DNA from: Hymenobacter sp. PAMC 26628
Lineage (GTDB): Bacteria > Bacteroidota > Bacteroidia > Cytophagales > Hymenobacteraceae
Length of the DNA: 64,000 nucleotides
Direction of reading: 5' to 3'
NCBI RefSeq assembly: GCF_001562275.1
Contig: NZ_CP014304.1
Span: 1,612,001 to 1,676,000, forward strand
Shown here: positions 1 through 64,000 of the stretch, in pieces
Layout of the letters: the number at the start of each line of letters is the position of its first letter
Position numbering within the stretch: the first letter of the stretch is position 1
Notes under the pieces: generated by a model
Database searches by the model: none
Told to the model about the DNA's origin: nothing
Seen by the model: only the letters and a program-made list of their open reading frames with translations
Made by a program: the position numbers and the translations under genes

Positions 1-2
1 AG

Positions 3-2138
3 GCCAAGGGCTTTTATGAGCCGCTGGGCCTGGGCCTGGGGGCCCTGCTGCTGCTGGTGCTGCCCCGGGCCGCGGCGCTGGGCCAGTGGCTGCCGCTGGC
101 CTGGATGGCCGCGCTGCTGCTGGGGGCCCTAGTGCTGCTGCAACGCGCTTACGGCCACTACCTCAACGAGCTGCGGGCCACGCTGGGCCTGCGTTTTGCC
201 GAACGGCCGGGGGCCGCCGGGGCCCCGGTAGGCGCGGGGCGCGACGGGGAGGATGCGGGCCCCGCGCCCAGCAGCTCCGACGCCCAAGCGCCCGCCCCCG
301 ACGCGGCGCTGCAAGCCCTCGCCCACCTCCAGTACGCCGGGCCCGAGGCCCTGGCCCGCCACGCCGAGGCGCTGCTCGGCCACCCCGACGGCCGGGTGCG
401 CGGCCGGGCCCTGGCCCTGCTGGGCCCCCGCGCCGACGCTGCCCTGCTCTGCCGCCGTGCCCTGGCCGACCCCGACCCCGCGCTGCGCGAGCTGGCCGCC
501 CACCTGGCCGGCCCGCACCCGGTGGCCGATGCCTTGCTCGACCACCCCGACTGGCCCGCCCGCCAGGGGGCCCTGCGCGGCCGCCTCGAAGCCGCCCCGG
601 CCGACGCCCGTGCCCGCGCCAGCCTGGCCACGCTGGCCGCCGACCCCCGGCCCGACGCGCGCCTGGCCCTGCTCGCGCTGGTGGCGTTCCTAGAGCCCGC
701 GCATCAGGCGCAGGTGGTGGTGGCCGGCCTGCGGGGCCCCGGCCCGGAGCTGGTGGCCGCCGCCGTGCGGGCGGCCGCGGTGGCGCCCACGCCCGCCGTG
801 CTGGCGCAGCTCGTGGCCCTGCTGCACACCACAGCAGTGCAGGCGCTGGCGGCAACGGCCCTGGCCGGGGCCGGCACCGCTGCTTTGCCCGTGCTGCGCG
901 ACGTGCTGGCGCGTGAGACCGACGGGCGGCGCTTGCAGCGCGTGGCGCAGGCCTGCGCCCACCAGGGCACGCCCGGGGCCCGGCAGCTGCTGGTGGCCAC
1001 GGCCCGGGGCCCCCACTTGCCAGGGCGTGCCGCTGCGCTGCGGGCCCTCACCGGCTTCGCCTCCGAGCTGGCCGATGCGCCCGTCTTTCAGCACTTGGTG
1101 GAAGAGGAGCTGCGCTTTGCCCAGCACCTGCTGCACGGCATGGCCGCGGCCGATACCGAGCTGCGGGCCGCCCTGCGCTACGAGCTGCGCAAGGGCCAGC
1201 AGCGCCTGTTTGGGGCCCTGGCGCAGCTTTACGAGCGTCAGCCCATCCTCGACGCGCAGCGCGGGGCGGCCCACACCGCCGGCGAGCGGCAGGCCAACGC
1301 CCTCGAAATGCTTGATAACCTGCTGCCCCGGCCGCTCTACCAGGGCCTGCAAGCCATGCTCGATGCGGGCCGCCTGCGCGACAAAGTGCTGGTATTCGAC
1401 GGCCTGCTGGGGCCCCCCACGGCCACCGAAACCCTCCCGGCCATGGTGGTGCGCCGGGGCTTGGGCGCGTTTTCGGCCTGGACGGTGGGCGTGGCCCTGC
1501 GCCGCTGGCACCCCCAGCTGGCCACCGTGGCCCACCTCTACCCGCACCTGCTGGCCGAGGGCCTGCTGATTCAGGAAAGCGCCCGGGCCCTGCTGCGCCA
1601 ATTGCCGGTGCTGCGCCCCGCCGCTTACGATGTATTGCTCGCCGAATTTCCCGACGTTGCCGCCCTGCCCATGACCTCCTCCCCCGAATCCTCCCCGTCG
1701 CCCTGCACCTCGGCGCTCGCGCGCGTGCGCCTGCTCAAAGGCACCGCGCTGTTTGCCCAAACGCCCGAAAACATTCTGACCACCATCGAGCCCATTATGC
1801 GGGAAATGGCCTTTGCGCCGGGCCAGGAAATCTTTGCCAAGGGCAGCCTGGGCACCTCGCTCTTCATTGTGTGCGCCGGCGAGGTGGGTATTTTCGACGG
1901 GCCCCGGCAGCTGGCTACCTTCCGCCAAGGCGACTTTTTTGGCGAGCTGGCCCTGCTCGACGCCGAGGCCCGCTCGGCCTCCGCCGTGGCCCAGGGCCCC
2001 GTGGCGGCCTTCCGCGTCGACCAGGAAGATTTCTACGACGTGATGGAGGAGTGCGCCGAAGTGGGCCGCAACGTGCTGCGCGTGCTCTGCCAGCGCCTGC
2101 GCCGCCAAAACGAGAAGATGCCGCCCGTGGCGGCGTGA
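3..2138 (+). CDS. HEAT-repeat membrane protein with C-terminal cyclic-nucleotide-binding domain (5' truncated by window)
   Basis: The reading frame is open to the left edge, so the true start lies outside the window. The visible N-terminus is hydrophobic, with at least one or two membrane segments, and ends in a basic YxxYLNELRATLGLR-like stretch. About 450 residues of Ala/Leu-rich helical repeats of HEAT type follow. The last ~130 residues are a Crp-type cyclic-nucleotide-binding fold with the phosphate-binding cassette FGELALLDAEARSASA near the end. This membrane-HEAT-cNMP order is known in Bacteroidota proteins annotated as Npt1/Npt2-like nucleotide or MFS-type transporters; that the missing part is such a transporter is inference. 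The convergent neighbour encodes a class III nucleotide cyclase, a possible source of the ligand. Confidence 0.75.
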   Translation, partial: AKGFYEPLGLGLGALLLLVLPRAAALGQWLPLAWMAALLLGALVLLQRAYGHYLNELRATLGLRFAERPGAAGAPVGAGRDGEDAGPAPSSSDAQAPAPDAALQALAHLQYAGPEALARHAEALLGHPDGRVRGRALALLGPRADAALLCRRALADPDPALRELAAHLAGPHPVADALLDHPDWPARQGALRGRLEAAPADARARASLATLAADPRPDARLALLALVAFLEPAHQAQVVVAGLRGPGPELVAAAVRAAAVAPTPAVLAQLVALLHTTAVQALAATALAGAGTAALPVLRDVLARETDGRRLQRVAQACAHQGTPGARQLLVATARGPHLPGRAAALRALTGFASELADAPVFQHLVEEELRFAQHLLHGMAAADTELRAALRYELRKGQQRLFGALAQLYERQPILDAQRGAAHTAGERQANALEMLDNLLPRPLYQGLQAMLDAGRLRDKVLVFDGLLGPPTATETLPAMVVRRGLGAFSAWTVGVALRRWHPQLATVAHLYPHLLAEGLLIQESARALLRQLPVLRPAAYDVLLAEFPDVAALPMTSSPESSPSPCTSALARVRLLKGTALFAQTPENILTTIEPIMREMAFAPGQEIFAKGSLGTSLFIVCAGEVGIFDGPRQLATFRQGDFFGELALLDAEARSASAVAQGPVAAFRVDQEDFYDVMEECAEVGRNVLRVLCQRLRRQNEKMPPVAA

Positions 2139-2174
2139 ACGGTAGGCTTGGCGGTACACCCAACCCGCCAGGCC

Positions 2175-2263
2175 GTCATGCAGAGCGCAGCGAAGCATCT
2201 TTACCGCTGACTAACTCATTGATTAGTGCCGTGGGAAAGATGCTTCGCTGCGCTCTGCATGAC
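2175..2263. repeat. Perfect inverted repeat (28-bp arms), family A palindrome
   Basis: The arms at 2175-2202 and 2236-2263 are exact reverse complements. They carry GTCATGCAGAGCGCAGCG on the outside and GAAGCATCTTT on the inside. The repeat sits between two convergent stop codons (2138 and 2272) and could end transcription from both sides, although no clean T-run follows. A close relative lies at 28519-28614 and more distant ones at 53732-53821 and 14916-14957, so this is a dispersed element and not a private terminator. Confidence 0.9.
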
Positions 2264-2271
2264 TTCCTTAA

Positions 2272-3318
2272 TCAAGCCACAACCTCGTAAATCATCACCG
2301 GCTTGGCCTTGTGCTTGAGGCTGACTTCCTTTAGCGGCAGGCACTGGAAAGATTCTTTTACCTGCTCGAACACGGCGGCGCTGATGATGATTTGGCCGGG
2401 CTTGGCGGCGGCTTGCAGGCGCTGGCTCAGGTTCACGGCGTCGCCGATGACGGTGTAGTCGAAGCGCTTGAGGGAGGCCGAGCCGATGTTGCCCGACACC
2501 ATTTCGCCGGCGTTGAGGCCGATGGAGAGCTGCGGCTGGTAGGTGGTGCCGTCGGGCAGGGTGGTGGCGTTGGCCTGCACGGCGGCGCGCACGGACAGGG
2601 CCGCGTCCACGGCCCGGTCGAGGTGGTACTCGCCCCGGAACACGGCCATGATGGCGTCGCCGATGAACTTGTCGACGTGGCCGCCCTGGGCAATGATTTC
2701 GCGCACCGCCTGGTCGAAATACGTGTTCAGCAGCGTCACCACGTCGGCGGGGGCCAGCACTTCAGCCAGGGCCGTAAAGCCGCAAATGTCGATGAACACC
2801 ACCGTGGCCGCCACCGTTTCGCTGGCCGTGAAAGTGGTTTGGAAGTCGGGCCGCGTCATCACGTTCAGCACGGTTTCGTCCACGAACATCCGCAAAATGT
2901 TGTTTTCCTGGATGGCGCGCAGCGTTTGGCGCAGCTGCGCTACCTGCCGGGCCGCTTTGTCGATGGTCAGCTCCAGGTCGGCGAAGTCCACGGGCTTGCA
3001 CACGAAATCGAACGCGCCCCGGTTCATGGCCGTGCGGATGTTGGCCATGTCGCCGTAGGCCGACACCATCACGGCCTTCGGCACGGGGTTGGCGGCGGCC
3101 AGGCGGGGCAGCAGTGCCAGCCCGTCGAGGCCCGGCATGTTGATGTCGGTGAGCACCACGTCGAGTTCGGGCCACTCGCCCACGCGCACCAGGGCCTGCT
3201 CGCCGTCGCGCGCAAACCGGAATTCGTAGGCCTCTTCCCGGATTTTGCGCCGAAACTTTTGCTTGATGAGCAGCTCCAAGTCGGGCTCGTCGTCTATCAC
3301 CAGAATCTTGGTCGTCAT
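2272..3318 (-). CDS. Response regulator with class III adenylate/guanylate cyclase output domain
   Basis: This is a 348-residue cytoplasmic two-domain protein. Residues 1-120 are a CheY-like receiver with acidic pocket D9/D10, phosphoacceptor D58 in LTDINMPG and K108. A short helical linker leads to a class III cyclase domain (about 165-348). It keeps the two metal aspartates (D177 in FIDICGF, D221 in KFIGDA), K217, and the transition-state N296 and R300 in YTVIGDAVNLSQRL, so it looks catalytically complete. The ATG at 3318 lies just before the receiver domain and 4 bp after the stop of the preceding response regulator, which indicates an operon. Expected output is cAMP or cGMP under phosphorelay control. 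ATP versus GTP preference is not settled by eye. Confidence 0.92.
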   Translation of the reverse strand: MTTKILVIDDEPDLELLIKQKFRRKIREEAYEFRFARDGEQALVRVGEWPELDVVLTDINMPGLDGLALLPRLAAANPVPKAVMVSAYGDMANIRTAMNRGAFDFVCKPVDFADLELTIDKAARQVAQLRQTLRAIQENNILRMFVDETVLNVMTRPDFQTTFTASETVAATVVFIDICGFTALAEVLAPADVVTLLNTYFDQAVREIIAQGGHVDKFIGDAIMAVFRGEYHLDRAVDAALSVRAAVQANATTLPDGTTYQPQLSIGLNAGEMVSGNIGSASLKRFDYTVIGDAVNLSQRLQAAAKPGQIIISAAVFEQVKESFQCLPLKEVSLKHKAKPVMIYEVVA

Positions 3319-3322
3319 ACAG

Positions 3323-3709
3323 TTAGGCGGCTTGCAGCGGGGCGAGTTTTTGCCGCAGGTCGGCAAAGTTGAGCGGCTTGGTGAGGAAATCCTGGGCCCC
3401 CAGCTGCATGGCCTGGCGGTAGCTGTCGGCGTCGCCGTAGGCCGTGACCATCATCACGGCGGGCGGGGGCACGGCGTGGGCCAGCTTGATGCGCCGCAGC
3501 AGCTCCAGCCCGCTCATGCCGGGCATGTTGATGTCGGACAGAATCAGTACCACCTCCGAGTAGTGGTGGGCCTGCTGCAAATATTCCAGCGCCTCCGCGC
3601 CCGAGTGGGCAAAGGCAAACGCTAGGGCCCCGCTGCTGATTTCGTGACGGAAGCGCTGCTCAAACAGCAGCGGCACGTCGGGCTCGTCGTCAACTACCAG
3701 GATTTTCAT
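3323..3709 (-). CDS. Single-domain response regulator (CheY-like receiver)
   Basis: This 128-residue protein is a receiver domain only. The acidic pair is D7/D8, the phosphoacceptor is D59 in LSDINMPG, T/A and G follow in VTAYGD, and K111 lies in LTKP. No DNA-binding or enzymatic output domain is present. The start at 3709 places the motif ILVVDDEPD immediately after Met; longer in-frame extensions upstream lack homology-like composition. It is transcribed first, with the receiver-cyclase gene 4 bp downstream, so the two probably act in one phosphorelay. No histidine kinase is adjacent inside the window. Confidence 0.9.
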   Translation of the reverse strand: MKILVVDDEPDVPLLFEQRFRHEISSGALAFAFAHSGAEALEYLQQAHHYSEVVLILSDINMPGMSGLELLRRIKLAHAVPPPAVMMVTAYGDADSYRQAMQLGAQDFLTKPLNFADLRQKLAPLQAA

Positions 3710-3942
3710 CACACAATGGAAAAAAGATGACCAGCGCCCCGGCCCCGGCTGTGCCCCGCCGCACCCGGGCAGGATGCGAAAGAGGCGATGAGATATGGAA
3801 TGTAGTACATAATGAATATAATTATCTGAATGTTCACCCGGCAAGGGCGGCCGTTGGCTCAGCCGCCCCCGCCGTAGATGTGTAAAGTCAACCCTAGCCT
3901 GGGGTTTTCGCTTACATTTGAAGCACTTAACTCAGCTGGGCC
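3710..3942. other. Divergent intergenic region upstream of the response-regulator operon
   Basis: No gene is recognisable here. The stretch around 3795-3835 is AT-rich compared with its surroundings and lies upstream of the minus-strand operon, so it is the likely promoter region. On the plus strand TACATTTG at about 3912-3919 matches the Bacteroidota -7 consensus TAnnTTTG and precedes the small hydrophobic ORF at 3943. I see no good -33 partner. Confidence 0.35.
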
Positions 3943-4098
3943 GTGCTCACCAATATTCAACGCTACTTCCGCTATTACCTGGCCCTGGCGCTAGCCGCGC
4001 TGCTGGCCCTGGGCACGCGCCTGGCCCCGGCCGCCGCGCTGCCCGGGGCCCCCGCCGCCGGTGGGGCCCCGGAAAACTTTAACGTAGCCGGTAAGTAA
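3943..4098 (+). CDS. Possible small hydrophobic peptide (51 aa, GTG start)
   Basis: A GTG-initiated frame encodes 51 residues: a basic/aromatic start (MLTNIQRYFRYY), a run of Leu/Ala long enough for one membrane or signal segment (about 13-24), then an Ala/Pro/Gly-rich tail ending in NFNVAGK. An in-frame stop at 3928 limits the start. A TAnnTTTG-like element lies about 25 bp upstream. I do not recognise a family. It could be a genuine small membrane protein, a decayed gene start, or chance in GC-rich DNA. Confidence 0.3.
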   Translation: MLTNIQRYFRYYLALALAALLALGTRLAPAAALPGAPAAGGAPENFNVAGK

Positions 4099-4227
4099 CT
4101 AATGATTAGAGCGTAGCGCGGTAAATTTTGCCGTTGGCGCCGGTGGCCGGGGCAACTATGGGGCCCCAAACGGGGTACACGGGGGCCCCGGGCCGCCCCG
4201 GCCCGGCCCACCAACCGACGGATTTTG

Positions 4228-6033
4228 ATGAGCAAACACACCTATGACATGGGCCTGATCGGCAATTGCGCCTTTCTGGGCCTGATTGGGACCGACACCG
4301 CCGTGCGCTGGCTCTGCTGGCCGCGCTTCGACAGCAGCTTTGTTTTCGGCAGCTTGCTCGACGAGGAGAAAGGCGGCGAGTACAGCATCCGGCCGGCGGC
4401 CGGGGCCCCGTTCACCTCGCACCAGTACTACGAGGAGAACACCAACGTGCTCTGCACCGAGATTACCACCGAAGAAGGCAGCTACCGCGTCACGGATTTT
4501 GCGCCCCGCTTTGCCCAGTACGAGCGCTACTACAAGCCGCTGATGTTTGTGCGCAAGGTGGAGCCGCTCGGCGGCACGCCCCGCGTGCGCGTGGCCTGCC
4601 GCCCGGTGGGCGACTACGGCCGCCTGCCCCTCACGCGCCGCCGCAGCTCGAACCACGTGGCCTACCTGGGCCTGGAAGAAGAAATCCGCCTCACCACCAA
4701 CATCCCGCTCACCTATGTGCTTGATGAGCAAGAGTTTTTGCTGAACGAAACCAAGTACCTGGTGCTCACCTACGGGGCCCCGCTGGAGGCGCCGCTGGAA
4801 AAAACGGCCGAGCAATTTTTGCGCAGTACGCTGGCCTACTGGCGTGGCTGGGTGAAGAGCACCAGCATCGGCAACTTCCGCCAGGAGCAGGTCATCCGCT
4901 CGGCGCTGGCCCTGAAAATCCACCAGTACGAGGACACCGGTGCCATCATCGCGGCCACCACCACCAGCCTGCCCGAGGCCCCCGGCAGCACCCGCAACTG
5001 GGACTACCGCTACTGCTGGATGCGCGACACCTACTACATCCTCACGGCCTTCAACAACATCGGCCACTTCGAGGAAATGGACCGCTACTTCCAGTACATC
5101 GCCAACCTGCCGCGCCCCAAGCAGGCCCGCTACCAGCCGCTGTACGGCATCAGCGGCGAAGCCAAGCTGGTGGAACAGGAGCTGGATTTGGCCGGCTACC
5201 TGGGCAACAAGCCGGTGCGCATCGGCAACGACGCCTACACCCACGTCCAGAACGACGTGTATGGGCAGGTGCTGGTGGCCCTGCTGCCGCTCTACGTCGA
5301 TGCACGCTTCCAGGACCCCAACCGCCGCAACGCCGAGCAGTTGGTGACCGACGCCTTGGAGATGATTGCCAAGACGATGGACGAGCCCGACGCTGGCCTC
5401 TGGGAGTTCCGCCACATCGCCCAGAAGCACTGCTACACCTACCTGTTCCACTGGGCCGGCAGCCACGCCGCCGCCCGGGTGGCCCGCCGCCTGGGCCGCC
5501 CCGACCTAGAGGCCCAAGCCAATCAGCTGCGCGAAACCGCCGCCGCCCACATCGAGGAGTGCTTCAGTCCCGAGCAGGGGGCCTACACCAACGCCATCGG
5601 CTCGGAAAACCTCGACGCCAGCACCATCCAGCTCATCATGATGGGCTACCTCGACCCCACCTCCGACCGGGCCCACCGCCACCTGGAGGCCCTGGAAAAG
5701 GAGCTGAAAACGCCCGAGGGCCTGTTCTACCGCTACCGCCACGAAGACGACTTCGGCACGCCCGAGACGACGTTTCTCATCTGCTCGTTCTGGTACGTGG
5801 ACGCGCTGGCCTGCGTGGGCCGCGTCGACGAGGCCATCGTGGAGTTCGACAAGCTGGCCAAGTACACCAACCACCTGGGCCTGCTCAGCGAGGACGTGGA
5901 CGCCAAAACCGGCTCGCAGTGGGGCAACTTCCCCCAGGCCTACAGCCACGTGGGCCTGGTGAACGCCGCCTACCGCATCGCCAAAAAGCTGGATTTACCC
6001 AACTTCATTGGCCCCGTGAGCCCCGAGCGCTAA
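4228..6033 (+). CDS. Glycoside hydrolase family 15 protein (glucoamylase/trehalase-like)
   Basis: This 601-residue protein is predicted to be cytoplasmic, as no signal peptide is seen. It has the two-part GH15 layout. An N-terminal beta-sandwich (about 1-240) opens with DMGLIGNCAFLGLI and RWLCWPRFDSS, and an (alpha/alpha)6 barrel follows. Catalytic-site landmarks are NWDYRYCWMRD (about 257-267), the likely general acid E393 in GLWEFR, and the likely base E555 in LLSEDVD followed by GNFPQAYSHVGL. It should hydrolyse alpha-glucosidic bonds; some bacterial GH15 members of this architecture are trehalases. The fused trehalose synthase gene 6 kb away fits a trehalose/glucan role, but the substrate is inferred. 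The ATG at 4228 is preferred to an adjacent in-frame TTG. Confidence 0.9.
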   Translation: MSKHTYDMGLIGNCAFLGLIGTDTAVRWLCWPRFDSSFVFGSLLDEEKGGEYSIRPAAGAPFTSHQYYEENTNVLCTEITTEEGSYRVTDFAPRFAQYERYYKPLMFVRKVEPLGGTPRVRVACRPVGDYGRLPLTRRRSSNHVAYLGLEEEIRLTTNIPLTYVLDEQEFLLNETKYLVLTYGAPLEAPLEKTAEQFLRSTLAYWRGWVKSTSIGNFRQEQVIRSALALKIHQYEDTGAIIAATTTSLPEAPGSTRNWDYRYCWMRDTYYILTAFNNIGHFEEMDRYFQYIANLPRPKQARYQPLYGISGEAKLVEQELDLAGYLGNKPVRIGNDAYTHVQNDVYGQVLVALLPLYVDARFQDPNRRNAEQLVTDALEMIAKTMDEPDAGLWEFRHIAQKHCYTYLFHWAGSHAAARVARRLGRPDLEAQANQLRETAAAHIEECFSPEQGAYTNAIGSENLDASTIQLIMMGYLDPTSDRAHRHLEALEKELKTPEGLFYRYRHEDDFGTPETTFLICSFWYVDALACVGRVDEAIVEFDKLAKYTNHLGLLSEDVDAKTGSQWGNFPQAYSHVGLVNAAYRIAKKLDLPNFIGPVSPER

Positions 6034-6058
6034 GCCGCTTCGTAAGCTAAATCTGCAA

Positions 6059-6104
6059 CGCAAAAGGCCGTTTGGAGTGCACTCCAAACGGCCTTTTGCG
6101 TTTT
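6059..6104. terminator. Bidirectional intrinsic terminator
   Basis: A perfect palindrome spans about 6059-6100 with an AAAAGGCCGTTTGGAG arm, centred on GTGCAC and followed by TTTT. It lies between the convergent GH15 stop (6033) and the receptor stop (6131). T-rich flanks on either strand suit termination in both directions. Confidence 0.9.
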
Positions 6105-6130
6105 GTTCTGTAAGCACTGGGGCCCCAGCC

Positions 6131-8809
6131 CTACGGCTGCTTGCCTAGGGCCCCCGCCGGTGGGCGGCTGCTCGGCGTAGCAGTGCCCGGCGCGGTCGAA
6201 TCTGCCGGTGCGGGGGCCACCGGGGGCCCCGGGGCGGTGGGCGTAGCTGGGATGGGGCTGGCGGCCGGGGTAGGCCGGGTGGCAGCCGGCGCGGCGCCGC
6301 TGCCCTGGCTGCCGCCGCCGTTTTCGTCCAGCTTCAGGTCGTTGTTTTGCACGCTCTTGTGGGCGCGGGGCTCCGCGGTTAGTTGGCCGATGCGGTAGCT
6401 GAAGTAGATTTTGAAGCTGGTGAGGTGCTGTACGCTGCGGCTGCTTTGGGCGAGGAGCAGGCCGCTGATTTCGGTGCGAACGGTATTGCTGGGCGAGAAG
6501 AAATTTTCGGCCCCGAAACCCAGGCTGCCTTTTTTGGCGGCGAAGTCGTGCTTCAAGCTCATGCTGTACACGGCAAAGTTGCTTTGGTAGCCTTGCAGCT
6601 GCACCTGCTGGCCCCGGTAAAAGCCAAATACCTGCAAGCCCCAGTGCCGGGGCAAAGCGTAGCTGCCGTAGAGGCGGCCGCTCAGCACGGGGCCGGCGTT
6701 GCGGGCGGCGTAGCGGGGGTCGGGCACGTTGTTGCGCAGCACGGCGTAGTAGGCGTCCACGCCGCCGTTGAGGCTGAGCTTGGGGCCCACGTCGAGGCTG
6801 GCAAACGCGCTACCGCCGTAGGCGTCTTCCTGGCCCACGTTGGCGTAGGTGATGCGTAGGGCCCCGGGGTAGCTGGCGTCGCCGAGCGGCGTACGCACCG
6901 ACTGGATGGAGCCGGTGGTGTTGCGCACGAAGGTGGTGAAATTCAGGTTGGCCTGCTTGAGCAACGTGCTGTAGCCCAGCTCGTAATTGTTGGTGTGCTC
7001 GGGGCCCAACAGGGGGTTGCCTTGGGTTTGGATCAGCGGGTTGGCCGCTTGCACGTTCGGGTTCAGGAATTGCAGCGAGGGGCGCTGGATGCGGCGGTTG
7101 TAGGCCAGCTTCAGCACGTTGCCGTTGGTGAGCTTGCGCAGTACGTTTACGCTGGGCACCAGCACGCCGTAGTCGGGAATTTTGCCCACGGGGCCCTGGC
7201 CGTAGTCGGCCGCGATGGCGGTGTACTCGTAGCGCACACCGGGTTTCAGGGTGAAGCCCTGGGGCAGGCCGATGGTGTAGGCCACGTAGCCGGCGGCCAC
7301 GTTTTGGTTGTACTGAAAGGAGTTGTCGGCCTGGGAATTAGCCAATTGGCCGTAGTAGCGGTAGTCGCTCCGCACGGTGCGCTGGATTTCCTTCGCGCCC
7401 ACTTCCAGCAGCTGGTTTTGGCCGGTGGGGGTTTGGTAGTCCACCTGAGCCGTCAGCTCCTGGTTCGAGCTGCGGTTGTCGTTGCCCGCGGCACCGGTTT
7501 GGGCCGCGTCGCTGGCCGCAAAGGTGTCGTTGTTGAAGGCGAAGGTGCGGTTGTTGCGGCTCAGCAGGGCCAGGGCGCTCAACTCGCGCTGCGGCACATC
7601 GTAGGCGTGGGTGTAGCTCAGGCTGGCGTCGATGGTGCCCGATTCGTCGGTGGCTTTCACGTTGCGCACCGAGGTAATAGGGGCCCCCGACGAGCCCAGC
7701 GCGGCGGTCGCCGTGGCCAGCGCGTCCTGGTAGTTGGTGGCGTTGCGGGTGCCGTAGGTGAGCGTGGCCGCCAGCGAGTTGCGCGGGTCGAGGTCGTAGT
7801 CCCAGCCCAGCGTGTAGCGGCCAAATAGCTGGTTCTGACGCGTGGCGGCAGCCTGCGTGGTGCGGGTTTGGGGGCCCGTGGTGGGGTTGGTGGTCAGCTG
7901 GTCGTTGGTGAAGCTGCCGGGCGTGTTGTAGCCCGCGCGCCCGAAGCCGCCGAGGGCGAAACCCATGCGGCCGGTGCGGTAGCCGCCGTTCAGGTTCAGG
8001 GTGCCCGAGCGGGTGCCGCCGCTGCCGTCCAGGCCCAACTGGCCCCCGCGCAGGGTGTTCGTTTTGGTGACGATGTTGATGATGCCGCCCGAGCCTTCAG
8101 CGTCGTATTTGGCCGAGGGCGACGTGATGACTTCCACCGCCTTGATCTGGTCGGCCGGCAGCTGCCGCAACCCGTCGGCCACGCTGTTGGCCATGATGGT
8201 CGAGGGCTTGTTGTTGATGAGCACTTTGATGTTCTGGCTGCCGCGCAGGCTCACGTTGCCGTCGAGGTCCACGCTGAGCAGCGGCACGCGCTTGAGCACA
8301 TCGGTGGCGTCGCCGCCGCGGGTGGTCAGGTCGTTTTCGGCGTGGTACACCGTGCGGTCCACCCGCTCTTCCACCAGCGGCTGCCGGGCCGTCACCACCA
8401 CTTCGCCCAGCTTTTGGGCCGCGGCCACCAGCGGCAGGGCCCCCAGGGCCACGGGGCCCCCGCCGGCCGGCACCACCACGCCCGGCCGCACGAAATCCTG
8501 GTAGCCCAGGAAGCTGACGCGCAGGGTGTAGGTGCCCGGCGGCATGCCCGGCAGCGCAAACTGCCCGTCGCGGCCGCACACGCCGCCGCTCACGGGCGCG
8601 CCGGCCGCGTTCAGCACCGCCACCGAAGCGTAGGGAATGGGCTGGCCCGTTGCGCCGTCGGCCACGGTGCCAGTCAGGGGCCCGGCGGCGCGGCCGAGCG
8701 GGAGCGGGCCGGGGCCCCGCGCGGGGCCCTGCTGGCCGTAGCTGAAGGAAATAAGGCAAGCCAAAACCGAGGCCAGCAGCAAGCGGGTGGGGGTAATCCG
8801 TGGGGGCAT
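6131..8809 (-). CDS. TonB-dependent-receptor-like outer-membrane protein with carboxypeptidase-regulatory domain
   Basis: This 892-residue protein has a signal peptide ending near FSYGQ. A CarboxypepD-regulatory-like beta-sandwich follows at about 45-125 (GTVADGATGQPIPYASVAV). A plug domain spans about 130-250, with VLKRVPLLSVD, GNVSLRG and GGIINIVTKTN. The rest is a large barrel of the OMP_b-brl_3 type. It ends in a Gly/Pro/Ala-rich tail rather than a classic barrel-terminal aromatic residue. It is a paralogue of the protein encoded at 9143-11659, sharing the plug wording and a (V/I)(Q/R)NND(L/I)K-like motif followed by a Gly-rich tail. Substrate is unknown. No SusD partner is adjacent, which argues against a standard SusCD glycan pair. 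Confidence 0.85.
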   Translation of the reverse strand: MPPRITPTRLLLASVLACLISFSYGQQGPARGPGPLPLGRAAGPLTGTVADGATGQPIPYASVAVLNAAGAPVSGGVCGRDGQFALPGMPPGTYTLRVSFLGYQDFVRPGVVVPAGGGPVALGALPLVAAAQKLGEVVVTARQPLVEERVDRTVYHAENDLTTRGGDATDVLKRVPLLSVDLDGNVSLRGSQNIKVLINNKPSTIMANSVADGLRQLPADQIKAVEVITSPSAKYDAEGSGGIINIVTKTNTLRGGQLGLDGSGGTRSGTLNLNGGYRTGRMGFALGGFGRAGYNTPGSFTNDQLTTNPTTGPQTRTTQAAATRQNQLFGRYTLGWDYDLDPRNSLAATLTYGTRNATNYQDALATATAALGSSGAPITSVRNVKATDESGTIDASLSYTHAYDVPQRELSALALLSRNNRTFAFNNDTFAASDAAQTGAAGNDNRSSNQELTAQVDYQTPTGQNQLLEVGAKEIQRTVRSDYRYYGQLANSQADNSFQYNQNVAAGYVAYTIGLPQGFTLKPGVRYEYTAIAADYGQGPVGKIPDYGVLVPSVNVLRKLTNGNVLKLAYNRRIQRPSLQFLNPNVQAANPLIQTQGNPLLGPEHTNNYELGYSTLLKQANLNFTTFVRNTTGSIQSVRTPLGDASYPGALRITYANVGQEDAYGGSAFASLDVGPKLSLNGGVDAYYAVLRNNVPDPRYAARNAGPVLSGRLYGSYALPRHWGLQVFGFYRGQQVQLQGYQSNFAVYSMSLKHDFAAKKGSLGFGAENFFSPSNTVRTEISGLLLAQSSRSVQHLTSFKIYFSYRIGQLTAEPRAHKSVQNNDLKLDENGGGSQGSGAAPAATRPTPAASPIPATPTAPGPPVAPAPADSTAPGTATPSSRPPAGALGKQP

Positions 8810-8936
8810 AGCAATTCAGTAGCCCCCGAAAGGCGCCGCCAGCGACAAAAGGTTGTTTCACCTTTTGCTCACAATGCCTTGAATCTGCTTTACTGCGACT
8901 GCTTTTAGCACGGTGCACGGTTAGGCTTAAAAAGCT

Positions 8937-8968
8937 GAAACCCCGGCTGCGGAAGCAACCGGGGTTTC
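8937..8968 (-). terminator. Intrinsic terminator for the 9143-11659 receptor gene
   Basis: GAAACCCCGG at 8937-8946 pairs with CCGGGGTTTC at 8959-8968. Read on the minus strand the hairpin is followed by AGCTTTTTAAG, a T-run in the correct place. It separates the two paralogous receptor genes into independent units. Confidence 0.75.
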
Positions 8969-9040
8969 GAAGCAACGGGGCTGGGTTGAGTGCGTGCAAC
9001 TGACCGCTGGGGCCCGGTAACTTAGGGCCTATTTGAATAA

Positions 9041-9127
9041 GGGGTTGTCATTCCGACGAAGGAGGAATCTGGGTAAAACCAGGCAATGACAATTCTCAGA
9101 TTCCTCCTTCGTCGGAATGACAACCCC
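9041..9127. repeat. Perfect inverted repeat (30-bp arms), family B palindrome
   Basis: The arms at 9041-9070 and 9098-9127 are exact reverse complements and include GTCATTCCGACGAAGGAGG. The loop contains a partial inner repeat (CAATGACAATTCT). It lies just downstream of the receptor stop codon at 9143. The arm wording differs from the GTCATGC family, so it looks like a separate dispersed palindrome family. Confidence 0.9.
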
Positions 9128-9142
9128 TGTCTGGTCAACCGC

Positions 9143-11659
9143 TTAGCTGCCACTGCCCTGGCCACCCCCGCCGCCCTTGATGTCGTCGTTGCGGATGCTT
9201 TTGCGCTGGCGCGAGGCCTGCTGCTGCCCAAAGCGGTAGGTGAAGCCCACCCGAAACTGCCGCTGCTGGTTGGTGTAGCGGCTGTTCTGCGCGAAGGCGG
9301 GCGTGGCCGTCGCGTACTCGAAGGTGCGTTGCGCCGTGAAAGGGTACTGGGCGTTGAACGACAAATCGGCCCGGCCCTTGAGCAGCGTTTGGCGCAGGCC
9401 CAGGCCGTAGTAGATGAAGCCGCTGTTGCGCCCTTGCAGCGTGGGCCGGGCCAGGCTGTGGTACAGGTTGCCTTGCAGCGTCAGCGTCTTGGTCGCCTTA
9501 TAAGAGGTGTTCACGTTGTAGTTGCCGGCGAAGCCGCTCCGCGACAAATCCAGCGCCGTGCTGCGCAGCAGCAAGTACTCCACGTTGCCGCCCACGCTGA
9601 GGCTCCATTTTTCGGTGGGCTTGGCCGAGGCGTAGCCGTTGAGCTGGAAGGCAGTATTGCTGGCCACGTTGGCGCTGGTGGTCAGCACCAGGTTGGGGGC
9701 GGGCACAATCTCGTCCGGCACGGGCAGCAGCGGCTGGGTGCTGGCAAAGCTCACTTGCTCAATCGAGTTGCCGGTGCGCAGCACCGACAGCGCCACGTTG
9801 AAGGAAGTTGTTTTGACGAAGTTATTATAGCTCAGCTCCACCGAATGCGTCAGCTCCGGGTCGAGGTTGGGGTTGCCGTAGGAGTAGCTGATGGGGTTGC
9901 TGCGGTTGACGTAGGGGTTCAGGTAGTAGATGTAGGGCCGGCTGATGCGGCGGCTGTAGGCCAGGCGCAGGCTGCTGGTTTTGCTCAGCGCGTAGCTCAA
10001 GTTGGCGTTGGGCAGCGGCGTGACGTAGCTGCGGTACGGGATGCCGGTGTTGGTGTTGGCAAACTCGGCCCAAAGGCCCGTGCGCTCCACGCGCCCGCCC
10101 AGGCCCAGGTGCAGCTTCTCCGTGGCGTCGAAGCTGTAGGTGGCGTACGCGCCCTCCACGTCCTGCCGGTAGTCGAACGAAGTGCCGCGGAACCGGGAAG
10201 TGGCAAAGTCGGCGGCCTGCGCCGGAAACAGCGTATCGACCTGCGCCTGCGAGCCGGTGAGGCGCAAAATGCCTTTGACGCCAAATTCCAGGGTTTTCTT
10301 CTCGCCGAGGGGCAGGGTGTAGTCGCTTTGCAGCGTGTATTCGTGGCCCGGTAGGCGCGTGGTGCTGCGTTCGCGGTAGCTGGCCAGGCCCACGTCGAGC
10401 GGCCGGTCGGTGTTGTTGAATTGGTTGAACTCGTAGCCGTTGCGGTTGCCGTTGTAGGCGTACTGCAAGATGCTGCTCCACTCGCGCCGCTCTTGTTTGT
10501 AGGTGCGGGTGTAGGTGCCGGTTACCTCCGCGTTGCCGCCGCCGTAGGTCGAGCGGGAGTCGCGCAAAAATAGGGCCCCGAAGCCCGGCAGCGGCGTGGT
10601 GTAGCGGTTCAGGTTGCCCGACTGGTTGGTGCCGCCGTAACTGAAAAACGAGCCGTTGAGTGACAAGCTGTGGTGCTCGGCCGGGTCGTAGTCGAGGCCC
10701 ACCGAGCCCGAGCCGTAGTAGCCGTGGCTGCTGCCAGTGCCGTCTTGGCGCAGTGTGTCGTTGCGGGTGCTGCGGTAGGTTACCTGCTCGCTATTCGATG
10801 CGTTGTGGTTGTTGTAGTTCAGCCCGCCGTTGAGCGAGGAGGTGAAGTTGAACTTGCCCTGGCGGAAGTTGAGCGAGCCGTTGCCGTTGCTGCCCCGGGT
10901 GCCGCCGTTGGCCGCCACGGTGCCGTTGAGGCCCTGCTGGGCCCCCTTTTTCAGCACGATGTTGATGATGCCGGCCGTGCCTTCGCCGTCGTACTTGGCC
11001 GGCGGTGTGGTAATTACCTCCACCGATTTGATCTGGCTGGCCGGAATGCTCTTGAGGGCTTCCTTCAGGTTGGCGGCCAGCGTGGGCGAAGGCTTGTTGT
11101 TAATCAGTACCTTAAAGTTGCTGTTGCCGCGCATCGTCACGTTGTCGTCGCCGTCGATGGCCAGCAGCGGGGCCTTGCGCAGCACGTCCTGGGCGGTGCC
11201 GCCGGCGTTGGTCACGTCCTGCTCGGCGTTGTACACCAGGCGGTCGGGCTTCACTTCCATGAGCGGCTTTTGGGTCACCACCACCGCCTCGCCCAGCCGC
11301 TGGGCCGTGGCCGGCAGCCGGATGGGCCCCAGCGCCAGGGGCCCGTCCGCCACCGTCACGGCCTGGGTGCGCACGCCGTAGCCCACGAAGCTGATGCGCA
11401 GCCGGTAGCTGCCCGCCTTCACTTTGGTCAGCGCAAAGCGGCCTTGCTCATCGGCCGATTGCCCCGCCGCGGCTTTCTCCGACGGGGCCGGCAGCAGCAG
11501 TACCACCGAGGCAAACGGCACCGGCTGCCGCGTGAGCGAGTCGAGCACCGTGCCCGTAACCGAGCCGCTGCCCGGGGCCTGCGCCGCCGCCCGCTGGCCG
11601 AGCACTATAAAAAATAGCAGCGGCAGCAGCCGGTAAACCACAGCGAAAAGATGCTTCAT
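9143..11659 (-). CDS. TonB-dependent-receptor-like outer-membrane protein (paralogue of 6131-8809)
   Basis: This 838-residue protein has a signal peptide ending at about GQRAAAQ and a carboxypeptidase-regulatory-like domain at about 33-115 (GTVLDSLTRQPVPFASVVL). The plug carries DVLRKAPLLAIDGDDNVTMRG and GIINIVLKKG, broken here by several residues. A long beta-barrel of the OMP_b-brl_3 type follows, and the C-terminus is Gly/Ser-rich after RKSIRNDDIKG. Its layout matches the next gene downstream, pointing to an old tandem duplication. Ligand is unknown. The TACATTTG element at 11735-11742 on the same strand is a plausible promoter, giving a leader of about 70 nt. Confidence 0.87.
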   Translation of the reverse strand: MKHLFAVVYRLLPLLFFIVLGQRAAAQAPGSGSVTGTVLDSLTRQPVPFASVVLLLPAPSEKAAAGQSADEQGRFALTKVKAGSYRLRISFVGYGVRTQAVTVADGPLALGPIRLPATAQRLGEAVVVTQKPLMEVKPDRLVYNAEQDVTNAGGTAQDVLRKAPLLAIDGDDNVTMRGNSNFKVLINNKPSPTLAANLKEALKSIPASQIKSVEVITTPPAKYDGEGTAGIINIVLKKGAQQGLNGTVAANGGTRGSNGNGSLNFRQGKFNFTSSLNGGLNYNNHNASNSEQVTYRSTRNDTLRQDGTGSSHGYYGSGSVGLDYDPAEHHSLSLNGSFFSYGGTNQSGNLNRYTTPLPGFGALFLRDSRSTYGGGNAEVTGTYTRTYKQERREWSSILQYAYNGNRNGYEFNQFNNTDRPLDVGLASYRERSTTRLPGHEYTLQSDYTLPLGEKKTLEFGVKGILRLTGSQAQVDTLFPAQAADFATSRFRGTSFDYRQDVEGAYATYSFDATEKLHLGLGGRVERTGLWAEFANTNTGIPYRSYVTPLPNANLSYALSKTSSLRLAYSRRISRPYIYYLNPYVNRSNPISYSYGNPNLDPELTHSVELSYNNFVKTTSFNVALSVLRTGNSIEQVSFASTQPLLPVPDEIVPAPNLVLTTSANVASNTAFQLNGYASAKPTEKWSLSVGGNVEYLLLRSTALDLSRSGFAGNYNVNTSYKATKTLTLQGNLYHSLARPTLQGRNSGFIYYGLGLRQTLLKGRADLSFNAQYPFTAQRTFEYATATPAFAQNSRYTNQQRQFRVGFTYRFGQQQASRQRKSIRNDDIKGGGGGQGSGS

Positions 11660-11734
11660 AGAAGGTAGGGAAAGAACGGCTTAAAGAGACGATTTGGATC
11701 TAATTAGTTGCAGTCCAGATTCTCTCCTTACCGC

Positions 11735-11742
11735 CAAATGTA
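11735..11742 (-). promoter_or_regulatory. Bacteroidota -7-like promoter element TACATTTG
   Basis: Read on the minus strand this is TACATTTG, an exact match to the TAnnTTTG consensus known for the Bacteroidota primary sigma factor. It is about 75 bp upstream of the ATG at 11659, in an AT-rich stretch. A -33 TTTG partner is not clear. Confidence 0.45.
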
Positions 11743-11899
11743 AACGCCGCCAGCAGCTGCACTGATATATTGCCTTGATTTAATTTTAACAGAAATTCAT
11801 GTTAATTAGATAGGAATTAGCAGCCGAATCTGCCACCGGCTCCGGCGCGTCGGGGCCCCAAACGCGCGGGGCCCCGGCGTGCCCGAGCAAGCTCAGCGG

Positions 11900-11965
11900 G
11901 GCCGCTAAACGCAACAGCGGGGCCCCAACCGATTGGTCGGGGCCCCGCTGTTGCGTTTAGCGGCC
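11900..11965. terminator. Inverted repeat downstream of otsAB, built on GGGGCCCC
   Basis: The arms at 11900-11926 and 11939-11965 are perfect 27-bp reverse complements (GGCCGCTAAACGCAACAGC then GGGGCCCC). The stem lies 9 bp after the otsAB stop codon. No T-run follows on the minus strand, so it is a likely transcript 3' end or RNA-stability hairpin rather than a textbook intrinsic terminator. Confidence 0.6.
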
Positions 11966-11973
11966 AAATTGGT

Positions 11974-14148
<2,175 letters not shown>

Positions 14149-14483
14149 GCGGGGTGTGCGGAGGGTAGAATCCGATGGTATACGGACACAACACCGAAAA
14201 CGGGGCATTGTGCTCATTCTTCCCTCATGTTTTGAGGTGCCTCCCGCCCCCCGGGGCCCCTGCCAACGCCACCCGGCGGCCTCCCTCGGCCCCGGCTGGG
14301 GACCTGAAAATACCGGGCCCCAAACCGCTTAAATACCGCCCCGCGGGGCGCAGAATACGGGCCGTGGGGCCCCCTCCAAATGGCAGTAGCTACGGGTTCA
14401 GGTAATTATTCTGGCCTGTATTTTGTATAGTATAACAACGTTCTTCTGTCACTTTTAACTGACGCGCTCCGGCGCTTTTCGAT
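14149..14483. other. Divergent promoter region between otsAB and the Gly/Tyr-rich lipoprotein gene
   Basis: No gene is seen. The otsAB side is GC-rich. The stretch 14400-14460 before the lipoprotein gene is AT-rich (TGTATTTTGTATAGTATAAC) and is the likely promoter area of that gene, although it is only a near match to TAnnTTTG. Confidence 0.35.
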
Positions 14484-14837
14484 ATGAAAGCTAAATCCAT
14501 GTTATTCGTTTTGGGGCTGTTTGTGGTGCTGCTCAGCGGCTGCACCGCCTCCCTTGGGGCCGGCGGCTACTACGGCGACGGGGGCTATGGCTACGGCTAC
14601 GGCGGTTCCCGCTACGGCTACGGCTACGGGGCCCCTGGCTATTACGCGCGGCCCTACTACGGCCCCCGCACCAACGTCATCGTGGTGCCGAACCGTGGCG
14701 GCGGCTACCGCGGCGGCTACGGCCACTACAACGAAGGGCACAGCTACGGTGGCTCGCGCGGGGGCTTCAACGGTGGCCCCCGCGGCGGGGGTGGCCCGCG
14801 CGGTGGCTTCGGTGGGCGGGGCGGCCGCGGGCGGTAG
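14484..14837 (+). CDS. Gly/Tyr-rich and Arg-Gly-rich small lipoprotein
   Basis: This 117-residue protein has a type II signal peptide with lipobox LLSGC, placing the lipidated Cys near residue 20. The mature part is low complexity: GYGYGYGGSRYGYGYG-like repeats to about residue 55, a short NVIVVPNRGGG bridge, then RGG/FGG repeats to the basic end. It should sit on the outer or inner membrane as a flexible, aromatic, cationic surface chain. Function is unknown. Gly/Tyr-rich lipoproteins of this look occur in many Bacteroidota, but I cannot name a family. It is followed at once by two terminator-like hairpins. Confidence 0.75.
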   Translation: MKAKSMLFVLGLFVVLLSGCTASLGAGGYYGDGGYGYGYGGSRYGYGYGAPGYYARPYYGPRTNVIVVPNRGGGYRGGYGHYNEGHSYGGSRGGFNGGPRGGGGPRGGFGGRGGRGR

Positions 14838-14866
14838 CCCGGGGCCCCGGCCAAGCATAATCATTG

Positions 14867-14903
14867 AACGGCCGCGGTGGGAGCAATTCCCGCCGCGGCC
14901 GTT
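14867..14903 (+). terminator. Terminator-like hairpin after the lipoprotein gene
   Basis: AACGGCCGCGG at 14867-14877 pairs with CCGCGGCCGTT at 14893-14903 around an AATT-containing loop. Only a short T-run follows (GTTTGC). Confidence 0.65.
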
Positions 14904-14915
14904 TGCATGGATAAC

Positions 14916-14957
14916 AGGCCGTCATGCTTCGACAAGCGCCGCATGACGGCCTTTTTT
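14916..14957 (+). terminator. Intrinsic terminator, degenerate member of the GTCATGC palindrome family
   Basis: AGGCCGTCATGC at 14916-14927 pairs with GCATGACGGCCT at 14941-14952, followed by a T6 run. The loop contains TTCGACAAGC, which is also part of the family copy at 53732-53821, so this terminator probably derives from that dispersed repeat. Confidence 0.8.
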
Positions 14958-15124
14958 GTGCGTTTTTATTCGGAAATAAACCAGCGGTTTTAAGCGCCAC
15001 CGTAAGCCGCGCTGGGGCCCCGGGCGCCAAAAGGTAGGGCCCTGAACCCAGATGCTGGGGCCCCGGCTGCGTATGGGAAGGTCGCGCCGCCACTACCCGG
15101 TGGCACCTTTTCGCTTTGTTTTTC

Positions 15125-17662
15125 ATGGCCGACGCTTTCCAAAAAACTACTAATGAGCCGCTTGCCGGCTTCGTGACCGTGCGCGGCGCCCGCGAGCACA
15201 ACCTGCAAAACGTGGACGTGGACATCCCGCGCGACGCGCTGGTGGTGTTCACCGGCGTGTCGGGGTCGGGTAAATCGAGCCTGGCGTTTGGCACGCTCTA
15301 CGCCGAGGCCCAGCGGCGGTACCTGGAGTCGGTGTCGCCCTACGCGCGGCGCCTGTTCCACCAGATGGCGGTGCCCGAGGTGGACCGCATCGATGGGCTG
15401 CCGCCGGCCGTGGCCTTGCAGCAGCAGCGCGGGGCCCCCAGCACCCGCTCGTCGGTGGGCTCGGTCACGACGCTCGCCAACCTGCTGCGGATGCTGTACT
15501 CGCGGGCTGGCGATTACCCTCAGGGCCAGGGTATTGTGTACGCCGAGGGATTTTCGCCCAATACGCCCGAGGGCGCTTGCCCCACCTGCCACGGCCTGGG
15601 CCGCGTGTACGAAGTGACGGAGCAGACGATGGTGCCCGACCCCACGCTCACCATCCGCGAGCGGGCCATTGCGGCCTGGCCCCAGGCCTGGGGCGGCCAA
15701 AACCAGCGCGATATTCTGGTGACCTTGGGCTACGACGTGGACACGCCCTGGCAGGAGCTGCCCCAAAAAGACCGCGACTGGATCCTATTCACCGACCAGC
15801 AGCCGGTGGTGCCCGTGTACCCCGGCTACTCGCCCGAGCAGACGCAGCGGGCCCTGAAACGCAAGGAGCCGCCCAACTACATGGGCACCTTCACGGGCGT
15901 GAAGCGGCACGTGCTGCACACCTTCGCCACCACCCAAAGCGCCCTGATGAAGAAGCGCGTGGCCCAGTACATGCGCAGCCAGGAGTGCCCCACCTGCCAC
16001 GGCAAGCGTCTGCGCCGGGAAGCCCTGGCCGTGACCTTCGCCGGGCTCGACATCGCCGATTTCTCGCGCCTGCCCCTCAAGCGCCTGGCCGAGGTGCTGG
16101 GGCCCTACGCCGACAGTAAAGTGCTGAGCAAAAAGGCCGAAGCCGCCGCGCCGGAGAAGGCCATCGTCACCCAGCGCATCGCTGCCGACCTGGTGGCCCG
16201 CCTGGCCGTGCTGCTCGATTTGGGCCTGGGCTACCTGTCGCTGGAGCGCGGCACGCCCACGCTTTCGCCCGGCGAGCTGCAACGGCTGCGGCTGGCTACG
16301 CAGCTGTATTCCAACCTGTTCGGGGTGGTGTACGTGCTCGACGAGCCTTCCGCCGGCCTGCACCCGGCCGATACCGAGGCCCTGCTCACGGCCCTGGCCG
16401 GCCTGAAAAAAGCGGGCAACTCACTGTTCGTGGTCGAGCACAACCTCGACGTGGTGCGCCAGGCCGACTGGCTCGTGGACGTGGGGCCCCAGGCCGGGGC
16501 CCTGGGCGGGCGCATCCTCTACAGCGGCCCGCCCGCTGGCCTGGCCGCCGTGGCCGAATCGCAAACCCGCCGCTACCTGTTCGACGCCGCCAAGCCCGCG
16601 CTGCCCGCCCCGCGCCCCGCCGTCGGCTGGCTGCAACTGCGCGGTGTCACGCGCCATAACCTTAACAACCTGGACGTTGATATTCCGCTGGGCGTGTTCA
16701 CGGCCGTCACGGGCGTGTCGGGCTCGGGCAAGTCGAGCCTCGTGAGCCAGGTGCTGGTGGAGCTGGTGGCCGCCCAGCTCGGCCAGGCCCTGCCCGCCGA
16801 AGACGAGGAAGGCGACCCCCTGGAGCGCACCGCGTCCGAGGCCACCGGCGGCCACCTGGCCAGCGGCCTGGCCGGCATCCGCCGGCTGGTGCAGGTCGAC
16901 CAACGCCCCATCGGCCGCACGCCGCGCTCGAATCTGGCCACCTACACGGGCTTGTTCGACCCGGTGCGGCAGCTGTTTGCCAGCACCCCGGCGGCCCGGC
17001 AGCGGCGCTACGACGCCGGCCGGTTCTCGTTTAACGTGGCCAAGGGGCGCTGCGAAAACTGCCAGGGCGAAGGCTTCGTGATGGTGGAGCTGCTGTTTCT
17101 GCCCAGCGTGTACGCGCCCTGCCCGGTGTGCCACGGGGCCCGCTACAACGAAAAAACCCTGGAAATCAAGTACCAGGATAAGAGCATCGCCGACTTGCTG
17201 GCCCTGACCGTGGACGACGCCTGGGCCTTCTTCGCCGCCGAGCCCGCCGTGCGCCGGCCCCTCGCCGTGTTGCGCGACGTGGGCCTGGGCTACCTGCGCC
17301 TGGGCCAGCCCGCCACCGAGCTAAGCGGCGGCGAGGCCCAGCGCGTCAAGCTCGCCACCGAGCTGCAGCGCCCCGCCCGCGGCCACACCCTCTACGTGCT
17401 CGACGAGCCCACCACCGGCCTGCACCCGTCCGATGTGGAGCGCCTGCTCCTCCAACTGAATGCCCTGGTCGAAGACGGCAACACGGTCGTAGTAGTCGAG
17501 CACGAAATGCGGGTGGTGGCCGCCGCCGACTGGCTCATCGACATCGGCCCCGGGGCCGGCGACGAGGGCGGCCACGTGGTCATTGCCGCGTCCCCGGCCG
17601 AGGTGGCGGGGGCCCCGGCGAGCCGGATTGCGCCGTACCTGCGGCGGTTCCTGGCGGGGTAA
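15125..17662 (+). CDS. UvrA-like ABC ATPase lacking the UvrB-binding domain (UvrA2 class)
   Basis: This 845-residue protein has two ABC ATPase heads. Walker A motifs GVSGSGKSS lie near residues 43 and 530. The signature motifs are LSPGELQRLRLA (first, with P in place of G) and LSGGEAQRVKLA (second). Three CxxC-type zinc modules are visible (CPTCHGLG, CPTCHGKR, CENCQGEG with CPVCHG). After TTLANLLRMLYSRAG the chain runs straight to a zinc module, without the ~115-residue UvrB-binding domain of UvrA, and the total is about 100 residues shorter than UvrA. This marks UvrA2/DrrC-like proteins, linked in other bacteria to tolerance of DNA-binding drugs or damage. The ATG at 15125 is preferred to a TTG 9 bp upstream. 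The chromosomal uvrA proper is not in this window. Confidence 0.88.
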   Translation: MADAFQKTTNEPLAGFVTVRGAREHNLQNVDVDIPRDALVVFTGVSGSGKSSLAFGTLYAEAQRRYLESVSPYARRLFHQMAVPEVDRIDGLPPAVALQQQRGAPSTRSSVGSVTTLANLLRMLYSRAGDYPQGQGIVYAEGFSPNTPEGACPTCHGLGRVYEVTEQTMVPDPTLTIRERAIAAWPQAWGGQNQRDILVTLGYDVDTPWQELPQKDRDWILFTDQQPVVPVYPGYSPEQTQRALKRKEPPNYMGTFTGVKRHVLHTFATTQSALMKKRVAQYMRSQECPTCHGKRLRREALAVTFAGLDIADFSRLPLKRLAEVLGPYADSKVLSKKAEAAAPEKAIVTQRIAADLVARLAVLLDLGLGYLSLERGTPTLSPGELQRLRLATQLYSNLFGVVYVLDEPSAGLHPADTEALLTALAGLKKAGNSLFVVEHNLDVVRQADWLVDVGPQAGALGGRILYSGPPAGLAAVAESQTRRYLFDAAKPALPAPRPAVGWLQLRGVTRHNLNNLDVDIPLGVFTAVTGVSGSGKSSLVSQVLVELVAAQLGQALPAEDEEGDPLERTASEATGGHLASGLAGIRRLVQVDQRPIGRTPRSNLATYTGLFDPVRQLFASTPAARQRRYDAGRFSFNVAKGRCENCQGEGFVMVELLFLPSVYAPCPVCHGARYNEKTLEIKYQDKSIADLLALTVDDAWAFFAAEPAVRRPLAVLRDVGLGYLRLGQPATELSGGEAQRVKLATELQRPARGHTLYVLDEPTTGLHPSDVERLLLQLNALVEDGNTVVVVEHEMRVVAAADWLIDIGPGAGDEGGHVVIAASPAEVAGAPASRIAPYLRRFLAG

Positions 17663-17665
17663 GTT

Positions 17666-18088
17666 TCAGTGAAAAAACCTGGATTTTAGCTTGCGCCTCA
17701 ACCACTTATCTGGCTTGTGCGCTTTGAAGTCATTCGCCGCTTGCCGCTCGTGCTTGCGGTTGAATGCATCGAAAGCAAACAACTCGACTGCCAGCACCGG
17801 GACGGCCAGAACCCCGGTGCCCAACGCGTTAAGGTTTTTGTCGGTGTCGGAAGAGAGCTGCTCGATGGCGATACCCGCTACTGCCGCCGCCACAATGCCC
17901 AGGGCCCCAAACGTTTGCTGCCGTCGCCGCGTGGCAAACAGCTTGTGGATGGCCGCCAGTGTGTCAGGCGCGGCCGGTGCCAGGGCCCCAGCAACCGCGG
18001 AATCGGGCCGGGAAACGGGCGGGCGGGCCTGGGCAAAGGCTGTACTGCCAGCAAGCAACAACACCAAAAGAAGTAAATAGCAACGCAT
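17666..18088 (-). CDS. Small secreted or membrane protein of unknown function
   Basis: This 140-residue protein begins with a clear signal peptide (MRCYLLLLVLLLAGSTAFAQ). It then carries a short Ala/Pro-rich stretch, two hydrophobic segments (about 60-77 and 90-107) and a basic C-terminus ending KWLRRKLKSRFF plus a last residue. The layout suggests an envelope protein with two membrane passes. I do not recognise a named family. Its stop lies 3 bp from the convergent UvrA-like stop. TATCTTCG about 60 bp upstream on the same strand resembles a -7 element. Confidence 0.65.
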   Translation of the reverse strand: MRCYLLLLVLLLAGSTAFAQARPPVSRPDSAVAGALAPAAPDTLAAIHKLFATRRRQQTFGALGIVAAAVAGIAIEQLSSDTDKNLNALGTGVLAVPVLAVELFAFDAFNRKHERQAANDFKAHKPDKWLRRKLKSRFFH

Positions 18089-18214
18089 AGGAGAAATGAA
18101 AAAGTTGACGCCACGAAATACGACACCAACTGCGCTTCAACAATGCGAAGATAAATTACCCAAATGTCTTGATTTTGGGTGTTTAAAATTCTGTGATTCA
18201 GTACGCAAAAAGTA

Positions 18215-18268
18215 CTGGGGCCCCAAACTAAAAGTCCTTTACTCGTGACTTTTGGTTTGGGGCCCCAG
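18215..18268 (-). terminator. Terminator of the BtuB-like receptor gene, GGGGCCCC stem
   Basis: CTGGGGCCCCAAAC plus AAAAGTC pairs across 22 bp with the right arm (18247-18268), with one mismatch. On the minus strand the stem is followed by TACTTTTTGCG, a usable T-run. It lies 25 bp after the receptor stop codon. Confidence 0.75.
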
Positions 18269-18292
18269 CACCTGAGGCAACTCCTAAATGTG

Positions 18293-20275
18293 CTATTTCC
18301 CCAAGGCCAGCCGGGCCCCCAGCATGCTCCAGCGACGGGGCATCTGGGCCCCCAGCAGGTCGGCGTAGCGGGCGTCGAACAGGTTCTGGACTTGGCCCAG
18401 CACCCAGAGGCGGCCGGGCAGCAGCGCCACCTCGAGGCGGACGTTGAACACGGCGTAGGTGGGCGTGAGCACGCTGGGCAGGGCCGTGGTGCTGGCCGGG
18501 TCGGTTTGCTGGGCGGCGCGCTGCTTGAAAACGCCGCTGAACGCAAAGTTGGCCCGGCGGTGGGTCAGGCTCAGGGCCCCCGTGGCGAGGTGGCGCGCCA
18601 CGTTGGAGAGGTACTGCGATTCCACGCCGCTCCGGTTGTCGAGGTTCACGTAGGTGTAGCCCAGGTTGCCGTTGAGGCGCAGGCCGGCCGCGAGTTGCGC
18701 CTGGGCCTGCACCTCGGTTTCCACGCCCTGGGTGGTCACGTCGAACAGGTTTTGGGCGAAGCGGTAGCTGCTGTTGGGGTTGAGGTTGGCGAGGCCGGTG
18801 GCGGCAATTACCTGGGCCCCAGACTGGGCCACGTAGTCAATCAGGTTGCGGCCGTCGCGGTGGAAGTAGGTGGCGCGCACCAGCAGCGCCGGCGTGGGCT
18901 GGTAGTCCAGGCCGCCTTCGTAGTTGAAGGTGCGCTCGGCCGCCAGGTTCGGGTCGCCCACGTTGAAGCCGGCGGGCGTAATGCCCGGCCGCACGTTGGA
19001 ATTGTACTGCTCCGTGAAATTCGCCGCCCGGATGGCCTTGCCCAGGGCCCCGCGCACGGTCAGGTGCTCGCCCAGCTGCTGGCTGGCGTTGAGCTGCGGC
19101 ACCAGCTCGGTGCCGTAGGCCTGGTCGTGGTCGAGGCGCAGGGCCCCCGTCACGTTCAGGCCGGGGGTGGGGGCGAGGGCGGCCACGGCGAAGGCCCCCG
19201 TGTGCCACACGGCGTGGTCGCCGCGGTCGTTGCTCTGCACGGCGCGGCGGTCGGCCTGGCCGCCCAGCGTGGCCCGCAGCTTGGGGCTGATTTGCAGTTG
19301 GTGCTGGCCCTGCACGTTGAGGTAGTGCATGAGGTGGTCGCTGGGCACCGACGTGGGTGTATACACGTAGTAATCCGTGCTGGAGGTGCCCACGATTTGC
19401 AATTCGGTGCGGGCCTTGGTGCTCCACTCGTAGCGCAGTTGGCCCTGGTACCAGTCGCGGGTGAAGGTTTCGCGGGCCCGGTCGCCGAGGTTGGTGGTGT
19501 AGTAGTTCTGGGCGTTGAAGTCGCGCCGGTCGAAGCTGGCGCGGGCGGCGGCGCTAAGCTTTGGGGTGATGTCGTAGGCCCCCGACAGCGAGTAGGTGTT
19601 GAGCTTGACGTCGTTGCGGCCCCCGCCGGGCGCGTCGAGCAGCTGGCCGCTGGCGGTGTTGTTCAGCAGGCCCCCGGCCAGGCGCAGGCCCTTTTCCTGG
19701 CCGTAAAAGCCCAGGTTGGTGCTCTTCAACCCGTACTCGCCCGACTGGAACGTGGCGGCCAGCTGGGTGCCGTCGGGCCGGTGGGTGGCGGCGAAGGTTT
19801 TGGTGACGATGTTGATGAAGCCGCCCACCGCGTCGGGCCCGTACAGGGCCGCGCCGGGGCCCCGCACAATCTCAATCTGCTCAATCTCGGCCGGGCTGAT
19901 GGGCAGGTAGCCCGCAAAATGGCCCGTGAGCGGGTCGTTCAGCCGCATGCCGTCCAGCAGCAGCAGTACCTGCGTGAAGGTCGAGCCGCGCATCGTCACG
20001 TCGGCCTGGGCCCCGAAGCTGCCGCGGCTCTGCACCTCCAGCGCCGGCAGCACGCGCAGCAAATCATCAAGCGAAAGCACCGGGTATTCGTTCAGCCGGC
20101 TGCCGGGGACAACCGTTACGGCCCGGCCCGTTTGGCCCGCCGACTGGCCCAGGCGCGAGCCGTACACCGTCACCTCGCGCAGGGCGCGGGCGCTGTCGGC
20201 CGGGGCCGTCTGGGCCAGGGCGCTGAGGGTGAATAAACTGCCGAGAAGCGTAGCGGTGGCGCGTATAGAAAGCAT
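18293..20275 (-). CDS. TonB-dependent receptor, BtuB/cobalamin-receptor-like
   Basis: This 660-residue protein has a signal peptide ending SALAQ and then a TonB-box-like segment LREVTVYGSR. A plug domain spans about 45-160, with LDDLLRVLPALEVQSRG, VTMRGSTFTQVLLLLDG, IEIVRGPGAALYGPDAVGG and INIVTK. A 22-strand-type barrel follows. It has no N-terminal carboxypeptidase-regulatory domain, so it differs from the two receptors at 6-11.7 kb. The plug wording is of the BtuB/iron-siderophore type, and the actual ligand is not determined. I looked upstream for a cobalamin riboswitch and found none. A TAGCTTTG promoter element lies at 20299-20306. Confidence 0.85.
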   Translation of the reverse strand: MLSIRATATLLGSLFTLSALAQTAPADSARALREVTVYGSRLGQSAGQTGRAVTVVPGSRLNEYPVLSLDDLLRVLPALEVQSRGSFGAQADVTMRGSTFTQVLLLLDGMRLNDPLTGHFAGYLPISPAEIEQIEIVRGPGAALYGPDAVGGFINIVTKTFAATHRPDGTQLAATFQSGEYGLKSTNLGFYGQEKGLRLAGGLLNNTASGQLLDAPGGGRNDVKLNTYSLSGAYDITPKLSAAARASFDRRDFNAQNYYTTNLGDRARETFTRDWYQGQLRYEWSTKARTELQIVGTSSTDYYVYTPTSVPSDHLMHYLNVQGQHQLQISPKLRATLGGQADRRAVQSNDRGDHAVWHTGAFAVAALAPTPGLNVTGALRLDHDQAYGTELVPQLNASQQLGEHLTVRGALGKAIRAANFTEQYNSNVRPGITPAGFNVGDPNLAAERTFNYEGGLDYQPTPALLVRATYFHRDGRNLIDYVAQSGAQVIAATGLANLNPNSSYRFAQNLFDVTTQGVETEVQAQAQLAAGLRLNGNLGYTYVNLDNRSGVESQYLSNVARHLATGALSLTHRRANFAFSGVFKQRAAQQTDPASTTALPSVLTPTYAVFNVRLEVALLPGRLWVLGQVQNLFDARYADLLGAQMPRRWSMLGARLALGK

Positions 20276-20298
20276 GGTTGGGCGTGAGATTACGGCCG

Positions 20299-20306
20299 CA
20301 AAGCTA
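20299..20306 (-). promoter_or_regulatory. Bacteroidota -7-like promoter element TAGCTTTG
   Basis: On the minus strand this reads TAGCTTTG, an exact TAnnTTTG match. It lies 24 bp upstream of the receptor ATG at 20275, so the 5' leader would be under 20 nt. No room exists for a cobalamin-type riboswitch in such a transcript. Confidence 0.45.
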
Positions 20307-20441
20307 GGGACCCCGGGTTCGCTGGGCCCTCCGCTGGGCCCTCCTTTGGGCCCCGGCTGCCCGCGCCGCGAAGAGGCTGCGTATAAGCCCTGCCCAAAAT
20401 CCGGCCATCAACCCCTGGCCGCTTCGCCCCCTGCTGCTTCC

Positions 20442-21620
20442 ATGACCCAATTCGCCCAATTCAACGGCACCATCGGCCCCGCCAACCTGCTCGGCCAGGT
20501 GCGCAACACGGCCCCTTTTCTGTTCGACCCCGCGTTCGGCTTTCCCGGGCCCAGAGCCCGGGGCCGGCTCATCGACCTGGGCGGGCACCCCTACGGCTGG
20601 CTCGACATCCTACGGGCGGCCGACGCGCTGCCCGCCACGCCCGCGCCCACGGCCGAGGAGCTTGAAGACTACTTCGCGCTCTGCCTGGCCGCCCACCACG
20701 CCACGGTGGCCACGTTCGTGCCCACCGACGTGGACGGCAAAATCCGCGGGGGCCTCTGGCAGGAGCGCCTGCCCGCCGCCAGCCGGCGGCGCATGTTCGC
20801 CCTCGTGCGCCACGCGCAAACCTGGGACCTCGCGCGCATCTCCACCCGCACCACGGCGCTGGCCGGCGTGGGGCCCGTCAGCGGGCACGACGGCGAGCTG
20901 CTGGGGGTGCTGGCCGGGGCGCTGGGCGCGTTCGTGCGGCACGACGACGCCGAATACGCCCGGCTCGCCGCCGAAACCATCGACGCGGAGCTGCGGCGCG
21001 AAGTCCACGAATTCGACTTCGCGCGGCAGCGGCCCGGCCAGGAAATCGACGTGCTGAAGCTGGCCATGAGCCTGACCCACAACTGCGGCGACACGGACCA
21101 GGGCCTCGCGTCCTGGGCCCCGGGCCCGGCGTATGAGCCCTACCGAGCCCGCTTTGGCCGCCTCGCGCACGACAACGCCGCGCCCTACGGCGGCGCGTTT
21201 CAGGTGGCGGCGCGGCTCTACAAAAACCTGCTCGCGGCCGAGGGCCACCGGCACTACCCGTTGCGCGAGGTGCGCTGCCTGCGCCGCTCGCCGGATTTCC
21301 TGCTGCCGCTGGGCCCCTTTCTTGATGCTTGGGGGGCGTTGATTGCCACCCACCCGGCCCTGGCCCCGGAGGAGCGGGCGGAAGTGCTGGCCGCGCTGCT
21401 GGCCGGCTGCAAAAAAATCCGCGGGCAGGTGGGCTACTACCGCGCCGTCAGTGGCTTCGCGCACGGCGCGGGGGGGCTGGAAAAATTCGCCCCCCTGCTG
21501 CCCGCAGCGGCCCGGCAGGAACTGAAAGACCCGGAAGTGAAGCGGCAGGTCGGCGTTTCCCGGGCTTCGTTCGAGGCCGGTATGCGCAAGCGGGCGCGGC
21601 AGGTGCTGGCGGGCGGGTAG
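20442..21620 (+). CDS. Protein of unknown function (392 aa), conserved-looking
   Basis: The ATG at 20442 opens a 392-residue soluble protein without signal peptide or membrane segment. It is rich in His, Asp and Arg. Distinctive segments are AAHHATVATFVPTDVDGKIRG broken at residue 20, GPVSGHDGELLGVLAG, SLTHNCGDTDQGLASW and GQVGYYRAVSGFAHG. The repeated His/Asp/Cys positions suggest a metal site or hydrolytic function, but this is inference only. I do not recognise the family. The next gene (M1 peptidase) is co-directional 95 bp downstream. Codon use matches its neighbours, so recent transfer is unlikely. Confidence 0.7.
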   Translation: MTQFAQFNGTIGPANLLGQVRNTAPFLFDPAFGFPGPRARGRLIDLGGHPYGWLDILRAADALPATPAPTAEELEDYFALCLAAHHATVATFVPTDVDGKIRGGLWQERLPAASRRRMFALVRHAQTWDLARISTRTTALAGVGPVSGHDGELLGVLAGALGAFVRHDDAEYARLAAETIDAELRREVHEFDFARQRPGQEIDVLKLAMSLTHNCGDTDQGLASWAPGPAYEPYRARFGRLAHDNAAPYGGAFQVAARLYKNLLAAEGHRHYPLREVRCLRRSPDFLLPLGPFLDAWGALIATHPALAPEERAEVLAALLAGCKKIRGQVGYYRAVSGFAHGAGGLEKFAPLLPAAARQELKDPEVKRQVGVSRASFEAGMRKRARQVLAGG

Positions 21621-21715
21621 CCCGCCCGGCCGCGGCTCCGGGGGCCCCCGCCGCGCAACGGCCGGCCCGAATCCTGCATCTTTGGGCCCTGACTCCCTAC
21701 CCCCGCTTCCCCCTT

Positions 21716-24241
21716 ATGAAATACGCTTCCACGCTGGGCCTGTTGGGCCTGCTGGCCGGCCCCGCCCTGGGCCAAACGCCCACCCCGCCGCCGGCCCCAC
21801 CCGCCCCGCCGCTGCCCCTGCGCGACGCCGCCCCCGACCCCGTGGGGCCCTACCGCGCCTCGGCCACTAAGATTAACGACCTGGTGCACACCAAGCTGGC
21901 CGTGAAATTTGACTACGCCAAGCGCTACCTCTACGGCCAGGCGTGGGTCACGCTCAAGCCCCACGGCTACGCTACCGACTCGCTGCGGCTCGACGCCAAA
22001 GGCATGGACATCAAGGCCGTGGCCCTGATGAGCGGCACCCAGCAAACGCCGCTCAAGTTCACCTACACCGACCAGAACAACCTCTACATCAGCCTGGGCC
22101 GCAGCTTCAAGCCCGGCGAGGCCTACACCGTGTACCTCGACTACATAGCCAAGCCCAACGAGCTGAAGGTGAAGGGCTCGGCTGCCATCACCGACGCCAA
22201 GGGCCTGTACTTCATCAACCCCGACAGCACGACCAAGGGCAAACCGGTGCAAGTCTGGACGCAGGGCGAGACGGAAGGCTCGTCGGCCTGGTTCCCGACC
22301 ATCGACCGGCCCAACCAGAAGTCGACCGAGGAAATTGCCATGACCGTGCCCAGTAAGTACGTGACGCTCAGCAACGGCCAGCTGGTGAGCCAAACGCCCG
22401 CGGGCCCTGGCCTGCGCACCGACACCTGGAAAATGGATATGCCCCACGCGCCTTACCTGTTCATGATGGCGGTGGGCGACTTCAAAATCTACAAAGACAC
22501 CTGGCGCGGCAAGGAGGTGAACTATTACCTCGAACCCAAGTACGCACCCTTCGCCAAGCAGATTTTCGGGAACACGCCCGACATGCTGGAGTTTTTCTCG
22601 ACCCGCCTGGGCGTGGAGTTTCCGTGGAACAAGTACGCCCAAATTGTGTGCCGCGACTACGTGAGCGGGGCCATGGAAAACACCACCGCTACGCTGCACG
22701 GCGAGCAGGTGCAAATGACCGACCGCGAACTCATTGACCGCGAGTACCAGGAAGAATCGGTGATTGCCCACGAGCTGTTTCACCAGTGGTTTGGCGACTA
22801 CGTTACCTGCGAAAGCTGGAGCAACCTGACCGTGAACGAGTCGATGGCCGACTTTTCGGAGGGACTCTACGCCGAGCACAAGTACGGCCGCGAGGCCGCC
22901 GACTACCACAACTACACCAACCTGCGCCGCTACCTGGCCAACCCCGCCGACGCGGCTAAGGACCTCGTGCGCTTCCACTACGGCGACAAGGAGGAGATGT
23001 TTGACCTGGTGACCTACCAGAAGGGCGGGGCCGTGGTGGACATGCTGCGCACTTACCTCGGCGACGACGTATTCTTTGCCGGCTTGCAGAAATACCTGAA
23101 GGACAACGCCCTGGGCAACGGTGAGGCCCACCAGATGCGCCTGGCCATGGAAGCCGTGTCGGGCCAGGACCTGAACTGGTTCTACAACCAGTGGTACTTC
23201 GGGGCCGGCCACCCGGTCGTCACCATCGACTACGCCTGGGACGCGGCCCGCAAAACGGAGCTGGTCACCGTGAAGCAAACCCAGGACGGGGCCCCGTTCC
23301 GCCTGCCGTTCGCCATCGACTACTACGTGAACGGCAAGGCCCAGCGCCAGCGCGTGCTGATGACGCAGGCCAGCCAGACGTTTGAAATGCCTTTGGCCGC
23401 CCAGCCCGCCCTGGTGAACGTGGACGCCGAGAAGAAGCTCGTGTGGCTGAAGAAGGACAACAAGCCGTTCAGCGCCTTCGCCTACCAGTACGCCCACGCC
23501 CCCCTGTACGTGGACCGCCGCGAGGCCGTGGCCGCTGCCAAAGACGCCCAGGCCCAGGAGCCCGCCGCCCGCGCCCTGTTGCTGGCCGCCCTCAACGATA
23601 AGTTTTACAACCTGCGCCGGGCCGCCGTGCAAAGCCTGGATTTGGAAAACAAAGCCGTGGCCAAGGCCGCCGCGCCTGCCCTGCGCAAGCTGCTGGCCAC
23701 CGAAAAAGACCCCAACGTGCAGCTGGAAATCCTGGGGGCCCTGGGCCACCTGAAGGAAAAGCGCGACGCGGCCACGTTTACTAAGTACTTGGCCGAGAGC
23801 CGCTCGTACGGCGTGCAGGGCGCGGCGCTGCAAGGCCTGGCCGAAGTAGCGCCTCAGCAGGCCCTGGCCAAAGCCCAAGCCCTGGAAAACGACGACCACG
23901 CCGCCCTCGTCCGGGCCGTGGCCACTACCTACGCCGTGGCCGGGGGCCCCGCTCAGTGGCCCTTCATCCGCGACAAATTCGACGCGGCCCCCATTTCGGG
24001 CAAGGCCAGCTTGCTGGAAGGCATGGCCGCCATGCTGCCCCGCCTGAGCGACCCCAAGCTGTTCGCCGAAGACGTGGACCGCCTCAAGGCCATTGGCATT
24101 CAGTACAAGTCGCAGGGGGCCGACCAGGCCATCATCGGCCTGCTGCAAAGCGAGCCCGTCCAGAAGTCAGCCAGCGCCGGCGTGTCCGAAAACCGCCAGA
24201 CGCTGGAACGCGCTGTGCAGGAAATTCAGCAGGCCAAATAG
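21716..24241 (+). CDS. M1 family metallo-aminopeptidase, secreted, with HEAT-like C-terminus
   Basis: This 841-residue protein has a signal peptide (about 1-20, ending PALGQ) and then a Pro-rich linker. The M1 N-terminal beta domain is followed by the catalytic thermolysin-like domain. The aminopeptidase exopeptidase motif is GAMEN (318-322). The zinc site is HELFH (352-356) with the distal ligand E375 in NLTVNE, the spacing of the family. The last ~180 residues form helical repeats of HEAT type (AVQSLDLENKAVAKAAAPAL-like). It should trim N-terminal residues from peptides in the periplasm. The ATG at 21716 is chosen for the signal peptide. CATCTTTG about 40 bp upstream is a near match to a -7 promoter element. 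Confidence 0.93.
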   Translation: MKYASTLGLLGLLAGPALGQTPTPPPAPPAPPLPLRDAAPDPVGPYRASATKINDLVHTKLAVKFDYAKRYLYGQAWVTLKPHGYATDSLRLDAKGMDIKAVALMSGTQQTPLKFTYTDQNNLYISLGRSFKPGEAYTVYLDYIAKPNELKVKGSAAITDAKGLYFINPDSTTKGKPVQVWTQGETEGSSAWFPTIDRPNQKSTEEIAMTVPSKYVTLSNGQLVSQTPAGPGLRTDTWKMDMPHAPYLFMMAVGDFKIYKDTWRGKEVNYYLEPKYAPFAKQIFGNTPDMLEFFSTRLGVEFPWNKYAQIVCRDYVSGAMENTTATLHGEQVQMTDRELIDREYQEESVIAHELFHQWFGDYVTCESWSNLTVNESMADFSEGLYAEHKYGREAADYHNYTNLRRYLANPADAAKDLVRFHYGDKEEMFDLVTYQKGGAVVDMLRTYLGDDVFFAGLQKYLKDNALGNGEAHQMRLAMEAVSGQDLNWFYNQWYFGAGHPVVTIDYAWDAARKTELVTVKQTQDGAPFRLPFAIDYYVNGKAQRQRVLMTQASQTFEMPLAAQPALVNVDAEKKLVWLKKDNKPFSAFAYQYAHAPLYVDRREAVAAAKDAQAQEPAARALLLAALNDKFYNLRRAAVQSLDLENKAVAKAAAPALRKLLATEKDPNVQLEILGALGHLKEKRDAATFTKYLAESRSYGVQGAALQGLAEVAPQQALAKAQALENDDHAALVRAVATTYAVAGGPAQWPFIRDKFDAAPISGKASLLEGMAAMLPRLSDPKLFAEDVDRLKAIGIQYKSQGADQAIIGLLQSEPVQKSASAGVSENRQTLERAVQEIQQAK

Positions 24242-24268
24242 GGCCCCGCCGCACGGCAAAAGCCGGTA

Positions 24269-24310
24269 CGAAAAAGGGACCACTGGCCGCGGCCGGTGGT
24301 CCCTTTTTCG
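24269..24310. terminator. Bidirectional intrinsic terminator
   Basis: CGAAAAAGGGACCAC at 24269-24283 pairs perfectly with GTGGTCCCTTTTTCG at 24296-24310 around a GC-rich palindromic loop. It lies between the convergent stops at 24241 and 24334, with A/T runs suiting both directions. Confidence 0.9.
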
Positions 24311-24333
24311 TGGAGCCGAAGCGCCCGGCGCGG

Positions 24334-25074
24334 CTAGGTAGCTTGGCCCTGCGCCACAGATTCGGCTTCCGCTTGGGCCAGCTCGGTGGGGTTGTGCTGG
24401 GGGCCCCCGTAAGCATTGGCGTCGTCTTGGCTTTGGGGCAACGCTTCGGTTGCGTAGATGTGCTCCATATCGGTCATTACGTCCTCGCCGTCCACTTCCA
24501 AGTCCTTCAGCACACCGTCGGCGATGTCGTATACCAAGCCGTGCAGGCGGGGCGGGTTGTCGCCGCGCATGGCATTCTGGATAATGTTGGTTTTGGCCAG
24601 GTTGCGCACCTGCTCAATCACGTTCAACTCCACCAGCCGGCGCAGGCGCTCGGTTTCGTCCGTGACGCGTAAGTACTCGGTTTCGTGCAGCCGGATCACG
24701 TCGCGGATGTTCACCAGCCAGTTGTCGATCAGGCCGTACTGCTTGTTGGCGGCCGCCGCGGCCACGCCGCCGCAGCCGTAATGGCCCACCACCAAAATGT
24801 CTTGCACGCCGAGCACTTCCACGGCGTATTGCAGCACGCTCAGCAGGTTCATGTCGGAATGCACCACCAGGTTAGCGATGTTGCGGTGCACGAACATTTC
24901 GCCGGGGCCCGTGCCCGTGATGCCCGAAGCGGGTACGCGCGAGTCAGAACAGCCAATGAACAAGTATTTGGGCTTCTGGCCGTTGGCCAGGCGCTGGAAA
25001 AATTCGGGGTCTTCCGCGTTGCGGCTCGACACCCACTTTTTGTTGTTTTCGAGAATTTCGCTGATGCCAGCCAT
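24334..25074 (-). CDS. can: Beta-class carbonic anhydrase
   Basis: This 246-residue cytoplasmic protein opens with ISEILENNKKWVS. The zinc ligands and catalytic dyad of the class are in place: C42, D44 and R46 in GCSDSRVP, H98 and C101 in VGHYGCGG. It interconverts CO2 and bicarbonate. A Glu/Ala-rich tail beyond about residue 215 extends it past the usual ~220 residues. It lies 180 bp downstream of a SulP transporter gene on the same strand, and the pair probably supplies and equilibrates bicarbonate. Confidence 0.95.
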   Translation of the reverse strand: MAGISEILENNKKWVSSRNAEDPEFFQRLANGQKPKYLFIGCSDSRVPASGITGTGPGEMFVHRNIANLVVHSDMNLLSVLQYAVEVLGVQDILVVGHYGCGGVAAAAANKQYGLIDNWLVNIRDVIRLHETEYLRVTDETERLRRLVELNVIEQVRNLAKTNIIQNAMRGDNPPRLHGLVYDIADGVLKDLEVDGEDVMTDMEHIYATEALPQSQDDANAYGGPQHNPTELAQAEAESVAQGQAT

Positions 25075-25254
25075 AAAAAAAGGTATTGACGAAAAACCAA
25101 CCAGTGGGGCCCCCGCCGCCCCAACAGAGCAGCGGGCCGGGGCCCCACCGGCCGGCTTTCCGGTGAAGGAGGGGGCTGCGTACCGCGGCGCCCCGCCGAA
25201 GGTAAAGCGGAAATGCCCGCCGGAAAAAGATTGCGTGAAATGGCCCTTGGGCCC

Positions 25255-26910
25255 CTAGTGCCCGGCCAGCGCTACGCGGCGGATGCCGCGCAGCTCCAGC
25301 TCGATGCCGCGCGCCGGGGCCGCCTGCCGGAAGGCCTCGATGGCTTCCAGCACGTCGTGGTCGATGACGTCGGAGCGGGTGCCGTCGAGCACCACGCGGC
25401 TGCCGGTGGGCAACTGCTCCAGCGTCGTCACGATGCTGGCCTTGTTGAGGAACGAGACGTGCTCGGGCAGGCGCAGGTGCAGCGGGGCGGCCCCTTCGCC
25501 GTCGGCTGGGTCGTCGCCGCTGGTGGCCGGGTCGCGCCGCAGGTAGGAGCCGGCCTTGGCGTTGTCTTTCAGGATGAAGAAGAAGCCGATAACCAGCCCG
25601 ATGCTCACGCCCTTGAGCAAATCGGTGAAGAGCACGGCCGCGATGGTGATGATGAACGGCCCAAACTGCGCCCAGCCCAGGCGCCACTGCGTGCGGTACA
25701 GGGCCGGCTTGGTCAGCTTGAAGCCCACCAGCAGCAGCACTGCCGCCAGCGCCGCCAGCGGAATCAGGTTGAGGATCGAGCCCAGAAACAACAAGCTCAC
25801 CAGCAGCAGGATGCCGTGGATAAAGGCCGACACCTTGCTTTGGGCGCCGGCCGCGATGTTGGCGGATGAGCGCACGATAACCGCCGTGAGGGGCAGCCCG
25901 CCCAGCAGGCCGCTCACCAGGTTGCCGGCCCCCTGGGCCATCAGCTCGCGGTTGGTGGGGGTGTGGCGCTTCTGGGGGTCGAGGTTGTCCACGGCCTCCA
26001 CGCTGAGCAGCGTTTCGAGCGAGGCCACGACGGCGATGGTGAAGGCCACGCCGTAGGTCGCGGGGTTGCGCAGGGCGTTGAAGTCGGGAAAGGTCATCAC
26101 GCTTGCCAGCTGGCCGAGCGACGAAAGCACTGGCAGCTTCACCAGGTGCTCGGGGCGCACCTGCCAGGCCGGGGCCACCGCGCGCAGCAGCTGGTTGAGG
26201 CCCACGGCCACCAGCACCGCCACCAGGGCCCCCGGCACCAGCCGCGCCCAGGGCTGCCGGCGCACGGGGGCCGTATCCCAGAGCAGCAGCAGTGCCAGCG
26301 ACACCGCGCCCACTACCACCGAGCCGGGGCTCAGCCCCTTGGCCGCCGCGGCAATGGACGAGAAGGTGTTCAGGCCATTAAACTGCAAAAAGTCCATGTC
26401 CTCAAAGTAGTCCGTGTCGGCCCCGAGGAAGTGGGGGATCTGCTTCATAATCAAAATGATGCCGATGGCCGCCAGCATGCCCCGGATAACGGCCGCCGGA
26501 AAGTACAGCGCGATGATGCCCGCCCGGGCCGCGCCCAGCAGCAGCTGAATAACGCCCGCCACGACCGTCGCCGCCAGCACGGCCTGCCACGAGCCCAGCG
26601 TCGCAATGGCCGACAGCATAATCACCGTGAGGCCCGCCGCCGGCCCGCTCACGCTCACCGCCGAGCCGCTGAGCACGCTCACCAGCAGCCCGCCCACAAT
26701 GCCCGACACCAGGCCCGCCAGCAGCGGGGCCCCGGAGGCCAGCGAAATGCCCAGGCACAGCGGCAGCGCCACCAGAAACACCACCAACCCGGCCGGCGCA
26801 TCTTGCCCCAGGGTGCCGAACAGCGACGGCTTAGCGACGGGCGGCGTGGGGCCCCCGGCGGGGGTAATGGGGGTGCCGGTGCGGGCCGGCGACGAAACAA
26901 CTTGCGACAT
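25255..26910 (-). CDS. SulP family anion transporter with C-terminal STAS domain (probable bicarbonate or sulfate)
   Basis: This 551-residue inner-membrane protein has a Pro/Thr-rich cytoplasmic N-tail and then about 12-14 hydrophobic segments of SulP type. Typical wording includes DAPAGLVVFLVALPLCLGIS, SGPAAGLTV and LMAQGAGNLVSGLLGGLP. The C-terminal ~100 residues are a STAS-like domain (LRLPEHVSFLNKASI, RVVLDGTRSDVIDHDVLE). SulP proteins move sulfate, bicarbonate or other anions. The carbonic anhydrase gene that follows on the same strand favours bicarbonate, a pairing known from SulP-carbonic anhydrase operons and fusions. A histidine kinase/response regulator pair lies directly upstream and may control it (inference). 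Confidence 0.9.
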   Translation of the reverse strand: MSQVVSSPARTGTPITPAGGPTPPVAKPSLFGTLGQDAPAGLVVFLVALPLCLGISLASGAPLLAGLVSGIVGGLLVSVLSGSAVSVSGPAAGLTVIMLSAIATLGSWQAVLAATVVAGVIQLLLGAARAGIIALYFPAAVIRGMLAAIGIILIMKQIPHFLGADTDYFEDMDFLQFNGLNTFSSIAAAAKGLSPGSVVVGAVSLALLLLWDTAPVRRQPWARLVPGALVAVLVAVGLNQLLRAVAPAWQVRPEHLVKLPVLSSLGQLASVMTFPDFNALRNPATYGVAFTIAVVASLETLLSVEAVDNLDPQKRHTPTNRELMAQGAGNLVSGLLGGLPLTAVIVRSSANIAAGAQSKVSAFIHGILLLVSLLFLGSILNLIPLAALAAVLLLVGFKLTKPALYRTQWRLGWAQFGPFIITIAAVLFTDLLKGVSIGLVIGFFFILKDNAKAGSYLRRDPATSGDDPADGEGAAPLHLRLPEHVSFLNKASIVTTLEQLPTGSRVVLDGTRSDVIDHDVLEAIEAFRQAAPARGIELELRGIRRVALAGH

Positions 26911-27047
26911 GTGCTTGCGGAAGCGCCGCCAGCTGCTCGAAAAACAAGGGGTTGCCGAGCGCGGGCAAAACTCACCACAAGAGTACGGGGGGGCTATTAA
27001 GACCGGGTTAAAGCCACGTTAAAAGGAAATTAAAAGCAGAAAAAGGG

Positions 27048-28454
27048 CTAAGCTGGGGCTTCCAGGGGCCATTCCAGCCACACCTGGGTGCCCTGGCCCG
27101 GCTCGCTGGCCAGGCGCACGGTGCCGCCGTGCAGGGCCATGATGCGGGCCGTGAGGGGCAGCCCGATGCCGTGGCCCGGCACGGCCCGCGCCGCCGCCGC
27201 CCGGAAGAACGGCACGAACACCTGCGCCAAATCGGCGGCGTGCAGGCCGGGGCCCTCGTCGGCCACCAGCAGGGTGAGGCGAGCGGGCCCCGGCGCCAGC
27301 GTGGCCGTAACGGTGCCTCCGCCGGCCGAAAACTTGCACGCGTTGTCGAGCACGTTCAGCACGGCCGCCAGCAGCAGGGCCTCGTTGCCGCGCACGGCGA
27401 AGGCGTCGGCCGCGTCAGCGTCGCCAAAGGCCAAATCGACGCGGCAGGTGGGGTAGCGGCGCAGCACCTGCTCATGGGCCAGCAGTAGCAGCTCGTCGAG
27501 GGGCACGGCCGCCATGGGCACCTGCGAGGGGTCGTCGGAGGCGCGGGCAATTTGCAGCAGGCCGTTGGTCAGCTCGTTGAGGCGCCGGGCCGAGTCGAGA
27601 GTGCGTTGCAGCACGCGGCGGTACTCGGCCGGGGGCCGCTCGGCTTGCAGCAGAGCCACCTCCAGCTCGCCGATGAGGGCCGTGAGCGGCGTGCGCAGCT
27701 CGTGCGAGGCGTCGCGCACAAAGGTGCGCTGCCCGGCAAAGGCCGATTCGAGCCGGTCGAGCAGGCGGTTGAAGCGCTGGGCCAGGCGGCCAATTTCGTC
27801 GGCGCGGCCTGCGGCGGGCGTCAGGCGCTGGCCCAGGTCAGTGGCCGTGATGCCGTCCACTTCGCGCACCATGCGCCGCAACGGGCGGAGGGCCTGCCCG
27901 GCAAAGCCCCACCCGCCGAGGCCCGTCACGGCCAGGGCCGCCAGCAGGCCCGCGGCCAGCAGCTGCCGCAGCTGGGCCAGCTGCTGGCGGCTGTCCTCGT
28001 CTACCGACGAGGCCACCACCACCAGGGGCCCCAGGCGGGCGTCGCGGTAGAGCAGGCCCACGGTTTCGTGGTAGTTGGTTTCGGGCTCGAGCACGGCGCG
28101 GCCGGTGCGGCGCACCTCGGCCAGCCAAGCGGCGGGCACCGCGCGCCCGGGCCCCTGCCCCTCGCGGAACACCAGGCGGCCGGCGGCGTCGTACACCCGG
28201 CCTTCCTCGGCGGGCAGCGTGCGGTAGAGTTGCTGCAAGTAGCGGCGGTAGGCGGCGCGGTGGCCGGCGTCGGCGGCTTCTTCCTGGCCGGCGGCGTAGG
28301 CGTGGCCCACCACCAGCGTGCGCTTGAATAAACTTTGGGTAAAAAGCGTGCGCCGCGACTGCTGCGTGGCCACGTAAATGACCAGCGCAAACAGCAGCAG
28401 CGTAACGGCCAGAATAGCCCCGAATTGGAGCGCCAAGCGCAGGCGAATGGACAC
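27048..28454 (-). CDS. Two-component sensor histidine kinase
   Basis: From a GTG at 28454 the protein has 468 residues. TM1 lies at about 8-28, with a periplasmic sensor of ~110 residues, TM2 and a HAMP linker (PLRRMVREVDGIT). The HisKA phosphoacceptor is in FVRDASHELRTPLTALI. HATPase motifs are NVLDNACKF (N box), ADEGPGL (G1) and GHGIGLPLTARIMALHGG (G2). It is an EnvZ/CusS-type membrane kinase partnered with the OmpR-type regulator gene upstream. A longer in-frame start exists, but it would run into repeat DNA and lacks family-like sequence. A dispersed palindrome sits between the two genes. Confidence 0.9.
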   Translation of the reverse strand: MSIRLRLALQFGAILAVTLLLFALVIYVATQQSRRTLFTQSLFKRTLVVGHAYAAGQEEAADAGHRAAYRRYLQQLYRTLPAEEGRVYDAAGRLVFREGQGPGRAVPAAWLAEVRRTGRAVLEPETNYHETVGLLYRDARLGPLVVVASSVDEDSRQQLAQLRQLLAAGLLAALAVTGLGGWGFAGQALRPLRRMVREVDGITATDLGQRLTPAAGRADEIGRLAQRFNRLLDRLESAFAGQRTFVRDASHELRTPLTALIGELEVALLQAERPPAEYRRVLQRTLDSARRLNELTNGLLQIARASDDPSQVPMAAVPLDELLLLAHEQVLRRYPTCRVDLAFGDADAADAFAVRGNEALLLAAVLNVLDNACKFSAGGGTVTATLAPGPARLTLLVADEGPGLHAADLAQVFVPFFRAAAARAVPGHGIGLPLTARIMALHGGTVRLASEPGQGTQVWLEWPLEAPA

Positions 28455-28460
28455 GGCAGG

Positions 28461-28683
28461 GATTTTAAATGTGCAGGATGTGCAGGATGTGGGAAATGGG
28501 GCCCCCAACCGATCAAAAGGCCGTCATGCAGCGCGCAGCGAAGCATCTTTCCCGCGTAACTAATCAGGATTACTGGCGCGGGAAAGATGCTTCGCTGCGC
28601 GCTGCATGACGGCCCTTTGGCATTCCGATTTCATTCACAGAACCACACTCCGCGCATCGCCACATTCGCCCACATTAAAAAAT
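28461..28683. repeat. Outer imperfect inverted repeat enclosing the 28519-28614 palindrome
   Basis: The left arm begins at 28461 (GATTTTAAATGTGCAGGATG) and the right arm, read in reverse complement from 28683, is GATTTTTTAATGTGGGCGAATG. The shared unit resembles the AATGTGCGGGATGTGG arm of the repeat at 57393-57475. One palindrome family therefore appears nested inside another between the regulator and kinase genes. The arms are imperfect. Confidence 0.5.
28519..28614. repeat. Perfect inverted repeat (38-bp arms), family A palindrome
   Basis: The arms at 28519-28556 and 28577-28614 are exact reverse complements and include GGCCGTCATGCAGCGCGCAG and GAAGCATCTTTCCCGCG. It shares almost all of its arm with the copy at 2175-2263. 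It lies between a response regulator gene and its kinase gene on the same strand, where it could attenuate kinase expression. Confidence 0.92.
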
Positions 28684-29363
28684 CAGTCCTCGGTTTTCAT
28701 CATGTAGCCCATGCCCACCAGCGTGTGGATGAGCTTGGTGTCGAAGCCTTTGTCGATTTTTTTGCGCAGGAAATTGATGTACACGTCCACCACGTTCGAG
28801 CCGGTGTCGAAGCTCAGGTCCCAAACGTGCTCCAGCAAGTCGGCGCGGCCCACCACCCGGTTTTGGTGGCGCAGTAGGTATTCGAGCAGGGCAAACTCGC
28901 GGGCCGTGAGTTGCACGGCCTGGCCGGCGCGCGTTACGCGCTTGGCGGCGGGGTCGAGGGTGAGGTCGGCCAGGTGCAGGGGCGCGGCGGGGGCGGGGGC
29001 CTCGGTGCGGCGGCGCACCAGGGCCCGCAGGCGCGCCAGCAGCTCCTCAAAGGCGAAGGGCTTCACGAGGTAGTCGTCGGCCCCGGCGTCGAGGCCCCGG
29101 ATTTTATCGTCCGTTTCGCCCAGCGCCGTCAGTATCAGGATGGGCACGCCCGCGTCGTGGGCCCGCACCTGGCGGCACACCTCCAGCCCGCCCAGCCCGG
29201 GCAGCAACTGGTCGAGGATGAGGCAGTCGTAGCGCGTGGCCTGCGCCCGGGTCAGCCCCAGCAGGCCATCGGCGGCCAGGTCCACGGTGTAGCCCTGCTC
29301 GCTGAGGCCCTGGTGCAGAAACGCGGCCACGGAAGGTTCGTCTTCGACTAATAGAATGCGCAT
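28683..29363 (-). CDS. OmpR/PhoB-family response regulator
   Basis: This 226-residue protein has an N-terminal receiver with acidic pair D9/E10-type wording in MRILLVEDEPSV, the phosphoacceptor in LILDQLLPG and the conserved Lys in LVKPF. The C-terminal winged helix has LTAREFALLEYLLRHQNRV and YINFLRKKID, ending GVGYMMK-like as VGMGYMMKTED. It should be a DNA-binding transcription factor activated by the kinase at 27048-28454. The start at 29363 places Met next to RILLVEDE. The gene is first in a minus-strand series followed by kinase, SulP transporter and carbonic anhydrase. Confidence 0.93.
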   Translation of the reverse strand: MRILLVEDEPSVAAFLHQGLSEQGYTVDLAADGLLGLTRAQATRYDCLILDQLLPGLGGLEVCRQVRAHDAGVPILILTALGETDDKIRGLDAGADDYLVKPFAFEELLARLRALVRRRTEAPAPAAPLHLADLTLDPAAKRVTRAGQAVQLTAREFALLEYLLRHQNRVVGRADLLEHVWDLSFDTGSNVVDVYINFLRKKIDKGFDTKLIHTLVGMGYMMKTED

Positions 29364-29474
29364 GGAATCGATAAATGGGGGCCCCAAAGGAACGTGCCGG
29401 CCGCTTAAGACCGGTCATAAGCTCAGCTTAACGGTGAACTTTTGAATTGACTTTGCGTTTGCGGACGAAAATAC

Positions 29475-30209
29475 ATGGCTGAATTATCTGCGTACCCCGA
29501 CCTGATTCCCACCTACGAGCCCCACCGCCTGAAGGCCCTGCGCCAGTACCAGGTGCTGAGCGTACCCGGCCAGCAGCTCTTCAACGACCTGGTGAGCATC
29601 GTGGCCAAGCTTTTTGGCGTGCCCGTTGCCCTGGTGTCGCTGGTGGAGGCCGAGGAAGTCGTCTTCGCCGGCAACGTGGGCCTACCCGGCCTCGAGCGGG
29701 TAGCGCGGCCCGACAGCCTGTGTTCGGTGGCCGTTTTGCAAGACGGCGTGACGGTGTACGAAAACCTGCTGGTGCGCCCCTGCCAACTCACCAACCCTGG
29801 CGCGGCGGCGGCGCTGGACCTGCAGTTCTACGCCGGCCAGCCCCTGCGCTCGGCCGACGGCTTTGCCATCGGCACGCTGTGCGTGATGGACCACGCCCCG
29901 CGCACGTTTTCGGCCGAAGAAAGCGTGCTGCTGGCTAGCCTCGGCGACGTGGCCACGGCCCTGCTCGACCTGCGCGTGGCCCTGGAAACAGACCCCGACC
30001 TGGCTGCCGCCCTGCGCCAGCGCGTCGACGCGCGCATCGACCAGTCGCTCACCCGCATCGACACCCTGGCCTCGCTCCAGCAATGGGAAGCCACGCCCGA
30101 CACGGAGGCCGCTCTCGGCTACCGCCGCTCCAGCCGCGAAGAGGCCACCCAAGTAGTGCGCGTGCTGCACGCCGAGCTGCGCCAAACCCTGGCCGACCTG
30201 CACCGCTAG
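29475..30209 (+). CDS. GAF-domain sensory protein
   Basis: This 244-residue cytoplasmic protein has a GAF domain at about 20-165. Wording such as EPHRLKALRQYQVLSVPGQQ, VALVSLVEAEEVVFAGNVG, CSVAVLQDGVTVYENL and GFAIGTLCVMDHAPRTF is typical of stand-alone GAF proteins of Bacteroidota and cyanobacterial-type sensors. A helical C-terminal region of ~75 residues follows, without kinase or cyclase motifs. It probably binds a small ligand or signals by protein contact. It is divergent from the OmpR-type regulator gene 110 bp away. Confidence 0.85.
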   Translation: MAELSAYPDLIPTYEPHRLKALRQYQVLSVPGQQLFNDLVSIVAKLFGVPVALVSLVEAEEVVFAGNVGLPGLERVARPDSLCSVAVLQDGVTVYENLLVRPCQLTNPGAAAALDLQFYAGQPLRSADGFAIGTLCVMDHAPRTFSAEESVLLASLGDVATALLDLRVALETDPDLAAALRQRVDARIDQSLTRIDTLASLQQWEATPDTEAALGYRRSSREEATQVVRVLHAELRQTLADLHR

Positions 30210-30229
30210 CGCTGGGGCCCCCGCCGCCG

Positions 30230-30237
30230 TACCTTTG
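30230..30237 (+). promoter_or_regulatory. Bacteroidota -7-like promoter element TACCTTTG for the riboswitch transcript
   Basis: This is an exact TAnnTTTG match. Transcription would start near 30243, about 25 nt before the first paired base of the SAM riboswitch aptamer. It lies just after the GAF gene stop (30209). No clear -33 TTTG partner is present. Confidence 0.5.
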
Positions 30238-30268
30238 CCCGGCAACGCTGCGGTGCGCCGCGGGTTGT

Positions 30269-30360
30269 TTTTATAAAGAGGCGCCGAGAGACAGGCTCGT
30301 TGACGCGCCGGCAACCCCCCGCCTTTGGCGGGCCCGGTGCCAAGGCCTGGTTCTATAAAA
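30269..30360 (+). ncRNA. SAM-I (S-box) riboswitch aptamer
   Basis: P1 pairs TTTTATA (30269-30275) with TATAAAA (30354-30360). P2 starts with GGCGC pairing with GCGCC and encloses the kink-turn-type segment GAGAGACAGGCTCGTTGAC. The invariant core CCGGCAACC follows, then P3 (CCCGCC-TTT-GGCGGG), then GGTGCCAAGGCC, matching the S-box consensus GGUGCuAAwuCC. Order and spacing of these blocks match the SAM-I family. It should sense S-adenosylmethionine and switch off the downstream amino-acid permease gene. Confidence 0.88.
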
Positions 30361-30487
30361 CGCGCTGCCGTGCTATACCTACCCCTTTTGTTGCCCCTTT
30401 TGCCAGCCGTAGCCGGCCGCCGCCCCATGCGCGTACCCGTCGGCTGTTGTTGCCGCGCGGGGTGCCGGGCCGCCGGGTAGGGCCCCC

Positions 30488-30528
30488 GGCCGGCCCAGGG
30501 CTGGCCTTGCATTAATCTTTCTTTTTTG
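30488..30528 (+). terminator. Candidate expression-platform hairpin of the SAM leader
   Basis: GGCCGGCCC and GGGCTGGCC can form a GC-rich stem with a small loop (30488-30506), followed after a gap by CTTTCTTTTTTG. It lies 130 nt after the aptamer and about 85 nt before the permease start. The T-run is not adjacent to the stem, and I did not find a clear anti-terminator, so the switching mechanism is open. Confidence 0.4.
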
Positions 30529-30613
30529 TGGGGAGTGGTTTGGATGGGGCCCCGGGGCCCTGGCCGTCCCCTTGTTTACCGCCCGGCCCGCGCTGGGCCC
30601 CGAGTTTTTAGTT

Positions 30614-32077
30614 ATGCTGAAAAAATCACTGGCCCTGTTGCAGCGCGAAGCGGCCGAAACCGGGGGCAATACCCTCAAGCGTACCCTCAACGGCTTCAGC
30701 CTCATTGCCATCGGCATCGGCGTCATCATCGGCGCGGGCCTGTTTTCGCTTACCGGCATCGCGGCGGCCAACAACGCCGGGCCCGCCGTCACGCTCTCCT
30801 TCGTGGTGGCGGCCGTGGGCTGCGCTTTTTCGGCGCTGTGCTACGCCGAGTTTGCCGCGCTGGTGCCCGTGTCGGGCTCGGCCTACACCTATTCCTACGC
30901 CACCATGGGCGAGCTGTTCGCCTGGATTATCGGCTGGGACCTGGTGCTCGAATACTCGGTGGGGGCCGCCACGGTGGCCATCAGCTGGTCGCAGTACCTC
31001 ATCAAGTTCCTGGGCAAGTACGGCCTGCACCTGCCGGCCCAGTTGGTGATGTCGCCCTTCGAGTCGGCCAAGCTGGCCGACGGCTCCAGCGTGACGGGCT
31101 ACGTAAACGTGCCGGCCATGCTGGTGGTGCTGGCCATCACGGCCATCGTCACGCGGGGCACGAAAGGGTCGGCCTGGTTCAACGCCCTGGTGGTGGCCCT
31201 GAAGGTGGCCGTGGTGCTGGTGTTCATCGCCCTAGGCTGGAAGTACATCGACCCTGCCAACTACCAGCCCTACATCCCGGCCAACACCGGCAAGTTCGGC
31301 GAGTTTGGCCTAAGCGGCATTTTGCGCGGGGCGGGGGTCATTTTCTTCGTCTTCATCGGCTTCGACATCGTGGCCACCATGGCCCAGGAAACCAAGAACC
31401 CGCAGCGCAACATGCCCATCGGCATCCTCGGCTCGCTGGCCGTTTGCACGGTGCTGTTCGTGCTCTTCGGCCACGTCCTCACCGGCTTAGCCAACTACTC
31501 GGAGTTCAAAAACAGCGCCGCGCCGGTGGCCATCGCCATCGAAAAAACGCCCTACGCCTGGCTCAGCTCGGCCGTGATCCTGGCCATTCTCATTGGCTAC
31601 ACGTCCGTCATTCTGGTCGATTTGCTGGGGCAGTCGCGGGTGTTTTTCTCGATGTCGCGCGACGGGCTGCTGCCGCCGGTGTTCTCCAAGCTGCACCCCA
31701 CGTTCAACACGCCGTTCCAGTCGAGCCTGCTGCTGGGCTCGTTCATTGCCGTGTTCGCGGGCTTCGTGCCCATCTCCGTGGTGGGCGAAATGACGAGCAT
31801 CGGCACGCTGCTGGCCTTCGTGATGGTGTGCCTGGGCGTGATGATTATGCGCCGCACCAACCCCGACGCGCCCCGCAGCTTCCGCACGCCGTGGGTGCCG
31901 GTGGTACCCATCCTGGGCATCGTGGTGTGCCTGGTGATGATGGCCTCGCTGCCCTGGGAAACCTGGCTGCGCCTGTTCGTGTGGCTGGCCATCGGCCTAG
32001 CCATCTACTTCGGCTACGGCAAGAAAAACAGCAAGCTGCGCCAGGCCCAGGAGCGCGGCGACGCCGATTCGCAGTAG
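30614..32077 (+). CDS. APC-family amino-acid permease under SAM riboswitch control
   Basis: This 487-residue inner-membrane protein has about 12 hydrophobic segments. The first segment carries the APC signature LIAIGIGVIIGAGLFSLTG, and later segments include GFDIVATMAQETKNPQRNMP and LGQSRVFFSMSRDGLLPP, wording of the YfnA/CAT-like cationic amino-acid transporter group. The Met at 30614 (MLKKSLALL) is preferred to an upstream in-frame start at 30572. The S-box leader places it in the methionine/SAM regulon, so uptake of methionine or a precursor is the simplest inference, even though the family itself is broad. It is convergent with the small gene at 32154. Confidence 0.92.
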   Translation: MLKKSLALLQREAAETGGNTLKRTLNGFSLIAIGIGVIIGAGLFSLTGIAAANNAGPAVTLSFVVAAVGCAFSALCYAEFAALVPVSGSAYTYSYATMGELFAWIIGWDLVLEYSVGAATVAISWSQYLIKFLGKYGLHLPAQLVMSPFESAKLADGSSVTGYVNVPAMLVVLAITAIVTRGTKGSAWFNALVVALKVAVVLVFIALGWKYIDPANYQPYIPANTGKFGEFGLSGILRGAGVIFFVFIGFDIVATMAQETKNPQRNMPIGILGSLAVCTVLFVLFGHVLTGLANYSEFKNSAAPVAIAIEKTPYAWLSSAVILAILIGYTSVILVDLLGQSRVFFSMSRDGLLPPVFSKLHPTFNTPFQSSLLLGSFIAVFAGFVPISVVGEMTSIGTLLAFVMVCLGVMIMRRTNPDAPRSFRTPWVPVVPILGIVVCLVMMASLPWETWLRLFVWLAIGLAIYFGYGKKNSKLRQAQERGDADSQ

Positions 32078-32153
32078 CCGGCGCCGGGCCGCGCGTTGCC
32101 TTTTCCAGGGGCCCCACGCGGCCTTGTTCGGCGGCGCGGGGGCCCCAGGGGGC

Positions 32154-32591
32154 TCACTTCTTTTGCTGCAACTGCTCGCGCAGCCACGCTTTGGCAACGT
32201 CGAGCGTGTGGTGTTGGCTGGAGGTGAGGCAGTAGGCTTCGGCGGCGGCCGCATTGGCGGAATACGTGCCCACCGAAATTTGCCCGAACACCGTTTCGGG
32301 TACCACTAAGCTTACGTGGCGGATGCCCGCGGCAGCGGCCCGCGGGTTCCAGTCGTCCTTCAGCCACTGCTGCGTTTCGGCGCGCACGGCGCCTAGTTGG
32401 CGAGTATCGGCCAGCCATCCCAGCGGCTTGCACTGGCGGGTTTTGGCTTCGTACAGCGCCAAGCCGCGGTCCAGCAAGGAGCGCAACTCGACGCTCCTTG
32501 CGAAACCGTGCCACTGCACGATGAGGCACGGCACCTCGGGGGCAAACAGCATGGAGCCGTAGGGCTCGGCGATGAGAACAACGTCGGACAT
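32154..32591 (-). CDS. Small STAS/SpoIIAA-like protein of unknown role
   Basis: This 145-residue soluble protein alternates short beta strands and helices (LIVQWHGFA, LRSLLDRGLALYEA, PLGWLADTRQLG, RHVSLVVPETVF). The final helix, TLDVAKAWLREQL, resembles SpoIIAA/STAS-like single-domain proteins common in Bacteroidota. No catalytic motif is apparent. It is followed on its strand only by the permease tail in the opposite orientation, so it is probably monocistronic. Assignment to the STAS-like fold is by pattern only. Confidence 0.6.
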   Translation of the reverse strand: MSDVVLIAEPYGSMLFAPEVPCLIVQWHGFARSVELRSLLDRGLALYEAKTRQCKPLGWLADTRQLGAVRAETQQWLKDDWNPRAAAAGIRHVSLVVPETVFGQISVGTYSANAAAAEAYCLTSSQHHTLDVAKAWLREQLQQKK

Positions 32592-32738
32592 AATAAAAAA
32601 GCAAACCAGGGAAAATGCAAACGCCGGGCCTGCTTTGCCTGCACCTAGGTACGGCCTCGGGCACCGAGGAGTGGGCCCAGTCCGACGAATTGATTTCCCC
32701 AGCCCGCCAATGCCGGCATTTACCGGTTAAAGCGCGAG

Positions 32739-32786
32739 CCCCAGCAAAAACGGCTGCCAGATTTCTGGCAGCCGTTTTTGCTGGGG
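32739..32786 (-). terminator. Perfect intrinsic terminator after the YsnF-like gene
   Basis: CCCCAGCAAAAACGGCTGCC plus AG (32739-32760) pairs perfectly across 22 bp with 32765-32786. The T5 tract lies within the stem arm. It sits just downstream of the stop at 32809. Confidence 0.85.
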
Positions 32787-32808
32787 CCCTGGGGCCTTAC
32801 GCAGCAGC

Positions 32809-33699
32809 TTATAACTTGCCAGTGCTGTTGTTCTGGTCGTTGTCCGCAGCGGTCCGGGCCCCGCCCAGGTTTTCCACCTCCACATCGGTTTTGCGCACCG
32901 TGTCGTGAATGGTTTCCACGCGTTCCGTGGCGGTTTTGTCAATGCTGACTTCGCCCACCACGCGGGCTTCCTTGGCCACAATGGCGCGCTCAGCTTGCTC
33001 CGTCACGCTGATTTCGCCTTCTTTGAAGGCCGCAAAATCGGCTTCGGTCGCGGGGCGGTTCACTTCGGTTCGGTTCACGTTCACGTGTTCTTCGCGCAGG
33101 CGCACGCTTTCTTCCACGGGGCGTTCGATGATGCGGGTGCGGATGCGGGCCCCGCCGGTCTGCTCTACGCGCTTGCCAACTTGCAAGTTCTCCTCGATGA
33201 TGTTCAGCTTCTGGGTACCCTCGGCGGTGCCGCCGGTGGCCTGTTGGGACCCGGTTGCCGCATAGCCCTGGGCGGCGGCCTGTTCGTGCACGTCGATGGC
33301 CCCGTACTGGTCGAGGATGTCGCGGGCGCGCTCGGCTTCGTCGGCCGTGGCGGCGTGCACCGTCACCACCGAGCTGCCGCTGCGGGCCACCCCGGTGTAT
33401 GCCCGGGCGTCGTCGTTGTCGTCGCCCCCGAACAGGTTACTAAAAAAGTTGCCGATGCCGTCCTCGGCCTTGCCGGCCACGCGGGCCGTGGCATCGACGG
33501 CGCCTTCGGTGGCCGTGCCGCTGGCGTTCTGGTAATCCGAGGGGTCGTTGTTGCGGCCGCTGCCGGCACTGCTGGCGCCGCCCTGCTGCTGGGCGGCCAC
33601 GTCTACGTTGTCGCGCACGAAGCCGGCGCTGGTGAGTTGCTGAACGGCCTGCTGCGCTTCGGAAGCGCTGTTGAATAAGCCTACTACTGTTTGTGCCAT
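32809..33699 (-). CDS. YsnF/AvaK-type stress protein (YflT-like N-domain plus DUF2382)
   Basis: This 296-residue protein has an N-terminal ~45 residues (VVGLFNSASEAQQAVQQL) of the general-stress YflT/17M type. A low-complexity Gly/Asn/Asp linker follows, then a ferredoxin-like stretch (SSVVTVHAATADEAERARDI). The C-terminal DUF2382 domain (about 180-285) has NIIEENLQVGKRVEQTGG and SVRLREEHVNVNRTEVNRP. DUF2382 proteins are stress-associated, with unknown biochemistry. The start at 33699 follows the family pattern; upstream in-frame codons are His/Phe-rich non-family sequence. A second DUF2382 gene lies 57 bp upstream on the same strand. Confidence 0.85.
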   Translation of the reverse strand: MAQTVVGLFNSASEAQQAVQQLTSAGFVRDNVDVAAQQQGGASSAGSGRNNDPSDYQNASGTATEGAVDATARVAGKAEDGIGNFFSNLFGGDDNDDARAYTGVARSGSSVVTVHAATADEAERARDILDQYGAIDVHEQAAAQGYAATGSQQATGGTAEGTQKLNIIEENLQVGKRVEQTGGARIRTRIIERPVEESVRLREEHVNVNRTEVNRPATEADFAAFKEGEISVTEQAERAIVAKEARVVGEVSIDKTATERVETIHDTVRKTDVEVENLGGARTAADNDQNNSTGKL

Positions 33700-33756
33700 G
33701 GGAAAGAAGGAATGGGAAAGGGGTGGAAAGTGGAAATGGTGAAAACGATGCAAGGA

Positions 33757-34185
33757 TTAGGGCTGCGGAGGTGCGGGCGGGGAGGCCACCCGCTCATAAT
33801 GCACTTCTTCGCGGCGCAGCTCCACGGTTTGGGGAGTGTGGGTGTTGAATACCTGCGTGCGCACGTGCAGTTCTTCGACCAGCAGCAGGCGCTTGGTGAT
33901 AACAATTTCTTCCCGTAATACGGGCAGGATCATCGTTTCGCCTTCGTAGCGGACGGCCGGAGCCTCGTCTACGTAGCGGTTCACGGCAATGCGCTGCACG
34001 TTGACTTGTTCCTCGCGCAAAGGCACGTCGACGGTTTGAGTTTCCGTGTGCACGTGCTTGCGGATGACCACGCGGCCCGTTTCCACCGTTTGTTTTTCCA
34101 GACGGACCACCTCCTCAATCACGGGCACCACTAAGGGCACGGAGTCGAGCGGTAGCGGGTCGTTGGTAGGATCGGTGGGCTGCAT
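33757..34185 (-). CDS. DUF2382 (YsnF/AvaK) domain protein
   Basis: This 142-residue protein is almost entirely a DUF2382 domain: VPVIEEVVRLEKQTVETGRV, VRIRKHV-like VVIRKHVHTETQTVD, VPLREEQVNVQRIAVNR and ILPVLREEIVITKRLLL. It lacks the N-terminal YflT-like part of its downstream partner. The two likely form one stress-induced operon. The start at 34185 is chosen because upstream in-frame sequence is Arg/Cys-rich and not family-like. Function of the domain is unknown. Confidence 0.85.
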   Translation of the reverse strand: MQPTDPTNDPLPLDSVPLVVPVIEEVVRLEKQTVETGRVVIRKHVHTETQTVDVPLREEQVNVQRIAVNRYVDEAPAVRYEGETMILPVLREEIVITKRLLLVEELHVRTQVFNTHTPQTVELRREEVHYERVASPPAPPQP

Positions 34186-34543
34186 AAGCGCTAGTACGCG
34201 GCGCCTACAGTAGGGTTCAGTAGTACGCGCAAAAGCCCGAATTATATTATAATCATCTGGCATTCATAATATTATCGAAATGTTAAGGCCCCAGGCAATA
34301 GGCCCCGGTGGGCGCGGCATTAGGTTTTGTAAATCAATTATTTGTTGTCGGTAAGGTGCTGCTTTTACTTCTCCTTTGGGCCCCACCGGTGGGTTCTAAC
34401 TGACTTTTTCGCGGTTACTTTTACTGGTTGCTTCGCTGCTCAGTTAATCAGCGGCTCAGTTTATTTAGCATATTATTTAGCATAACTCGTGATAGTCTGC
34501 ATTGCCGAAAAGCCCAGCCTTCTCTTTCAGCCCGCCGCCTTGC
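34186..34543. other. Divergent intergenic region with AT-rich promoter DNA and a copy of the topB start
   Basis: The stretch 34240-34350 upstream of the DUF2382 operon is AT-rich. On the plus side TTTATTTAGCATATTATTTAG (broken at 20) near 34460-34481 is a likely promoter zone. It is followed at 34488-34518 by a 31-bp near-copy of the topB gene start. That copy can be read as a short peptide start (MIVCIAEKPS) but runs into unrelated sequence. Confidence 0.5.
34488..34518 (+). repeat. 31-bp direct repeat, copy 1: duplicated 5' end of topB
   Basis: This segment matches 35556-35586 in 30 of 31 positions; the difference is an A at 34494 where the other copy has T. It would encode the first ten residues of topoisomerase III (VIVCIAEKPS with GTG start) but then diverges. 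Sequence to the left of the two copies is unrelated. Confidence 0.9.
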
Positions 34544-35428
34544 ATGGCACTACTCATATCCGAAACGCCCGTCCCTGCCAAACGCCCCGCTCCGGCGTAC
34601 CCCACCCTGGCCGAGAGCTGGGGCATTTTGGGGTGGTACCTGTTGGTAGCGCTGGTGGTTGGCGTGCCGCTTTATTTGGGCGTCGAAAAAGCGCTTGCCT
34701 CGTCCCCGGGTAGCGCAACGGTTTTGCTAGCAACCGTGCCCAACCTGGCCCTGCTAGGGGTATTACGCTGGCGGGCGGGCAAGCGCTGGCTGCCGCTGCG
34801 GCCGCAAGGGCAGGCGCCGCCCGGCCTGTACGCGGTGCTGCCGGCGCTGGTGCTGGCCTCGATTGTGGTGCTCTCGCTGCTCGATTTCCTGCATTTACCT
34901 AATTGGGCCCACGGCGCTTTCCAAAAAATGATGAAAAACCCGGCCAGCGCTTTGGTGGGGATGGCCGTAGCCGCGCCCGTGCTGGAGGAAATGCTGTGCC
35001 GGGGCGTGGTGCTGCAAGGCCTGCTGCGCAGCCGCCGGCCCTGGGTGGCCATTGGGCAATCGGCCTTGTTGTTTAGTCTGATGCACTTCAACCCGGCGCA
35101 AAGTGCGCACGCTTTTTTTTCGGGGCTATTGCTGGGTTGGCTGTACTACCGCACCCGGTCGCTGTGCGTGTGCGTGGCCATGCACGCGCTCAATAATTCG
35201 CTGGCATTCATTGCGATGCGCTGGGGCCCCGTAACCTGGCAAACCGACCCGCTGCCGAAAGCCTTCGGCTCAGCCTGGGTGTACGCGGGGGCTGTGGGGC
35301 TAAGCGCGCTAATAGTGGCCGCGGTGCTGTGGTGGGTGCAGCGCACGACCTCGCCCCCAGTTTGGGCCCTGGGCAAACTGACCGGCGAAGTGGCAACGGC
35401 GGTGAATCTGGACGCGGCGGCCGCGTAG
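34544..35428 (+). CDS. CPBP-family intramembrane metalloprotease (CAAX/Abi)
   Basis: This 294-residue inner-membrane protein has about 7-8 hydrophobic segments. The CPBP motifs are present: motif 1 EEMLCRGVVLQGLLR (EExxxR), motif 2 LFSLMHFNP (histidine) and motif 3 MHALNNSLAF (HxxxN-like). Members are glutamate-type intramembrane proteases, some linked to bacteriocin immunity or protein maturation. The start at 34544 is chosen over an in-frame upstream Met because it lies next to a plausible N-tail. The gene is bracketed by a 31-bp duplication of the topB start, suggesting that it entered this site by recombination or transfer. Confidence 0.88.
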   Translation: MALLISETPVPAKRPAPAYPTLAESWGILGWYLLVALVVGVPLYLGVEKALASSPGSATVLLATVPNLALLGVLRWRAGKRWLPLRPQGQAPPGLYAVLPALVLASIVVLSLLDFLHLPNWAHGAFQKMMKNPASALVGMAVAAPVLEEMLCRGVVLQGLLRSRRPWVAIGQSALLFSLMHFNPAQSAHAFFSGLLLGWLYYRTRSLCVCVAMHALNNSLAFIAMRWGPVTWQTDPLPKAFGSAWVYAGAVGLSALIVAAVLWWVQRTTSPPVWALGKLTGEVATAVNLDAAAA

Positions 35429-35496
35429 GGCCCCCGCGGCGGCGAACCCCGGCGCTGCCCGGGCCTGGGGGCCCAAGCACCGACCTTTTCCGCGGT

Positions 35497-35504
35497 TACC
35501 TTTG
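35497..35504 (+). promoter_or_regulatory. Bacteroidota -7-like promoter element TACCTTTG before topB
   Basis: This exact TAnnTTTG match lies 53 bp upstream of the topB GTG start. The implied leader is about 45 nt. No clear -33 element was found. Confidence 0.45.
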
Positions 35505-35555
35505 TTGATTATTCGCGCCGAAAAATGGTCGAATCAATCCAAACCGCCCCGAATC

Positions 35556-35586
35556 CGTGATTGTCTGCATTGCCGAAAAGCCCAGC
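35556..35586 (+). repeat. 31-bp direct repeat, copy 2: start of topB
   Basis: This is the intact topB counterpart of the copy at 34488-34518 (30 of 31 identical). The two copies are 1068 bp apart and flank the CPBP protease gene. Confidence 0.9.
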
Positions 35587-38127
35587 GTGGCCCGCGAAAT
35601 TGCCACCGTGCTGGGCGCCACCCGCCGCATGGACGGCTACATGGAAGGCAACGGCTACCAGGTGACCTGGACCTTCGGCCACTTTTGCCAGCTGAAGGAG
35701 CCCGACGACTACGACCCGCAGTGGAAGCGCTGGAGCCTGCACAGCCTGCCGATGGTGCCCGACTCGTTCGGCATCAAGCTCATGCGGCGCGACGAGGGCG
35801 TGGTGAAGCAGTTCCATACCATCAAGCGGCTGGTGGACGAGGCCACGGAGGTCATCAACTGCGGCGACGCCGGGCAGGAAGGGGAGGTGATTCAGCGCTG
35901 GGTGCTAATGGAGGCCAAGTGCCGCAAGCCGGTGAAGCGGCTCTGGATTTCGTCGCTCACCGAGGAAGCCATTCGGCAGGGGTTCAACAACTTGCGTGAT
36001 GGTAAAGAGTTCGATAAGCTCTACCAGGCGGGCAAGAGCCGGGCCGTGGGCGACTGGCTGCTGGGCCTGAACGCCACGCGCCTGTTCACGCTGAAATACA
36101 CGACGTACCAGGACAAGCAGCTGCTGAGCATCGGGCGGGTGCAGACGCCCACGCTGGCCCTGCTGGTGGCCCGCCACCACGAAATCCAGAACTTCCAGCC
36201 CGAGCCTTATTGGGTACTGCGGACGGAGTACCGGGGCACGATGTTCGCCCACATCGCCCCGCCCAAGCAGGCCAAAGCTGCTGAGGATGCGCCCGACGAA
36301 AAGGAGCGCCTGAAGGCCCTGGGCTACTTCGTGACCGAGAAGGAAGCCAACGAGGCCTTGGAGGCCGTGCGCCCCGCGCCGCTGGTGATTACCGACGTGG
36401 AGATTAAAAAAGGCCGCGAGTCGCCGCCGCGCCTGTTCGACCTGACCTCGCTGCAAGTGCAGTGCAACAACCAGTTGGGCCTCTCGGCCGAGGACACGCT
36501 GAAGCTGGTGCAGGCCCTGTACGAGAAGAAGGCCGTGAGCTACCCGCGGGTGGACACCACGTTTCTGCCCGACGACCAGTACCCGAAAATCCCGGGCATT
36601 TTGCGCGGCCTGGCGTACCCCACGCTGACGGCGCCGCTGCTGGCGGGCAAGATTCCGAAGACGGGCAAGGTGTTCAACAACAACAAGGTAACCGACCACC
36701 ACGCCATTATCCCGACCGGTGCGGCGGGCCCCGGCGGCGGGATGGAGAGCAGCGTGTACGACATCATCGCGCGGCGCTTCATCGCCGCGTTTTACCCCGA
36801 CTGCGAGGTGAGCAACACCACCGTGCTGGCCGAGGCCGCCGAGCGCCCGTTTCGGGTGCGCGGCCGCCAGATCCTCAGCCCCGGCTGGCGCGTGGTGTAC
36901 GGCGACCCGGCCCAACAGGCGGCGCCCAAGCCCGCGCCCGCCGCGGGTGAAAAGCCCGGGGCCCCCGCCGCCGAGGACGACGACGTGGTGAGCACCGTGC
37001 TGCCCAGCTTCGCCAAGGGTGAAAGCGGGCCCCACGCACCGCGCCTCGACAGCAAAACCACCCAGCCGCCCAAGGACTACACCGAGGCCAGCCTGCTGCG
37101 CGGCATGGAAACCGCCGGCCGCAACATCGACGACGAGGAGCTGCGCCAGGCGATGAAGGAGAACGGCATCGGCCGCCCCAGCACGCGCGCCGCCATCATC
37201 GAAACGCTGTTCAAGCGCAACTACATCCGGCGCGAGAAAAAGCGCATCCTGCCCACCCCGACGGGCGTGGAGCTCATCGGCCTCATCCGCAACCCAACCC
37301 TAAAATCGGCGGAGCTGACCGGCCAGTGGGAGCACAAGCTGCGCCAGATTGAGCGCGGCGAACTCACCAGCGAGCAGTTCCTGGGCGAGCTCACGGGCCT
37401 GGTGCGCGAGATGGTGCAGGAGGTAAAAACCGACAGCAGCGGCCGCGCCGTGACGAGCGGCAGCGCGGAGCAAGCCGCCGCCCGGGGCCCCCAGGGCCCC
37501 GCCCCGGCGGCAGTCGGCAAGGCCAGCGCCGCCGCGCCAGCTGCCAAAAAAACCGCCGATGCCCCGGCCGGCCTGGGGCCCTGCCCGGCCTGCAAAACCG
37601 GCCACATCCTGCGCGGCAAAACGGCCTTTGGCTGCGCCCGCTTCCGCGAGGGCTGCCAGTTCCGGCTGCCCACGGAAATGCAGGGCAAGAAGTTCAGCGA
37701 CCTGCAGGTTAAAGCCCTGCTGGCCAAGGGCCGCACGCCCATCATGAAGGGCTTCGTGGGGCCCGACGGGCAGAAATTCGACGCCGCCCTGGGCCTCGAC
37801 GCGCAGCACCAGCCGGTGCTGCTGCCCGCCGCCGAAAGCAAGCCCACCACCGCCACCGACCCCGGCCAGATTCCGTGCCCGGTGTGCAAGCTCGGCACCA
37901 TGCTGCGCGGCAGCAGCGCCTACGGCTGCTCGCGCTTCCGCGAGGACTGCCAGTTCCGCGTGCCCTTCGCCTGGGGCGGTAAGGAGCTGACCGACACGCA
38001 ACTAAAGCAGCTGCTGCGCCGCGGCGAAACGGGCGTCATCAAGGGCTTTGTCTCAGCCAAAACCGGTAAGAAGTACGACGCCGCTCTAAAGGTGGACGAG
38101 GGCCGCGTGGTGCCGGTATTCAGCTAA
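35557..38127 (+). CDS. topB: DNA topoisomerase III
   Basis: This is a type IA topoisomerase of 856 residues with a GTG start. The Toprim domain opens with VCIAEKPSVAREIA (catalytic E7) and has GDAGQEGEVIQRW (103-115), where many homologues have DADREGE. The active-site Tyr is Y329 in SYPRVDTTFL, after SIGRVQTPTLALLV. The C-terminal part has two copies of a four-Cys topoisomerase zinc-like module, near residues 675 (CPACKTG then GCARFREGC) and 774 (CPVCKLG then GCSRFREDC), joined to KFSDLQ- and ELTDTQL-type segments. It relaxes or decatenates DNA during recombination and replication. Overall it is longer than the ~650-residue E. coli enzyme because of the linker and the doubled zinc module. 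Confidence 0.95.
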   Translation: MIVCIAEKPSVAREIATVLGATRRMDGYMEGNGYQVTWTFGHFCQLKEPDDYDPQWKRWSLHSLPMVPDSFGIKLMRRDEGVVKQFHTIKRLVDEATEVINCGDAGQEGEVIQRWVLMEAKCRKPVKRLWISSLTEEAIRQGFNNLRDGKEFDKLYQAGKSRAVGDWLLGLNATRLFTLKYTTYQDKQLLSIGRVQTPTLALLVARHHEIQNFQPEPYWVLRTEYRGTMFAHIAPPKQAKAAEDAPDEKERLKALGYFVTEKEANEALEAVRPAPLVITDVEIKKGRESPPRLFDLTSLQVQCNNQLGLSAEDTLKLVQALYEKKAVSYPRVDTTFLPDDQYPKIPGILRGLAYPTLTAPLLAGKIPKTGKVFNNNKVTDHHAIIPTGAAGPGGGMESSVYDIIARRFIAAFYPDCEVSNTTVLAEAAERPFRVRGRQILSPGWRVVYGDPAQQAAPKPAPAAGEKPGAPAAEDDDVVSTVLPSFAKGESGPHAPRLDSKTTQPPKDYTEASLLRGMETAGRNIDDEELRQAMKENGIGRPSTRAAIIETLFKRNYIRREKKRILPTPTGVELIGLIRNPTLKSAELTGQWEHKLRQIERGELTSEQFLGELTGLVREMVQEVKTDSSGRAVTSGSAEQAAARGPQGPAPAAVGKASAAAPAAKKTADAPAGLGPCPACKTGHILRGKTAFGCARFREGCQFRLPTEMQGKKFSDLQVKALLAKGRTPIMKGFVGPDGQKFDAALGLDAQHQPVLLPAAESKPTTATDPGQIPCPVCKLGTMLRGSSAYGCSRFREDCQFRVPFAWGGKELTDTQLKQLLRRGETGVIKGFVSAKTGKKYDAALKVDEGRVVPVFS

Positions 38128-38128
38128 G

Positions 38129-38150
38129 AATAGGGCCCCGGGGCCCTATT
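38129..38150. terminator. 22-bp perfect palindrome between topB and the Lgt-like gene
   Basis: The palindrome AATAGGGCCCC/GGGGCCCTATT has no spacer and overlaps the stop codon of the minus-strand gene (38146-38148). It lies 1 bp after the topB stop. It may end both convergent transcripts, but lacks a T-run. Confidence 0.6.
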
Positions 38151-40074
38151 TGAGGCCGATGCGGTAGTGCAGGCGCAGGCTGAGTTGGTGGCGCCGGCCA
38201 AAATCGGTAGCGGCGGTGGGCTCCAGGGCGAAGCCGCTGTTAGCCAGCCGGATATTGGCCGCCGCGAAGCCCATGGTGGTGCTGGCCGGACGCTCATTGC
38301 TGGCGATGTCGCCCACGGAAAAACTGTGTGGATCGACGCTGCTGAACGCCACGCCGGCTACTACGCTGCCGCCTTTGCGCGAACCCAGCCCCGAACCCAG
38401 GCCGACGCGGTAGAGGTAGTTGCCGACGCCACCCGCGCCGTAGCCCGCATCGGCCTGGGCAAACAGCAGCCAGCGGTTGCCTACCCACACCTGCAGGTCG
38501 GGCAGCAAGGGCTTGGCTTCCAGCGTCGAGTCATTCCGGTAGGCCTGGTTATTCAGCAAGCGGCCCGCGTGGAAGCCCACGTGGTAACCCACGCTGATGT
38601 TCCGTATGGTTTGAAAATTGCCTTCTACATAAGGGTTGACATCCAATAGGTTGTACGTGCGGGTGCTCGTTGGGGCGCTGGTCTGCAACGACCCACTGCC
38701 GGGCGTTTGCGGCGCAAAGGCTACCCGGTCGGTGCCGCCCCACACAGCCACGCCCACGGTGCCTAATGGGCTGTTGCCTTCGGGCTTGAGTTGCACCGCC
38801 ACCTGCCCGCCCACGGTTTGGTAGCGGTGCAGGTAGCCATCGCGCGAGGGGGCCACCGGGTAGCTGCCTCCCCCGCCGCAGCCCCCGCCGCTGGTAGTGG
38901 CGTTGTAGTCAAAGTCTTGGTCGAAAGTCCCCTGAGACGCGCCTACCGAAAAATCAATGGACCGTACCGAATCCTGACGTGGGGCCGGAGCCTGGCTCAT
39001 CAGCACGAGTAAGGCCAGGGCCCCGGCGAAGGCCAGCCGGGGCTGCCCGCGCCACCCGGCGGCGGCCAGCGCCGGCCACCAGGCCACCGCTTCGGCCAGC
39101 AGCAGGGCCCCCAGCATCACTTGCAGCACCCGAAACTCGGCCCCGGTGAGGGCGTGCGGGGCCAGCGCGGCCGTTAGGGCCAGCAGGGCGGCGGCCCCGG
39201 CCAGCTGCCGCGCCGGCTGCGGCGCGCCGGGCGCGGCCGCCCGGGCCACCGGGAACACCGTGCCCCACCACAACAGCAACGCTGCGCCGGCCAAGTGCAG
39301 CAGCCCTACTCCCAGTACGCCCCACTGAATGGCCAGCAGTCGCACGCCGCCCAGCGCCAGCGGCTGGGCCCCCAGGGTTTGGCTGGCCGGGTCGCGCCAC
39401 GCGCACAGCCCGCCCCAGGCCAGCAACAGGGCCCCCGTGCCCAACAGGTAGCGCGTGCCGGCCGGCCAGGCGCGGCGGCGCGTGGCCCACGTGGCCCCGG
39501 CCAGCGCCACGCACAGCAGCAACCCGTACAGCTGCGTGGGCACCACGGGCAGCGCGTGCGGGGCCCCGGCGGGCAACAGGCCCCGCGCCACCTGGGCAGC
39601 GTAGGGCCCCGTGCCGGGTCCGAAGCACAGCCCCAGACCGCTGCTGGCCAGCTCGCCCCAGCAGCAGCCGGCTGCCAGGCAGCCCAGACACTGCACGGCC
39701 AGCCCCACCGCCAGGGGCCCCACAAAGGCATCGAATGCCGACCAGCCCAGGCCCAGCCACCGCCGCAACGCCAACAGCACCAGGCTGCTGGCCGCGATGC
39801 CGCCCAGCGCCGAGCGCACCGGGTAGGCCCCCAGGTCGGCCCCGCCCTGCCACAGCGCCGGCCAGTCGGCCGGCGGGAGCACCACCAGCTTGCAGCCCAC
39901 CACGAAGGCCAGCAGCGTGGCGGCCTGCATCAGCAGCCAGGGGCGCAGGGAGAAGCCGCGCCGCCGGCCTTCCAGCAGCAGCAATAGTTGATAGGTGGCC
40001 ACGGCCAGCAGGTAGCAGGCGGTGTAATGGCCAGGCCGAAAAACGGCGGGCAGTTCGAACGTATAAAGGGGCAT
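38146..40074 (-). CDS. Lgt-like polytopic membrane protein fused to a C-terminal beta-rich domain
   Basis: In this 642-residue protein, residues 1-360 hold about 8-9 hydrophobic segments with features of prolipoprotein diacylglyceryl transferase-like proteins: AVQCLGCLAAGCCWGE (126-141), comparable to the GCFxxGCCYG variant, and VVPTQLYGLL (177-186), comparable to the HPTQLYEAL segment. Residues 361-642 are different: PAPRQDSVRSIDFSVG, a Gly/Cys patch (GGGCGGGGS, about 396-404), then alternating beta-like segments ending LSLRLHYRIGLK, as in small barrel or porin-like domains. The fusion would place the second half in the periplasm or outer envelope. Whether the Lgt part is catalytic is doubtful: I did not find the conserved Lgt R/H pattern clearly. 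Function is unknown. Confidence 0.65.
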   Translation of the reverse strand: MPLYTFELPAVFRPGHYTACYLLAVATYQLLLLLEGRRRGFSLRPWLLMQAATLLAFVVGCKLVVLPPADWPALWQGGADLGAYPVRSALGGIAASSLVLLALRRWLGLGWSAFDAFVGPLAVGLAVQCLGCLAAGCCWGELASSGLGLCFGPGTGPYAAQVARGLLPAGAPHALPVVPTQLYGLLLCVALAGATWATRRRAWPAGTRYLLGTGALLLAWGGLCAWRDPASQTLGAQPLALGGVRLLAIQWGVLGVGLLHLAGAALLLWWGTVFPVARAAAPGAPQPARQLAGAAALLALTAALAPHALTGAEFRVLQVMLGALLLAEAVAWWPALAAAGWRGQPRLAFAGALALLVLMSQAPAPRQDSVRSIDFSVGASQGTFDQDFDYNATTSGGGCGGGGSYPVAPSRDGYLHRYQTVGGQVAVQLKPEGNSPLGTVGVAVWGGTDRVAFAPQTPGSGSLQTSAPTSTRTYNLLDVNPYVEGNFQTIRNISVGYHVGFHAGRLLNNQAYRNDSTLEAKPLLPDLQVWVGNRWLLFAQADAGYGAGGVGNYLYRVGLGSGLGSRKGGSVVAGVAFSSVDPHSFSVGDIASNERPASTTMGFAAANIRLANSGFALEPTAATDFGRRHQLSLRLHYRIGLK

Positions 40075-40251
40075 GGGCCGCGCGGTGGGGGAGAGGGAGG
40101 ACGGCCCGAAAGGTAGCGGTCCACCCTGCGCAAATACTACCCAAAAAACACAGCTGTCAGACCCGCCACTGCCCGGTTTGGGCGACGTAAGTTATTGACC
40201 AATAATTATTAAAACAAAAAATATTAGACTTTTGCCCAGCCCGGCAACGGA

Positions 40252-41730
40252 CTACTTTTCCGCGTCCAGGGCCCCAAACTCTACCAAGTTCTTCACCATC
40301 CCTTTGAAAATGATGCCGTGGAAGGGCAGCACCGAGTACCAGTACAAGCGCCCGGCCAGACCCTGGGGGCGGTAGGCGGCCAGTTGCTCCAGGGCGTGGG
40401 TGCCGTCCTCGTTGTCCACGATGCGGAACTGGAGCCAGGCCTCGCCGGGCAGGCGCATCTCGGCATAGAGCAGTAGGCGCTTGGCGGCGCGGTCGGCCAC
40501 CAGCACGCGCCAGAAATCGAGCGGGTCGCCGGCGCGCAGGCGGCTGGGCGAGCGGCGGCCCCGGCGCAGGCCCACGCCGCCCACCAGCTTGTCCATCAGG
40601 CCCCTGATGCGCCACAGCCAGTCGGTTTTGTACCAGCCCCGCTCGCCGCCGATGCGCCAGATGTTGTCGAGCACCTCGGCCACGGGCCGCGTAAACAGCC
40701 GCAGCTGCCGGTCAAAAAACATCCCGTTTTTGGGAATTTGGATGGCGTCCATGTAGTTCTGGCGCAGGTTGCCGCTGCTCATGGCGTCGCTCCAGCTGCT
40801 CACCACCTCGTTCTGCTCGATGCGCTGGAAGGCCAGGGCCAGGGCCTCGCGGTAGCTCATGCACGGGTGCGGCACGGCGCGGGCAATGCTGCGGGCCGGG
40901 TCGGCCACGGTGTCGTTCTTGAGGCTCTCCACCAGGCTTTGGGCCAGCGAAAACGAGGTGCTGGTGACCAGGTACAGCCACCACGACGAGAGCCGCGGCG
41001 TGAGCACGGGCACCGTCATAATCCAGCGCCGGTAGCCGCGCTGGGCAGCCAGCCCGAGCAGCATCTCCTTATAGGTCAGTACGTCGGGGCCCCCAAGGTC
41101 GAAGCTTTGGCCCAAGCAGGCGGGGTTGTCGAGCACCGCCACGAGGTAAAACATCACGTCGCGGATGCCCAGCGGCTGGCAGCGCGAGTTCAGCCAGCGC
41201 GGCGTCACCATCACCGGTAGCTTTTCCACAATGTCGCGGATAATCTCGAACGAGGCCGACCCCGACCCGATGATGATGCTGGCCCGCAGCACCGTGAGCT
41301 GCGCCTTTTGGGCCCCGGCCAGCACGTCTTCCACGGCGCTGCGCGAGCGCAGGTGCACGCTCAGGTCGTGGTCGTTGGCGATGCCGGAGAGGTAGATGAC
41401 CTGCCGGGCCCCGGTGCGGTCGAGGTACTGCGTGAAATTGCGGGCCGAGTCTTGCTCCAGCTGGAAAAAATCCTTGTCGCCCCCGCTCATCGAGTGCACT
41501 AGGTAGTAGGCCGCGTCGATGTCCAGGGGCAGGTCGGCCAGCGTTTCGGGCTTCAGCAAGTCGCCCTGCACGGCGCTTACTTGCGAGCGCCGGTCCTCGG
41601 GCAGCGTGTCGGGCAGGGCGAAGCGGCGGGCGTCGCGCACGAGGCACACCACCTCGTGGCCGGCCTCGGCCAACCCGGGCAGCAGGCGCTGGCCAATGTA
41701 GCCGGTGGCTCCGGTGAGCAGGATTTTCAT
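40252..41730 (-). CDS. SDR/NAD(P)-binding protein with C-terminal DUF2867
   Basis: This 492-residue protein has an N-terminal Rossmann fold of the atypical SDR type (LLTGATGYIGQRLLPGL, residues 3-19), an SDR core to about 215 (YYLVHSM, VIYLSGIAN, FDLGGPDVLTY) and a C-terminal DUF2867 region from about 300 (FDRQLRLF, DPLDFWRVL, YWYSVLPFHG). This architecture (YbbA/YcnD-like putative nucleotide-sugar or lipid-associated epimerase-like proteins) has no firmly known reaction. The ATG at 41730 gives the usual MKILLTGATG start. It is divergent from the DUF2911 gene at 41848. Confidence 0.85.
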   Translation of the reverse strand: MKILLTGATGYIGQRLLPGLAEAGHEVVCLVRDARRFALPDTLPEDRRSQVSAVQGDLLKPETLADLPLDIDAAYYLVHSMSGGDKDFFQLEQDSARNFTQYLDRTGARQVIYLSGIANDHDLSVHLRSRSAVEDVLAGAQKAQLTVLRASIIIGSGSASFEIIRDIVEKLPVMVTPRWLNSRCQPLGIRDVMFYLVAVLDNPACLGQSFDLGGPDVLTYKEMLLGLAAQRGYRRWIMTVPVLTPRLSSWWLYLVTSTSFSLAQSLVESLKNDTVADPARSIARAVPHPCMSYREALALAFQRIEQNEVVSSWSDAMSSGNLRQNYMDAIQIPKNGMFFDRQLRLFTRPVAEVLDNIWRIGGERGWYKTDWLWRIRGLMDKLVGGVGLRRGRRSPSRLRAGDPLDFWRVLVADRAAKRLLLYAEMRLPGEAWLQFRIVDNEDGTHALEQLAAYRPQGLAGRLYWYSVLPFHGIIFKGMVKNLVEFGALDAEK

Positions 41731-41847
41731 GGACAAAGCAGGAAAATGGGGATGCGCCCGGGCCCCGTGGCGGCACTAATTAAGAACGTAATTCACCCGC
41801 GGTTGTTTGGCTGCGCTGGGCCCCCGAAAAAACTTACTTTCGTGCCC

Positions 41848-42714
41848 ATGAAACCCGCTTACTTTTGCGCCGCCCTGGCCGGGCTGCTCGCCCCCGCCGC
41901 CCACGCCCAAACCACGCTCACCATCCCGCAGGCCAGCCCGGCGGTGCGCGTTCGGCAGGCGTTTTCCACTTCGTTCGTCGAGCTGCATTACGCGCGGCCC
42001 TCGCTGCGCGGGCGCGTGGCCTTCGGGGGGCTCGTGCCCTACGGCCAGGTGTGGCGCGCGGGCGCCAACGCCGTCACCACCATCCACTTCGGCGAGGAAG
42101 TAAAAGTGGCGGGCCAGGCCGTGCCGGCCGGCACCTACGCCCTGCTGGCCATCCCCGGCAAAACGGACTGGATGATCATCCTCAACCGCGACACCGCGCA
42201 GTGGGGGGCCTACGATTACAAGCAGAGCCTTGACGTGCTGCGCGTATCGGCCAAAGCCGCCCAACTGGCGGCCCCGCAGGAAACCCTGTCGCTCAGCCTC
42301 GAAAACCTGCGTCCCGCCGCCGCCGACCTTGTGCTGGCCTGGGACCGCGCCGTCGTGCGCGTGCCCCTCACCGCCAACCCCGACCCGATTGTGCTGGCCC
42401 AGATCAGGGAGGCCATGAAGGGCACGAAAAAGCCCTACGTCGCGGCCGCGCAGTACTACTACGACTCCAACCAACCCGACCTCACGCCCGCCCTCGGCTG
42501 GTTCGACGAGTTCATCAAAACCAACCCCGACGACGCTTTCTACGGCTATTACTGGCGGGCCAAGCTGCTGCTGAAACAAGGCAAAAAGCAGGAAGCCATT
42601 GCTGCCGCCAACAAGTCGCTGGAGCTAGTCAAAACCGATAAAAACGAAATTTCTCGGGCCGAATACACCCGCCTCAACCAAGGCGTGCTGGCCGAGGCCA
42701 GCGGGAAGAAGTAA
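41848..42714 (+). CDS. DUF2911 secreted protein with TPR-like C-terminus
   Basis: This 288-residue protein has a signal peptide ending AHAQ (about 1-21). The DUF2911 core spans about 30-190: FVELHYARPSLRGRVAFGGL, VWRAGANAVTTIHFGEEV, PAGTYALLAIPGKTDW and WGAYDYKQSLDVLRV. A helical repeat region follows (GYYWRAKLLLKQGKKQEAIAA, broken at 20) resembling a TPR unit. DUF2911 is common and uncharacterised in Bacteroidota. The ATG at 41848 fits the signal peptide. TTACTTTCG 15 bp upstream resembles a weak -7 element. Confidence 0.9.
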   Translation: MKPAYFCAALAGLLAPAAHAQTTLTIPQASPAVRVRQAFSTSFVELHYARPSLRGRVAFGGLVPYGQVWRAGANAVTTIHFGEEVKVAGQAVPAGTYALLAIPGKTDWMIILNRDTAQWGAYDYKQSLDVLRVSAKAAQLAAPQETLSLSLENLRPAAADLVLAWDRAVVRVPLTANPDPIVLAQIREAMKGTKKPYVAAAQYYYDSNQPDLTPALGWFDEFIKTNPDDAFYGYYWRAKLLLKQGKKQEAIAAANKSLELVKTDKNEISRAEYTRLNQGVLAEASGKK

Positions 42715-42870
42715 GGGCGGTAATCAACCGAATTGCTACTGGTGAACAAGGAAAAACACGGTTGTGCTGACCGTAGGGAAGCAATTTTCCTGCGCAAGCA
42801 ACTCAATCGAAGCAACGAAGCGGGAGGGATGCTTCGGCTGGGCGGATACCAGAGGAGCAAAATCGTTTCA

Positions 42871-42913
42871 AATAAAAAAGGCTTCGCGCATTACGCACGA
42901 AGCCTTTTTTATT
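42871..42913. terminator. Bidirectional intrinsic terminator
   Basis: AATAAAAAAGGCTTCG at 42871-42886 pairs perfectly with CGAAGCCTTTTTTATT at 42898-42913. It lies between the convergent DUF2911 and slipin genes and has T-runs suitable for both strands. Confidence 0.92.
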
Positions 42914-42929
42914 TGATTTACGCTTGATG

Positions 42930-43703
42930 TTACGAAGCCGGCGTAACGCCTTGTTGGTTCACCATTTGCGAGAAGCTTTTGGCCGCGTTGGTGAATTCTG
43001 AGGGGATGAGCACCACGGTGGTCGTGTTGTTGTCAATGCCAATTTCCGACAGCATTTGCATGCGGCGCAGCTCCAGGGCAATGGGGCTTTTTTCCATTTC
43101 CAGGGCCCCCTGCGTGAGTTTTAGCGAGGCTTCCAACTCGGCTTCGGCCTTGATGATGCGGGCGCGCTTCTCGCGGATGGCCTCGGCCTCGCGCGCCATC
43201 GCCCGCTGCATGGACTCCGGAATTTCCACGTCTTTGATTTCGACCAGCTCAATCTTCACGCCCCAGGCCTCGGTGGCGGCGTCCACGATTTGCAGCAGCG
43301 CCCCGTTGATGTGGGCGCGTTCGCGCAGCACCTCGTCGAGCTGGTTCTGGCCGATGATGTTGCGCAGCGCCGTGACGGCCAACTGGTACACCGCCTTGTT
43401 GTAGTCGGCCACCTTAATTACGGCGTCGGCCGGGTTGAGGACCTTGAACCACAGCACGGCGTTTACCTTGATGGTCACGCTGTCCTTGGTGATGGTTTCC
43501 TGCTGCTCCAGCTCCACCGTTTTGGTGCGCATGTCAATGGTTTGCTGGCGCTCCATAAACGGGATGAGCCAGTACAGCCCGGGGCCCCGGGTGCCCGTGT
43601 AGCGCCCCAGCCGGAACACGACGGCCCGCTGGTATTCCTGCGCAATGCGCAGGCTGAGCGCCAGGAGAATGAGAACGACGAGCAGCAGTATGAGCAGCGA
43701 CAT
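42930..43703 (-). CDS. Slipin / SPFH (stomatin-like) membrane protein
   Basis: This 257-residue protein has one N-terminal membrane segment (LLILLLVVLILLALSLR) followed by an SPFH domain with the stomatin wording YQRAVVFRLGRYTGTRGPGL and TKTVELEQQETITKDSVT. A charged helical coiled-coil region follows (RAMAREAEAIREKRARIIKA). Slipins form oligomers in membrane microdomains. No adjacent NfeD protease gene is visible, unlike many slipin operons. The ATG at 43703 is preferred to an in-frame TTG two codons upstream. Confidence 0.92.
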   Translation of the reverse strand: MSLLILLLVVLILLALSLRIAQEYQRAVVFRLGRYTGTRGPGLYWLIPFMERQQTIDMRTKTVELEQQETITKDSVTIKVNAVLWFKVLNPADAVIKVADYNKAVYQLAVTALRNIIGQNQLDEVLRERAHINGALLQIVDAATEAWGVKIELVEIKDVEIPESMQRAMAREAEAIREKRARIIKAEAELEASLKLTQGALEMEKSPIALELRRMQMLSEIGIDNNTTTVVLIPSEFTNAAKSFSQMVNQQGVTPAS

Positions 43704-43773
43704 GGCCAAAAGAGGATTGATGAGTTTAGGTGATGTATCGCTGCGGGGCCCCGGGCATTACAGCCGGCCGGCG

Positions 43774-44196
43774 TTACGGCCGCTGGCCAATAGTTTGCAG
43801 CGTTTTGGCATCGTGCACGCCCTTGAAAAACTTCGCCAAAACCGCTTCAAATACCGGGTCAGCGCCCGGCAAAGCGGCAAACAACGTCATCGACGATTTC
43901 AGCTTCAAATCGTCGGGGCTGCCGAATATCCGGCCGGCGTCGCTGCTGGCCAGCCCCAGCAAGGCTGTGCAAATCTCCACCAGCCGGGGCCCCAGCACGG
44001 GGTGTTTGGCGTATTCCTCCGCTTCGGAAAGGTTTTCAATGGCGTAGTGCTTAGAAATCTCACTGAATCCCAGGCCCTGAATTTGGGGAAAAATGTACCA
44101 TATCCAGTGGCTGCGCTTGCGGCCGTTTTGCACTTCTGCCAAGGCCTGCGGGTAAGCCATTTCTTGGGCATCGATGAATCGGTTTAAGCTAGACAT
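43774..44196 (-). CDS. DUF1810 family protein
   Basis: This 140-residue soluble protein has characteristic DUF1810 wording: RFIDAQEMAYPQALAEVQNG, KRSHWIWYIFPQIQGLG, VLGPRLVEIC, FGSPDDLKLKSSMTLF and FFKGVHDAKTLQTIG. The family is small and uncharacterised, often carried in accessory DNA. It lies next to the AT-rich DUF6650-like gene on the same strand and its upstream DNA is AT-rich. The gene itself has near-normal base composition. Confidence 0.9.
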   Translation of the reverse strand: MSSLNRFIDAQEMAYPQALAEVQNGRKRSHWIWYIFPQIQGLGFSEISKHYAIENLSEAEEYAKHPVLGPRLVEICTALLGLASSDAGRIFGSPDDLKLKSSMTLFAALPGADPVFEAVLAKFFKGVHDAKTLQTIGQRP

Positions 44197-44289
44197 GATT
44201 GTAAGATGCTGGCATTGCTTCTACTGTTGTATTAACAGGTTAACCTTTAGGCTAGACTGACTTATGTAAGGGGCAACTTTGGTTAACAA

Positions 44290-44820
44290 TCACGAGTTAC
44301 GGTGCGTCAAATTTGCGCTAGTAGCAGGTTCATTTCCAATCGGTATAATCTTCCCTAAATCCCCTGCAACGTCTAATCCATATGCAGTAGCAATTTTGGA
44401 AATGCCAATGCCAAATACTCCTCGAAGCTCTCCCAATGCTGTCAAGAATACCCACCCACTGAATGAGGAAAAATCTTGAGAATTTGCTATGTCATGTCGC
44501 ACACTATGAATGTTGTCTAAAAATTTCCTGCACGATGACCTTAGAAATTGTAAGTCATCATACAATTCACTCCTCTGAGCAATTTTGCCAATTTCCTCGG
44601 TTAAGTACTTTCTGATTTCTTGAATTGAGTCAATGCAGTGTCTTGGTACTTCCAATTCATGGGGAGAATATAAAACTCTCCTGTCCTCAAGAAAAGCAAT
44701 TATCCTTCTAGCAACCTTAATTTCTGATTCGTCGGGTTGCCAAGAAACTCCGAAAAAAGGGAGGCTAAAACCAGTTAATCGGCTTTTTATTTCCTGATAA
44801 GTCAGCTTTAGATTTGTCAT
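44290..44820 (-). CDS. AT-rich gene encoding a DUF6650-like protein
   Basis: This 176-residue soluble protein begins MTNLKLTYQEIKSRLTGFSL and continues with GVSWQPDESEIKVARRIIAF, LEDRRVLYSPHELEVPRHC and IQEIRKYLTEEIG. I recall this wording from DUF6650, but that assignment is from memory. The gene is visibly AT-rich (about 40 percent GC by eye) in a chromosome near 67 percent, with AT-rich flanks on both sides. It is a strong candidate for recent horizontal transfer. Function is unknown. The ATG at 44820 marks where the AT-rich composition begins; in-frame upstream sequence belongs to the next gene in another frame. Confidence 0.8.
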   Translation of the reverse strand: MTNLKLTYQEIKSRLTGFSLPFFGVSWQPDESEIKVARRIIAFLEDRRVLYSPHELEVPRHCIDSIQEIRKYLTEEIGKIAQRSELYDDLQFLRSSCRKFLDNIHSVRHDIANSQDFSSFSGWVFLTALGELRGVFGIGISKIATAYGLDVAGDLGKIIPIGNEPATSANLTHRNS

Positions 44821-44858
44821 TCCGGGATTTATTAAAAAAATAAATAAGTATACAATTA

Positions 44859-46223
44859 TTACCGCCCTACCACGGGCAGCACGGCGGGGCTCTCGTGCCC
44901 AGCGGCGTCGACGCTGGCGATGCCGAAGGTGAAGTTGTCTTTGCTGATGGGCAGGTCGGCCTTGGTATCGGTCACGAGGTAGCGCTGCTGCCACTGCGGC
45001 GCGTCGCTGGCGCGCACGAGCACAGCGTAGGCGGCCGGCTTGGGGCCCCCGGTGGGCGCCTGCCAGCGCAACGCGGTGCGGTTGGTGAGGTCGGCGGTGA
45101 GGACTTCGACTTTGGCGGGGGCCCCGGGGGCCAGGGCCAGGCTGGCCATGGTGGCAAGGTTGATGCCGGCATTGCGGCGCAGGTAGGCGAAGTCCATGCC
45201 CGCGATGACGTCGCCGTAGGCGCGGCCTTTTTCGGTGCGCAGGTCCTGGTGCTGGTGGCTGTAGTCCTCGTTCATTTCCGTAAAGCGCACGGCGGCAAAG
45301 CCTTGCTGGTTGAACGGCGTGTGGTCGCCGCCGCGCAGGAAGCGGTCGGGCCGGTTGATGAGCACCAGCTCCTGGCCCTTGGCGTAGAGCTGGGCGGCGC
45401 GCTGGGCGGCGCGGGCGAGTTGGCGGCTGGGCGCGTCATTTTCGGAGCTGAGCTGGCGGCGCTGCTTGGCCTGCTCGGGCGTTTCGGTGGCCGGCACGCC
45501 TTCGCTGAACACGCGCAGCTTGGTGGCGTCGCTCAGGTCGGGGTCGTGGCCGTGCGAGTTGCCCACGATGTCGTTGTTGAGCATGGCCACCAGGTTCCAG
45601 CCTTCTTTTTTTGCCCGCTCGGCCAGGTGGCTGGAGCCGTAGAGGCCTTGCTCTTCGCCCTGCACGACCACAAATTTCAGGGTGCACGGGAATTTCTGGC
45701 CGGCCAGCACGCGGGCCAGCTCCATCACCAGCACCGTGCCCGAGCCGTCGTCGTTGGCCCCCGGCGCGTCGGCGGTGGCGTTCATCACGTCGCTCACCCG
45801 CGAGTCGATGTGGCCGCTCACGAGGATGACGCGCGTATCGGTGGGGTCGGTGCCGGGCAGCGTGGCCAGCACGTTGGCCATCAGCACCGGCTTGTTGATG
45901 CGGCGGCCGTCGGGTTTGACGGTGAAGGTGTCCATTTCTACTTTCAGGCGGCCGCCGCTGGCTTGGCTATACTTTTCAAACTCGCCCTGCACCCACTTGC
46001 GGGCCGCCCCGATGCCGCGCGTCGGGCTCTGGGTGTCGCTGAGGGTGTGGCGGGTGCCGAAGCTGACGAGCTTCTCGATGTCGGTTTGCAGGTTCTTGGC
46101 CGAAATCTCGTTCACCAGCTTTGCAATGGCCGGGTCGGCCTTGGGCAACAGTGAGGAAGGAGCGGGGGCCATTTGGGCCGCGGCGGCCAGCGGCAGCAAA
46201 GCCAGGAGGAGAGTTGCTTTCAT
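44859..46223 (-). CDS. M28 family zinc peptidase, secreted, with C-terminal FN3-like domain
   Basis: This 454-residue protein has a signal peptide (LLLALLPLAAAAQ). The M28 aminopeptidase-type core shows its metal-site segments: VSGHIDS, PGANDDGSGT, VVQGEEQGLYGSSH, MLNNDIVGNSHG and GGDHTPFNQQG. The C-terminal ~85 residues (VEVLTADLTNRTALRWQAP onward) look like a fibronectin type III module. It should cleave N-terminal residues from peptides outside the cytoplasm. The start at 46223 is chosen for the signal peptide. Confidence 0.92.
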   Translation of the reverse strand: MKATLLLALLPLAAAAQMAPAPSSLLPKADPAIAKLVNEISAKNLQTDIEKLVSFGTRHTLSDTQSPTRGIGAARKWVQGEFEKYSQASGGRLKVEMDTFTVKPDGRRINKPVLMANVLATLPGTDPTDTRVILVSGHIDSRVSDVMNATADAPGANDDGSGTVLVMELARVLAGQKFPCTLKFVVVQGEEQGLYGSSHLAERAKKEGWNLVAMLNNDIVGNSHGHDPDLSDATKLRVFSEGVPATETPEQAKQRRQLSSENDAPSRQLARAAQRAAQLYAKGQELVLINRPDRFLRGGDHTPFNQQGFAAVRFTEMNEDYSHQHQDLRTEKGRAYGDVIAGMDFAYLRRNAGINLATMASLALAPGAPAKVEVLTADLTNRTALRWQAPTGGPKPAAYAVLVRASDAPQWQQRYLVTDTKADLPISKDNFTFGIASVDAAGHESPAVLPVVGR

Positions 46224-46257
46224 ACGGCGGTAAACATACGGAGTAGGGGTTAAACAC

Positions 46258-46292
46258 AAAAAAAGCCCGGGGTTTGGGGCCCCGAGCTTTCT
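46258..46292 (-). terminator. Intrinsic terminator after the PorP/SprF gene
   Basis: Read on the minus strand, AAAGCTCGGGG pairs with CCCCGGGCTTT (one mismatch) and is followed by a T-run (TTTTTTT in total with the stem end). It lies 30 bp after the stop at 46322 and before the M28 gene. Confidence 0.75.
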
Positions 46293-46321
46293 CAATAATC
46301 AGCGCCAGCAGTGAGCCAGCC

Positions 46322-47296
46322 TTACCAGAACTTGTTGGTGCACACCACCTGGGCTTTTTTCTTGAGGCGCAGGCCCACCAGTATTTCGTGGCTGCCGCCG
46401 TGGTAGCCAGTGAGGCCGGAGATGCCGGCGTCGTAGGAGTAGCCCACCGTGAGCTGCTCGTAGCTGAGGCCCACCATGCCGACCACCGAGTCGAAGGCGC
46501 GCCACGACGCGCCGAACCACAGCAAATCCCGGTACTTAATCTTGGCGTTGAGGTCGACCGAGAGCGGGGCGGGGTTGACGGCCTTGACCAGCACCGACGG
46601 CACCAGTGACCAGTCGTCGTCGATGGGCAGCCGCACCCCGGCCGTGGCGAAGTAGTGGCGGCGCAGCGAGTTGCCGGGCGCGCCCGCGTCCACCGAGTTG
46701 GGGCCGTAGGAGAAGTTGAGCCGGTTGCCCAGAATCTGCGCGCTGGAGGCCCCGAAGTAGAAATCGGGGCTGTACAACCACACGCCCACCGAGCCGTCGA
46801 GCACGCGCGAGGCGGCGCTGGCGGCGCGGGTGGTGGGGTCGAAGAAGTGCAGCTGCTCGCCATCGACGGAAAACTGCTGCATGCCCGCTGACACGCCTAG
46901 CGCCAGCCGGATTTTGGGCGTCAGCACCAGGTTGTAGGCGTAGGAGACGTAGGCGCCCGTCCGGCTTGTGGGGCCTGTCACGTCGTTGTAAAGCAGGCCG
47001 CCGATGGCGTGGAACGGCCGCACGCGGTCACGGATGGTGCGCTTGCTGGTGCTGCGCCACTTGCCCAGCGAGGAGCTGGCGCTGGCGTAGTAGGTTTTTG
47101 GGGCCCCTTCCAGGCCCGTCCACTGGGTGCGGTAGCTCGCCTTGACGTCGATGTAGTCCTCCACGCCCGTCGCGCCCGGGTTCAGGAGGTAGTTGTTGTT
47201 CATGTACTGGCTGTACTGCGCCTGCTGCTGGGCCCGGGCCGGCGCGGCGGCCAGCAGCAGCAACGGCAGCAGCAGTAGGTATAAAGCTCTTTTCAT
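46322..47296 (-). CDS. PorP/SprF family outer-membrane protein (type IX secretion associated)
   Basis: This 324-residue protein has a signal peptide ending APARAQ and then the PorP/SprF opening QYSQYMNNNYLLNPGATG. Barrel-like strands follow: YRTQWTGLEGAPKTYYASAS, HAIGGLLYNDVTGPTSRTG and YNLVLTPKIRLALGVSAG. In gliding Bacteroidota these proteins anchor or assist specific T9SS type B cargo. The gene lies just downstream of a giant protein with a CHU_C sorting domain, the classic partner arrangement. The start at 47296 is set by the signal peptide. Confidence 0.93.
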   Translation of the reverse strand: MKRALYLLLLPLLLLAAAPARAQQQAQYSQYMNNNYLLNPGATGVEDYIDVKASYRTQWTGLEGAPKTYYASASSSLGKWRSTSKRTIRDRVRPFHAIGGLLYNDVTGPTSRTGAYVSYAYNLVLTPKIRLALGVSAGMQQFSVDGEQLHFFDPTTRAASAASRVLDGSVGVWLYSPDFYFGASSAQILGNRLNFSYGPNSVDAGAPGNSLRRHYFATAGVRLPIDDDWSLVPSVLVKAVNPAPLSVDLNAKIKYRDLLWFGASWRAFDSVVGMVGLSYEQLTVGYSYDAGISGLTGYHGGSHEILVGLRLKKKAQVVCTNKFW

Positions 47297-47367
47297 AACA
47301 GTAAGTGCCTCAGGATTAATGCTAAGAAGAAGGGGCCCGGCCGCAGCATGCGCCGCCGGACGCTTTG

Positions 47368-50300
47368 TTAATACAGAACCGTAATCGACCCGGCGTAGGA
47401 CCGGCCCAGGGGCCCCTTCGTCACGACGACGTAGTAATAGGTGCCAACCGGCGCGGGCTGGCCGTTGATGTCGCCGCGCCACTCGTTGGCCCGGCTGTAG
47501 TTATCGGTGGAGAAAATCTTATTGCCCCAGCGGTTGAACACGTTCACGGTGTTGTCGGGAAACTGCTCGATGAACTCAATCTGCCAGGTGTCGTCGCGGC
47601 CGTCGCCGTTGGGCGTGAAGGCGTTGGGAATGCGGATGGGCGGGCGCACGGTCACGGTCACCTGGTCAGAGCTGGCGCAGCCACCGGCCCCGGCCGAGAG
47701 GGTGTAGGTGGTGGTGGCCGTGGGCGCGGCCACGGGGTGCAGCGGGTCGTTGGCCGGAATGGTCAGCCCCGCGGCCGGCGTCCACGTCACGGGGTAGTTG
47801 CCGTCGGCCGTGCCTTCCAGCACCACGGAGGTACCCAGCAGAATTTCCTTGTCGGGGCCCGCATTCACTACCACCGGCGGTTGAATGTGCACGCCCACCC
47901 CGTTGGAAACCACCGCTACGGGCTGCCCGCAGGCGTTGGTCGTGCGCAGGCGCAGCGTCACAAGCTGGCCGTCGCGCAGCGCCGTGCTGGTGAAGCTGGA
48001 GCCCGTGGCCCCGGCCACGTCGTTGCCGTTCACCTGCCATTGGTAGGCGGGGGCCGGGCCGGCTTCCGTCACGCTGGCAATGCTGAACGTGAGCGGCGCG
48101 CCCAGGCACACGGGCCCGCCCGGCTGCACGGCAATGGCGAGGGTGGGCGCAGGCGTCGGTGTGCGCGTCACGGTAACCGTGGCCGCGACCAGGTTCGTCG
48201 TGACGCACAGCCCCGCCGTGGGCGTCACCTCCACCCGCACTTGGTCGCCGGACACCAGCGTGCTGCTGGTGAACGTGGGCCCGTTGGCCACGGCCACGTT
48301 GTTGACGAACCACTGGAAAGCAGGTGCGGGGCCCACGTTCGTAGCCACGGCCGTAAAGGTAAAGGCCGTGCCGGGGCACTGCGCGGGCGGCGTCGCTAGG
48401 CTCACGCTGGGCGTCACGAAGGGCTGCACCAGTATCGTCAGCACGTTGGAAACCGCCGTGGAGCAGGTGCCCGTGCCCGACGTTGCCCGGCGCCGGTAGT
48501 AGGTGGTGGCCGTAAGTGGGCCGGGCGCATAAGTCAGGCTGGTCGCGCCCGTGACGGGATTCCAATACACATTATCCGTCGAAAATTCCCACTGGTAAGC
48601 AAACGTGCCTGCGCCACCGCTGGCCTCGGTGGTGCTGGAGAGCGAAGACGGCGTAGCGCCCGTGCAGATGGTCTGGTTGGCCGAAATGCTGCCCGCATTC
48701 AGTGGCGACAACAGCGTCAGGGCAACGGAGGGCGAGTACGCTGGGCCGCAGAGCCCCGACGTCACCCGGCGGCGGTAATAAGTGGTGGCGGTGGGGGTGC
48801 CGGGCGCATAATCGGCGCTAGTGGCGCCGGCAATGGCCGTCCAGTTTGAATTATCAGCCGAAACTTCCCACTGATAAGCAAACGTGCCTGTGCCGCCGCT
48901 GGCCCCCGCCGTGCTGGTGAAGGGCGCGGGGGCAGCGCCCGGGCACAGCGCCTGGCTAGCGCCGACGGTGCCGGCCGCCAGCGCCGGGGCCACCGTGATG
49001 GCCACGACGTTGGAGAAAACCGGGGCGCAGGTGCCGGGCGAACTCGCCCGGCGGCGGAAGTAAGCGGTGGAGCCGAGCGAGCCCGGCGCATAAGCCAGCC
49101 CGGTAGCCCCGTTAATGGTGTTCCAGGTTGCGTTGTCCGGCGAGAATTCCCACTGGTAAGCGATGGGCCCCGGGCCGCCCGTAGCCGGTGCTTCGCTGGT
49201 GAGGGGAGCCGGTGCCGCGCCGGCACAGATGGCTTGGTTGGCCGCAATGGTACCGGCCGCCAGGGCGGGCAGCACGGTCAGCGTCACGGCGTTGGATACC
49301 GCGCCGCAGGGCCCCGACGCCACCCGGCGGCGGAAGTAGGTGGTAGCGGCCAGGGCCCCGGGCGCAAAGGTTTCGTTCGTAGCGCCGGCAACGGCCGTCC
49401 AGGTGATGTTGTCCGGCGAAGATTCCCACTGGTAAGCAAACGTGCCGGTGCCGCCCGTGGCCGCTGCGGTGCTCGTGAGTGGCGCGGCGGCGCTGCCGGC
49501 GCACACGGTTTGGTCGGCGGCGATGGTGCCGGCCGCCAACACCGGCAGCACGGTGATGGCGACGGATGTCGTAGGTGTGCGCGGGGCGCAGAAACCCGAC
49601 GTGACCAAGCGCCGGAAATAGGTCGTGGCGGTCAGGGCCCCCGGCGCAAAATTCGGGGCGTTGGCACCGTTGATGTCGGCCCAGGTGGTGTTGTCGGGCG
49701 ATGATTGCCACTGGTAGCTGAACTGCCCGGTGCCGGCGCCAGCACCGGCCGTGCTGGTGAGCGGCGCCGGCGTAGCCCCGCCGCACAGGGCTTGGGCGGC
49801 CCCAATGCTACCCGGCGTGGGGGCCCCAGGCACTCGAATCAGGCCTTGAGATTCACGGCAAAAGCAATTAGTCGTGATGCGCAAGGTCACCGCGTAGTCG
49901 CCGGGGGCGGGGTAAGTATGCTTCGGGTTCTCCTCCGCAGATTTGGTGCCGTCGCCAAAATCCCAGGCATATGTCTTTCCGTCGAAATCGATGGGCGGGG
50001 CCTGAAAAGTGATTTCCAGGCAAGCCGTGGACCGGTACCCAAAGCCCACCCGCAGCAGCGAGCTTTGGTTGAAGTTGACCAGGCCCAGGCCGCTGCGGCG
50101 GCCGCTTAGCCGCAGCGTTAGGCTGTCGTCGGCGTAGCGGGCCTTGGGCCCCAGCGAGTCGGGGAAGGTGATGAAGCCCAGCGCGGGCTGGTTTTCGCGG
50201 GCCACGTAAATCTTGCCATCGGGCGCGGCCTGCAGCGAGCCCAGGTTCACCGGTGTGGTTTGCTTAAGCGGAATAACCTGCTTGCCGGCCATGCCGCCGG

Positions 50301-51372
50301 GGTTGCTGATGTCGAATTGCAGCAGCTGCGGCAGCCGGGGCGGCGCGCCCAGCACGGTGGCGTAGAGCTTACTGCGGCCCGGCGAAAATTCGACGCCGTA
50401 GTAGCCACCTTCCTTGGCGTCCAGGATTTTCGGGTTGCTGACCATGCCCGTCCCGGCATCGAAACTAAACAGTTCCACGCTGCTGCTGCTGTCGCCCACG
50501 GCCTCGCTGAAGCGGGCCACGGCCAGCTGCTGGCCGTCGGGCGTCACTTTCATCTGCCCGCGGTAGCCCATTGGGGCCACGCTCGCCGCGTGCAGCGAGC
50601 CTACCACGGAGATAATCGGCGTCGGGTCGACGCCGGTCGTGCGCACGCGGTAAGCCAGAAACGAATCGCCGCGGTTGGCGGTGCCAGCTTTAGCATTGCC
50701 CCAGCCGTGAACGATAATCCAGATGTCGCAGCCGTTCTTGTGAAACACGGCCGTCATTTTCTCGGTGGTGCCCTGGGTAAGTGGCGTGTTCTTGGTGGCG
50801 GGCGTTACTGTGCCAGGGCCCCCGCCAGCGGGGATAATAATCTCCGAGTAGCTCAGGCCCTTGGGGCCGCCCTTAGCGTCCTGCGTGAAGATGAGGTAGT
50901 GCGTTTCCGCCCCCGGCATCCCTACGGGCGGACTGCCGGGCATCCGGATGGGCAGGGGACCATCGGTGACAAGCCGGTTGCCGCCCATGCCCGTGCCGTT
51001 GGTCATGACGGTATGGTTGCCGTTCCAGATGGTGTCGCCGTTGCTGTAAAAGAGAATCTTGCCGTTGCCGTCCGACATCACCCCCGCACCGGCGGGGGCC
51101 GTCATCTGGCCATCGGTCAGCACCTTGGGCGGAATGGAATCGGTGGCAGCGTTGAAGTCGAGCCCCGCTTTGTAGCCGAAATACCAGGTATTGGCAAACT
51201 TCTGGTCCTGGCTGCACTCCGGGGGAGCCGTTTGCGCCAGGGCCGTGGTGGCCGTGCCGCTCAGCAGCAGAATCAGCGCCAGCAGCCCGCCCGCCGCCCG
51301 GCGGGGCTTGGCAACAAGCGAGGTGAGAATTCGGGTAATGGATAGGGTAGAATACGGTAGCGCTGCGGGCAT
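47368..51372 (-). CDS. Giant T9SS type B substrate: propeller-like N-domain, PKD, tandem Ig-like repeats, CHU_C sorting domain
   Basis: This protein of about 1334 residues has a signal segment ending TTALAQ. An N-terminal ~400-residue domain of repeated SDGNGKILFYSNGDTIWNG-like wording, probably a beta-propeller, comes first. A PKD domain follows (YAWDFGDGTKSAEENPKHTY), then five tandem ~92-residue modules with pattern AGTI.A.Q..C.G....PLTS and FAYQWE.S.DN..W. Three more Ig-like modules lead to the C-terminal gliding-motility-associated domain (IPNAFTPNGDGRDDTWQIEF, NVFNRWGNKIFSTDNYS). It should be exported by T9SS and attached at the surface, acting as an adhesin-like structural protein. The PorP/SprF gene lies 70 bp downstream. 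Confidence 0.93.
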   Translation of the reverse strand: MPAALPYSTLSITRILTSLVAKPRRAAGGLLALILLLSGTATTALAQTAPPECSQDQKFANTWYFGYKAGLDFNAATDSIPPKVLTDGQMTAPAGAGVMSDGNGKILFYSNGDTIWNGNHTVMTNGTGMGGNRLVTDGPLPIRMPGSPPVGMPGAETHYLIFTQDAKGGPKGLSYSEIIIPAGGGPGTVTPATKNTPLTQGTTEKMTAVFHKNGCDIWIIVHGWGNAKAGTANRGDSFLAYRVRTTGVDPTPIISVVGSLHAASVAPMGYRGQMKVTPDGQQLAVARFSEAVGDSSSSVELFSFDAGTGMVSNPKILDAKEGGYYGVEFSPGRSKLYATVLGAPPRLPQLLQFDISNPGGMAGKQVIPLKQTTPVNLGSLQAAPDGKIYVARENQPALGFITFPDSLGPKARYADDSLTLRLSGRRSGLGLVNFNQSSLLRVGFGYRSTACLEITFQAPPIDFDGKTYAWDFGDGTKSAEENPKHTYPAPGDYAVTLRITTNCFCRESQGLIRVPGAPTPGSIGAAQALCGGATPAPLTSTAGAGAGTGQFSYQWQSSPDNTTWADINGANAPNFAPGALTATTYFRRLVTSGFCAPRTPTTSVAITVLPVLAAGTIAADQTVCAGSAAAPLTSTAAATGGTGTFAYQWESSPDNITWTAVAGATNETFAPGALAATTYFRRRVASGPCGAVSNAVTLTVLPALAAGTIAANQAICAGAAPAPLTSEAPATGGPGPIAYQWEFSPDNATWNTINGATGLAYAPGSLGSTAYFRRRASSPGTCAPVFSNVVAITVAPALAAGTVGASQALCPGAAPAPFTSTAGASGGTGTFAYQWEVSADNSNWTAIAGATSADYAPGTPTATTYYRRRVTSGLCGPAYSPSVALTLLSPLNAGSISANQTICTGATPSSLSSTTEASGGAGTFAYQWEFSTDNVYWNPVTGATSLTYAPGPLTATTYYRRRATSGTGTCSTAVSNVLTILVQPFVTPSVSLATPPAQCPGTAFTFTAVATNVGPAPAFQWFVNNVAVANGPTFTSSTLVSGDQVRVEVTPTAGLCVTTNLVAATVTVTRTPTPAPTLAIAVQPGGPVCLGAPLTFSIASVTEAGPAPAYQWQVNGNDVAGATGSSFTSTALRDGQLVTLRLRTTNACGQPVAVVSNGVGVHIQPPVVVNAGPDKEILLGTSVVLEGTADGNYPVTWTPAAGLTIPANDPLHPVAAPTATTTYTLSAGAGGCASSDQVTVTVRPPIRIPNAFTPNGDGRDDTWQIEFIEQFPDNTVNVFNRWGNKIFSTDNYSRANEWRGDINGQPAPVGTYYYVVVTKGPLGRSYAGSITVLY
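48415..49815 (-). repeat. Five tandem ~92-residue coding repeats in the T9SS substrate
   Basis: Five modules of about 92 codons follow one another. All share a Cys near position 11, a YQWExSxDNxxW core, an ATTYFRR(R/L) strand and a second Cys. The pair of Cys in each module could form one disulfide, as in Ig-like folds. Module-to-module similarity is moderate, so the duplication is not recent. Confidence 0.85.
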
Positions 51373-51705
51373 AAAGGAGCAGGTAAGTGGGCAGACAGGT
51401 AAGCTGGTGCCCCGGAAGAGAAACACCACTCGTCGCCCTTAAGGAACGGAGCCTGATGACCAGTTATTGCTATAAAAAGCGCTGCTAGTCGGTTTCAAGT
51501 AAAGCTACGCATTGCCAGCCAGGTTTGTGCAAGGCAATGCCCGAATAGTGCCGAAGGGGCCCAGCCGCCGCTCCTTCGGCCCCGACTACTGGCCCCGGCC
51601 GCGTGGGCGGCTCCCAGTGCTTCTGGTTCGTAGCGCGGGGCAAAGCTCCCGTTTCAGGTGCCAGGCTCTCCCGGGCGTGGCCTGGGCTGCGCGGGCGCCG
51701 CCGCG

Positions 51706-51713
51706 TAGTTTTG
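51706..51713 (+). promoter_or_regulatory. Bacteroidota -7-like promoter element TAGTTTTG placed 5 bp before the DUF92 ATG
   Basis: This exact TAnnTTTG match ends at 51713 and the ATG begins at 51719. The expected transcription start coincides with the start codon, suggesting a leaderless mRNA, or use of the second in-frame ATG at 51728. Confidence 0.45.
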
Positions 51714-51718
51714 CCTGC

Positions 51719-52426
51719 ATGACGGCCATGTACTCTTTCGGGCTGGTTGCTTTGCTGCTCGGGGCCGGCATGGCCTACAGCACCCGCACCGGCAAGCTGA
51801 CCCGCGCCGCTGCCGGCACGGGGGGCCTGCTGGGCCTGCTCATCTACGGGGGCGCGGGCTTTGGGGGGCTTGGCCTGCTGGCCCTCTTTTTTGGGTTAGG
51901 TTCGGCCGCCTCGGCGTGGCAGGGCCCCACGAAGCGCCGGCTCGGGCTGGCCGAAGCCAACAAAGGCCGGCGCACCGCGGGGCAGGTGCTGGCCAATGCG
52001 GGCGTGGCGGGGCTGCTCGGGGCGGTGGCCGCGTGCTACCCCGCGCAGGCGCCGCTGGCCCGGCTGATGCTGGCCGGAAGCTTTGCTGCGGCCACGGCCG
52101 ACACGCTGGCCTCGGAGCTGGGCAACGTCTACGGCCGCCGCTACTACAACGTCCTGACCTGGCGGCCCGACGTGCGGGGCGAGAACGGGGTCGTCAGCCT
52201 GGAGGGCACGCTCCTGGGCTTGGCCGGCAGTGCGCTGGTGGCCGGCCTGTACGGCCTGTGCTTCGGCTGGGGCCCGAGCGTCGGGTGGCTGCTCGTGGCC
52301 GGCACGGCCGGCAACCTCGCGGATTCGGTGCTGGGGGCTACGCTGGAGCGGCGGCAGCTCGTCAGCAATAATACCGTCAACCTGCTCAATACGCTGGTGG
52401 GGGCCCTGGTGGCGGGCGCGCTGTAG
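51719..52426 (+). CDS. DUF92 family membrane protein (phytyl-phosphate-kinase-like family)
   Basis: This 235-residue polytopic membrane protein has about six hydrophobic segments. DUF92 landmarks are GPTKRRLGLAEANKGRRTAG, LASFAAATADTLASELGNVY-like sequence (GSFAAATADTLASELGNVYG), NGVVSLEGTLLGLAGS and GTAGNLADSVLGATLERR. Plant members (VTE6) act on phytyl phosphate; the bacterial substrate is unknown. An alternative start is at 51728. It is convergent with the SseB-like gene. Confidence 0.9.
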   Translation: MTAMYSFGLVALLLGAGMAYSTRTGKLTRAAAGTGGLLGLLIYGGAGFGGLGLLALFFGLGSAASAWQGPTKRRLGLAEANKGRRTAGQVLANAGVAGLLGAVAACYPAQAPLARLMLAGSFAAATADTLASELGNVYGRRYYNVLTWRPDVRGENGVVSLEGTLLGLAGSALVAGLYGLCFGWGPSVGWLLVAGTAGNLADSVLGATLERRQLVSNNTVNLLNTLVGALVAGAL

Positions 52427-52509
52427 CCGCGGCCCGCCACCAGGGCCCCCGCCGCCCGGCCCCGGCCCAATGGGAAAGCTCCGTTGGGTCAATTACTTGG
52501 GTTTTTTAG

Positions 52510-52612
52510 GGCTTCAGAAACGACGAAACGACGCCCCTTTACGTTTCAACCGCTGCCCGATTTCGGGCCGGCGGGAGACGCAAGGGGGCGTCGTTTCGTC
52601 GTTTCTGAAGCC
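52510..52612. repeat. Long inverted repeat between convergent genes
   Basis: GGCTTCAGAAACGACGAAAC plus GACGCCCC (left, 52510-52538) is matched by the reverse complement at 52584-52612 with one base of length difference. It lies between the DUF92 stop (52426) and the SseB-like stop (52675). Its arm sequence is unrelated to the GTCATGC family. Confidence 0.85.
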
Positions 52613-52674
52613 TTGAAGTTAATTTAAAGCGCCTCGTTGCCAACGGCTAAAACGCTGCTGGGGCCCTAACGGGG

Positions 52675-53640
52675 CTAGGCGCGCTGGTAGATGGGCTCCA
52701 CTTGGCGGAAGTAAGGGTTCACTCCTTCCGCCGATTCCAGATCCAGCAGCATCAGGTCCACGAACTGGTAAGCGTCGGTTTTGCCTTCCAGCACGGGGCC
52801 TAGCTCCTGCATGAATTCGGGGCCGGCGGCGTCGCTCTCGAAGGCCAGCAGCAAGCGGGGCGTTTCGGGGGCGTTGGCGAGCTGCATCTGGGCCAGGTAG
52901 GCGGTGCGCAGGTGCGGCTGGGTGGCGGCCCAGGCCACCACGGCGTCGGCCACGGCGGTGGGGTAGGCTTCGGGCTGGCTCAGCAGCACCTCGGCGTCGC
53001 CGCCGGCGGGTGAGGTGGGGCCGGTGAGCTGGCCGTTAAGCAAGGCCTCAATCTCTTCCTTGGGCAGCAATTTGCCGGCGGGCGAGAACGGGTTCAGCAC
53101 GCAGTCCTGGCCCTGCACCATGCTAAAAAACGCGTGGCCGGGGATGCGCACGTAGCTGACCTCGCTGGCGTCCTGGCCGCCGTCGGTGAGGCGGCTGGGC
53201 GAGGTGAAGATGGGCAATTTGCCGTCGGTGAGCATCTGGAGCTGGATTTGCGCGCCTTCGGCGGGCACCACGTCGCCGGGGCCCACGCCTTCTTCGGGGG
53301 CCAGAATCATCAGGATTTCCTCCTGCATCAGGGCCTGGTAGAAGGCCGGGCGGGCCTGCTCCTCGGTGGCGGCCATCAGCAACAGCTGTTCCAGCACATT
53401 TTCGGGCTCGAAGGGGAACGGCAGCGGCTCGGGGGCCGGGAAGGGCAGCGGCGTGGCCGATACCGGTGCTGGCTCGGGGGCCGGCGTTTTGAAGTTGGAG
53501 CCTTGGTAGCGGGGCCCCGCGGGCCTGGCCGCAACTGGGGCCCCGGCCGGTGCCGGCGCGCTGGGCGTGGTAGGGGCCGAAGCCGGCGCGGCGGCAGGAT
53601 TGTTCTCGGGCTTATTTTTTAGAAAGTCAAGCAGACCCAT
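52675..53640 (-). CDS. SseB-like protein with Pro/Ala-rich linker
   Basis: This 321-residue soluble protein opens with a short MGLLDFLKNKPENN lead and a ~70-residue Ala/Pro/Thr-rich linker. An SseB_N-type domain follows (ENVLEQLLLMAATEEQARPA, YQALMQEEILMILAP, DGKLPIFTSPSRL, FSMVQGQDCVLNPFSPAGK), and then a C-terminal SseB-like domain (RTAYLAQMQLANAPETPRLL, YQFVDLMLLD). SseB-type proteins are of uncertain function. The start at 53640 is followed directly by the conserved lead, and TACTTTG lies about 35 bp upstream. Confidence 0.85.
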   Translation of the reverse strand: MGLLDFLKNKPENNPAAAPASAPTTPSAPAPAGAPVAARPAGPRYQGSNFKTPAPEPAPVSATPLPFPAPEPLPFPFEPENVLEQLLLMAATEEQARPAFYQALMQEEILMILAPEEGVGPGDVVPAEGAQIQLQMLTDGKLPIFTSPSRLTDGGQDASEVSYVRIPGHAFFSMVQGQDCVLNPFSPAGKLLPKEEIEALLNGQLTGPTSPAGGDAEVLLSQPEAYPTAVADAVVAWAATQPHLRTAYLAQMQLANAPETPRLLLAFESDAAGPEFMQELGPVLEGKTDAYQFVDLMLLDLESAEGVNPYFRQVEPIYQRA

Positions 53641-53731
53641 GGGGCAAAGAAAAAGAGCAGTGGAATGGGCCGCAAAGTACGGCCCGGACGGGAAAAGGAG
53701 GAAAGATAACCTCGCTGAAAATTCAATCTGA

Positions 53732-53821
53732 CCGTCATGCTGAGCTTGTCGAAGCATCTCTACCGCAGCAGTAAATGATTACTTGCGCGCTAGAGATGCG
53801 TCGACAAGCTCAGCATGACGG
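53732..53821. repeat. Inverted repeat of the GTCATGC family (31-bp arms, one mismatch)
   Basis: CCGTCATGCTGAGCTTGTCG continues to 53762 and pairs with 53791-53821. The TGAGCTTGTCGAAGCATCTC wording is a variant of the family copies at 2175 and 28519. It lies between the SseB-like gene start and the cytochrome c gene end, so it may insulate the two. Confidence 0.9.
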
Positions 53822-53864
53822 ACTTTTTTCTTCTGTCAATTCACCCAGATTAATTAGCCGGCGC

Positions 53865-54293
53865 TTACTCGCCGGCGGTGGGGCAGGCAGTAAGCTGGCG
53901 CTCGACCTCCTGGATGGTGCGGGGCGCGGCGTGGTTGCCCCAGTTGTTCTCGATGTAGTTCAGCAGGTTGGTAAGGCGGGCGGGGCTGAGCTGCTTGTCG
54001 TCGACGCGGGCGGCGGGCATCACCTGGTTGTAGAGCACGCCGTTCACCGTCATGGGGCCGTGGGCCCCGCGGCGCAACAGGCAGGGCAGCTCGGCGCGGT
54101 GCAGGGCCAGGTAATCGGCCCCGGCCAGCGGCGGAATGAGGCGGCCCAGGCCCTGGCCGGCGTCGCCGTGGCAGCCGGCGCAGGCCTCGGCGTAGAGGCG
54201 GGCCCCCTGGTGGCGGTTGTTGGAAAAGCAGCCGGGTAGCGACAGGCAGGCCACCACGCCCAGGGCCCCAAGCCCGAGGCAGCGCCTAATCAT
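53865..54293 (-). CDS. Cytochrome c lipoprotein
   Basis: This 142-residue protein has lipobox SLPGC with acylated C22. A single heme-binding CAGCH (C38, C41, H42) follows, and the probable axial Met is in YNQVMPAARV (about M92). The fold matches small class I cytochromes of respiratory chains. The start codon overlaps the SCO1 stop (ATGA at 54290-54293), so the two are translationally coupled. It is the last gene of a three-gene operon. It likely shuttles electrons on the periplasmic face. Confidence 0.92.
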   Translation of the reverse strand: MIRRCLGLGALGVVACLSLPGCFSNNRHQGARLYAEACAGCHGDAGQGLGRLIPPLAGADYLALHRAELPCLLRRGAHGPMTVNGVLYNQVMPAARVDDKQLSPARLTNLLNYIENNWGNHAAPRTIQEVERQLTACPTAGE

Positions 54294-54982
54294 TTGGCGG
54301 CGGTGGCTTGGGGGTGGCGCTCCGCGATTTCGGCCAGCAGCACGGGCAGCTCCTTTTGCAGGCGGGCTACCTCGTTGGCGTCCAAGCTGTCGTAGAGGCC
54401 GCGGACGTGGCCTTGGTCGTCCACCAGGGCAAAGGTGCCGTTGTGAGCGAAGCCGCCGGGGGCCTCCTTGTCGGGCTGGGCGGCGGTGAAAAAGCCTTTG
54501 GCCAGGCCGTACACCGTGTCGCGGGCGGTGGCCGAGTGGCCGGTCGTCACAAAGTGCCAGCGCGCGGCGTCCGTTACGCCCAGGCGCTGGGCGTAGTCGT
54601 TCAGCACGGGCAGCGAGTCGTGGGCCGGGTCGATAGTGAACGACACGAAGGCCACGCGCGGGTCGGTGGCGTAGGGCTTGAACACCGTGAGCAGGGCCCC
54701 GTTCATCTTCGGGCAGATGCCGGGGCAGGTGGCGAAAAAGAAATCGGTGATGTAGGCCCGGCCGGCGAAGGTCTGGTTCGTGACCGGCTGGCCGGCCTGG
54801 TCCACGGCTTTAAAGGCGGGGGCGGTGGCAAAAATGGTGTCGGCGGGGCCCCCGTTGGGGTTGGGGCGCACGTCGCGCTCACCCAAAATGGGCAGGCGGG
54901 CGGCCTGGTCGGCGGCGGGGCCCGAGCAGGCCGTGAGCAGGGCGGCGGCCAGCGCGGGGGCCAGCCAAAAGCGAATCGACAT
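54290..54982 (-). CDS. SCO1/SenC family copper chaperone lipoprotein
   Basis: This 230-residue protein has a lipobox LTAC (C19) after a short signal. It then carries a thioredoxin-like SCO domain with CPGIC (C86, C90) and the distal His in GGFAHNGTF (about H180), the three copper ligands of the family. It should deliver copper to, or reduce cysteines of, the CuA site of cytochrome c oxidase. It overlaps the downstream cytochrome c gene by 4 bp and follows the lipoprotein gene by 3 bp, forming a tight operon. Confidence 0.94.
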   Translation of the reverse strand: MSIRFWLAPALAAALLTACSGPAADQAARLPILGERDVRPNPNGGPADTIFATAPAFKAVDQAGQPVTNQTFAGRAYITDFFFATCPGICPKMNGALLTVFKPYATDPRVAFVSFTIDPAHDSLPVLNDYAQRLGVTDAARWHFVTTGHSATARDTVYGLAKGFFTAAQPDKEAPGGFAHNGTFALVDDQGHVRGLYDSLDANEVARLQKELPVLLAEIAERHPQATAAK

Positions 54983-54985
54983 AGC

Positions 54986-55426
54986 TTACTTGGTAGCGGG
55001 GGCGGGGGTGCCCGGCGCTTGCTTCAACAACGCGGCGGCCGAATCGATGGTGCCGCGCATTTGCTTTTCCACGGCTTGCAGCTTGGCTTGCTGCTGCTGG
55101 ATGTAGGCCAGGCGGGCCGGGGCGGGCGTGGTGGCGGTGTCGGGGGCGTGGTAGCCGTGCATCCAGGCCATCATGGCGTTGTCGGCGGCTTGCAGGCCGC
55201 GCACGTAGGGCCCCGCGTTGGCGGGCTTGGCCGTAGCAATTTGCTGGCGCAGCTCAAACAGGCGGCCGGCCTGGGCCATCACCGAGTCGTGGCGGTCCAT
55301 GAGCAAATCTTCGGCGGTGCGGGCCGCGGCGGCCGGCGAATCGGCGGTGGTGGTGGGCGAGCAGGCGGCCAGGCCGGCGGCGGCCGCCAGGGCCCCGAGT
55401 AGGGTTTTGGGAACAAATGCCTTCAT
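54986..55426 (-). CDS. Small lipoprotein heading the SCO1/cytochrome c operon
   Basis: This 146-residue protein has a type II signal peptide with lipobox LAAC (about C22). The mature part is all-helical and Ala/Gln-rich (DRHDSVMAQAGRLFELRQQI, MMAWMHGYHA, YIQQQQAKLQAVEKQMRG). It carries His and Met residues that could contact copper, although this is only a guess. It is the first gene of an operon with SCO1 and cytochrome c. I do not recognise a named family. A TACCTTTG element ends 4 bp before its ATG. Confidence 0.75.
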   Translation of the reverse strand: MKAFVPKTLLGALAAAAGLAACSPTTTADSPAAAARTAEDLLMDRHDSVMAQAGRLFELRQQIATAKPANAGPYVRGLQAADNAMMAWMHGYHAPDTATTPAPARLAYIQQQQAKLQAVEKQMRGTIDSAAALLKQAPGTPAPATK

Positions 55427-55430
55427 GCCG

Positions 55431-55438
55431 CAAAGGTA
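55431..55438 (-). promoter_or_regulatory. Bacteroidota -7-like promoter element TACCTTTG of the SCO1 operon
   Basis: On the minus strand TACCTTTG is followed by CGGC and the ATG at 55426. Transcription would begin at or beside the start codon, suggesting a leaderless operon mRNA. Confidence 0.5.
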
Positions 55439-55497
55439 CCGGTCTGCGGCGTGACCACTGCGGCCCGGCCCGGGCCATCCCCTGCAATCTTACGCTG

Positions 55498-56112
55498 TCA
55501 ATTTAATAATCCAATTGTTCGCAGCTCAGCGGTCATTTGCTCATACGACGTCACCAGAATAGTCTTTATTCCGAGTTGATCGGCCCCTTTTATATTGTCA
55601 ATGTTGTCATCAAGAAAAACGACTTGCTGGGGGTTCACTTGCAAGTAGTCAAGAACGATTTGGTAGGCTTCCGCATCTGGCTTCCTTTCTTTCAATTCGT
55701 GGGAACTGAATACTTTTTGAAAGTAACGTAAAGTGTCAGCATATTTTATTTTCCACACACCGCTATGAATACTATTTGTATTCGTCAAGGCAACAAGTTG
55801 GTAATGCTGTTTCAACTTGGCAAGCAAGGCGTCAATTCCACGGTACGTATCAAGGTACAAGTCACACCAACCTTCGTCAAACACTTGGTCTGTAAGCGTC
55901 AATCCTAATCTTTTTGAGATTTTAACTCGGAATTCTTTTGGTGTGATTTCATCTTTTTCAAATTTGACGAAAATATCGTCGAATCGAAATTTGCTTTTTA
56001 TTTCAGCATACTGTCCGCTCGATGCATTTGCCCAAAACTGAAAAACCTTGTCAAAGGAAAGGTCAAAAACAACTTTTCCTAAATCAAAAATTATTGCTTT
56101 ATACGTGTTCAT
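55498..56112 (-). CDS. AT-rich HAD-superfamily hydrolase gene
   Basis: This 204-residue protein is a HAD subfamily IA phosphatase-like enzyme: motif I IIFDLGKVVFD (nucleophile D10), motif II LVALTNTN, motif III KPDAEAY, motif IV VVFLDDNIDN. The second Asp of the usual DxD is replaced by G, as in many YihX-like DLGGV relatives. The gene is AT-rich (about 40 percent GC by eye), unlike its neighbours, and uses AAA and TTT freely, pointing to horizontal transfer. On the minus strand TATCTTTA about 25 bp upstream resembles a -7 element. Confidence 0.88.
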   Translation of the reverse strand: MNTYKAIIFDLGKVVFDLSFDKVFQFWANASSGQYAEIKSKFRFDDIFVKFEKDEITPKEFRVKISKRLGLTLTDQVFDEGWCDLYLDTYRGIDALLAKLKQHYQLVALTNTNSIHSGVWKIKYADTLRYFQKVFSSHELKERKPDAEAYQIVLDYLQVNPQQVVFLDDNIDNIKGADQLGIKTILVTSYEQMTAELRTIGLLN

Positions 56113-56399
56113 TTAAGCAAATGAAGTTCTAAAGATATTGTTAGCTCCGTTACATTGGGAGCGGCGTCCAAGTTAGTAACGCACAGCTTTTGGCTTGCCG
56201 CTACTATGCAACGCTATGAGCCAATGACGATTCCTAGCACGACTCCCGCTATGTCTACTATCTGTGCCGCTTAGGGTGCTGGAAGAATTCAAACGGGCCC
56301 TTGGGCCGCCGGGCAGCGGTTACCAGGCAGCCGGGGCCGCCGCTAAACCCCACGGGGCCCCGGCCGTTACTAAAATTCGCACCACCTAATCCTTTGTCA
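56113..56399. other. Intergenic region with a composition switch
   Basis: The left part (to about 56280) has intermediate composition and belongs to the AT-rich island of the HAD gene. It then switches to GC-rich host-like DNA, including one GGGGCCCC octamer near 56355. No gene, clear repeat or integration site was identified. Confidence 0.45.
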
Positions 56400-57389
<990 letters not shown>

Positions 57390-57392
57390 TTA

Positions 57393-57475
57393 ATGTGAAA
57401 ATGTGCGGGATGTGGTGATGTGAGAATGGAATAATTATTAATCCTCACATCGCCACATCCCGCACATTTTCACAT
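57393..57475. repeat. Inverted repeat with 32-bp arms, ATGTG-rich family
   Basis: ATGTGAAAATGTGCGGGATG continues to 57424 and pairs with 57444-57475 with one mismatch. It sits between the convergent aldo/keto reductase stop (57389) and the DACNV gene stop (57484) and probably ends both transcripts. The same GTGCGGGATGTGG wording recurs, imperfectly, at 28461-28683. Confidence 0.9.
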
Positions 57476-57483
57476 CAGAGATT

Positions 57484-58935
57484 TTACTGCGTGGGCAGTA
57501 GGTCAATCCAGCCGTCTTCGCTGACGACGACGGCCAGGCACGGGTACTGGCTGCTGTTGACGTAGCGCACGGCCGAGTTGTAGCGCGAGCCGCGCGAAGA
57601 GTCGCCTTTTTCGGTGGCCAGGCCGTCGAGGATGGCCCCGATGGAGTGGCACACGCCGGTGGGCTCGATGAACACAGCCCCGTCGATGTTGGTGACTAAG
57701 CGCAGCACCGTGGGCGTGATGATGCGCGGGGCCACCCGGAAGCTCTGGCGGCTCAGGCGCTGTGCTTCCTGGGCGGCGCCGGCGCTGAACACCAGGATGG
57801 TACCCGTGGGCTGGGTACTGGCGCTGGCCGTTAGGGCCCAGAGGTAATCCACGCTGTCAGCGTCGAGCGACGGAAACACGCGGCGCACCGTGCGGCCGAA
57901 GTTGTCGGCCGCCACGCGGCCCTGGGGCAGGCGCGGCGTGTTGCTCACTACGCGCATGAGCACGTGGCCGGCGTGGCTCATTTCCCAGCTGTAGTGGTGG
58001 GTAAAATTGACGGTGACCAGGGCCTCGTAGCGCGGGTCGTTCTCGCTCACCAGCTGCCCCAGCCCGAACACGTGCGAGGCGTCCGACACCAGGGCCGTGG
58101 CGTCTTCGCTCAGCTCCAGCAGCTTGCGGATGGAGCGGTGGTCGCGCAGGGTCACGGGCGTTTCGAGGGTGAGCACCGGCACGATGGCCGGGTGCTGGCG
58201 GCGGGCCACCAGCAGCGTGCCCACGCCCTCGCTGCCCTCGTGGCGCAGGGCGGCCACGCCGTTGCAGGCGTCGTACAGGCCCTGGGTGCCGGCGGGGCCG
58301 GCGCGCAGCATCAGGCGGCGGCCGGCGCTGCGCAGCACTTCGTTGTAGTCGCGGTCGAGGGCGGGCTGCTCGTTGTCGGCGGTGTCGGCCTCGCGCAGGG
58401 CCCGGGTGCAGTCGTGCAAAAACTCCAGCACTGCGGCGTGCAGCAAGTTGGCCGGCCGCTGTCCGCCCGACTTGGGAATGGCGTAGTAGCTGCCGTAGCA
58501 GTCGTCGGCCACTTGCAGTACTACCGTCACGAGGTAGCCTTGCAAGTTCACGGGCACCGAGCAGAACGAGTGGCGGTTTTCCTTGCGCTCGGCCGTGAGG
58601 GCGCGCAGGGTGCTTTCGGTGGCCTGGCACACCAGTTCGTACCAGCGCTGCTTTTCGTAGCGGTCGTGGTCGTTGGGGTGCAGGTGGTACACCACGTCGC
58701 GGGGCCCCGCGTCGGCCTCCAGGGCGGCGGCGCGGGCCTTGATACCGGCAAAGCTGTGGGCCCCATAGCGGACGCTCTGGGGTTCGAGCACAACGCCGGC
58801 CGGTTCGTCAGCCTCGCGGGCCGAGGCCAGGCCCAGCAAAAAAACCTCCGGCCGCAGGTTGCGGTCCAACAGGTTAAAAACGCCTTCGGCAAACAACTGG
58901 GCCGAAACCCGGAATAAACTTTGGTGTTCCCACAT
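57484..58935 (-). CDS. DACNV sensor / DisA_N nucleotide-cyclase-like protein
   Basis: This 483-residue soluble protein has a long N-terminal region (about 1-390) without familiar motifs. Its C-terminal ~85 residues resemble the DisA_N diadenylate cyclase domain: NIDGAVFIEPTG (DGA motif), SIGAILDG, then GSRYNSAVRYV where canonical enzymes have GxRHRAA, and LAVVVSEDGWIDLLP. The whole arrangement fits the DACNV-containing proteins predicted from comparative work to couple an unknown sensor to a nucleotide-producing domain. Because RHR is replaced by RYN, c-di-AMP synthesis cannot be assumed; it could make another dinucleotide or only bind one. It is monocistronic. Confidence 0.75.
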   Translation of the reverse strand: MWEHQSLFRVSAQLFAEGVFNLLDRNLRPEVFLLGLASAREADEPAGVVLEPQSVRYGAHSFAGIKARAAALEADAGPRDVVYHLHPNDHDRYEKQRWYELVCQATESTLRALTAERKENRHSFCSVPVNLQGYLVTVVLQVADDCYGSYYAIPKSGGQRPANLLHAAVLEFLHDCTRALREADTADNEQPALDRDYNEVLRSAGRRLMLRAGPAGTQGLYDACNGVAALRHEGSEGVGTLLVARRQHPAIVPVLTLETPVTLRDHRSIRKLLELSEDATALVSDASHVFGLGQLVSENDPRYEALVTVNFTHHYSWEMSHAGHVLMRVVSNTPRLPQGRVAADNFGRTVRRVFPSLDADSVDYLWALTASASTQPTGTILVFSAGAAQEAQRLSRQSFRVAPRIITPTVLRLVTNIDGAVFIEPTGVCHSIGAILDGLATEKGDSSRGSRYNSAVRYVNSSQYPCLAVVVSEDGWIDLLPTQ

Positions 58936-59123
58936 GGGCAGAAAAGGGGGCCGGGGCAGTGGCGGCTTCGGCGCTGCGTTGGCGTACGGAAAACAAAGGT
59001 CAACGGTGGCAAGCCGGACAAAATAACTGCCAGGGCGTGCCCAAAGCCGAGGACTTTTCGTATCTTCGGGGTACCCGAGGGCCCCGGTTACGACGACCCA
59101 TTCCCACCCCCATCCCCGCGCCT

Positions 59124-59384
59124 ATGCTCTTCGTCGACATGCTCTTCGTGATGGTGGTGGCCATTTCGTTCATTCCCATCCTCACCGGCTACTGCGCTTA
59201 TAACTACGGGCGCTCGTTCTGGCTCTGGTTTGCGCTGGGCTGGGTGCTGCCGCTGGCCTCGTTCTTTTTGCTCACCGCCCTCATCCTGCGCGAGCAACTC
59301 GACCCCGGCCGCCGCCTGCTGGCCGACGCACGCCTGATTTTGCGCGACGCCGAACAGGCCAAGAAGGTGGTGAAAGAGGAGTAG
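59124..59384 (+). CDS. Small two-helix membrane protein
   Basis: This 86-residue protein has two hydrophobic segments (about 5-22 and 33-54) separated by CAYNYGRSFW, followed by a charged helical tail ending KKVVKEE. I do not recognise it as a named family; similar short proteins flank many Bacteroidota genes. TATCTTCG at about 59060 is a weak -7 candidate. It is divergent from the DACNV gene, about 190 bp away. Confidence 0.6.
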   Translation: MLFVDMLFVMVVAISFIPILTGYCAYNYGRSFWLWFALGWVLPLASFFLLTALILREQLDPGRRLLADARLILRDAEQAKKVVKEE

Positions 59385-59804
59385 GGCAGGGGAGTGCGCT
59401 GCACGGCCTGCGCCGCGTTGACGAAAGGATAGTCCGGCAAGAAAACAAGTGCGGAAGCTGGCCATGTTTGTTCGAGCATTCAGTTGTAAACCAATGCGGC
59501 AAGGCCCTTATTCAGTGGAGTTCAGAGCGGTGATGCAAGGAGATGATCCCCGCACTGCTGACCAAGTGCGCTTAACATAAAAAGGCTTATAAGCGCCATC
59601 TTGGAATCAGTGCCGTTTTCGGTGCCATCTTGTTGCTACGGCCCGCGTGGTACTTTTCCATTAATGAGACTTGCTGAACTTACAATAATGCCCAGCCTCT
59701 CACTGGTTCGCCTGGGCTACCTTATTTTTGCGTATAACTGCACTGTTAGTCAAGCTTTAAGTATCTTCTAACATTCCTATCGTTTTCGTATTCTCCTTAA
59801 AACC
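59385..59804. other. Intergenic region upstream of the DUF6624 gene
   Basis: This 420-bp gap is lower in GC than its surroundings. I found no coding sequence or RNA gene. TATTTTTG at 59723-59730 matches TAnnTTTG about 75 bp before the ATG at 59805. A -33 element is not clear. Confidence 0.5.
59723..59730 (+). promoter_or_regulatory. Bacteroidota -7-like promoter element TATTTTTG
   Basis: This exact TAnnTTTG match lies in AT-rich DNA upstream of the DUF6624 gene. The implied leader is about 70 nt. Confidence 0.4.
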
Positions 59805-60437
59805 ATGAAGCAGCTTTTCTTTCTATTGCTAGCGGTTACCAGCGCGCAGATAGCGACCGCTCAAACTCAGTCGGTGTGTTACCCTGGCTTAAGTAAAACG
59901 CTGGACAGCTTGGCCTCTGCCGACCAACGCCCGATGCAAGAGATGATGCGCCGGGGCCAAATGCCGGATAGTACGATGCAGCGGTTGGTAGCCGAGGAAA
60001 AAGCTACTTTCGCCCGACATCAGCCTGTTTTAGAAGCAATTCTCTGTCGCTACTGCTATCCGGGCGTCCAGCAGGTTGGCGAGCAAAGCGCCACTAATTT
60101 TTGGCTGTTAGTGCAACATGCGGATGCCTATCCGGAATTTCAGCGTCAAGTGCTGCACATGATGCTGATGCAGGTAGCCCTCAAAAATATCAACCCCATC
60201 AACTACGCCTATCTCACCGACCGAGTAGCAGAAAATGCTGGTCAGCCTCAAGAATATGGCACGCAAGTCAATTATGAGGGAACTGGTATTGGGAAGGCAG
60301 TTCCCAAATCACTACGCGACCCAACTACTGTGAACAAGCGTCGGGCTATGATTGGGATGGAACCGTTAGAGAGCTACTTAGACAAGGTGAATAGAGCGCA
60401 TGAGGAAATGAACAAGCCACACTCCGTAACTAATTAG
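59805..60437 (+). CDS. DUF6624 family secreted protein
   Basis: This 210-residue protein has a signal peptide ending IATAQ. The DUF6624 pattern is present: a Cys pair region (ILCRYCYPG), NFWLLVQHADAYPEFQRQVL and NYAYLTDRVAENAGQPQEYG followed by TQ. Catalytic function is unknown. Its codon use is less GC-biased than its neighbours, so modest transfer is possible. It stands alone, with an AT-rich leader upstream. Confidence 0.85.
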   Translation: MKQLFFLLLAVTSAQIATAQTQSVCYPGLSKTLDSLASADQRPMQEMMRRGQMPDSTMQRLVAEEKATFARHQPVLEAILCRYCYPGVQQVGEQSATNFWLLVQHADAYPEFQRQVLHMMLMQVALKNINPINYAYLTDRVAENAGQPQEYGTQVNYEGTGIGKAVPKSLRDPTTVNKRRAMIGMEPLESYLDKVNRAHEEMNKPHSVTN

Positions 60438-60569
60438 CAATAACCTAATTGGAGATTTTACGAGCTGCAAACCACCGTTCACAACTCGTAAAAACCAGGC
60501 CGAACCTTCTCCAAGGCCCAACCGGTGATACGGGTTCGGGTACTTCGGTTGAAAACCCGATGGGAAAGC

Positions 60570-61814
60570 TCACGACCCGCCGCTGCCCAGGGCCCCTAGC
60601 ACGCCTGCCGCCGCGCCGGCCCCGCTGGCCAGGCAGCCTTGCAGCAGGTAGCCGCCGGTGGGGGCCTCCCAGTCCAGCATTTCGCCGGCCAGGTAGGTGC
60701 CCGGGCGGCGGCGCAGCATCAGGTGCTCATCGAGTTCGGCCCAAGCCACGCCGCCGGCCGTGGAGATGGCCTCGTCGAGCGGGCGCAGGCCGGCCACGGG
60801 CAGCGGCAAGTGGCTGAGCAGCTGCGCCAAAGCGTCGGGCGCAAGCGCGGCCGCGTCGGGTTGCACCTCGCGCAGCAGGGTGGGGACGGGGGGCCCCAGG
60901 TGCAGGGTTTTCTTGAGGAAATCGGCCCACGAGGCCTTGCCGCGCGGGGCCCCCAGCTTGCGGAGCAGGGCGGGGGCGGGCAGGTCGGGCTTCAGGTGGA
61001 GGTGCAGCACGGCGGGGCCCCCGGCGGCCAGCGCCGCCCGCACCTGCGGCGTGAGGGCGTACACGGGCGTGCCCTCCAGGCCGTAGTCGGTCAGCATCAG
61101 TTCGCCGCGCACTTCGGGGCCCTCGTTCACGCGCAGGGCAATGTTTTTGAGCGGCTGGCGGCCCACCTTCTCCCGGAAAAAAGCCGACCATGCCACTTCG
61201 GCCCCGCAGTTGGCCGGGGCGAAGGGCAAAACTTCCACGCCAATGGCGCGCAGCAGTGGGGCCCAGGTGCCGTCGGAGCCGGTTTTGGCCCAGCTGGCGC
61301 CGCCCAGGGCCAGCACCGTAGCGGCGGGCTCGGCGGTGAACTCCTCGCCGGTGGCCTCGCGGCGCAGGCGCAGGCCGCGGGGCCCCGCAAAGCCGAGCCA
61401 GCGGTGGCGGGTGTGCAGCGCCACGCCCAGGGCCCCCAGGCGGGCCAGCCAGGCGCGCAGCACGTCGGCGGGCTTGTGGGCGGGCACGGGGAAGATGCGC
61501 CCGCTGGTGCCCACGAAGGTTGCGATGCCCAAGTCGGCGGCCCAGGCGCGCAATTCGGTGGGCCCGAAGTGGGCCAGCAGGGCCCCAAAGTGCCCAGCCG
61601 CGGGCCCGTACTGGGCGGCGAAGCGAACCGCGTCGGCCTCGGCATTGCTCAGGTTGAAGCCGCCGTGCCCGGCCACCAGAAACTTGCGCCCCACCGTGGC
61701 CTGGGCCTCGAACACGCGCACCCGGTGGCCGGCCTCGGCCAGGCGCTGGGCGGCCAGCAGGCCGGCCGGGCCGCCGCCTACCACGGCCACAAACGAAGAA
61801 TCATCACTACCCAT
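60570..61814 (-). CDS. HI0933/TIGR03862-type flavoprotein (NAD(P)/FAD-dependent oxidoreductase)
   Basis: This 414-residue soluble protein has the dinucleotide-binding motif VAVVGGGPAGLLAAQRLAEA at the N-terminus and the family segment TVGRKFLVAGHGGFNLSNAE. FAD-domain wording follows in TVLALGGASWAKTGSDGTWA and, at the C-terminus, GEMLDWEAPTGGYLLQGCLA. Members bind FAD, and the reaction is unknown for most. It has no clear operon partner; its promoter faces the antiporter gene start at 61909. Confidence 0.9.
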   Translation of the reverse strand: MGSDDSSFVAVVGGGPAGLLAAQRLAEAGHRVRVFEAQATVGRKFLVAGHGGFNLSNAEADAVRFAAQYGPAAGHFGALLAHFGPTELRAWAADLGIATFVGTSGRIFPVPAHKPADVLRAWLARLGALGVALHTRHRWLGFAGPRGLRLRREATGEEFTAEPAATVLALGGASWAKTGSDGTWAPLLRAIGVEVLPFAPANCGAEVAWSAFFREKVGRQPLKNIALRVNEGPEVRGELMLTDYGLEGTPVYALTPQVRAALAAGGPAVLHLHLKPDLPAPALLRKLGAPRGKASWADFLKKTLHLGPPVPTLLREVQPDAAALAPDALAQLLSHLPLPVAGLRPLDEAISTAGGVAWAELDEHLMLRRRPGTYLAGEMLDWEAPTGGYLLQGCLASGAGAAAGVLGALGSGGS

Positions 61815-61908
61815 TACGGCCAGAACCTTAGGAAACCAGGCCCAAAATTACGGCCTGCCCCGCCCCGGGGCCCCAACCTCCGTCCGCGGCCGCCCGTTAA
61901 GTCCGGCC

Positions 61909-63099
61909 ATGAGTCCTTATACCATCCTCATCGGCCTGAGCCTGGCCGTGGTGCTGTCGTACCTGTTCGACCTCGCCGCCAAGGCCACCAAAGTGCCGTC
62001 GGTGCTGCTGCTGCTGGCCGGCATTGCCTTCGGGCAGGCCACGGCCTACTGGCACTGGCCGGTGCACTTCCCGCCGGTGCTGCTCTAGATTTTGGGCATT
62101 GTGGGCCTGATCCTCATCGTGCTCGAAGGCTCGCTCGACCTGCGCCTGACCCGCGACAAGGGCCCCGTGGTGCGGCGCTCGTTTCTGGCGGCGGCGGCCA
62201 TTCTGGTGGCGGCCTCTACGGCCATTGCCGCGCTATTGCACTTCTACACCGGCGCCGGCTGGCAGAGCTGCCTGGCCAACGCCGTGGCCCTCTCCGTGGT
62301 GAGCAGCGCGGTGGCCATCCCCAGCGTGGCCGGCCTCACGGCTGAAAAAAAGGAGTTCATTATCTACGAAAGCACGTTTTCCGACATCCTGGGCATCATG
62401 CTGTTCAACTTTGCCCTGCAAGACAACTTCGCGCAGGGCGTGTCGCTGGTCACGTTCGGGGCCGATATTCTGGCCGTGCTGGCGGTGGCCGTGCTGAGCA
62501 CCGCGGCGCTGGCATTTCTGCTGGCGCGGCTGCGCGGGCACATCAAATTTTTCCTGCTGTTCGCGTTTTTGGTGCTCATGTATAGCTTGGCCAAACAGCT
62601 GCACCTCTCCTCGTTGGTGCTGGTGCTGGTGTTCGGGCTGGCCGTCAACAACGCCGACCTGTTCTTGCGGGGCCGCCGCCTGCAAAGCTGGTTGCACCCC
62701 AACGAGCTGGTGTCCGAGCTGGGCCAGCTCAAGAGCCTCACCGCCGAGTCGGCGTTTTTGGTGCGCACGTTCTTCTTCCTCGCCTTCGGGTTTTCCATCA
62801 ACCTCTCCAATCTGCTCAACGGGCACTTGCTGTGGCAGGGCCTGCTGGTGGTGGCCGTGCTCACCTTTGTTCGCTACCTGTACCTGCGCTTCGTGGCCGG
62901 CACCGACCTGGTGCCCGAGCTGTTTATCGCTCCTAAGGGCCTGATTTCGGTGCTGTTGTTCTACAGCATCCCGGCCCCGCTGCTCATCGGCGAAGTCAGC
63001 GAAACCCTCATGTTCCTCGTCATCCTCCTCACCGGCGTGCTGATGATGGTGGGCCTACAACTCGTGCCCAAAGGCGTGCCGCTGGAAGGGGAGGTGTAA
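61909..63099 (+). pseudogene. Cation:proton antiporter gene interrupted by an in-frame TAG
   Basis: An ATG at 61909 opens 59 residues with two typical antiporter segments (TILIGLSLAVVLSYLFDLAA, VPSVLLLLAGIAFGQATAY), then a TAG at 62086-62088. The same frame continues with ILGIVGLILIVLEGSLDLRL and further transmembrane segments to 63099, giving a protein of CPA1/CPA2 type of about 395 residues if read through. Homologues have an unbroken hydrophobic segment at this point. The TAG sits in GTGCTGCTCTAGATTTTG with no frameshift. It is a nonsense mutation, a sequencing or assembly error, or a readthrough case. No strong restart ATG is close; TTG at 62092 is the nearest. Confidence 0.8.
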
Positions 63100-63100
63100 C

Positions 63101-63200
63101 TGTAGCGTGGACGCTGCAAGTCCGCGCGTTGCCCAATAATCGTTTGGCAATTATCGGCAGGACGAAGCGAGCATCGCGGACTCTGCGAGTCCACGCTACA
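63101..63200. repeat. Imperfect inverted repeat overlapping the ClC stop codon
   Basis: TGTAGCGTGGAC plus GCTGCAAGTCCGCG (63101-63126) is matched by the reverse complement of 63175-63200 at 21 of 26 positions, and the loop holds a second imperfect hairpin (CCAATAATCG with AATTATCGG). The outer right arm includes the ClC stop (63196-63198). It belongs to yet another palindrome family and probably ends both convergent transcripts. Confidence 0.8.
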
Positions 63201-64000
63201 CTTGGCTGTCGTGGATGAGTTGGTGGCGGTAGCGGGCCAGGATGGCCGATTTGAGGATGAAGCCTAGGTAGCGGCCGTCCTCCTCGCACACGGGCAGGGC
63301 ATAGGCGCCGTGGCGGTCGAGCAGGGCCAGGGTGTGCTCCAAGTCGTCGGCGGGGCCCACCACGGCCAGGGGCGGGGTCATCAGGTCGCGGGCCAGAATG
63401 GTGGCGTAGTGTTCGTCGTCGAACAGCGCGTCGCGCACCGCATCGAGGCTGATAACGCCCAGCAGCCGCCCGCCCGCCGCCACCACCGGAAACAAGTTGC
63501 GCGAGGCGTGCCGGAAAATGTCCACCAGCTCGCCCAGCGTGGTGGTGGGGCGCACCGGCACGAAGTCGGTTTCGAGCAGCTTGCGCGGGTCGAGCTGGGC
63601 CAGCAGGCCCTGGTCGCGGTTGGCGTACACGTCCACGCCCTGGTAGATGAGCTTTTTGGTGTACACCGAGTACGGCTCGAAATATTTGGTAATCAGGTAC
63701 GACGAGCTGCTCACCACCATCAGCGGCACAAACAGTGCGTAGCCGCCCGTGATTTCGGCGATGAGGAAAATAGCCGTCAGCGGCGCGTGCACCACGCCCG
63801 CCAGCGTGCCGGCCATGCCCAGCACAATAAAGTGCACTTCCGGAATCTGCACCAAGCCGCTCATGTTCAGCAACCTAGCAAAGAAAAACCCCGCCAGGGC
63901 CCCCGAGAACAGCGACGAGCCGAACATGCCGCCGTTGCCGCCCGCGCCCACCGTGATGCTCGTGGCCACCACCTTTAGCAGCATGCTGAACACCACCAGC
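63196..64000 (-). CDS. ClC chloride channel/transporter with two C-terminal CBS domains (5' truncated by window)
   Basis: The frame is open to the right edge, so the N-terminal half lies outside. Visible membrane parts include TVGAGGNGGMFGSSLFSGAL, and VLGMAGTLAGVVHAPLTAIF then LIAEITGGY, both typical of ClC proteins. Two CBS domains follow (FVPVRPTTTLGELVDIFRHA; ARDLMTPPLAVVG to GFILKSAILARY), which usually bind adenine nucleotides and regulate transport. It should move chloride or another anion, possibly coupled to protons; the gating Glu region is outside the window. Confidence 0.9.
   Translation of the reverse strand, partial: LVVFSMLLKVVATSITVGAGGNGGMFGSSLFSGALAGFFFARLLNMSGLVQIPEVHFIVLGMAGTLAGVVHAPLTAIFLIAEITGGYALFVPLMVVSSSSYLITKYFEPYSVYTKKLIYQGVDVYANRDQGLLAQLDPRKLLETDFVPVRPTTTLGELVDIFRHASRNLFPVVAAGGRLLGVISLDAVRDALFDDEHYATILARDLMTPPLAVVGPADDLEHTLALLDRHGAYALPVCEEDGRYLGFILKSAILARYRHQLIHDSQV

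Follow-up and report, generated by a model that had tools for sequence, protein, structure and literature searches.

The window analysed here, a stretch of 64,000 nucleotides from Hymenobacter sp. PAMC 26628, carries a SAM-I riboswitch in front of an amino-acid permease gene. This arrangement raises two questions, namely by which expression platform the riboswitch acts and what the permease brings into the cell.

The SAM-I aptamer and its link to the permease

SAM-I (S-box) RNAs are among the best-studied riboswitches. When the whole 64-kb window was searched with cmscan against all of Rfam, RF00162 (SAM) was the sole match above the gathering threshold. The match covers positions 30268-30361 of the forward strand and the full length of the model (1-108), with 65.1 bits compared to a cut-off of 44.4 (E 7e-13). 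The first-pass annotation had recognized a SAM-I riboswitch at this site and had proposed an Infernal run with RF00162; the run scores above the family threshold and confirms the assignment. The covariance-model score by itself is decisive for SAM-I identity, while covariation within the genus is uninformative because there is too little variation: P1 and P2 hardly vary within the genus, P1 being fixed there, and double changes are rare. Of the 30 pairs in an automatic alignment, 3 showed changes on both strands, and two of these lie in a poorly aligned hairpin. The RNA shares the common aptamer sequence and structure of RF00162, including sulfur and methionine genes downstream.

The promoter element that had been placed before the aptamer was also recovered. 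The sequence TACCTTTG (30230-30237, forward strand), which we take to be a Bacteroidota-type -7 promoter element (consensus TAnnTTTG), recurs in 26 of the 27 leaders of the genus, where 26-32 nt separate it from the 5' strand of P1 downstream. This extended 5' strand, UUGUUUUUAUA (30265-30275, forward strand), is invariant or nearly so in the 27 leaders. The 3' strand of P1, UAUAAAAC (30354-30361, forward strand), is A-rich, follows the pattern UAUAAAA(A)C(AA) in the 27 leaders and reads UAUAAAAACAA in most relatives.

The tie between riboswitch and permease is well conserved, as had been claimed from the single sequence. Among 37 Hymenobacter genomes, our own included, 35 contain a permease ortholog with at least 81% identity (one a partial gene), and SAM-I is conserved upstream in 33 of these 35, either directly (27) or followed by two or three inserted genes and then the permease (6). 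No SAM-I was found in the flanks of the remaining two orthologs, from H. terricola (G022, L265) and genome G036 (L060/L078), which represent natural tests of the regulation. Since the orthologous permeases of Spirosoma, Larkinella, Pedobacter, Mucilaginibacter, Chitinophaga and Siphonobacter had no SAM-I in the flanks examined, the link looks genus-specific. Five SAM-I sites were found in the own genome; they belong to the permease, metH-metF, metY-metX, cysH-cysD-cysN and a gene with a carboxymuconolactone-decarboxylase (AhpD-like) domain. The last of these (L001:580-1119, reverse strand), an unusual SAM target, is preceded by the best-scoring SAM-I of the genome (C2:3833496-3833589, reverse strand).

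A cysteine-codon leader ORF between aptamer and permease

The first-pass annotation described an unusual expression platform, a GC stem with a detached T-run. Both are literally present (30488-30528, forward strand; stem at about 30488-30506, T-run at about 30518-30527), but the structure is not conserved as a terminator and is unsupported as a platform, a role for which a leader ORF has taken its place. Terminator-like matches were more frequent than expected (4 versus 1.2), with hairpins at 30496-30509, 30554-30570 and 30585-30599, and these hairpins, together with an aptamer that is a normal RF00162 member, would suit an ordinary SAM-I OFF switch that works through an intrinsic terminator or a start-site platform and in which the leader ORF is incidental. 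We consider such a switch improbable, since the hairpins are not conserved, the region after the leader ORF (30440-30640) folds no better than shuffled sequences (z -0.37), and the ORF with its fixed start, its in-frame TGY runs and its gene specificity goes far beyond chance. A scan of 27 orthologs for a hairpin plus T-run found no shared terminator, and with the folding result an intrinsic terminator was rejected as the platform.

The leader ORF is unannotated and encodes MLYLPLLLPLLPAVAGRRPMRVPVGCCCRAGCRAAG followed by a stop (30370-30480, forward strand; 36 codons). Its GTG start codon lies 8 nt behind P1, and it contains the tandem cysteine codons TGT TGT TGC (30445-30453, forward strand) and a fourth one, TGC, at 30463-30465. 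In the 27 genus leaders the ORF comprises 24-39 codons and starts at a fixed short distance of about 8-10 nt, mostly 9-10 nt, after the 3' strand of P1; A makes up 39% of positions -20 to -1 relative to the start. The body of the ORF is unrelated between species, while the tandem Cys codons stand usually at its very end (...CCCC and stop), as in the relatives' peptides MDFLPRLTARPVVPAASLCPYVAAEACCSKQCCC and MERFPNQPVLVVVAALLPVPAGAAMGCCCCC, each ending at a stop codon. The window's own copy is atypical, with CCC nine codons before the stop compared to a Cys run directly before the stop in most orthologs.

For counting, we applied a strict rule that demands a start between -2 and +25 of the aptamer end and at least three Cys among the last eight residues. 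Such an ORF occurred in 23 of 27 permease leaders and, across the order, in 40 of 120 leaders, while dinucleotide shuffles gave expectations of 0.20 and 0.22, respectively; the window's own ORF falls outside the rule because it has one Cys in its last eight residues. None of the 67 SAM-I leaders from the phylum outside the order carried a Cys leader. In an amino-acid-blind test, Cys accounted for 36-52% of the last six residues compared to 5-8.5% of the body. TGY runs that were searched frame-blind shared the frame of the start codon in 62 of 64 leaders across the order, where one third is expected (log10 p about -27 if the leaders were independent, which is not fully so). This p-value, like the others given here, overstates independence, since the leaders are related by descent. 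As judged from these sequence patterns, the leader frame is coding, beyond chance.

Shifted into another frame, the TGTTGTTG repeat gives Leu codons (TTG TTG), and this Leu frame might be the functional one; alternatively, the repeats might act as a motif in RNA or DNA and have nothing to do with translation. We regard both as very improbable: all 27 orthologous leaders keep the Cys frame open, while the +1 frame is broken in 13 and the +2 frame in 17 of them, and the TGY runs keep in frame with the start as described. These frame counts led us to reject the Leu-frame or motif reading of TGTTGTTG.

The Cys-codon leader could also work by classical intrinsic attenuation, in which stalling would toggle antiterminator and terminator hairpins and Rho plays no part. 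This mode was proposed for uORFC-8-2, the cysS attenuator of Rhodobacterales, whose leader ORF likewise has tandem Cys codons but differs in their position (codons 14-15), in its intrinsic terminator, in its location upstream of cysS and in having no SAM aptamer (PMC8632094). In some of our leaders a T-rich stretch does follow a GC hairpin behind the ORF; however, no hairpin plus U-run is common to the leaders even within the genus, and several leaders are without any. The intrinsic terminator/antiterminator that is a feature of Cys-codon attenuators was not found in conserved form after the ORF here, and we regard intrinsic attenuation as a rival of lower probability.

A further possibility is translational reinitiation, which would couple the leader peptide to the permease; the riboswitch would then control the unit as a whole at the level of translation. 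Coupling of riboswitch and uORF is documented in Mycobacterium tuberculosis, where the B12 (PMC11260477) and Mbox (PMC12810186) riboswitches likewise control translation of a short uORF, with Rho termination for Mbox; they differ in their ligands, and in the available portions of these reports the uORF is not described as an amino-acid sensor. Between the leader stop and the permease ATG lie 122-336 nt, a distance that would not allow close stop-start coupling, and we judge reinitiation quite unlikely.

A proposed leader with two inputs

The best explanation appears to be a leader with two inputs, SAM via the aptamer and Cys via the leader ORF, to which we give reasonable though not high confidence. 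In Bacteroidota, translation initiation generally does not rely on Shine-Dalgarno pairing, and an A-rich sequence ahead of the start is favoured. Since the A-rich 3' strand of P1 directly precedes the start of the leader ORF, SAM bound to the aptamer would stabilise P1 and hide the initiation region, and translation of the leader ORF would be blocked. If SAM is low, the leader ORF would be translated, and scarce charged tRNA-Cys would cause stalling on the tandem Cys codons. The stalled ribosome would keep the downstream leader expressing, most likely by holding Rho off the C-rich, G-poor RNA, for which E. coli tnaC offers the comparison. If the leader is untranslated or the ribosome quickly released, termination would follow. 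The permease would be expressed mainly when SAM and cysteine are both low, and a sulfur source would then be imported; its gene probably responds to SAM and cysteine supply alike.

The leader ORF body has a C content of 0.31 compared to 0.19 for G, and C exceeds G in 94% of the 68 leaders with a Cys ORF versus 70% of leaders without one (p 8e-8). This excess of C could instead come from codon or amino-acid bias. We prefer the Rho model because this C-rich, G-poor body, together with the lack of a conserved terminator, recalls the Cys leaders of actinobacteria. For the Cys-run leaders of mycobacteria and other actinobacteria, which have no terminators, Rho-dependent control as in tna was proposed (Seliverstov 2005, PMC1262725). 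These short polycysteine ORFs likewise carry their Cys codons close to the stop and precede sulfur genes, and they too have no terminator that is conserved (PMC1262725). They differ from the leaders described here in having no riboswitch in front and in belonging to a different phylum; in addition, the tested mycobacterial polycysteine ORFs are leaderless (Canestrari 2020 as cited in PMC9031893).

A SAM signal is likewise combined with a tRNA-charging signal in the Xanthomonas SAM-I, which binds uncharged tRNA-fMet too (PMC7270179), and in the clostridial ubiG S-box with a Cys T-box (PMC2940859). In both systems, however, the RNA binds the tRNA directly instead of sensing it via a translated leader (PMC7270179, PMC2940859), and the clostridial S-box acts via an antisense RNA (PMC2940859). 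In the open-licence PMC literature we found neither a Cys-codon leader ORF as SAM-I expression platform nor a prior report of SAM-I joined to a Cys-codon leader. Across the whole order, SAM-I appears to act through a translated leader by which a second amino acid is sensed, and this makes two-signal control of sulfur intake directly testable.

Sulfur acquisition genes and the substrate of the permease

Within the order, the Cys leader is restricted to certain SAM-I genes. It was present in 25 of 34 metY leaders (9 of 34 being without) and in 4 of 7 leaders of cysH-type reductases, the others having internal Cys clusters. It was also found at ATP-grasp (2 of 2), TonB (2 of 2), NhaC (1 of 1), HPP (1 of 1) and sulfite reductase (1 of 1) genes, but in none of the 27 metH and none of the 4 homoserine dehydrogenase SAM-I leaders of the order. 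This gene-specificity contrast has a Fisher p of 3e-12, computed on leaders that share descent. Given this distribution, with metY, cysH and transporters on one side and metH and homoserine dehydrogenase on the other, the leader type separates sulfur acquisition from methionine recycling. SAM-I with a Cys leader would thus mark genes that bring in or fix sulfur, the permease among them, while SAM-I alone would mark genes that recycle or finish methionine, so that labelling leaders as SAM plus Cys or as SAM only separates the two groups of genes. We propose, as a fairly probable generalization, an architecture of the order Cytophagales in which SAM-I gates a polycysteine leader ORF so that genes are expressed if SAM and Cys are low together; genes of sulfur acquisition would have this control, those of methionine synthase would not.

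The permease gene itself (30614-32077, forward strand) encodes an APC-superfamily amino-acid permease (CAT/BcaP-like), as had been assigned: Pfam AA_permease_2 scores 177.8 bits against a gathering cut-off of 27, and AA_permease_C is matched too. The nearest structures are 5oqt and 6f34, which we take to be GkApcT. The nearest NCBIfam model is BcaP (NF053761). The permease belongs to the same protein family as the BcaP/GkApcT-type APC transporters but differs from BcaP in lying below its equivalog cut-off (559.7 compared to 690 bits), and its substrate assignment is a prediction. BcaP transports branched-chain amino acids, methionine and some cysteine (PMC7058034). A paralogous permease of the same genome, 58% identical, is without SAM-I. 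MetQ was not found in the own genome, which removes one alternative methionine importer and leaves others.

From its leader, the first-pass annotation had derived import of methionine or a related compound. Methionine remains one candidate, but the leader points to sulfur supply generally and cyst(e)ine is equally possible. The cysteine codons and the gene distribution, with the same leader type on genes of sulfate assimilation, sulfhydrylase and import and not on methionine synthase, support a sulfur-source importer better than a methionine importer. The permease is thus probably a sulfur-source importer, with methionine, cyst(e)ine or a related compound as candidate substrates, of which the leader would favour none over another. 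In the same way, the Cys leader serves as a substrate clue for transporters, TonB receptors and a monooxygenase cassette of no assigned role.

In genome G009, the permease is convergent to a cysH-cysD-cysN-cysJ-cysI operon with a SAM-I/Cys leader (L092:656-15912), which reads cysH, cysD, cysN, SUMT, cysJ, TonB receptor, cysI and siroheme/TauE. Unlike the diverged bodies elsewhere, the cysH leader peptides have a conserved core of the type A(V/L)QHGCCxM...P..CM (L139, L140, L148, L152, L092; also L024, L137, L143, L147), and this core occurs too in SAM-I leaders of unassigned genes. The peptide may serve to arrest ribosomes, or a leader may have been duplicated.

In other families of the order, SAM-I with a Cys leader was observed at genes for an NhaC-type antiporter, an HPP-family membrane protein and two TonB receptors (L157, L170, L176, L192), all of them candidate sulfur importers. 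A pair of genes for an ATP-grasp protein and an SfnG-like flavin monooxygenase also has a SAM-I/Cys leader (L069:1810-2826 and L069:2883-3881, both on the reverse strand). The monooxygenase matches TIGR04021 with 241.5 bits, below the cut-off, and PDB 3rao with E 3e-120; organosulfur use is the probable, predicted function of the pair. It occupies its own locus or, in six Hymenobacter genomes, lies between riboswitch and permease, and H. armeniacus (L279) has it too, as judged by position.

Follow-up and report, generated by a model that had tools for sequence, protein, structure and literature searches.

A conserved single-gene fusion of an Lgt-like membrane domain and a predicted outer-membrane beta-barrel with an invariant loop cysteine in Hymenobacter

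The window analyzed here, a stretch of 64,000 nucleotides from Hymenobacter sp. PAMC 26628, contains on its minus strand an uninterrupted open reading frame (38146..40074; ATG at 40074, stop at 38146) that encodes 642 aa plus the stop codon and is a conserved single-gene fusion of an Lgt-like half and a predicted outer-membrane barrel. When its own genome was searched with the fusion protein, one match was obtained. In the genus sample the protein was matched in 66 of 101 genomes, in most of them as an uninterrupted frame of some 600-700 codons, and in a family-wide draw in 40 of 120 genomes; Hymenobacter coccineus, H. nivis and H. caeli are three of the close relatives. Among 296 genomes drawn across the phylum, one full fusion lay outside the window's family, in a genome of another class (G664). 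Its genus-mate G755 carries both halves flanking an assembly gap, and no further fusions were seen among 114 genomes of the order to which these two belong. The barrel profile matched 87 of 120 genus genomes and, in an order-wide draw, 28 of 291 genomes, every one of them within the window's own family. An intact N-half of the fusion subfamily was always found beside a barrel (none was seen without), and barrels alone do occur.

For residue conservation we used 66 full-length rows, defined as distinct homologous ORFs of more than 500 aa in the retrieved loci. BLAST matches without a retrieved locus are excluded from this count; L039-L043, which are Lgt-like only, were dropped, as were identical copies and a copy truncated at the locus end. 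The comparison of barrel rows required at least 180 aligned residues and comprised 71 fused and 18 standalone rows, the latter consisting of three broken fusions (L044, L046, L055), one barrel cut by a contig end (L179, left out of the barrel tree), two rows with the loop sequence CTFC and 12 with a Cys-less loop. The shorter standalone barrel rows L158, L159, L161, L178 and L180 were inspected by eye.

We consider it extremely improbable that two adjacent genes were fused here by a sequencing or assembly error. Single genomes do show the halves apart, being out of frame in G005, interrupted by an in-frame stop in G123 and split by contig ends in G011 or by the assembly gap in G755, but the 66 open full-length homologues among the retrieved loci and the additional one in another class led us to reject a joining artefact. 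The fusion described by the first-pass annotation is borne out by this conserved open frame and recurs in other Bacteroidota: across Hymenobacter, in its sister genera and in a single genome from a different class. That annotation had named homologues with the two parts always in separate genes as an outcome that would speak against it, and this outcome did not occur. Literature searches, in which full text was covered only in part, returned no description of such a fusion, and as far as the literature was searched the combination of an Lgt fold with an outer-membrane barrel was not found in print. The subject of PMC12636315, in the sections accessible, is lipidated RiPPs and not the fusion protein.

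Residues 1-285 (39220..40074, minus strand) form the Lgt-like core with seven predicted transmembrane helices (residues 14-38, 43-63, 89-106, 112-135, 180-197, 207-226 and 248-273 in the AlphaFold2 model). LGT (PF01790) is the sole Pfam domain above cut-off in the fusion protein (residues 17-201, E 1.8e-7, 31.2 bits versus a cut-off of 24.9) and matches 42 of 42 N-halves at E <= 0.001; NCBIfam gave just a sub-threshold match to the Lgt equivalog. A profile of the N-half matched E. coli Lgt (5azb) in the PDB with E 2.5e-11, and the AlphaFold2 model of the full 642-aa chain, computed with the family alignment (mean pLDDT 84.8), resembles the same structure (VIA Z 17.2, 260 aligned residues, rmsd 4.1; Foldseek E 3.5e-6). 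The core is followed by three extra helices, TM8-10, in residues 286-360 (38995..39219, minus strand; helices 287-308, 311-338 and 345-359), the last of which resembles an internal signal peptide as well. The first-pass annotation had assigned about 360 residues to the Lgt-like part. The likeness holds by Pfam, profile and predicted fold, so that the outcome of no similarity to Lgt did not occur, but the core covers about residues 1-285 and the remainder consists of the extra helices. From the model and the loop charges we infer a periplasmic N-terminus and ten helices, which would bring the barrel part out on the periplasmic side.

The reaction known for the Lgt fold is the S-diacylglycerylation of cysteine, and the E. 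coli Lgt mutants R143A/E/K, E151A/Q, H103A/N/Q/R/Y and Y26A/F/Q are inactive according to the accessible sections of PMC4728403. In the profile alignment with 5azb, the tyrosine alone is retained among the equivalents of R143, E151, H103 and Y26 (C129, C137, L90 and Y17). Over the 66 rows, the H103 equivalent is L, V, I or F in all, the E151 equivalent is Cys in all, and the R143 equivalent is C in 47, G in 12, R in 6 and S in 1. N146 of E. coli Lgt (5azb, 5azc; PF01790) is replaced by C132, while R246 is retained as R227. The window copy has in addition W220 in place of R239 (R in 61 and W in 5 of the 66 rows) and C224 in place of E243 (E in 49 of 66), and the fusion differs from E. coli Lgt by carrying the three extra helices and the barrel on the same chain. 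A separate canonical lgt is present in the same genome (G000:C2:862214-863068, E 3.5e-68). Judged from these replacements, the Lgt half cannot be counted as a canonical Lgt, and because the equivalents of H103, R143 and E151 are lost, in the window copy together with those of R239 and E243, the chemistry of Lgt is not simply transferable to it. Standard Lgt chemistry, one reading of the earlier suggestion that the N-half might still transfer lipid, is unsupported in view of these losses, and we found no evidence supporting the scramblase-like role that had also been suggested.

Invariant positions in the 66 fusions include W46, G60, W71, D115, Q128, C132, C137, C138, Q161, Q250, E313, L321, Q361 and C399. 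C132, C137 and C138 (39661..39681, minus strand) lie at the Lgt signature motif (GCLAAGCCWG), where helix 4 is predicted to end on the periplasmic side, and E313 lies in the region of the extra helices. The fusion of G664 retains C132, C137, C138, Q250, E313, Q361 and C399 and is without W71, D115, Q128 and Q161. Helix ends and loop charges would place C132, C137, C138, Q250, E313 and Q361 at the periplasmic side of the membrane part.

The GCxxAGCC (CC) motif also occurs at the signature position of standalone Lgt-like proteins from Bacteroidota, Acidobacteriota and other phyla (L146-L150, L164, L040-L043). These CC-type proteins differ from the fusion in that they are mostly about 257-320 aa long and lack the barrel, and in the examples inspected the Arg before GCxxAGCC is retained; we know of no function assigned to them. 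Since the cysteine motif is found without an attached barrel, it need not serve Cys399, the loop cysteine of the barrel described below. A 651-aa ORF of G244 (L157:3702-5657) joins phospholipid methyltransferase (PEMT), PAP2 and CC-type LGT domains, hinting at a lipid chemistry of the CC type. A second group of Lgt-like paralogues of about 246-331 aa in these bacteria is without the CC pair (L152:4926-5699, E 2.5e-26 versus LGT, with similar ORFs in L151, L153-L156, L162 and L163), and a CC-type Lgt-like ORF in a MAG (L039:3401-4831) has at its end a series of near-repeats with many Glu, Lys and Thr residues.

Residues 372-642 (38149..38961, minus strand) are predicted to form a 12-stranded outer-membrane beta-barrel, a view that draws on the AlphaFold2 model, fold matches, strand faces and an island of sequence divergence. 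The whole-chain model places 12 strands in residues 372-640, and the barrel folded alone again has 12 strands (pLDDT 86.1, pTM 0.82); in 10 of the 12, the polar and hydrophobic faces differ by more than 1 unit. Outer-membrane barrels were matched by residues 365-641 of the whole-chain model and top the fold list of the barrel alone, where matches less than 1 Z unit apart count as tied: the NalP translocator (Z 14.3, 205 aligned, rmsd 4.3) and KdgM (Z 13.8, 160 aligned, rmsd 3.4) are best, and the COG4313 channel (Z 12.0, 220 aligned, rmsd 5.2) and LpxR (Z 11.7, 189 aligned, rmsd 4.3) are also listed, the likeness being in each case one of fold alone. No sequence relationship was found to these known 12-stranded barrels or to the EspP translocator domain, from which the fusion barrel differs by having no passenger domain and by its conserved loop cysteine, and searches of the PDB and Pfam with the barrel profile returned no convincing sequence relatives (best E 0.52). 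Standalone relatives of the barrel have signal-peptide-like starts, as judged by eye, which bears indirectly on the predicted outer-membrane location. The barrel-like C-half of the earlier annotation is supported by the 12-stranded models and their fold matches.

The barrel-coding DNA is 56-84% identical to that of three close relatives in 150-base windows, versus about 86-94% for the Lgt-like part and 86-98% for most of topB, so that 38146-38961 stands out as a sharp island of divergence between more conserved neighbors. Pairwise rates among five close relatives follow the same division, with dN 0.04-0.07 versus dS of about 0.3 for the N-half (the latter also for the Lgt core) and dN 0.11-0.32 versus dS 0.63-1.07 for the C-half. 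The rates of residue change are low in both halves, which argues against decay of either. The island suggests recombination or diversifying selection and fits a surface-exposed barrel that is exchanged or diversifying.

Within this variable domain, the first loop carries Cys399 (38878..38880, minus strand) inside the patch GGGCGGGGS. Cys399 is present in 66/66 full-length fusions, and loop 1 holds one Cys in 71/71 fused rows, preceded by Gly in 63 and followed by Ser or Gly in 67. A chance or low-complexity origin of the patch was rejected because the cysteine is invariant in an otherwise strongly variable barrel. A barrel without an Lgt-like domain of the fusion subfamily was found in 12 genomes, and in 11 of them the loop cysteine is absent. 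The exception is G098 with the loop CTFC; standalone barrels with two loop cysteines each are found in G098, which is without the Lgt-like domain, and in G086, and in the barrel tree the two CTFC rows come out as sister to a fused row. One group of Cys-less standalone barrels (L061, L049 and L070) is nested in the fused clade with support of 100/94 and 100/97, and at least there the cysteine was therefore lost along with the Lgt-like domain; a second Cys-less group sits on a long branch and is weakly placed. The number of independent separations behind the association of Cys399 with the fusion is thus small, perhaps two or three and not dozens.

These data bear on the earlier proposal of an N-half that could act on the C-half of the same protein. 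An invariant cysteine that tracks the Lgt-like domain is in favor of it, but the canonical form of such a reaction, a PG-dependent diacylglyceryl transfer to the C-terminal domain by the standard mechanism, is unsupported and in our estimate very unlikely. The LGT profile and fold matches speak for it, as does the faintly lipobox-like context of Cys399 with Gly at -1 and Ser/Gly at +1. Opposed to this are the replaced equivalents of H103, R143 and E151, whose mutation abolishes activity in E. coli (PMC4728403, accessible sections), and the separate canonical lgt of the genome. A lipobox as in substrates of signal peptidase II is absent: instead of following directly after a hydrophobic segment, Cys399 lies 38 residues past Gln361 (30-49 over the 71 rows), and position -3 is S, G or N in 48 of 71.

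Thiol chemistry without lipid transfer was considered as another use of the cysteines. The barrel part holds a single Cys in 57 of 71 fused rows, so in those the Lgt-like domain cannot be an enzyme that introduces a disulfide within the barrel. A relay or assembly checkpoint, in which the Cys pair of the Lgt-like domain would form a transient mixed disulfide with Cys399 that holds the unfolded barrel or senses the periplasmic redox state, would account for four invariant cysteines spread over both halves and for a window clade that retains them yet loses more of the Lgt hydrogen-bond residues. We nevertheless regard it as distinctly unlikely, given a fold that belongs to a lipid-handling enzyme and not to any known oxidoreductase and given the single cysteine of most barrel parts.

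The junction of the two halves is marked by Gln361 (38992..38994, minus strand), which is invariant in 66/66 fusions and retained in G664. In most rows it is a candidate site for Bacteroidetes signal peptidase I, for which a Q-rule with Gln at +1 is described in the accessible sections of PMC5837995 and PMC10653852. The preceding residue is S in 41, A in 14 and N in 11 of the 66 rows, with Leu (40 rows) and Phe (11 rows) among the residues at position -3; in a crude control with other exported ORFs of the same loci, A-x-A before Gln was favored. In G664 and G755 the equivalent of Gln361 follows a Phe, which weakens a Q-rule signal peptide as the sole explanation of its conservation while leaving it as one possibility, and as it is kept there it may belong to the Lgt-like site. 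Only 12 residues separate the end of TM10 (residue 359) from strand 1 (residue 372). A linker of this length is too short to span the periplasm, so a barrel located in the outer membrane would have to be released, and on geometry cleavage is likely, with the surroundings of residue 361 as its candidate place. A membrane protein and an exported protein on one chain, split at an internal signal peptide, are known from the cytochrome b/c1 precursor FbcH of Bradyrhizobium. The same arrangement is proposed for the fusion, from which FbcH differs in its unrelated domains and in that its exported part remains at the inner membrane.

In many copies the fusion gene lies between a DUF2867 epimerase gene and topB. 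In G169, G104, G436 and G029, the same slot is occupied by a standalone barrel with its own N-terminal signal-peptide-like start (in G104, G113 and G169, epimerase and topB were identified by eye from ORF starts). G113 has one extra ORF between barrel and topB, in G038 the barrel adjoins topB and the epimerase match is short, in G048 the barrel is found beyond the epimerase, and G044 and G049 carry the fusion and a standalone barrel in tandem. Because other barrels occupy the slot, we rejected the neighborhood as a clue to function and take it as a conserved position only. The neighborhood differs in L044, L052, L053 and L054, where a conserved ORF of 483-519 aa with a signal-peptide-like start lies directly upstream; elsewhere in the window, a DUF2382 gene (32809-33753) adjoins a similar-looking small ORF (33757-34263).

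The standalone signal-peptide barrels in the epimerase-topB slot, the fit of Gln361 to the Q-rule and the loss of residues essential in E. coli Lgt would all agree with an arrangement that is chiefly for delivery. TM10 would then serve as internal signal peptide and the Lgt-like half as a catalytically inactive anchor or chaperone, and the two products would have jobs that are unrelated or loosely linked. An inactive domain is hard to reconcile with the strict retention of C132, C137, C138, Q250 and E313 in 66/66 fusions and in another class, and the linkage of Cys399 to the Lgt-like domain would be left unexplained; we judge this arrangement unlikely.

The reading that we prefer, tentatively and at somewhat less than even probability, is that a diverged Lgt-fold enzyme modifies Cys399 in cis and that the barrel is then released. 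Points against it are the missing essential residues of Lgt, the CC motif in standalone proteins, the lack of a lipobox around Cys399, the standalone barrels with two loop cysteines in G098 and G086, the irregular residues before Gln361 and the few independent events behind the association of Cys399 with the fusion. Observed were the fusion, its two predicted folds, the invariant residues and the joint occurrence of the loop cysteine and the Lgt-like domain; the scheme that we infer (its topology, the cleavage, the modification, the identity of the lipid and the outer-membrane location) would run as follows. One chain would yield a domain of Lgt fold in the inner membrane and a beta-barrel in the outer membrane. 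While the barrel is still tethered, the flexible, Gly/Ser-flanked Cys399 of loop 1 would be offered to the Lgt-like domain at its periplasmic mouth, the place to which the topology would also assign C132, C137, C138, Q250, E313 and Q361. The domain would modify the Cys399 thiol, S-lipidation or S-acylation being the most likely form, and the domain's cysteines would stand in for the lost catalytic residues of Lgt. Proteolysis near residue 361 would then free the barrel, which would insert into the outer membrane. The more specific form of this scheme, a self-modifying envelope polyprotein whose cysteine-based Lgt-fold transferase lipidates an internal loop cysteine of the barrel on the same chain before releasing it, is possible but on the doubtful side.

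If the Lgt-like domain modifies Cys399, the fusion would represent a second way in which bacteria put lipid or acyl groups on exported proteins, one that needs no lipobox and is aimed at the loop of a beta-barrel. In the more specific form, a dedicated enzyme would lipidate an outer-membrane barrel at an internal cysteine outside any lipobox. With enzyme and candidate substrate on one chain, the widespread CC-type Lgt-like proteins would also gain a function that can be tested for the first time. Even if no lipid is involved, encoding a protein of the inner membrane and a barrel of the outer membrane as one chain is an unusual way of producing a pair of envelope proteins.
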